From the NCBI GenBank assembly GCA_016946835.1, contig JACVTC010000426.1, positions 1 through 29,673 of the forward strand: 29,673 nucleotides of DNA, written 5' to 3'. A model generated the notes under the pieces. That model ran no database searches and was not told the DNA's origin. It saw nothing but the letters and a program-made list of their open reading frames with translations. A program made the translations under genes and the position numbers. Shown in pieces: positions 1 through 29,673 of this stretch (positions are counted from its first letter, which is position 1; every line of letters begins with the position of its first letter). The stretch is from Neocallimastix lanati (nom. inval.). Taxonomy: Eukaryota > Neocallimastigomycota > Neocallimastigomycetes > Neocallimastigales > Neocallimastigaceae.

Positions 1-2
1 AG

Positions 3-941
3 AACCAACACAAGGAACCCAACGAAGACAATAAAAATGTTATCTATCTTTTACCAACTAAATTATCCTCATTTATGGATGTTTTTAGTGAAATCGCTGC
101 GAACATGCTACACCCTCATCGACAATATGATTGTGAAATTAATTTGAAACCAAACACTAATTTATATTACGGCCCAATATATCCATTTCATCACCAAATA
201 AATGGTTTAACGGAGAGGGTGAACTCCGTTATCGAACAATACTTAAGATGCTATACAAATTTCAAAAGATCTAATTGGAATGACTTCCTTTACTTAGCAG
301 AATTTAGCTATAATAACACCATTCAAGAATCCACTAATCATTTACCTTTCTTCGCTAATTATGGATTCAATCCCAGACATTCTCCCGAAGTCCCCACAAA
401 TGTTGAAGTACCTAGAGCAGAAGAACTTGTTAAAAACCTTGCAGAATTAACCAAGGAATTAAAAGAAAATATTAAAATAGCAATTGAAAAACAAGAGAAA
501 TATGCCAATAAGCATCGTATGGAACCACCTGAATTCAAGAAAAATGACAAAGTTTGGATCAATAGTTCTCTAATTATAAAGAATGGTAACAAAAAGCTTA
601 AACCAAGAAAATTAGGACCTTTTAAAATCCTAAGCAAAATATCTCCTGTTTCGTATAAACTTGACATGCCAAAAAATCTTAGGATTCATCCAATCATGCA
701 TGTCTCTGACCTTGAACCGTACTTTGAAGATAAGTTTGGAAGAAACCAAGAACCACCACCAATTATCATTAACAACGAAGAAGAGTACGAAGTTGAACAA
801 ATATTAGACAAACGAACTCATTATGGGAAAATTCAATACTTGATAAAATGGAAAGGATATCCGCTTTCAGAAGCTTCTTGGGAACCTGAGGAAAATCTTA
901 ATTGCCCCAAACTCTTGAAAAAATTCAATAAAAATAATTAA
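3..941 (+). pseudogene. Internally deleted pol: RT N-terminus fused to integrase C-terminus plus chromodomain
   Basis: The frame is open from the window edge to a stop at 939-941. Numbering from the ATG at 75, residues 1-37 resemble the start of a Ty3/gypsy reverse transcriptase ([19 protein letters not shown]). From residue 38 the sequence is late integrase core ([12 protein letters not shown], with the catalytic Glu near residue 47), then the GPF domain (LGPFKI, about 180-185; HVSDLEPY) and a chromodomain (about 237-285; [18 protein letters not shown] keeps the tryptophans of the aromatic cage). The RT active site, RNase H, the integrase zinc finger and the first two integrase acidic residues are missing. 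The join near nt 180-195 keeps the frame. The product cannot support retrotransposition, though a chromodomain-integrase tail protein could be made. The ATG at 75 is internal, not a natural start. Confidence 0.85.
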
Positions 942-1092
942 AATAACTTAAACTAGAAAATGAATCTCTAATAAACTTTAAATTTTATAGTATATTATAT
1001 AATTATATGATTAAATTATATTATTAAATTATTAATATTAAACTTATTATTATTGTTAAAATCTAATTTTTCCTTTATATTATTTTATAACT

Positions 1093-1142
<50 letters not shown>

Positions 1143-1361
1143 GTAAACTTTATTAATATCATGTAACAAAAATAATTATTAAATATGTTATTTCATGTAA
1201 TTAATTATTAATATCATGTATTATTATTTTTATTATTTCATACTATTAAGCAAAAAAGAAATTCACACTTAAATATTTTATTTATTCATTGTAGTCTAGT
1301 TTAACTTTAAGATTCGTCTGGTATCCGAATCCTGGAGGAGGACCATGTAACGAATCCTAAA
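942..1361 (+). other. E1 3' untranslated region and LTR stub
   Basis: No coding sequence. AT-rich, with an A42 tract at 1099-1140, then a less AT-rich patch at 1310-1361 containing a purine-rich tract (CTGGAGGAGGACCA, 1332-1345) of the kind that primes plus-strand synthesis. TGTAACG follows directly at 1346, as expected for an LTR start. Sixteen bases later the E2 LTR begins. Confidence 0.5.
1099..1140 (+). repeat. Poly(A) tract, 42 nt, sense strand of E1
   Basis: Uninterrupted A42 about 160 bp after the E1 stop codon. It could be a fossil poly(A) tail or an expanded homopolymer. All long homopolymers in this window are A on the sense strand of their element. Confidence 0.9.
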
Positions 1362-2200
1362 TGTTATGGTTCGGGTTTTATTAGAATTTTATTTAATTAT
1401 TTATTTTTAATATTTTTCTGTCCACATTTTAATTATTGAAAAACTTCACTTATTTATACTTTTTGAAAAAAAATAAATATGTAAAGCCTTTCTACATTTT
1501 ATTATCATATTTAAAAAAAATATTTACTATTACTAATTACTTAAAATTTTATATTAATTTAAATTAACTAATTCATAAGTATTTTTATTTTAATAAATTT
1601 TGTTTACATAATTTTATATTATTTTTCATATACTAAAACTAAATTATTTAATATATACGAAAAGGAACAAACAAAATTTAAAAAGATTTTACAGAAAAAT
1701 AAAGTTATTTTAATCAAGAATGTTAATATAATATTCTTATATTTTATATAAAATAAATTTAAAAAACTATAATATATTTAATATTTATTATTAATCAATT
1801 AAGATTTGATTTTATTTGTGGGGAATAAAAATATAAAATAATCAATTTAAAAATAAAATAAAATACTAAAAAGAATACAAGTTTAATATTGATACAATAT
1901 AATAATAATATAATAATATATTTGAAAATAAAAATAAAATATTAATATTGATAATAAACACTTTAATAAAATAATAAAATTTAAGGTTAAATTATAGATA
2001 TTGATATTAATAATAAAAATATAAAATTATTGATAATATTTTAGAAACTTTTAATAAAAATATAAAAAAAATAAATATATTTAGAAAATATTTTAGTATA
2101 GAAAATATAGTAAAGTAATATTAAGTAAAGAATAATATAATGGATTCTAAAGTAAGTTGAAATTCTAATTAATAATCCATTATATGTTCGTTCTTTACCA
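1362..2200 (-). repeat. 3' LTR of E2 (839 bp)
   Basis: On the minus strand it starts TGGTAAAGAACG and ends CCATAACA, the standard TG...CA ends. It matches 9532-10360 and, inverted, 12616-13454. It directly follows the polypurine tract and the pol 3' end. The promoter core lies about 95 bp before the LTR end. Confidence 0.95.
1451..1458 (-). promoter_or_regulatory. TATA box of the E2-family LTR (3' LTR copy)
   Basis: Minus-strand TATAAATA preceded by AAAAAG, the best TATA match in the LTR. The same core is in all three LTR copies, and a similar GTATAAATAG lies in the E4 LTR. Its position implies a long U3 (about 740 bp) and a short R plus U5. Confidence 0.55.
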
Positions 2201-2217
2201 AGATGCCCCCACTAAGA
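2201..2217 (-). other. Polypurine tract of E2
   Basis: On the minus strand, AGTGGGGGCATCT directly abuts the 3' LTR start, the position of the plus-strand primer. E4 has the equivalent CGGGGCATCT at the same place. Confidence 0.75.
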
Positions 2218-2223
2218 CTCAAG

Positions 2224-5200
2224 CTAATCTATAGCTGAGTTATACTTTACTATATTTTTCAAATGGACATTACGATTCATTTGAATCATAGTATTTGGGT
2301 CCGCAAGTGTTACGGTATTAAATTGTTTTTTTATTACTTTTAAAGGACCGACAAAATAAGGTTCTAATTTAGAACGACTAAAATTTCGAACAAGAACTAA
2401 ATTACCGATTCTTATGTTTTTGGAATTTTTCATGCTATTTTTTTCTTCCCTTCGATTGGCCCAATATTTACTTGCGTTCTTTACATTTTCAGCTGCTTCC
2501 ATGGTCCACCTATAATGTGAGATAAATTTTTCTAAAAGAATTTCATCTGAAGATTTATTCACTCCTTGTGTAGGTCTAGCAGCAATGTCGAAAGGCTGTT
2601 GATCCTCACGACCATAAACTAATTCGAAGCTAGAATGTTTGGTTACAGAATTCTTTGTAGTTCTAAGGGCCCACAAGGCTGAAGGTAATACCTCATCCCA
2701 GTCTTTATTTTCTTCACCAAGTAATCTCAATAATTTACCAATTTCTTTATTCCTATTTTCAACCAATCCATTACTTTCTGGGTGATAGGTAGTGGTAAAT
2801 TTTACGTAAACATCATATAAGTCCAGGAATATTTTAGTCATATCCGATGCGAATTGAACGCCATTATCCGTTGTAATGACTTGAGGAACTCCATGTCTAG
2901 CGAAAACATTTATTAAAAACTTAATAATGTCCTTAGATGTAATATTTTCAGTAGGTTCAGCCTCCACCCACTTTGTGAAATAATCCACCGCAACAATGAT
3001 ATATTGGTTTTTATTACCAGTTTTTATTAAGGGACCAATAATATCAAGTCCAAGATGAGTAAAAGGTCCTTCAACTTCTGTTGGAATGTTTTCGGTTGGT
3101 TCTGGATATGGCTGAGGGCGATTTAACTGACATTTTTCGCATTTTGAAATTATCCGTTTTATATCGTTGACCATATCATTCCAGTAGTAACTTTTTCTAA
3201 GTCTTTGATATGTTTTATAATAACCTTCATGGCCAACATGATGTGCTTCGAGAATTAATTTTAGTTTTTCATTTGTTTCGGTAACAAGTTTTCTATAATT
3301 ATTTCCATCTATAAAATAATCTATACCATCAATCTTTGTAAATTTTTCTTCAATAAATTCTTTAATTACTTTAGAAAGTGAATCATTTTCATCATCTTTA
3401 TTCGTTTTTATAGCTAATACCTTTTGTTCTTTATCGTTCTTCATTCTAGATAAAGCGTCGGCTACTACATTCTTTTTACCTTGCTCATAGCGAATATCCA
3501 CTTTTAGCATACTTGCAGTCAAACACCATCTTGTTTGTCGTGCATTATTCGGTTCCTTATTATTAAATAAACCTAGTAGAGGTTTGTGATCTGTAAAAAC
3601 TATGGTTCTAAAGGGGCTTCCCATAATATAAGGTTTTAATTTAGTAATACAATAATATAAAGCCGTTCCTTCCAAATCGGTTATTCCATAATTCTTTTCT
3701 GCTTTGGTTAAGCTACGGCTAATGAAATGAATCGGGTGTTCTATTTCCGATTCGTCTTTCTGCAATAAAACTCCACCAATACCTTCATATGATGCATCTG
3801 TTCGAATAATGAATTCTTTGGAAAAATCAGGATATTTTAAAATAGGAGCATTAATTAATTTTTCTTTTAATTTGGTAAAACTTTGTTTTTGTTCATTATT
3901 CCATTTATATTTTACGCCTTTTCTTAATAGCTTACAAAGAGGAGCTGAGGTTTGAGCATATTCATTTATAAAGTTCCTATAATATCCTATAGCACCTAAG
4001 AATGATCTTAACTCATGTATATTCGTGGGTTCTTTCCAGGCTTTAATTGCTTCAATTTTACTATTTTGAGGACTAAGACCCTTAGTAGAAATCTTGTGAC
4101 CAAGAACTTCAACTTCCGTTTGCATAAAGTGACATTTTTCAATATTAATTTTTAATTTATGTTCCTTGAAGATTGCTAATACTTGTTTTATGTGTTGGAT
4201 ATGTTCTTCGACAGTTTTTGAATATATAAGTATATCATCAATAAAGTTGAAAACACATTTTCCAATTAAAGGAAATAAAATTCTATTCATTTCCCGTTGG
4301 AAGGTAGCCGGAGCTCCAGTTAATCCAAAAGGCATAACTTTGAATTGGTGGTTGCCAAATTTGGTTGTAAAACTGGTTATTTCAACACTTTCTTCGTCCA
4401 TTAGGATTTGATGGTAACCTGAGTATAGATCCATAGTAGTAAAGATTTTGGCACCATCTAGACTGTCAAATATCTCGTCAATATAAGGAAGGGCATAAGA
4501 GTCTTTTTCGGTTAGATCATTCACCTTGCGGTAGTCCACACACAATCTCCATTTTCCATTAGCCTTTGGGACCACAACAACAGGTGAAGACCATTCTGAA
4601 TATGATGGTACAACTAGCTTTTTCTTAATAAGTTTAATTAGTTCTTCTTTAATAATATCAGATTTAAATTTGGTTACTCTGTAACATCTTTGTTTAACAG
4701 GTTTTGCGTTCGCTTTCAAGTTAATTTTATGAGGGGCCAAGTCTGACGGTGTTAATTCTTCAGAAGATGTCGCTATAATGTCCAAGTTTTCTTCAAGTAA
4801 TTTTACTATTACATCTTTATAATCTTTACAAAGGCTTGCTAAAAATTTTTCATCATGGATATACTCTTGCGGAGATAGACCTTCAAGTTTCTTTAATTCA
4901 TTAGTTGTGTCTTCATATTCAAGTATTTTCCTTACTATACATACTAATTTTTCTTCTTCTTGGAAATTATTATTAATAGGAGCTATAACGTCGATTAGTC
5001 CTTGAGAATTAAATTGACATAAACTATATCTTATAGGATGGATAAAAAGATTGTGTTCTACTTGAGTTTGAAAATTAATCAACAAATCATAAAATGGGTC
5101 ATCATCATCAATTATACGAAAATCTACTATCATTTTATAATCATTAATCTTAACAGGTATTCGTACAATAATTCCTTCCGAATACTCATCATTCTTAGTC

Positions 5201-6336
5201 GCTAAACGTATCCTTCCACGACTAATACCTACTTCTTCATAATTTCCAGGTAATTTCTCATAAAATTTTTTTGTGATAACATTGAGGTTACTACAAGAAT
5301 CAATAAGTGCTTTACCAGGAATTTCATCTACTGTTACATCAACCATGGCAATATCTTCTTCTGAGGTTTCCTTACTTTTGCTAATATAAGAGTGATCAAT
5401 ATTATTTACCAAAGTAGCAGCAGCAATAGTATTGTTTAATGCACCTATTATTTTCTTTTCAGGTTTTTCTAATTTTAATCCTTGACTTACTTGACTTCTG
5501 ACTTTTGGAGAAACATTGAGGAGCTGACCGAAACTAATATTACACTTGGTTTCATTCAAATCTTGTAAAACATCATATTCTTCTTGATCCTTACACATCT
5601 TGATGTTCCTAAGCGTTCTACTAATTGTTGCTTTTTCTTTAGGCTCTTGAAAATCTATGAGCTTCTGTAATGTAATATTCTCATGACCTTCGTCATTAAG
5701 CTTTTCAGGAACTTCAATAACTTCCATTTCATTGATTTGTTTTGTTTTAATAATTTTATCGTTTTCATTATCGATTAATTTATTTAATCGTTGATGCATT
5801 TTATCACTAGTAGTACTGATGCTATTTCTTTGTTTTGAAGAATCCAGACTTTGCTTTTCTCTTATAGTAATATTATCCTCCCTTTCCTTCCTTTTTCCCT
5901 TGTTATTTCCAAAGTTAGCTCTTTCTTTATTCCGAATTTGTTTTTCTTTGGCTTTCTCAATATTTATATTAGGCTGCGCCATTATCGAAGGATGTAGTTG
6001 ATTTTTATTTTTAACAATTATTCTATTTTCTATTTCCTTCTCTTTTATCTTTCTTGTTGCAGGAGTTGTTATAGGGGTAGGATTATCTTTGAGACTTTTA
6101 CGTTGTCTCTTTTCATTATTTTCACTAGTTTCATCGTTAGTCGTCAACTTCCTTTTTGTCGCACTAACTATAAATTCTACATCATTCTCATTATCGGATT
6201 CTTTGTGAGTTTCATTAGTATAGGAAGCATCTTCTTTTTCTTCCTTATTATAATCATTTGTACTACTAGGAATGGATTTGTATTGTAATGAAGCTATTTT
6301 ATTTTTATAGGGAGTGCTTCCTCTCCCTTTTAATGG
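2224..6336 (-). CDS. pol: E2 Pol: protease, reverse transcriptase, RNase H, integrase (expressed by -1 frameshift)
   Basis: Enzymatic polyprotein that copies the element RNA and inserts the cDNA. The frame is open from the frameshift site (about 1370 aa) and has no ATG at its 5' end; the first codon after slippage is at 6336. In a count starting at the TTG codon at 6147: K/N/E-rich linker 1-200, GQLLNVSPKVRSQ motif near 207, protease motif DSCS at 283-286 instead of the usual D(S/T)GA, RT about 480-700 with FIDD at 635-638, RNase H with D784, E826, D853 and D897, integrase zinc finger H969/H973/C1003/C1006, DD35E at D1035, D1094 and E1130, and a GPY/F-type module (PYFVGPLKV, near 1263). No chromodomain. 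All catalytic residues except the altered protease context are present, so the gene looks functional. Confidence 0.93.
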   Translation of the reverse strand, partial: PLKGRGSTPYKNKIASLQYKSIPSSTNDYNKEEKEDASYTNETHKESDNENDVEFIVSATKRKLTTNDETSENNEKRQRKSLKDNPTPITTPATRKIKEKEIENRIIVKNKNQLHPSIMAQPNINIEKAKEKQIRNKERANFGNNKGKRKEREDNITIREKQSLDSSKQRNSISTTSDKMHQRLNKLIDNENDKIIKTKQINEMEVIEVPEKLNDEGHENITLQKLIDFQEPKEKATISRTLRNIKMCKDQEEYDVLQDLNETKCNISFGQLLNVSPKVRSQVSQGLKLEKPEKKIIGALNNTIAAATLVNNIDHSYISKSKETSEEDIAMVDVTVDEIPGKALIDSCSNLNVITKKFYEKLPGNYEEVGISRGRIRLATKNDEYSEGIIVRIPVKINDYKMIVDFRIIDDDDPFYDLLINFQTQVEHNLFIHPIRYSLCQFNSQGLIDVIAPINNNFQEEEKLVCIVRKILEYEDTTNELKKLEGLSPQEYIHDEKFLASLCKDYKDVIVKLLEENLDIIATSSEELTPSDLAPHKINLKANAKPVKQRCYRVTKFKSDIIKEELIKLIKKKLVVPSYSEWSSPVVVVPKANGKWRLCVDYRKVNDLTEKDSYALPYIDEIFDSLDGAKIFTTMDLYSGYHQILMDEESVEITSFTTKFGNHQFKVMPFGLTGAPATFQREMNRILFPLIGKCVFNFIDDILIYSKTVEEHIQHIKQVLAIFKEHKLKINIEKCHFMQTEVEVLGHKISTKGLSPQNSKIEAIKAWKEPTNIHELRSFLGAIGYYRNFINEYAQTSAPLCKLLRKGVKYKWNNEQKQSFTKLKEKLINAPILKYPDFSKEFIIRTDASYEGIGGVLLQKDESEIEHPIHFISRSLTKAEKNYGITDLEGTALYYCITKLKPYIMGSPFRTIVFTDHKPLLGLFNNKEPNNARQTRWCLTASMLKVDIRYEQGKKNVVADALSRMKNDKEQKVLAIKTNKDDENDSLSKVIKEFIEEKFTKIDGIDYFIDGNNYRKLVTETNEKLKLILEAHHVGHEGYYKTYQRLRKSYYWNDMVNDIKRIISKCEKCQLNRPQPYPEPTENIPTEVEGPFTHLGLDIIGPLIKTGNKNQYIIVAVDYFTKWVEAEPTENITSKDIIKFLINVFARHGVPQVITTDNGVQFASDMTKIFLDLYDVYVKFTTTYHPESNGLVENRNKEIGKLLRLLGEENKDWDEVLPSALWALRTTKNSVTKHSSFELVYGREDQQPFDIAARPTQGVNKSSDEILLEKFISHYRWTMEAAENVKNASKYWANRREEKNSMKNSKNIRIGNLVLVRNFSRSKLEPYFVGPLKVIKKQFNTVTLADPNTMIQMNRNVHLKNIVKYNSAID

Positions 6337-6342
6337 TTTAAA
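6290..6342 (-). promoter_or_regulatory. Programmed -1 frameshift signal of E2: slippery site and H-type pseudoknot
   Basis: On the mRNA, UUUAAAC (6336-6342) lies in the Gag frame as U UUA AAC, the canonical X XXY YYZ phase. An 8-nt spacer holding the gag stop (6330-6332) follows. Then stem 1, GGGAG (6323-6327) with CUCCC (6310-6314), closes an 8-nt loop, and one further A-U pair can form. Loop bases GAAGC (6316-6320) can pair with GCUUC (6290-6294), 15 nt downstream of stem 1, giving an H-type pseudoknot. Pol is in the -1 frame and open only to a stop at 6352-6354, so the shift must occur in a 22-nt overlap that contains this heptamer. The same layout occurs in E3 and E4. Confidence 0.9.
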
Positions 6343-7226
6343 GATTTTCCACTATATAACCGTTTCTTATTTTCTTGAATAATTGCATTTAACTTAGGAC
6401 AATTATACTGCAAATGTCCTGGATCGCTACAATAAAAACAGGCTTTAATGGTAAGATTTTTCATTTTTTTTGTTAAGTCCTCCAATTCGTAATCTTTATT
6501 TCTTTTTGGGCTTCTAACTTCATAATTCTCTCTTACTACCTTTCTGTTGTTTTGATAATTATTCCTGATATTTATTCTTGGGTTGACAATTTCAGTTGAG
6601 TACTCTTTTGAGGGTCTCAAATTCATTACTCTATCAACTTTTTCGGCAATGTCAAACGCCCGATTTAAAGAAATGTCATCCTTAAGGGAGACCTTTTTCC
6701 AAGCTTCTTCATTGTTCCTAAGAGCATCAATATAATCGAGAACACTGACTCGCTTCTTTCTTTTCTTATCTAATTTAAAATATATGGATCGGAAACGAGT
6801 ATTAAAGTCTTTTACTCGCTCATTTCTTTTAATTCTTAAAGCACGGAGCTCACGAAGTAACATATTCTGGTCTTCTTTAAGACCATAAAAAGTTTCTATT
6901 GCTTCTACAATTTCCTTTAAGGAAGGATATTCATCTTTTTTCTTTTCTTCTGAATCAGATTCTTCTTCTTCTTCTTCGTCCTCACTTTCTGATTCAGAAT
7001 CGGTACTGTAACTTTCAATTAAATCCTGGATAACTTCGCGAGGCTCTCCAGTAGACGTGAGTAAGCAGGCGGTAAAAATCTTTTTGGGATCAGTAACTTC
7101 CTCAAGTTTTATCCATAATCGGATTTCTGATTCCCAAGATTTGATATCGAGATTTTCCTTTGAAATTTTCTCGATATCTTTTAATTCCTTTTTTAATTCT
7201 TTAAAATTGATTTTATTTTCAGCCAT
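6330..7226 (-). CDS. gag: E2 Gag (capsid/nucleocapsid)
   Basis: Structural protein of the virus-like particle, 298 aa from the ATG at 7224-7226 (MAENKINFKELKK). The frame is also open 13 codons upstream, but without an ATG. A helical Ty3/gypsy Gag capsid region (SWESEIRLWIK; YIDALRNNEEAWKKV) is followed by a CCHC zinc knuckle CFYCSDPGHLQYNC (about 263-276), expected to bind the genomic RNA. An unusual acidic run of Glu/Asp/Ser (about residues 77-98) sits inside the capsid region; E4 Gag has a similar one. Gag ends two codons after the slippery heptamer, so terminating and frameshifted products differ only at the extreme C-terminus. The first part is duplicated in E2b. Confidence 0.9.
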   Translation of the reverse strand: MAENKINFKELKKELKDIEKISKENLDIKSWESEIRLWIKLEEVTDPKKIFTACLLTSTGEPREVIQDLIESYSTDSESESEDEEEEEESDSEEKKKDEYPSLKEIVEAIETFYGLKEDQNMLLRELRALRIKRNERVKDFNTRFRSIYFKLDKKRKKRVSVLDYIDALRNNEEAWKKVSLKDDISLNRAFDIAEKVDRVMNLRPSKEYSTEIVNPRINIRNNYQNNRKVVRENYEVRSPKRNKDYELEDLTKKMKNLTIKACFYCSDPGHLQYNCPKLNAIIQENKKRLYSGKSLNH

Positions 7227-7345
7227 TTGAAAATTTAAAAATGGTATTAATGCTATGATATCCAATTTAAAAATATGTTTACTTTAAAAATATATTTAAT
7301 AACAAAAAAAAATAAATTTATCTTTGTTTTATACTAATATAATTA

Positions 7346-7515
7346 TGGACTCAGAAAACCCTCTGACAATCCAATTCTTTATTCCAATAATAATTCAGAC
7401 TCAGAATCTCTCTCTGAAAATCTGATAAATTAATTCAGACTCGAAAACACCCTTCGAAAATCTGAAACTAAAAAAAAATAAATTCAGACTCAAAAACGCA
7501 ATTTGAAAATCTGAA
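7346..7515 (-). repeat. Tandem array of four RNA hairpins in the E2 leader
   Basis: Four units of about 33 nt on the sense strand, each an outer stem (UCAGA/UCUGA in three, GGA/UCC in the one nearest gag), a four-over-two asymmetric internal loop, an inner 4-bp stem and a small apical loop. The inner stem differs between units but always pairs: CAAA/UUUG, CGAA/UUCG, CAGA/UCUG, CAGA/UCUG. Compensatory changes between repeats point to selection on RNA folding. The copy in E2b is at 15485-15653. Confidence 0.8.
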
Positions 7516-7824
7516 GCTTTTTATTATGAATTTTAATGTTTATTATATTCTCTTAAGCATTAATACACAAAATATGTATATCTTAATTTTTTTTTAAATT
7601 TATTTGTAGTAATAACTTCTTTATTTAATTTTATTTAATATATTTATTTCCTTTATTAAAATAATTAATATAACATAAAGCAAATTGTATAAATACTTAA
7701 ATAATAATAATAATGTATATTTATTTTTATTTTTATTTCTTTTTTGTATATATTTATTATTCTATTAATTCTTTGTTATAACATTTAATGAAATATTAAA
7801 TAAAAAGTTAAAATACAAGCCAAA

Positions 7825-8105
7825 CTATATAGTGTTGAACCATCAAATATATAGCTTGTTAACCCTTCTTACAATAAGTCCCCTTAGCTCTTTATTGATA
7901 AGTTGATAATGTCGATTGTTAATTATTAAGAAACTTAATAAAAAGAAGGTAGCAATATTAAATTCTTTTTAATTTGGCTAACTTATTGTTAGTAATAAAG
8001 AAGATAATAACGTATCCTTCCCAGTATCAACAAGATCAAAACAATAAAGTATTATGTGTGGGTGTTCAACTATCCCGCGTAGAGAGTTGTAAGACAGCTT
8101 ATTTA
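7825..8105 (-). other. Structured leader island A (E2)
   Basis: Counterpart of 14895-15190 in E2b. Less AT-rich than its surroundings, with a perfect 9-bp long-range helix (ACAAUAAGU with ACUUAUUGU) and an enclosed 8-bp hairpin. No ORF or recognised RNA family. Confidence 0.5.
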
Positions 8106-8499
8106 TATTTTTCTTTTTAATTAAAATTTAATTAATTATATAACGAATAATAGAAAATTTAACACATACAAAAAAAAAAAATTTCAATTATAAAAATTTC
8201 AATAAAAAAAATTTAATTATATAAAATCATAAAAATAATACACTTATTTGAAAAATAATAATAATAATCTAATTTTATATATTCTATATATATATATTGT
8301 ACATGTATATATTAAAAAAAATAAAACAAACTGATAAACATAAAAAAATTACAATTTATTATTTAGAATTATTAATATAAAAAAAAAATTTATTTATAAA
8401 ATTTATTCTTATTAAAAAAAATTAAAAATTTGTAATACAAAAAAAAAAATTTTGCTTATTATTTTAATATTTATCATTAATTAAAAAAAATATATTTTT

Positions 8500-8501
<2 letters not shown>

Positions 8502-8547
<46 letters not shown>
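8502..8547 (-). repeat. Poly(A) tract on the sense strand, 46 nt (E2 leader)
   Basis: T46 on the plus strand, A46 in the E2 transcript. The counterpart in E2b is A51 at 14456-14506. Confidence 0.9.
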
Positions 8548-8550
<3 letters not shown>

Positions 8551-8592
8551 TATATAAATCTATATCTATGATAATACTATTGGTTAAAAAAA

Positions 8593-8596
<4 letters not shown>

Positions 8597-8627
<31 letters not shown>
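8597..8627 (-). repeat. Poly(A) tract on the sense strand, 31 nt (E2 leader)
   Basis: T31 on the plus strand preceded by an A run; counterpart A36 at 14372-14407. Confidence 0.85.
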
Positions 8628-8629
<2 letters not shown>

Positions 8630-8839
8630 TTAAAAAAAAAGTTTGTTATACACTAAAGAAAAATTTAATTTATTATTTATTAAAAAAAATTTATTAATGA
8701 AATATTTATTATTTTAATAAAAGGAAAAAAAATATATATATATTTTTATTTTATTGCAAAAAAAAAAAAATAATAATAATAATAATAGGCGAACAAATTT
8801 ATAAAAGCCTAAAATAAAAATAAAAAAAAAACTATATAT

Positions 8840-9110
8840 TTTAACGTCAATTCGCAAGAATGACCAGGGTTTTATCAGGGATCGAACCTGACCTACCTCT
8901 TATTTTCTGCGCGAGTGAACAAACTATCACCTGTTGAAGTGTGTAGTTGCCTTCAGCGTGAAGGTTTTATAGTTCTAGGGCGTATTTGCCTAATTGTCAA
9001 GGATTTGTTCCTTGAGATACTCGCGTTTACAATCTACAAAACCTTGCAAAATTGTAAATAAGAGTTTATGAAATTAATATACTGCAAGCTAACACTGTCT
9101 TACTCGAATA
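8840..9110 (-). other. Structured leader island B with a tRNA T-arm-like hairpin (E2)
   Basis: GC-richer patch. On the sense strand it contains TCAGG-TTCGATC-CCTGA (8875-8891), a perfect 5-bp stem and 7-nt loop like a tRNA T arm and box B. A D-arm-like 4-bp stem with an 8-nt loop lies about 35 nt upstream. I could not find matching acceptor or anticodon stems, so it is not a tRNA gene. Its copy is at 13895-14165. Confidence 0.45.
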
Positions 9111-9215
9111 TTAACTTCTTAAATTTGTTAACTTTTTATTATTTTTTTTTTATTATTATTTTTTATCTATAATCTATAATTAAATAAAGTTACTACAAAA
9201 ACTAAAGTTTTCCAA

Positions 9216-9217
<2 letters not shown>

Positions 9218-9254
<37 letters not shown>
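9218..9254 (-). repeat. Poly(A) tract on the sense strand, 37 nt (E2 leader)
   Basis: T37 on the plus strand between islands B and C; the counterpart in E2b is only A21 at 13765-13785. Confidence 0.9.
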
Positions 9255-9260
<6 letters not shown>

Positions 9261-9285
9261 TTAATTATTATTATTTAACAAAACT

Positions 9286-9460
9286 TATGGATAATCTGAT
9301 AGTATACCCTGTCTGACGTGCAGCTTGCCTCTTCACGGCGTCATGCCACGCGGATACCACGGCTACTGTATTCAATATAAAATACAGCAGTCCAGAGCCT
9401 ACTAGCCCAATTACTATGTAGGTTAAACTTAGCCCGGAAATCTATATCCAAGGCTTTGTT
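9286..9460 (-). other. Structured leader island C next to the PBS (E2)
   Basis: Least AT-rich part of the leader, about 50 to 220 nt downstream of the PBS on the RNA. It holds a stable hairpin with a 7-bp perfect core, CUGUAUU/AAUACAG (9366-9372 with 9381-9387), extendable to about 10 bp. The place is where retroelements usually keep packaging and dimer signals. Confidence 0.5.
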
Positions 9461-9507
9461 AAATAATTTAATTAATAAATAATATTAAATTTTATTTTTC
9501 TAATATT

Positions 9508-9524
9508 CCCCGATATCTCCACCA
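9508..9524 (-). other. Primer binding site of E2
   Basis: Minus-strand TGGTGGAGATATCGGGG begins 7 nt after the 5' LTR end and is complementary to a 3' end of the form ...TCTCCACCA, i.e. a tRNA with CCA. E3 shares the first 9 bases. I could not assign the tRNA. Confidence 0.7.
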
Positions 9525-9531
9525 TAAATTA

Positions 9532-10360
9532 TGTTATGGTTCGGGTTTTATTAGAATTTTATTTAATTATTTATTTTTAATATTTTTCTGTCTACATTTT
9601 AACTATTGAAAAACTTCACTTATTTATACTTTTTGAAAAAAAAATAAATATGTAAAGCCTTTCTACATTTTATTATCATATTTAAAAAAAAATATTTACT
9701 ATTACTAATTACTTAAAATTTTATATTAATTTAAATTAACTAATTCATAAGTATTTTTATTTTAATAAATTTTGTTTATATAATTTTATATTATTTTTCA
9801 TATACTAAAACTAAATTATTTAATATATACGAAAAGTAACAAACAAAATTTAAAAAGATTTTACAGAAAAATAAAGTTATTTTAATCAAGAATGTTAATA
9901 TAATATTCTTATATTTTATATAAAATAAATTTAAAAACTATAATATATTTAATATTTATTATTAATCAATTAAGATTTGATTTTATTTGTGGGGAATAAA
10001 AAATATTAAATAATCAATTTAAAAATAAAATAAAATACTAAAAAGAATACAAGTTTAATATTGATACAATATAATAATAATATAATAATATATTTGAAAA
10101 TAAAAATAAAATATTAATATTGATAATAAACACTTTAATAAAATAATAAAATTTAAGGTTAAATTATAGATATTGATATAAAAATATAGAATTATTGATA
10201 ATATTTTAGAAACTTTTAATAAAAATAAAAAAAAATATATTTAGAAAATATTTTAGTATAGAAAATATAGTAAAGTAATATTAAGTAAAGAATAATATAA
10301 TGGATTCTAAAGTAAGTTGAAATTCTAATTAATAATCCATTATATGTTCGTTCTTTACCA
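9532..10360 (-). repeat. 5' LTR of E2 (829 bp)
   Basis: Ends as in the 3' LTR (TGGTAAAG...CCATAACA on the minus strand). It is 10 bp shorter than the other copies, with scattered substitutions, as expected after some time since insertion. Confidence 0.95.
9621..9628 (-). promoter_or_regulatory. TATA box in the 5' LTR of E2
   Basis: Minus-strand TATAAATA with AAAAAG upstream; the likely core promoter for leftward transcription of E2. An AATAAA-like motif lies in the short R/U5 region after it. Confidence 0.55.
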
Positions 10361-10365
10361 CACAG

Positions 10366-10613
10366 TGTTATGGTTCATTGGGAAAAACAAAATTTTTTTT
10401 TTTTATACACAAAAGATAAAGATTTAAAACATTTATTTACACAATAACAATTTTATAATTTATATATTTATTTAATTTTTAAAGTAATTAGATTATTTAT
10501 TAAACTAATTAAATTTTATTAGCTAAATTATTACTATTCCTAATATTAATATTAGTACTATTACTTATACTATTACTAATATTATTACTATTTTTATTTT
10601 ATTATTATTATTA

Positions 10614-10678
<65 letters not shown>

Positions 10679-11414
10679 TTTATTATTGTTTGTGTTATTT
10701 TATTTATATCTTTAGAAGAAGTTATTTTCTTCAGATATTTATATTCGATTTCATTTTTAAAGTTTAATATCTTGGAAATGAAAAAGAATTTAAGTATTTA
10801 ATTAAAAGAATTATTAATTCATTCTTAATTAAATGTTAAATAAAATTATTAATAATATGTTTAATATAAATTCCATAAAGGAATAAAAAAAATTATTATT
10901 TAAAAAGATATTATAAAGATTTTAATTAAATAATATCTGGAGTAAATAATTAAAAAGTTTTTAATAAAATTTTTAATTAAAAGTTTACAAAAATATTAAT
11001 TGAATTTGGTAAAAGATAATAAATTATTTAATGATAATTTATTTTAAGTTTAATAAAAATTAATATTAATTTATAATGTTATTGAAAGTTAATAATAATT
11101 AATTTGATAAAAATATAATAAAAATATAAAATAATTTTAATATAGATTCAATAAAGAATTTGTTAATATAAATTTTTGAAGAGTTTATATGTATTTTAAT
11201 ATTAATTTAATTAAGATTCAGTAATGATTTTATAAAAAATATTTTTATAAAAATTTTAATTAATATTATAATAATTTTAATTAATTTATAATATTATATA
11301 ATAAAATTTTTAATTAAATATAAGAAAGTTCCATTAGTAAAGAATATAAACTTAATTATGGTTAAGTTATGTCTAAACATAACAAAATAAGTAATTTATA
11401 GTCATTCTTTACCA
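10366..11414 (-). repeat. Solo LTR-X (1049 bp) with 4-bp target duplication
   Basis: Ends match the E2 LTR ends (minus strand TGGTAAAGAATG...CCATAACA) but the interior differs, so it is a distinct related family. It is flanked by ACAG at 10362-10365 and 11415-11418, the expected duplication of a single insertion. No internal genes follow, so it is a solo LTR left by recombination. It starts only 5 bp beyond the E2 5' LTR. Confidence 0.8.
10603..10685. repeat. (ATT)n microsatellite inside LTR-X
   Basis: About 80 bp of ATT repeats interrupted by ATTTTT variants. Confidence 0.8.
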
Positions 11415-11445
11415 ACAGTGGTAGACTCGGGGTTGACACTTAGAT

Positions 11446-11496
11446 ATTTAAAATCAAGCAGGGGGGGACGGGTATTACCCTGCTTTGATTTTAAAT
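11446..11496. repeat. Strong inverted repeat with G-rich loop
   Basis: Arms 11446-11463 and 11478-11496 pair over 18 bp with one bulged base (ATTTAAAATCAAGCAGGG on the left). The 14-nt loop is G-rich. It could be a hairpin RNA, a terminator-like structure or a small element end. It lies just outside LTR-X in a GC-richer patch that also holds GACTCGGGG (11424-11432). Confidence 0.7.
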
Positions 11497-11498
11497 AA

Positions 11499-12527
11499 AA
11501 AAAAAATAATACTTTATTAAAAGTTATTTATTTTTTTATTAATATAAAATTTTATTATTTAAAGTACACATATTTAATTTTTAAGAAATTGTTACAATAT
11601 TTATATTTTTCTATAAATTTAAAGTATAATTAATTGTTTATAATTTAAGTAATTTTATAGAATTATTGAATTAATTTTATATCAATAATTCATTTTTGTT
11701 TTAATTTTTATAAATATAATAATATAATATTCAAATATAATTTAATTAAAAATAATTATAAAATAAATATATAGAAAATAGTTTTTACTATTTTCTTTGA
11801 TATTTTTAAGTTAAATAAATTGTTTTTAAAGATTAATAAAATAAATTTAATAATCTTTAATTATTTTAAATAATACTTGTAATTATTTTCAAAATAAAAT
11901 AAAATTTTTATAATATTTAATTAATAAATTTGATAATATTTAAATAATAATTTTTATAATAAGTAAAAATTTTTAATAATAATTTTTAATAATAAATTTA
12001 ATTAATAATCTTAATAATTTTATAATAATATTTAATAGTTATAATATATAAATTTTTATAATAATATTTAATAATTTTAATAATTTTATAATATTAATAA
12101 TTTATAATTGTAATGGTTTATATCCAATAGGTCTACACTAATAAGTAATTCGTTTTCTTAAAAAATTTGTTTTATTAATATTTTTTATTAAAATATAAAA
12201 TTTATTATTATTTTTTTATTATTAATTAGTTATTGTAATATTTCGAATTACTTTTAACTAGTTAATAAAAGCACAAAGAAAAATTATTTTTTATTGAGAA
12301 ATTCACGCTTATTTATACTTTTTCGGAAAAACAGTTTCGGAAAAAGTCAAGATTAACGAAAGTTCGAAAAATTAAGTTTTCTTTCTAGAAAATGAATCTT
12401 ATAGAAAAATGATAAAATAATTATTAAAATAGAACTTTCTAGTTTCATTTAGTTATATAATATTAACCAAAGAAACTCTAGAACTTTCTACAATAATTTA
12501 ATTAATTAACTAAAAATAATTTAGATT
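11499..12527. other. AT-rich spacer without a recognisable gene
   Basis: About 1 kb of almost pure A/T with no convincing ORF. At 12310-12317 the minus strand has AAAAAGTATAAATAAG, very similar to the E2 LTR promoter core, followed by similar sequence. Part of 12.2-12.5 kb may therefore be a decayed LTR on the minus strand, possibly ending near TGTAATATTTCG at 12234. Confidence 0.35.
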
Positions 12528-12532
12528 GGAAA

Positions 12533-12603
12533 AGGGTGTGAGTCGAACCTAAGAAGTTCGGCTTCATTGCCATGGTGTATTACCACCAGACTACAACAAC
12601 AAT
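12533..12603 (-). other. Degenerate tRNA-like sequence (A and B boxes)
   Basis: On the minus strand, TAGTCTGGTGG (12583-12593) resembles a tRNA box A and GGTTCGACTC (12540-12549) a box B. Their spacing of 33 nt is tRNA-like, and a TTTT run follows. Acceptor and T stems do not pair, so this is at most a tRNA pseudogene or an internal Pol III promoter. The E2b LTR starts about 13 bp upstream of its predicted 5' end. Confidence 0.35.
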
Positions 12604-12615
12604 TTTACTTACTTT

Positions 12616-13454
12616 TGGTAAAGAACGAACATATAATGGATTATTAATTAGAATTTCAACTTACTTTAGAATCCATTATATTATTCTTTACTTAATATTA
12701 CTTTACTATATTTTCTATACTAAAATATTTTCTAAATATATTTATTTTTTTTATATTTTTATTAAAAGTTTCTAAAATATTATCAATAATTTTATATTTT
12801 TATTATTAATATCAATATCTATAATTTAACCTTAAATTTTATTATTTTATTAAAGTGTTTATTATCAATATTAATATTTTATTTTTATTTTCAAATATAT
12901 TATTATATTATTATTATATTGTATCAATATTAAACTTGTATTCTTTTTAGTATTTTATTTTATTTTTAAATTGATTATTTTATATTTTTATTCCCCACAA
13001 ATAAAATCAAATCTTAATTGATTAATAATAAATATTAAATATATTATAGTTTTTAAATTTATTTTATATAAAATATAAGAATATTATATTAACATTCTTG
13101 ATTAAAATAACTTTATTTTTCTGTAAAATCTTTTTAAATTTTGTTTGTTCCTTTTCGTATATATTAAATAATTTAGTTTTAGTATATGAAAAATAATATA
13201 AAATTATGTAAACAAAATTTATTAAAATAAAAATACTTATGAATTAGTTAATTTAAATTAATATAAAATTTTAAGTAATTAGTAATAGTAAATATTTTTT
13301 TTTAAATATGATAATAAAATGTAGAAAGGCTTTACATATTTATTTTTTTTCAAAAAGTATAAATAAGTGAAGCTTTTCAATAATTAAAATGTAGACAGAA
13401 AAATATTAAAAATAAATAATTAAATAAAATTCTAATAAAACCCGAACCATAACA
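12616..13454 (+). repeat. 5' LTR of E2b (839 bp)
   Basis: Plus-strand TGGTAAAG...CCATAACA, inverted relative to 1362-2200 and 9532-10360, with few differences. A TATA box is at 13359-13366. Confidence 0.95.
13359..13366 (+). promoter_or_regulatory. TATA box in the E2b LTR
   Basis: TATAAATA with AAAAAG upstream, about 90 bp before the LTR end. Together with the E2 5' LTR it would drive divergent transcription away from the 10.4-12.6 kb spacer. Confidence 0.55.
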
Positions 13455-13461
13455 TAATTTA

Positions 13462-13478
13462 TGGTGGAGATATCGGGG
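13462..13478 (+). other. Primer binding site of E2b
   Basis: TGGTGGAGATATCGGGG, 7 nt after the LTR end, identical to the site in E2. Confidence 0.7.
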
Positions 13479-14365
13479 AATATTAGAAAAATAAAATTTA
13501 ATATTATTTATTAATTAAATTATTTAACAAAGCCTTGGATATAGATTTCCGGGCTAAGTTTAACCTACATAGTAATTGGGCTAGTAGGCTCTGGACTGCT
13601 GTATTTTATATTGAATACAGTAGCCGTGGTACCCGCGTGGCATGACGCCGTGAAGAGGCAAGCTGCACGTCAGACAGGGTATACTATCAGATTATCCATA
13701 AGTTTTGTTAAATAATAATAATTAATAATTTAATATTAATATTAATAATAATAAAAGTTATAATAAAAAAAAAAAAAAAAAAAAACTTTGGAAAACTTTA
13801 GTTTTTGTAGTAACTTTATTTAATTATCAATTATAGAATAAAAAATAATAATAAAAAAAAAATAATAAAAAGTTAACAAATTTACGAAGTTAATATTCGA
13901 GTAAGACAGTGTTAGCTTGCAGGATATTAATTTCATAAACTCTTATTTACAATTTTGCAAGGTTTTGTAGATTGTAAACGCGAGTATCTCAAGGAACAAA
14001 TCCTTGACAATTAGGCAAATACGCCCTAGAACTATAAAACCTTCACGCTGAAGGCAACTACACACTTCAACAGGTGATAGTTTGTTCACTCGCGCAGAAA
14101 ATAAGAGGTGGGTCAGGTTCGATCCCTGATAAAACCCTGGTCATTCTTGCGAAGTGACGTTAAAATATATAGTTTTTTTTTTTTATTTTTATTTTAGGCT
14201 TTTATAAATTTGTTCGCCTATTATTATTATTATTATTATTATTATTTTTGCAATAAAATAAAAATATATATATATTTTTTTTCCTTTTATTAAAATAATA
14301 AATATTTCATTAATAAATTTTTTTTTATAAATAATAAATTAAATTTTTCTTTAGTGTAGAACAAA

Positions 14366-14371
<6 letters not shown>

Positions 14372-14407
<36 letters not shown>
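14372..14407 (+). repeat. Poly(A) tract, 36 nt (E2b leader)
   Basis: A36 on the sense strand of E2b. Confidence 0.9.
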
Positions 14408-14411
<4 letters not shown>

Positions 14412-14452
14412 TTTTTTAACCAATAGTATTATCATAGATATAGATTTATATA

Positions 14453-14455
<3 letters not shown>

Positions 14456-14506
<51 letters not shown>
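14456..14506 (+). repeat. Poly(A) tract, 51 nt (E2b leader)
   Basis: A51 on the sense strand, the longest homopolymer in the window. Confidence 0.9.
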
Positions 14507-14510
<4 letters not shown>

Positions 14511-14894
14511 TAATTAATGATAAATATTAAAATAATAAGCAAAAAAATTTTTTTTTTGTAGTACAAATTTTTAATTTTTTTTTTAAATAAGAATAAATTT
14601 TATAAATAAATTTTTTTTTATATTAATAATTCTAAATAATAAATTGTAATTTTTTTTTATGTTTATCAGTTTATTTTATTTTTTTTTAATATATACATGT
14701 ACAATATATATATATAGAATATATAAAATTAGATTATTATTATTATTTTTCAAATAAGTGTATTATTTTTATGATTTTATATAATTAAATTTTTTTTTTT
14801 TCGAAATTTTTATAATTGAAATTTTTTTTTGTGTGTGTTAAATTTTCTATTATTCGTTATATAATTAATTAAATTTTAATTAAAAAGAAAAATA

Positions 14895-15190
14895 TAAATA
14901 AGCTGTCTTACAACTCTCTACGCGGGATAGTTGAACACCCACACATAATACTTTATTGTTTTGATCTTGTTGATACTGGGAAGGATACGTTATTATCTTC
15001 TTTATTACTAACAATAAGTTAGCCAAATTAAAAAGAATTTAATATTGCTACCTTCTTTTTATTAAGTTTCTTAATAATTAACAATCGACATTATCAACTT
15101 ATCAATAAAGAGCTAAGGGGACTTATTGTAAGAAGGGTTAACAAGCTATATATTTGATGGTTCAACACTATATAGTTTGGCTTGTATTTT
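14895..15190 (+). other. Structured leader island A (E2b)
   Basis: ACAATAAGT (15011-15019) pairs perfectly with ACTTATTGT (15121-15129). Inside lies TTATTAAG-TTT-CTTAATAA (15059-15077). An outer helix may form between TAGTTGAAC near 14930 and GTTCAACACTA near 15165, with small bulges. A branched RNA domain is suggested; no known family recognised. Confidence 0.5.
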
Positions 15191-15484
15191 AACTTTTTAT
15201 TTAATATTTCATTAAATGTTATAACAAAGAATTAATAGAATAATAAATATATACAAAAAAGAAATAAAAATAAAAATAAATATACATTATTATTATTATT
15301 TAAGTATTTATACAATTTGCTTTATGTTATATTAATTATTTTAATAAAGGAAATAAATATATTAAATAAAATTAAATAAAGAAGTTATTACTACAAATAA
15401 ATTTAAAAAAAAATTAAGATATACATATTTTGTGTATTAATGCTTAAGAGAATATAATAAACATTAAAATTCATAATAAAAAGC

Positions 15485-15653
15485 TTCAGATTTTCAAATT
15501 GCGTTTTTGAGTCTGAATTTATTTTTTTTTAGTTTCAGATTTTCGAAGGGTGTTTTCGAGTCTGAATTAATTTATCAGATTTTCAGAGAGAGATTCTGAG
15601 TCTGAATTATTATTGGAATAAAGAATTGGATTGTCAGAGGGTTTTCTGAGTCC
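15485..15653 (+). repeat. Tandem array of four RNA hairpins in the E2b leader
   Basis: Units at 15485-15517, 15534-15566, 15575-15605 and 15628-15653. The first three have outer stem UCAGA/UCUGA; the fourth has GGA/UCC. Inner stems are CAAA/UUUG, CGAA/UUCG, CAGA/UCUG and CAGA/UCUG. Spacing between stems is always 4 nt on the 5' side and 2 nt (AG) on the 3' side. Confidence 0.8.
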
Positions 15654-15773
15654 ATAATTATATTAGTATAAAACAAAGATAAATTTATTTTTTTTTGTTA
15701 TTAAATATATTTTTAAAGTAAACATATTTTTAAATTGGATATCATAGCATTAATACCATTTTTAAATTTTCAA

Positions 15774-16147
15774 ATGGCTGAAAATAAAATCAATTTTAAA
15801 GAATTAAAAAAGGAATTAAAAGATATCGAGAAAATTTCAAAGGAAAATCTCGATATCAAATCTTGGGAATCAGAAATCCGATTATGGATAAAACTTGAGG
15901 AAGTTACTGATCCCAAAAAGATTTTTACCGCCTGCTTACTCACGTCTACTGGAGAGCCTCGCGAAGTTATCCAGGATTTAATTGAAAGTTACAGTACCGA
16001 TTCTGAATCAGAAAGTGAGGACGAAGAAGAAGAAGAAGAATCTGATTCAGAAGAAAAGAAAAAAGATGAATATCCTTCCTTAAAGGAAATTGTAGAAGCA
16101 ATAGAAACTTTTTATGGTCTTAAAGAAGACCAGAATATGTTACTTCG
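15774..16147 (+). pseudogene. gag: E2b gag, truncated by E4
   Basis: The ATG at 15774 starts the same MAENKINF protein as E2 Gag. The match continues through the acidic run and MLLR to nt 16147, then the frame runs into the E4 LTR and stops at 16181. The zinc knuckle and the frameshift signal are absent from this fragment. Over the shared stretch the protein is identical to E2 Gag, so the two copies are closely related. Confidence 0.92.
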
Positions 16148-16164
16148 TGTAACGAAATCTTCAG
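16148..16164 (-). repeat. End of the E4 3' LTR (outer 17 bp)
   Basis: TGTAACGAAATCTTCAG on the plus strand: the terminal bases of the E4 LTR, separated from the rest (23444-24306) by E3. The last four bases are the left copy of the TCAG duplication. Confidence 0.8.
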
Positions 16165-16904
16165 TGATGAGAAATTATTAATAACTTACTTTAGTTTATT
16201 AATAACTCTTTATCAAAGTTATAAATTTTAAGATAATTAAAATATATTTTATTATAAAACTTTTTAAAATTGATTTATTAGAAACAATGAAGTTATTTTA
16301 ATACATAAATTTTATTTAATTTTTAAATATTAATTTTTATTTAATTTTAAATTTATAATATTAAATAAATACTTTTAAATTTAAATAAGATAAAATAAGT
16401 ATTTATTGAACAAGTTTTGATAAACAAAAATGTTAACAAGAATGTTGTTCTTTTAAATAAGAATTATTACATGTTTTTATAATTTTCGTTAAGATTAAAC
16501 TATATAATTAACTATCTAATTTAATTACTATTTATATCTTTTAGAAATATTAAAAAAAGAAAAAGTATTACTATTTTAATTCTATTTAAAGTCTTATTTT
16601 CTATTTTAAAAAAAAAAGAATTAGTTTTAAGTCTTTAAAATAAAATAACTATTTACTAATTATATCAAATAATAACAAATATTTATGTAATAAAATATAT
16701 TTTACATAATAAAATTATTTAAATTTAATTTCTATATTAATTATTTAAATTTACATTGTTCTTTTATTAATCTTAAAATTTTATTTGAAAATACTAACTT
16801 TTTATAATAATTATTTATAATTTTATAGTTTAGTAAATTATTATTATAAATTATTAATTTTAGTTTATTAATTAATTTTAAATTATAAATTTCATCTTTT
16901 ATCA
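16165..16904 (-). repeat. 3' LTR of E3 (740 bp)
   Basis: TGATGAGAAATT at the left end and CTTTTATCA at the right end; the ends are TGAT...ATCA inverted repeats. Same length and apparently same sequence as 22700-23439. AT-rich with no ORF; no clear TATA box chosen. Confidence 0.95.
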
Positions 16905-16915
16905 GTTTCTCCGCC
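16905..16915 (-). other. Polypurine tract of E3
   Basis: Minus-strand GGCGGAGAAAC directly before the 3' LTR start, two bases from the pol stop codon. Confidence 0.7.
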
Positions 16916-16916
16916 G

Positions 16917-19900
16917 TTAAGATGTAACTTCGTCTCCTGAAGTTAATAAGGTTTCTTCTCTAATTGTATACGGATATATATTCTTTAAATGTACATTTCT
17001 TGATAAAAGTTTTCCTGTATTCGGGTCCTCTAATACGACTGTATTGTATTTTGGTTCTTTTACAACTTTGAACGGTCCGTAAAAATAAGGGTCCAATTTA
17101 GATCTATTAAAAAGTCTAATTAAAACATAGTCTCCAACTTTATACTTCTTTTTAAGTGCTTTTGAAAATCCCATTCTTTGTTCCCAATATCTATTTGCAT
17201 GTTCGGAATATTCCATTGCTTCTTTCACCCATTTGTAGTGCCTCAAAAATCGTCTAAAATTGAATTCTTCTTCTGATTCGTTTGGTTCTTTGTGAATGTC
17301 TGGGAACATAATTTCAATTGGCCATGTATCCTTCCTTCCATATAGCAACTCAAAACTGCTGAATTTTGTTTTTGAATTTCTTGTGGTTCTTAATGCCCAT
17401 AAAACTGAAGGTAGACATTCATCCCACTCCTGTTCGTTTTCAATTAATAACCTCAACATTTTTCCAATTTCGCGATTCCTGTTTTCTATCATTCCGTTTG
17501 ATTGTGGGTGGTGTGGTGTAACAAAATGAATCCAAGATCCGTATAAGTCCACCATCATTTTTGTTATTTCTGAGATAAAGGAGCTTCCATTATCTGTAAT
17601 TATTATTTCTGGAGGCCCATGTCTTGAAAATACTTCTGTTAAAAATAATATAACTTCTTCCGATGTAGTATTTGGAATTGCTTTGGCTTCTGGCCATTTA
17701 GTAAAATAATCTACTAATGTAATTATATATTTATTTCCTTTTCTTGTTTCCTGTAGCGGCCCAATAATGTCCAATCCGACTCTGGTAAAAGGCATTTCCA
17801 CTGGTGTAATGTTATTTTCGGTATTATTGGGTAGAGGTTTTGGCCTGAACAGCTGGCACTTGTGGCAGGACTTTACCCACATCTTGACATCACTCCAAAT
17901 TCCCGGCCAATAGTATGATTGCATAATTCTTTGGGTGGTTTTTTCGGCTCCTTCATGGCCTACATTATGTGCTCTATTTATTATATCTTTTTTATCCTCT
18001 TCTTTGTATATAACTTTCAAATATAAATCATTCTTTTTATAGTATAATGTATTATCTATTATTTGGTAATTTTTACTAAAGTACTTTATTATACCTTCTG
18101 GAAGGTCTAAATCTTTTGGATTAAATTCATTTAATATTGTATTTATTGATAGTATAATTCTTTCATTGTTACTGGATGGTAGTCTGGATAGCGCGTCTGC
18201 AAAAATGTTTTTCTTTCCTTTCTCATATTTTATTATGATATTATATTTATTAAATTCTTCCATCCATCTTAAATGTCTTCCTTTAACTGGTAAGCTTTTA
18301 TTGAAAAATCCAATTAGAGGCTCATGGTCAGTAATAAATTTGGTTTTATTTTTGTTGCTAATTATATATTGTCTAAATTTCTTTAGTGTATAAATTACAG
18401 CTAAACCTTCTAAATCTGTTATTGAATAATTTCTCTCTGCAGGTTTTAAAGATCTACTTACACATGTAACTGGTAGTTCCAAATTGTCTTTACCTATCTG
18501 CAATAGTACTCCACCAATACCTTTATTTGAGGCATCTGTTCGTACAATGAATGGTTTGTTAAAGTCCGGATAAATTAAAATTGGATCGGATAATAAACAT
18601 TTTCTTAAATCCTCAAAGGCATAGTTACAGTTCTCATCCCAAATAAATTTTGTATCCTTTTTAAGTAATTTGTACAATGGATTGGCTCTGATAGAATAAT
18701 TTTTAATGAATTTTCTGTAATAACTGGTTAGTCCAAGAAATGACCGTAGTTCGTTTATATTATTGGGTCTTTCCCATAGTGCTATTGATTGAACCTTTGA
18801 TGGTGCAGTTTTTAACCCATCGGTAGTCAGAACGTGTCCAAGAACTTCTACTTCTTCTTTAAAGAATTTGCATTTTTGTAAGTTAATAGATAAATTATAC
18901 TTTGTAAATATTTCAAATACTTTCTTTAAATGTTTTATATGATCTTCAAGATTTTTCGAATATACAACTATGTCATCGATATAAACAAAAAGACATTCCC
19001 CTATTAATGGTAATAATATCCTGTTCATTTCTCTTTGAAATGATGCAGGTGCATTGGCTAAACCAAAGGGCATCACTAAAAAATTATAATTTCCATATTT
19101 CGTCGTAAAGGCTGTTTTTTCCACATCTTTTTCATTCATTGGTATTTGGTGGTAGCCTGAAAATAAGTCCAATGCTGAGAATATTTTTGCCCCTTTTACT
19201 GATGTTATCAATTCGTCAATATATGGTAATGCGTATGAATCCTTGATAGTGATATTATTTAGTTTTCTATAATCGATACACATTCTCCACTTTCCATTCT
19301 TCTTTTGTACAAGAAGAACTGGAAAGGACCATGGGGAATGTGAAGGTACTATAAGTCCTTTTTTTAAGAGTGAAACTATTTCTTCTTTTAATATTTTTGA
19401 ATGTTCTTTTGATAATTTGTATGGCTTAGATTTTATTGGCATATTTGAAGTTGTTGTTATTGTATGTGGTAATAATTTTGCTCTTGTTAACTGCGATAGC
19501 GATGTTGCCATACATCTTTTATTTTGTTCGATTAATTTTCTAAATTCGTTTTGTATTTTATTTGGAACATTATTAATTAATTCATTTAAAGTTTCTTCAA
19601 ATTCTTTTTCTTCTTCTTCTGAAATAATTACTGCATTTATCAATGGTGTTCCATTACTATTATTAATGATTTCTGCGATTTTAGTTAAGCTATTATCATC
19701 ATTTTTCTTATATATTGAATCGTCATCCGGATCGATGAACAGTCTGTATTTTTTTTGTATGCTTCTACCAATAATTATATCATAATAAGGATTGGTATGA
19801 TCAATAATATAAAACTTATCATATATTACTAATTTATCATTTATTTTAATTTTTAAATTTGTGTAATAATTTGTAGAAACCATTGTATTATCTGCTAGTT

Positions 19901-20738
19901 TTATTTCAATTTCATTTTCTGTTTTATTTATATTTTTGCTTTTTAATTTGTTGAAACTTTCTTGGGTAATTATATTTATGTTAGCACCTGTGTCAAATAA
20001 AACTTTAAGTGGTACGTTGTAACTTTCTCCAATAATAATAGGAATATTTATGTTAGATAGTGAACATATTATTCTTTCTACTCTTGGTTTAAGTCCTTGT
20101 TCTAATTCTTTTCTAATTGAAGGACTCGCTGCTAACAATTGCGATAAACTGATTTTTGGAAATAAATTTTGAACTTCTTCTCTAATATTAAATTTTTGTT
20201 CTTTATCTAATAATTGAATATTTGTCATATTTCTTTTTGTTATTACTTTTGAATTTTCATTTTCTGAGAATTTATTATTATTAGTTTTATTTTTATTGTT
20301 CTTATTTGTATTAGTTTCATGATTTTTATTTTCGTTATTTTCTATATCATCATCATTATGATTTTTATTTTTATTTTTGTTTTCTTTATTATTTTCTTCT
20401 TTATCATTTATTCCATTTTTGCTTAAATTATTAGTTTTATTTTGTTGTTCATGTTGTTCAATTTCATTATCACTAATTTCCATTATTTCTTCTTCATCAC
20501 TTGAATCTTTTGCTCTTCTTCTTTTATCTCTTATTTCTTTTTTTTGTTGTTTTAATAGTTTTGTTTTTGGTTGGTTTAATATTGATGGTTTTATTATTGA
20601 TTTATTTTGATTTACTTTATTTTTATTTAATTTATTCTTTTGAGTAACATTTATAGAATAATGATTTTCTTCTAAATTTTCATAAATATATTTTGCAATT
20701 TTATTTATTCTGGGAGATTGCACACTCCCATTATTTAA
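16917..20738 (-). CDS. pol: E3 Pol: protease, RT, RNase H, integrase (expressed by -1 frameshift)
   Basis: About 1273 aa when read from the frameshift; there is no ATG at its 5' end. In a count from the GTG at 20723: low-complexity K/N/E linker 1-165, SQLLAASPSIRKELEQGLK motif 194-212, retropepsin with canonical DTGA at 244-247, RT about 420-650 with YIDD at 581-584, RNase H D730, E772, D799 and D843, integrase zinc finger H919/H923/C953/C956, DD35E at D985, D1044 and E1080, and a GPY/F module (DPYFYGPFKV, 1211-1220). No chromodomain. Every expected catalytic residue is present, so the enzyme set looks functional. It differs from E2 in its classical protease motif and shares the same frameshift architecture. 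Confidence 0.95.
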   Translation of the reverse strand, partial: LNNGSVQSPRINKIAKYIYENLEENHYSINVTQKNKLNKNKVNQNKSIIKPSILNQPKTKLLKQQKKEIRDKRRRAKDSSDEEEIMEISDNEIEQHEQQNKTNNLSKNGINDKEENNKENKNKNKNHNDDDIENNENKNHETNTNKNNKNKTNNNKFSENENSKVITKRNMTNIQLLDKEQKFNIREEVQNLFPKISLSQLLAASPSIRKELEQGLKPRVERIICSLSNINIPIIIGESYNVPLKVLFDTGANINIITQESFNKLKSKNINKTENEIEIKLADNTMVSTNYYTNLKIKINDKLVIYDKFYIIDHTNPYYDIIIGRSIQKKYRLFIDPDDDSIYKKNDDNSLTKIAEIINNSNGTPLINAVIISEEEEKEFEETLNELINNVPNKIQNEFRKLIEQNKRCMATSLSQLTRAKLLPHTITTTSNMPIKSKPYKLSKEHSKILKEEIVSLLKKGLIVPSHSPWSFPVLLVQKKNGKWRMCIDYRKLNNITIKDSYALPYIDELITSVKGAKIFSALDLFSGYHQIPMNEKDVEKTAFTTKYGNYNFLVMPFGLANAPASFQREMNRILLPLIGECLFVYIDDIVVYSKNLEDHIKHLKKVFEIFTKYNLSINLQKCKFFKEEVEVLGHVLTTDGLKTAPSKVQSIALWERPNNINELRSFLGLTSYYRKFIKNYSIRANPLYKLLKKDTKFIWDENCNYAFEDLRKCLLSDPILIYPDFNKPFIVRTDASNKGIGGVLLQIGKDNLELPVTCVSRSLKPAERNYSITDLEGLAVIYTLKKFRQYIISNKNKTKFITDHEPLIGFFNKSLPVKGRHLRWMEEFNKYNIIIKYEKGKKNIFADALSRLPSSNNERIILSINTILNEFNPKDLDLPEGIIKYFSKNYQIIDNTLYYKKNDLYLKVIYKEEDKKDIINRAHNVGHEGAEKTTQRIMQSYYWPGIWSDVKMWVKSCHKCQLFRPKPLPNNTENNITPVEMPFTRVGLDIIGPLQETRKGNKYIITLVDYFTKWPEAKAIPNTTSEEVILFLTEVFSRHGPPEIIITDNGSSFISEITKMMVDLYGSWIHFVTPHHPQSNGMIENRNREIGKMLRLLIENEQEWDECLPSVLWALRTTRNSKTKFSSFELLYGRKDTWPIEIMFPDIHKEPNESEEEFNFRRFLRHYKWVKEAMEYSEHANRYWEQRMGFSKALKKKYKVGDYVLIRLFNRSKLDPYFYGPFKVVKEPKYNTVVLEDPNTGKLLSRNVHLKNIYPYTIREETLLTSGDEVTS

Positions 20739-20744
20739 TTTAAA
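20694..20744 (-). promoter_or_regulatory. Programmed -1 frameshift signal of E3: slippery site and pseudoknot
   Basis: UUUAAAU (20738-20744) in phase U UUA AAU, followed immediately by the gag stop UAA (20735-20737). After an 8-nt spacer, GGGAG (20725-20729) pairs with CUCCC (20712-20716), with a possible extra U-A pair, around an 8-nt loop. Loop bases UGCAAU (20717-20722) pair perfectly with AUUGCA (20694-20699), 12 nt beyond stem 1. The stem 1 sequence matches E2 and E4, but the loop pairing uses different bases, which is good evidence for a real pseudoknot. Confidence 0.9.
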
Positions 20745-21757
20745 TGTTTTTCATTCATTTCTTGGGTTTCTTCTTCAGGACAATCTCCTTTATCATGACC
20801 AACTCTTAGGCAATTAACACAAAAATTAATTTTTAATTCCGATAACTTTTTTGTTAATTCATCCATTTCATTATCATTTAATTTATTCTTATAATTATTA
20901 TGGATTTCATTTGGTTGTTTTTGGTTTTTATATTCATTTGTATATTGTCTATTGTAATTATTATAATTAGAATAATTTCTATTTTGATTGTTATAATAAT
21001 TAGAGTATTTATCTAGATTTCCATTGTTATTATCATTTTGTTGAGCGTATCTACTATTATTATTAATTTGTTGAGTGTATCTACTATTATTATTAATTTG
21101 TTGAACATATCTTGTAGGATTTTTGTTGTAACTAGTATTTTGATAAGATTCTTGTTTCTTGTTATTATTAGTAGATTTTCCTTTTGAATTAGAACTAGAT
21201 CCTCTTTCTTTATTTTCTTTGTTTTCCTTGAGTAGATTTAAAATCTTTTCTTTTTTTGTTGTAATCTTCATTGCTTCTTCTAAAGTGGTAGGTTCTTCCT
21301 CCATTAGACTCTCATAGATTCTTGGCCAATTTCTAAATGCGTTTATGTAATATGAAGTTGTTATGACTTCAGAAACATTAACTGTTTTATTAACCAGGTT
21401 TAAAAGTTCAGAAAATCTTAGGTCGAAATCAGATATGCTCTCATCCTTTTTAATAGTGATGGATGATAGTTCTAATATTCTTGAATTTTTTGACGTAGAT
21501 CTTTTAAAATGCTTTCCTAAATTACTAAGTATTGTATCGTAACTATCGGGATTCTTTTTATTTAAAGAATTATAGACTATGGTACGTGCGGTTTTATCAG
21601 TAACTGCAAAAAGGTAATCTACTTTTTCAGATTCTTCAGTTACTTTAAACGTCTTACACCAGTGGTCGAAGGAGAACTTCCACTCGTCAAATGAAACCTT
21701 AGAATTGCCCAATATTGGGAGTCTGTTGAATGTAATAATTTTTGTTTGACTTTCCAT
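20735..21757 (-). CDS. gag: E3 Gag
   Basis: 340 aa from the ATG at 21755-21757. Residues 1-175 are a helical Gag capsid-like region (FDEWKFSFDHWCKTF; SISDFDLRFSELLNLV; YINAFRNWPRIYESLMEEEPTTLEEA). Residues 180-300 are an Asn/Lys/Tyr/Gln-rich spacer with three tandem copies of a ten-residue unit RYxQQINNNS (about 216-246). A CCHC zinc knuckle follows (CVNCLRVGHDKGDC, 313-326), then the stop directly after the slippery heptamer. Expected to form the particle and bind RNA. It is more divergent from E2 Gag than E4 Gag is and lacks their acidic run. Confidence 0.92.
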   Translation of the reverse strand: MESQTKIITFNRLPILGNSKVSFDEWKFSFDHWCKTFKVTEESEKVDYLFAVTDKTARTIVYNSLNKKNPDSYDTILSNLGKHFKRSTSKNSRILELSSITIKKDESISDFDLRFSELLNLVNKTVNVSEVITTSYYINAFRNWPRIYESLMEEEPTTLEEAMKITTKKEKILNLLKENKENKERGSSSNSKGKSTNNNKKQESYQNTSYNKNPTRYVQQINNNSRYTQQINNNSRYAQQNDNNNGNLDKYSNYYNNQNRNYSNYNNYNRQYTNEYKNQKQPNEIHNNYKNKLNDNEMDELTKKLSELKINFCVNCLRVGHDKGDCPEEETQEMNEKHLN

Positions 21758-21865
21758 TTCTTAAAAATTATTATTATTATTATTTTTATATATATATATA
21801 AATATGTGATTTTCTATTATTATTTTAATTATTATTAATACTATTATTATTCTAATGATGAATTA

Positions 21866-21876
<11 letters not shown>

Positions 21877-21916
<40 letters not shown>
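21877..21916 (-). repeat. Poly(A) tract on the sense strand, 40 nt (E3 leader)
   Basis: T40 on the plus strand, about 120 nt upstream of the E3 gag ATG. Confidence 0.9.
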
Positions 21917-21917
<1 letters not shown>

Positions 21918-22225
21918 GAATTTATATTTAATTTTATATTATTATTATTATATTATATTTATTAGTTTATTAGTTAATTATTATATTTATGTAATAAGTA
22001 TTATATATGTTACTTTATACTTTCTATATATTATCTATATATTTTATATTTATTTTATTTTAAATTATTTTAAATTGTTTTGAATTATTATTTTAAGTTA
22101 CTTTAAATATTATTTTAAATTATTTTAAGTTATTTTAAATTATTTAAATATTATTTTAAATTATTTTAAATTATTTTAAATTATTTTAAATATTATTATA
22201 TTATTTTAATATTATTATATATATA

Positions 22226-22228
<3 letters not shown>

Positions 22229-22270
<42 letters not shown>
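22229..22270 (-). repeat. Poly(A) tract on the sense strand, 42 nt (E3 leader)
   Basis: T42 on the plus strand in the middle of the E3 leader. Confidence 0.9.
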
Positions 22271-22273
<3 letters not shown>

Positions 22274-22680
22274 TATTTTTATTTAATTATTTTGATATTT
22301 ACTATTATATTATTTATATATATTTATTCTATATATATATTTTCAATTTTTGAATAGAATATTTTTAATTTATTTATAATATTTATTATAAAATTAATTT
22401 TATATTTTTTTTTTTTTTATATATTATATAATATTATACTATTATATTTTAACAATATAATTATTTTCTATTAATTAATATGTGTAGTAATTTACTAAAT
22501 ATATTTCAATAATGTATTTCAATATATTTAGATCGTTAAATTTAATTTTTAGTTTATAGTTATTTTAGTTAGATTTAAACTATAACAGTAAATTTTATAT
22601 TAACTTTATTTCATATAATTAATTTTCAAATATCTTACCACTATTTGAAAATAATACATAACCTTCACCGGCCGTTTTTT

Positions 22681-22694
22681 AGGATTCTCCACCA
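22681..22694 (-). other. Primer binding site of E3
   Basis: Minus-strand TGGTGGAGAATCCT, 5 nt after the 5' LTR end. It shares TGGTGGAGA with the E2 site, so both elements may use tRNAs ending in TCTCCACCA. Confidence 0.65.
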
Positions 22695-22699
22695 AAATT

Positions 22700-23439
22700 T
22701 GATGAGAAATTATTAATAACTTACTTTAGTTTATTAATAACTCTTTATCAAAGTTATAAATTTTAAGATAATTAAAATATATTTTATTATAAAACTTTTT
22801 AAAATTGATTTATTAGAAACAATGAAGTTATTTTAATACATAAATTTTATTTAATTTTTAAATATTAATTTTTATTTAATTTTAAATTTATAATATTAAA
22901 TAAATACTTTTAAATTTAAATAAGATAAAATAAGTATTTATTGAACAAGTTTTGATAAACAAAAATGTTAACAAGAATGTTGTTCTTTTAAATAAGAATT
23001 ATTACATGTTTTTATAATTTTCGTTAAGATTAAACTATATAATTAACTATCTAATTTAATTACTATTTATATCTTTTAGAAATATTAAAAAAAGAAAAAG
23101 TATTACTATTTTAATTCTATTTAAAGTCTTATTTTCTATTTTAAAAAAAAAAGAATTAGTTTTAAGTCTTTAAAATAAAATAACTATTTACTAATTATAT
23201 CAAATAATAACAAATATTTATGTAATAAAATATATTTTACATAATAAAATTATTTAAATTTAATTTCTATATTAATTATTTAAATTTACATTGTTCTTTT
23301 ATTAATCTTAAAATTTTATTTGAAAATACTAACTTTTTATAATAATTATTTATAATTTTATAGTTTAGTAAATTATTATTATAAATTATTAATTTTAGTT
23401 TATTAATTAATTTTAAATTATAAATTTCATCTTTTATCA
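22700..23439 (-). repeat. 5' LTR of E3 (740 bp)
   Basis: Copy of 16165-16904 with no difference seen by eye. It is followed by TCAG at 23440-23443, the right target duplication. Confidence 0.95.
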
Positions 23440-23598
23440 TCAGTTGTTAAGGTTTTAGAGAATTAAATAAAAATAAAGTAAGGAAACACAAATTTTATTT
23501 ATTTATTTATTATTTTTATTTATAAATTTATTTGATTTTATTTGATTTTATTTTATTTTATTTGATGATATTTAAAAATTAGTAGCAAAATTTACAAC

Positions 23599-23606
23599 TA
23601 TTTATA
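23599..23606 (-). promoter_or_regulatory. TATA box in the E4 LTR
   Basis: Minus-strand TATAAATA with AAAAAG upstream, the same core as in the E2 LTR although the rest of the LTR differs. Confidence 0.5.
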
Positions 23607-23769
23607 CTTTTTTTTTCAAGGCATAAAAGTTGTTCTTGCCACTAAATTACATTTTATTATTATTTTTCTTTTTATATATAAAAACTATTAAATTTAAATT
23701 GATTTTTATAATCAATTATATAAAATTTAATTATAACAATATAAATAAAATACATTTATAATATTAATA

Positions 23770-23773
<4 letters not shown>

Positions 23774-23814
<41 letters not shown>
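23774..23814 (-). repeat. Poly(A) tract on the sense strand, 41 nt (E4 LTR)
   Basis: T41 on the plus strand within the U3 part of the E4 LTR. Confidence 0.9.
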
Positions 23815-23819
<5 letters not shown>

Positions 23820-24306
23820 CTATCTAAAATATTACTAATAAGAATTTATTTAATTGGCTAAAATTTTTATTACAATCTGTTAAAATATTCAAATAAAAAT
23901 AAAAATACTATTCTAATATAAAGGTTTTTAATAAAATAAAATATTTTTCAATATAAAATAAAACATTTCGATATAAAATTTTATAATAAAAGTTAAAATA
24001 TAATATATAAATTTTTAATTATCAATATATAAAAATATTATTAATACAAATTTTCATTATTAATATAAAAATAAAAAAATAAGATTTATTATTAATATTG
24101 TTAATATAAGTTTTAAATATATAAAAATATTACTATTAATATAAGATTTAATATAAAAATTATAAAGTTTAATATAATTTTTGATCTAATTTTTAATCTT
24201 TGAATTTAAAAATTTATTAAAGTACAAAAATAATAATGTACACATAATGTATTAGAAATAAATCGTAGATTTAATTAAGAATGCATTATTTAGTACATTC
24301 TTATCA

Positions 24307-24322
24307 AGATGCCCCGACGAAG
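24307..24322 (-). other. Polypurine tract of E4
   Basis: Minus-strand CGGGGCATCT directly before the LTR start, matching the position and sequence style of the E2 tract. Confidence 0.7.
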
Positions 24323-24324
24323 AC

Positions 24325-27300
24325 TCAAGCTTCTCTGTAAGCGGAGTTAAACTTTACTAAATTTTTAAAATGAACATTCCTATCGAGTTGTTTCCCAGTT
24401 TTCTGATCGATTAAGGTTGCCGTGTTGAATTGAATTTTTAAAATTTTAAATGGTCCATTGTAATATGGTTCTAGCTTAGTGCGGCTAAAGTTTCTAACAA
24501 GAACAAGATCACCAGCTTTTAATTCTTTTCCTTTTTTCATACTTATTTGTTCTTCTCGTCTTGTTGCCCAATACTTGTTAGCATTCTTCACATTTTCGCA
24601 TGCTTCTCTAGTCCATTGATAATGACGAACAAATTTTTCCATTAAAATTTCATCATACGATTTACCTGCATTTTCAATTGTTCTTATGGCTATATCATAA
24701 GGCTGTTGGTCTTCTCTTCCATATACTAATTCAAAACTAGAATGTCCGGTAGCTGTGTTTTTGGTAGTTCGAAGTGCCCATAAAGCAGAAGGTAAAACTT
24801 CATCCCAATCTTGATTTTTCCTTCCTAATAAACGAAGTAATTTTCCAATTTCTTTATTTCGGTTTTCAGTGAGACCATTGGATTCAGGGTGATAGGTAGC
24901 TATGAATTTTACATAAACATCATAAAGATCAAGAAGATTTTAGTCATATCAGAAGTGAATTGGACTCCATTATCTGTAGTAATAACTTGAGGTACACCAT
25001 GTCTTGCAAAAACGTTTATTAAAAATTTAATTATATCAGAGGAAGTTATGTTTTCAGTGGGTTCGGCTTCAACCCATTTGGTAAAGTAATCAACAGTTAC
25101 TATAATATATTGATTATTATTTCTTGTTTTGGTAACGGTCCTATAATATCTAATCCTAAATGCACAAAGGGACCCTCCACTTTAGTTGGATGGTTTTCGG
25201 TTGGTTCTGGATATGGTTGAGGACGATTTAATTGGCATTTTTCACAATTACTAACAATTCTTTTGATATCTTTAATCATATGATTCCAATAAAAGTTTTT
25301 TCTTAAGTCTTTGATATGTTTTGTAATATCCTTCGTGGCCAATATTATGAGCTTCTAAAATTAATTTAAACCTTTCATTTTCGTCCGTTATTAATTTTCT
25401 ATAATTTCCATTGTCGATAAAGTAATCTTCACCATCAATAACAGTAAACTTTTCATTAATAAATTCCTTTATAACCTTAGATAATAATTCTTCATTATTT
25501 CCATTAGTAATTTTTGTTAATAATATCTTTCTCTCTTCCTTACTTTTCATTCTTGAAAGAGCATCAGCTAACACATTCTTTTTGCCTGATTCATATTTTA
25601 TATTAATTCCGAGCATACTAGCGGTTAGACACCATCTTGTTTGCCTTGCATTCAAAGGTTCTTTATTCTTAAATAAACCAACTAATGGTTTATGATCTGT
25701 GTAAATAGTTGTAGGTAATGGATTTCCTTCAATATAAGATTTAAATTTAGTCATACAGTAAAACAAAGCGGTTTCCTTCTAAATCGGTAATACCATAATT
25801 CTTTTCAGCTTTCTTTAAACTTCTACTTATAAAGTGTATTGGATGCTCCTTACCGGTTTCTTCTTCTTTTGTAAAAGAACTCCACCAATTCCATTATACG
25901 AAGCATCAGTTCTAATGATAAAAGGTTTGTCAAATGACGGAAATTTTAGAATAGGTGCATTGATTAATTTTTCTTTTAGGAGTTCAAGCTTTCTTGTTGT
26001 TCTTTATTCCATTCATATTTGGTATTCTTTTTCAATAATTTACATAAAGGTGAGGTAATTTGAGCATATTTAGGAATAAAATCACGATAATATCCCACTG
26101 CTCCTAAAAATGATCTTAATTCATGAAGTGATGAAGGGGCTTCCCACTTCTTAATAGCTGTTATCTTACTTTCCATGGGACTTAATCCTTTAGTAGTAAG
26201 TTTGTGACCTAATACATCAACTTCAGTTTGAAGAAAATGGCACTTTTCAATATTAATTTTTAACTTGTTTTCTTTAAATACTTCTAATACTTGTTTAATA
26301 TGAATTAAATGTTCTTCGATACTTTTTGAATAGATCAAAACATCATCAATAAATACATAAACAAATTCACCAATAAAAGGGAATAAAATTTTATTCATTT
26401 CTCTTTGGAAGGTTGAGGGAGCTCCAGTAAGTCCAAAAGGCATAACCTTAAATTGATAATTTCCAAACTTAGTAGTGAAAGTGGTTACTTCAACGCTTTC
26501 TTCATCCATTAAGATTTGGTGAAAACCAGAAAATAAATCAAGAGTTGTAAATATTTTAGATCCTCCGAGACTATCAAAATTTCATCTATATATGGAACTG
26601 AATAAGAATCTTTTTCTGTCATATCATTGACTTTTCGGTAGTCAATACACAAGCGCCACTTTCCATTGTGTTTTAGAATGAGTACTACTGGAGATGACCA
26701 TTCTGAACAGGATGGTTCTATCAATCCTTTCTTAATAAGCTTTGTAAGTTCTTCTTTTAAGATATCTGATTTAATTTAGTTAACCTATAACTTCTTAATT
26801 TTACTGGCTTTGCATTTGCTTTCAAACGGATCTTATGTGGTGAAAGTTTAGAAGGAGTTAGTTCTTCTGTTGAAGTGGCAACTATGTCAATCATTTCTTT
26901 GAGAATTTTAATAATTTGTTCTTTATAATCTTTATTTAAGGTACTTAAAAATTCATCACTCTCAATAAATTCCATTGGAGTTAATTCCTTTATAATTTCC
27001 TTTTCATTATTCGTTTCTTTAACTTTTCTAATAGTGCAAATTATACTTTCTTCATCATAATATTGATTATTTATTTTAGCTATTTCTTCGTATTCACTTT
27101 CTGACAAAAGTTTACATAAACTGTTTAAGGTCGGATGAATAAATAAACAATGATCGATTTGAGTTTTAAAGTTTATTAACATATCATAAAATGAGTCTTC
27201 TTTCTCAATAATTCTAAAGTCCGCATTAAATTCATAATTATTAATTTTTACTGGTAATTGAACAATAATTCCTTCCGAGTATTCTTCATCTTGTGTTGCT

Positions 27301-28325
27301 AGTTGGATTCTTCCACGACTTTTTCCAACTGTTTCATATTCACCAGGTAATTTATCAAAATACTGCTTAGTAACGATGCTTAGGTTACTACAAGAATCAA
27401 TTAAAAGTTTTCCTAGTACTCCGTCAACACTTGCATCAACCATTGCTAAGTCTTCTTCGGCTACCTCATTACTTTTACTTATGTAGCTATGATCATAGTT
27501 ATTCACTAATAAAGTTCGTGCTATTACATTGTCTACAGTTCCAATTATTTTAGATTTTTCTAACTTTAAACCTTGAGTTAATTGTGAACGAATTTTCGGA
27601 CATGCATTCAAGAGTTGACCTATCGTAATACTGGATTTAAGATTATTTAAATCATCCATAATATTGTAAGGTTCTTTATTATTCATCATTTTGATATTCC
27701 TTTTTACTAACTGAGTATTTTCATTATTAGTTTCTTTAGTTTTTGTTGAAATTAATTTTTCCAAAGTATTAGTTTTATTTTGTTGATTATCTTTATTCAT
27801 TTCTATATCTTCTATTTCCTTATCGATTACAAGTATATCTTTCAGATTCAACTTTTTTCTTTCCTTTTGATGAATAATTGTTGTTTTCTTCTTTACTTTC
27901 TCTTACTCTTGTTATATTTCTTAATTCCTTTTCTTTTTGTTTTTCTTTGTTAATATTTGGTTGAGTTAAAATTGAAGGAAGTATTTGATTTTTATAAACT
28001 TTATTTGGTTTATTATGTAGCTCATTTTCTTTCTTCTTTCTTAAAGCAGGAGTTGCGAAAGGACGTGGATTATCTTTTAAACTTTTATGTACTTTCTTGG
28101 AATTATTTTCTTCCTTTTCGCTGTTATTATCATTCATTTTTCTTTTTATAGATTTATAATGATATCATCCTCACTTTCAGTTGTGTCACTAAAATCAGAT
28201 TCTTCAGATTCTTTATTAAAGGAATTATTATCAATTGGGGTATTCTTGGTAAAAGTATTATTTTGTAAATTATTTAATGAAGCTATTGTTTTGTCATTGG
28301 GAGTGCTTCTGCTCCCATTTAGAAG
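24325..28325 (-). pseudogene. pol: E4 pol, broken by several single-base frameshifts
   Basis: The protein is collinear with E2 Pol along its whole length but spread over all three minus frames. From the 5' side: linker (PSILTQPNIN), GQLLNACPKIRSQ motif, protease motif DSCS (27387-27398), RT with FIDD (within 25976-26509), RNase H end with ADALSR (25272-25766), integrase zinc finger (AHNIGHEG; CEKCQ), late integrase core (YHPESNGL) and GPF module (YYNGPFKIL, within 24325-24642). Breaks lie near 24940, 25130, 25300, 25775, 25860, 25980, 26575, 26777 and 27840, and look like one-base gains or losses. The remaining coding sequence is well conserved. Either recent decay or uncorrected indel errors could explain this. 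As given, no full enzyme can be made. Confidence 0.88.
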
Positions 28326-28331
28326 TTTAAA
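28279..28331 (-). promoter_or_regulatory. Frameshift signal of E4: slippery site and pseudoknot, intact
   Basis: UUUAAAC (28325-28331) in Gag phase, stop UAA at 28319-28321, 8-nt spacer, then GGGAG (28312-28316) with CUCCC (28299-28303) around an 8-nt loop, plus an extra U-A pair where E2 has A-U. Loop GAAGC pairs with GCUUC (28279-28283) 15 nt downstream. The spacer and linker sequences differ from E2 while the pairing elements are kept. Confidence 0.88.
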
Positions 28332-29220
28332 GACTTTTTGGAATATATTTCTTTTTTATTTTTTTCCATAATCTTATTTAATTGAGGGCAATAGTATGAG
28401 TAATGACCTTCTTCCTTACAGAAGAAACAAGTTTTAACAGATAAATTTCTCATTTTCTGGGTTGATTCTTCTATAATATCTTGAGGTTTCAGTTTATTAT
28501 TTGTTTGACTTGTTTGGAAAGTTTCGTTTCTTCTTTTAGGATAAAGTCTTGAAGTAGTACTGTTTTGATTATTTTGATTATGCTGGGAATTATTAACATT
28601 ATAGGTATTAATATTATTGTTCCTTACAGAAAGTCTATCTACTTTCTCGGCATTTTGAAAGCTTTCTCCATACTTATATCATCTTTAAGGGATAATTTCT
28701 TCCAGGCTTCATAATTATTTGAATAGAATCAATATAATCTAGTACACCAATGCGCTTTCTTCTCTTTTTATCAAGTTTAGTGTACAAAGTTCTATATCTT
28801 ACATTAAAGTCTTTAATCTTTTCGTTTCTTTTAATTCGCATTGCACGAAGTTCTTTAAGAAGTAAATTTTGGTCTTCTTTAATACCGTAAAAATTTCAAG
28901 ACTTGAAATAATTTTTTCAAGAGAAGGAAATTTATCATCATCAACATTTTCTTCTTCATCATCTTCTTCTTCATCTGATGAATCATCACTTTCATCATCA
29001 CTATCTTCTCCCAAATCTTCAATAACGCGTTGTACTTCACCAGAGCTGGTAAGTAAACAAGCATTAAATATTGTTTCCGGATCTGTGATACCTTGTATCT
29101 TGATCCAAGTTTTAATTCAGTAGCCCAGGACTTTATATCTAAATTGTCCTTGCTAAGCTTCACTATGTCTCGTAATTCTTTCTTTAATTCTTTAAAACTT
29201 AAAGTACTTTTAGTAGACAT
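28319..29220 (-). pseudogene. gag: E4 gag with frameshifts
   Basis: The ATG at 29218-29220 starts MSTKSTLSFKELKKELRD, similar to E2 Gag (FKELKKELKD). A capsid region, an acidic Asp/Glu/Ser run (about 28930-29010), a KRNEKIKDFN segment matching E2, and a CCHC knuckle (CFFCKEEGHYSYYC, near 28390-28430) can all be read, but in changing frames. Breaks lie near 28665, 28715, 28890 and 29105. Same comments as for E4 pol: decay or indel errors. Gag ends right after the slippery heptamer. Confidence 0.85.
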
Positions 29221-29673
29221 TTCGTTTTTAGTTAATAATTTTTTTTATTGTAAATTAACGAGGTTATTAAATACGAATAAATTTGAAAGTCCAACTTTAA
29301 AAATATAATTTAACAAGTAATTTAATATCGAATCAAATTTTAAAACAATATCTTAGTAATTTTTGAAAATAATAATTTTATTTGCTTTCTTTAGTAAGTA
29401 TAAGCTCGAAATCCTTATCGACAACTTAGTAGAAATTATAAAGCACGAGGTTCTTTTCGACTACTTTTTTAAGAATAATTTTAAGTTCGAAATCTTTATC
29501 GACAACTTAATAGAATAATTTAAGTTCGAAATCTTTATCGACAACTTAATAGAATATTTTTCAAGCTCGAAATCTTTATCGACCACTTGAATTTGTAATT
29601 TAGTATATTTTAGTAATAAATTTAGAAGCAAAGTTTTATTTATTATTTTCACCTTTCAAAAATTTTTCTTTTT
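29221..29673 (-). other. Visible part of the E4 leader
   Basis: AT-rich leader upstream of E4 gag, with no ORF beyond a low-complexity open frame. It contains the hairpin array at 29401-29590. PBS and 5' LTR are not reached. Confidence 0.6.
29401..29590 (-). repeat. Tandem array of five RNA hairpins in the E4 leader
   Basis: Units at 29401-29428, about 29439-29466, 29482-29509, 29521-29548 and 29561-29590. On the sense strand most read as outer stem (TAAGT/ACTTA or TCAAG/CTTGA), extra bases on the 5' side, inner stem TCGA/TCGA, and an 8-nt loop. The second unit is diverged (AAAG/CTTT, CGA/TCG). Outer stems change on both sides together. The layout resembles the E2 array although the sequence is unrelated. 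Confidence 0.75.

Follow-up and report, generated by a model that had tools for sequence, protein, structure and literature searches.

Retrotransposons in the window and their gag/pol junctions

The window, i.e. the whole stretch of DNA that was analysed, comprises 29,673 nt of the 199-Mb genome of an anaerobic gut fungus, a type of host to which at least 150 CBM_10 dockerin matches in this genome point. It carries two Ty3/gypsy-type LTR retrotransposons of this fungus, E2 and E3, identified by reverse transcriptase (RT), RNase H and integrase in the Ty3/gypsy order, a CCHC-type Gag and the flanking LTRs; a protease was recognised by Pfam only in E3 of the two (RVP_2, weak match). Both elements have an intact Gag frame followed by an intact Pol frame in -1, while a third element, E4, is decayed, with its reading frames broken up into short ones. 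The frames and the junction features are as follows.

6330..7283, minus strand: E2 Gag frame of 317 aa, with a CCHC zinc knuckle close to its end and the stop UAA at 6332-6330
2224..6351, minus strand: E2 Pol open frame, 1375 aa, in the -1 frame relative to Gag, with RT, RNase H and integrase
6336..6342, minus strand: E2 slippery heptamer U UUA AAC in the Gag phase
6328..6335, minus strand: E2 spacer, 8 nt, containing the Gag stop
6323..6327, minus strand: E2 stem 1, 5' arm GGGAG
6322-6315, minus strand: E2 loop, 8 nt
6316..6320, minus strand: E2 stem 2, 5' arm GAAGC, within the loop
6310..6314, minus strand: E2 stem 1, 3' arm CUCCC
6290..6294, minus strand: E2 stem 2, 3' arm GCUUC, 15 nt after stem 1
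20735..21760, minus strand: E3 Gag open frame, 341 aa
16917..20750, minus strand: E3 Pol open frame, 1277 aa
20738..20744, minus strand: E3 heptamer U UUA AAU, Gag stop UAA directly after
20694..20729, minus strand: E3 predicted pseudoknot, stem 1 at 20729-20725/20716-20712
20722-20717/20699-20694, minus strand: E3 stem 2, UGCAAU/AUUGCA
28325..28331, minus strand: E4 heptamer U UUA AAC, in the decayed element
28279..28316, minus strand: E4 predicted pseudoknot, stem 1 at 28316-28312/28303-28299
28309-28305/28283-28279, minus strand: E4 stem 2, GAAGC/GCUUC as in E2

A heptamer of the X XXY YYZ type followed by an H-type pseudoknot is a well-known architecture of -1 frameshifting. All features that the initial annotation had placed at 6290-6342 of E2 (the heptamer, the spacer of 8, the stem and the GAAGC loop with its GCUUC partner) were found there on the minus strand. 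In the Gag frame, position 6342 falls on the third base of a codon, giving the phase U UUA AAC and then CAU UAA, and a sixth pair of stem 1 is possible between A6328 and U6309. The frame coordinates (Gag 7283-6330, Pol 6351-2224) likewise confirmed that Pol lies in -1 and overlaps Gag by 22 nt, which include the heptamer. The heptamer is located in the upstream frame in E2, E3, E4 and their relatives, the downstream frame is in -1 and overlaps it (with short decayed frames only in E4), stem 1 follows at a spacer of 8 within the usual range of about 5-9 nt, and the complementarity of the loop to the downstream sequence, together with the swapping comparisons given below, fits E2, E3, E4 and others. 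The suggestion of one cassette common to the three elements stood as far as the layout is concerned, E3 also having two loop bases ahead of stem 2, but not for the sequence, since E3 has a different heptamer (UUUAAAU) and a different stem 2. This difference from E2 is informative because it affects the two arms of stem 2 jointly.

The direct repeats 1361-2200 and 9531-10360, located about 8.17 kb apart and 95-99% alike per piece, are probably the LTRs of E2, and a 300-nt direct repeat on both sides of E3 (16165-16464 and 22700-22999, 100% identical) probably represents the LTRs of a young E3 insertion. The region 12615-16149 is a partial, inverted E2 copy, of which 14822-16149 (1328 nt) is the exact reverse complement (100%) of 6851-8178, and positions 3-941 hold the chromodomain integrase end of an element from a different Ty3-type lineage (E1). 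The E2 Gag has dozens of near-identical copies in the genome, which show recent amplification, and the junction was intact in all four further close E2 copies that were read (L056, L119, L121 and L122). No close relative of the E2 Gag was confirmed in viral contigs, and an Rfam scan of the window gave no match at gathering scores.

Comparison regions from the same genome

For the comparison, 86 junction regions of the same genome were picked by Gag or zinc-knuckle similarity without using the motif: 40 regions out of 150 scored among 2593 zinc-knuckle candidates, and 46 Gag-anchored regions from 126 and 141 matches, picked to span identities. A heptamer was counted only if it was positioned at most 3 codons from the Gag stop. 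By this rule, 52 of the 86 regions had a heptamer in frame and next to the Gag stop.

In the zinc-knuckle set, 13 of the 40 regions belonged to -1 families, and 11 of these 13 had an in-frame heptamer adjoining the Gag stop (0-1 codon) with the -1 frame open; the heptamers were UUUAAAC, AAAAAAC and, once, AAAAAAA, and stem 1 was complete (5/5 pairs) in all 11. In L088 and L092 of this set, the heptamer was altered and the -1 frame was not open. The other 27 regions either had no stop within the piece (7) or no in-frame heptamer within 3 codons. In the Gag-anchored set, the heptamer was found 0-1 codon from the stop in 41 of 46 regions, with stem 1 complete in 39 of the 41. The uncounted regions were L120, with a different sequence at the end, L126 and L127, with an earlier Gag stop and the signal present below it, and L135 and L164, whose region or frame was unfit, the signal being readable in both and altered in L164. 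The latter (C584) is an E2-like copy whose Gag is part of a 675-aa open frame continuing into Pol, owing to a shift site that differs by one base.

A further set was selected by the motif itself, and 32 of its 40 matches were kept; in one of the motif matches, L050, the Gag stop was located about 10 codons further on. The remaining eight (L046, L054, L055, L059, L064, L066, L067 and L073), which showed neither a Gag nor a Pol frame, had from 1 to 5 of the 5 stem 1 pairs. Among the rows kept, stem 1 was complete in 27 of 32 and incomplete in 5.

Conservation of the two stems

The initial annotation had proposed a covariation check of both stems in related elements. For stem 1 this came out positive among the same-genome relatives: all five pairs were preserved in 50 of the 52 anchored rows and in 24 of the 26 different 60-mers, although these counts are not independent events because the rows are related to each other. 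The 24 distinct 60-mers included 15 with GGGAG/CUCCC, five with GGAAG/CUUCC, two with GGGAG/CUUCC and one each with GAGAG/CUCUC and GGGAG/CUCUC, so that GGAAG/CUUCC and GAGAG/CUCUC represent paired alternatives to GGGAG/CUCCC. The two failures were L149, with one mismatch, and L142, a copy of the E3 class in which stem 1 is interrupted by an insertion. In a mixed set of 19 rows (A2), scored over six pairs including the outer one, 94.7% of the stem 1 cells were paired, compared to 46.5-67.5% in slid positions; three of the six pairs were changed on both sides, further pair types were no more frequent than in shuffles (303 of 500 reached the count), and the outer sixth pair was unpaired in 6 of the 19 rows.

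For stem 2, the 87 rows (3 from the window, 32 motif-chosen and 52 anchored) were reduced to 56 different 60-mers and then to 16 clusters. With one row per cluster, the fit of the loops to their own downstream sequences scored 161, against 117.1 (sd 9.0) after swapping, and none of 5000 swaps was as good. Nine hand-made class representatives gave a sum of 108 against a swapped mean of 66.1 (sd 7.9, largest 97), again with 0 of 5000 swaps as good; the search range was identical for the observed and the swapped pairs. The own downstream sequence was the strict best fit in five of these nine classes, tied in two and beaten in two. In E2, a shuffled downstream sequence was as good in 0.15% of 2000 shuffles. 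Versions of stem 2 with at least 4 bp were GAAGC/GCUUC (E2, E4), UGCAAU/AUUGCA (E3), UGUACU/AGUACA, AGUG/CACU, GAACGUU/AACGUUC, GGCAA/UUGCC and GCGG/CCGC; stem 2 of the L105 class (3 bp, 0.19 versus shuffles) and of the L111 class (P 0.068) was not significant alone. The stem 2 part of the covariation check thus holds for all classes together and not for each class taken alone. Conservation was high from the heptamer through stem 2 and dropped beyond it: in the E3 class (8 rows) it was 0.90 for the heptamer, 1.00 and 0.90 for the stem 1 arms and 0.80 for positions 33-53, compared to 0.45 beyond and 0.40 upstream.

These data bear on whether the heptamer and the stem 1 hairpin drive -1 frameshifting alone, with the stem 2 complementarity being a by-product of coding or descent. 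Such a reading would agree with stem 1 being the most constant part across all classes, with the AAGG class, described below, having only GG/CC as stem 2, and with the Pol peptide Asn-Lys-Ile-Ala, which is encoded over the stem 2 3' arm in both E2 and E3. It is nevertheless unlikely, as the loop and the downstream arm change together between classes, unmatched in any of the 5000 swaps, and as exchanging the downstream sequences of E2 and E3 gives loop scores of only 4 and 6, versus 13 and 14 with their own, despite the common Asn-Lys-Ile-Ala.

The widely sampled AAGG class (loop AAGGxxAA) has a stem 2 of two G-C pairs only, no better than shuffles (0.594). In an alignment of 15 rows over 150 nt, 12 of them motif-chosen and 3 from the zinc-knuckle set, the heptamer, most of stem 1, AAGG and a downstream CAAACC were invariant, and divergence started directly after; in the 12 motif-chosen rows the selection itself had imposed the heptamer and GGGAG. 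The constraint in this class spans the same stretch, with stem 2 having just two G-C pairs, and it may reflect a pseudoknot of minimal size, a hairpin with a triple helix or, in part, a constraint on the protein. A more specific and rather tentative reading is a distinct minimal stimulator, consisting of a 5-bp hairpin with two loop-downstream G-C pairs, stabilised chiefly by the third loop, conserved and A-rich (AxCAAACC), in the stem 1 groove.

Lineage and distribution of the module

An RT tree was built from 14 rows with junctions read, all of which, except for the three window rows, were motif-chosen. Out of 22 RT matches, the near-duplicates L009, L010, L056 and L076 were left out, as were L012, L013, L019 and L028, whose loops were unread; L093, L105, L111 and two +1 families were absent, since the fragments examined for them contained different elements or lacked a Ty3-type RT. 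Each of two classes, GAAGC with 4 rows and AAGG with 8, made up one side of a branch (91/92 and 92/94); E3 lay towards GAAGC, and the UGUAC class was the neighbour of GAAGC (99/97). Removal of the long row L062 (loop AAGG) changed the branch values to 86/91 and 93/93; strongly supported inner branches were few (2 of 11, or 3 of 10 without L062). The tree is silent on the age of the module because the rows outside the window were motif-chosen. The proposal of an ancestral module of the clade is supported by the coherence of the classes on the RT tree, within limits set by the two G-C pairs of the AAGG class and the other Gag families without the module.

Of the 150 Retrotrans_gag matches that were scored, about 36 (by eye) were located in open frames of at least 1400 aa, which we infer to be fused Gag-Pol, and therefore other Gag families appear to need no frameshift. 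Presence of the module in every Ty3-type element of the genome was rejected on these grounds: it is not general, other Gag families being found in long single frames or in copia-like elements. In L107, L108, L113-L116 and their kin the Gag frame is followed by an open +1 frame, and the piece below L107 (L168) encodes a copia-type RT (RVT_2).

Among 77 Gag homologs, 60 had a recognisable zinc knuckle, and 54 of these 60 end with Leu-Asn plus 0-2 residues, which is relevant because U UUA AAC/AAU predicts Leu-Asn. The Gag models from Orpinomyces, Piromyces and Neocallimastix had another ending or no knuckle, the gene models being truncated. The Leu-Asn ending thus supports conservation at the protein level only and only in mostly metagenomic relatives.

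Proposed mechanism

Judged by its sequence, the gag/pol junction of this Ty3/gypsy-type lineage is, with high confidence, predicted to be a canonical -1 programmed frameshift signal with an H-type pseudoknot. Its geometry is constant: a spacer of 8, a stem 1 of 5, a loop of 8 and a Gag stop 0-1 codon after the heptamer. The ribosome would pause at a compact H-type pseudoknot with a stem 1 of 5-6 bp, a first loop of 1-3 nt, a stem 2 of 4-7 bp and an A-rich third loop of 9-15 nt, and the P- and A-site tRNAs would re-pair one base back, from UUA to UUU and from AAC/AAU to AAA. A minor fraction of ribosomes would thereby produce Gag-Pol, most of them terminating at the Gag stop in the spacer, and the frameshift fraction would set the ratio of Gag to Gag-Pol.

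If Pol were expressed by means other than frameshifting (reinitiation, splicing or slippage during transcription), the signal would be a relic. An internal Met in Pol before the protease region is compatible with this option, but it is very improbable, given the position of the stop 0-1 codon after an in-phase heptamer in 52 of 52 anchored rows (counted only at up to 3 codons) and the intact signal in the recent E2-type copies read.

The motif TTTAAAC-N8-GGGAG with at most one mismatch occurred 3 times in the window against 0.27 expected, and 0 of 100 shuffles reached 3. Genome-wide, the pattern TTTAAACN{3,12}GGGAG gave 1096 matches versus 37 for the reversed pattern, and, with 3-12 allowed, the spacer was exactly 8 in 93 of 100 among the matches listed (by eye). 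The pattern TTTAAATN{3,12}GGGAG, with the heptamer UUUAAAU, gave 447 versus 194 reversed, with a spacer of 8 in about 45 among the matches listed (by eye). For TTTGAACN{3,12}GGGAG, meant as a control heptamer, 212 matches versus 35 reversed were obtained, with a spacer of 8 at 7 places among those listed (by eye); it is not a clean control because an unrelated repeat whose spacer is 7 nt (TTTGAACCAAGTAAGGGAG, e.g. C1:1428758-1428776) accounts for most of the matches listed. The nested hairpin energy by itself stood out only moderately (z -1.76, reached in 11 of 200 shuffles), albeit this test is of little use because the program permits no pseudoknots. Chance complementarity in A+T-rich DNA, to which that modest energy value and the 8 of 40 motif matches resembling chance might point, has next to no probability, being refuted by the same layout in the anchored sets chosen without the motif and contradicted by the genome-wide excess over the reversed pattern.

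Comparison with known systems and significance

The predicted signal resembles that of PEG10, a gene of Ty3/gypsy origin, for which PMC5009743 describes frameshifting with a pseudoknot and PMC2800197 a -1 direction: Ty3/gypsy descent, a Gag-Pol-like junction and a downstream pseudoknot stimulator are common to both (PMC5009743). PEG10 differs in being a domesticated mammalian gene, and the likeness is one of architecture. The H-type pseudoknots of animal viruses, as surveyed in PMC3835772, likewise have an X XXY YYZ site, a spacer of few bases, two stems and a loop crossing stem 1; however, their stem 1 is 9-12 bp in four of the six table rows considered and 6 in two, compared to 5-6 bp here. 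The yeast elements Ty3 and Ty1, likewise LTR elements of a fungus, also change frame between gag and pol, but they use a +1 shift at another kind of site (PMC5009743). According to the same source, a 2016 review, pol was in -1 in 28 of the 51 animal LTR elements covered by a 2003 survey, and fungal LTR elements were less skewed between +1 and -1 (PMC5009743).

No report on frameshifting in anaerobic gut fungi was found in the open-licence PubMed Central literature among the matches listed. The mechanism and its use by Ty3-type elements are known, and therefore this lineage and its variant series appear to be new members. The about one thousand motif matches in a single genome would mostly be copies of the frameshift cassette with a fixed geometry. 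With at least seven natural versions of stem 2 of at least 4 bp, some of them with matching changes in stem 1, the variant series represents a ready natural experiment on the importance of stem 2.
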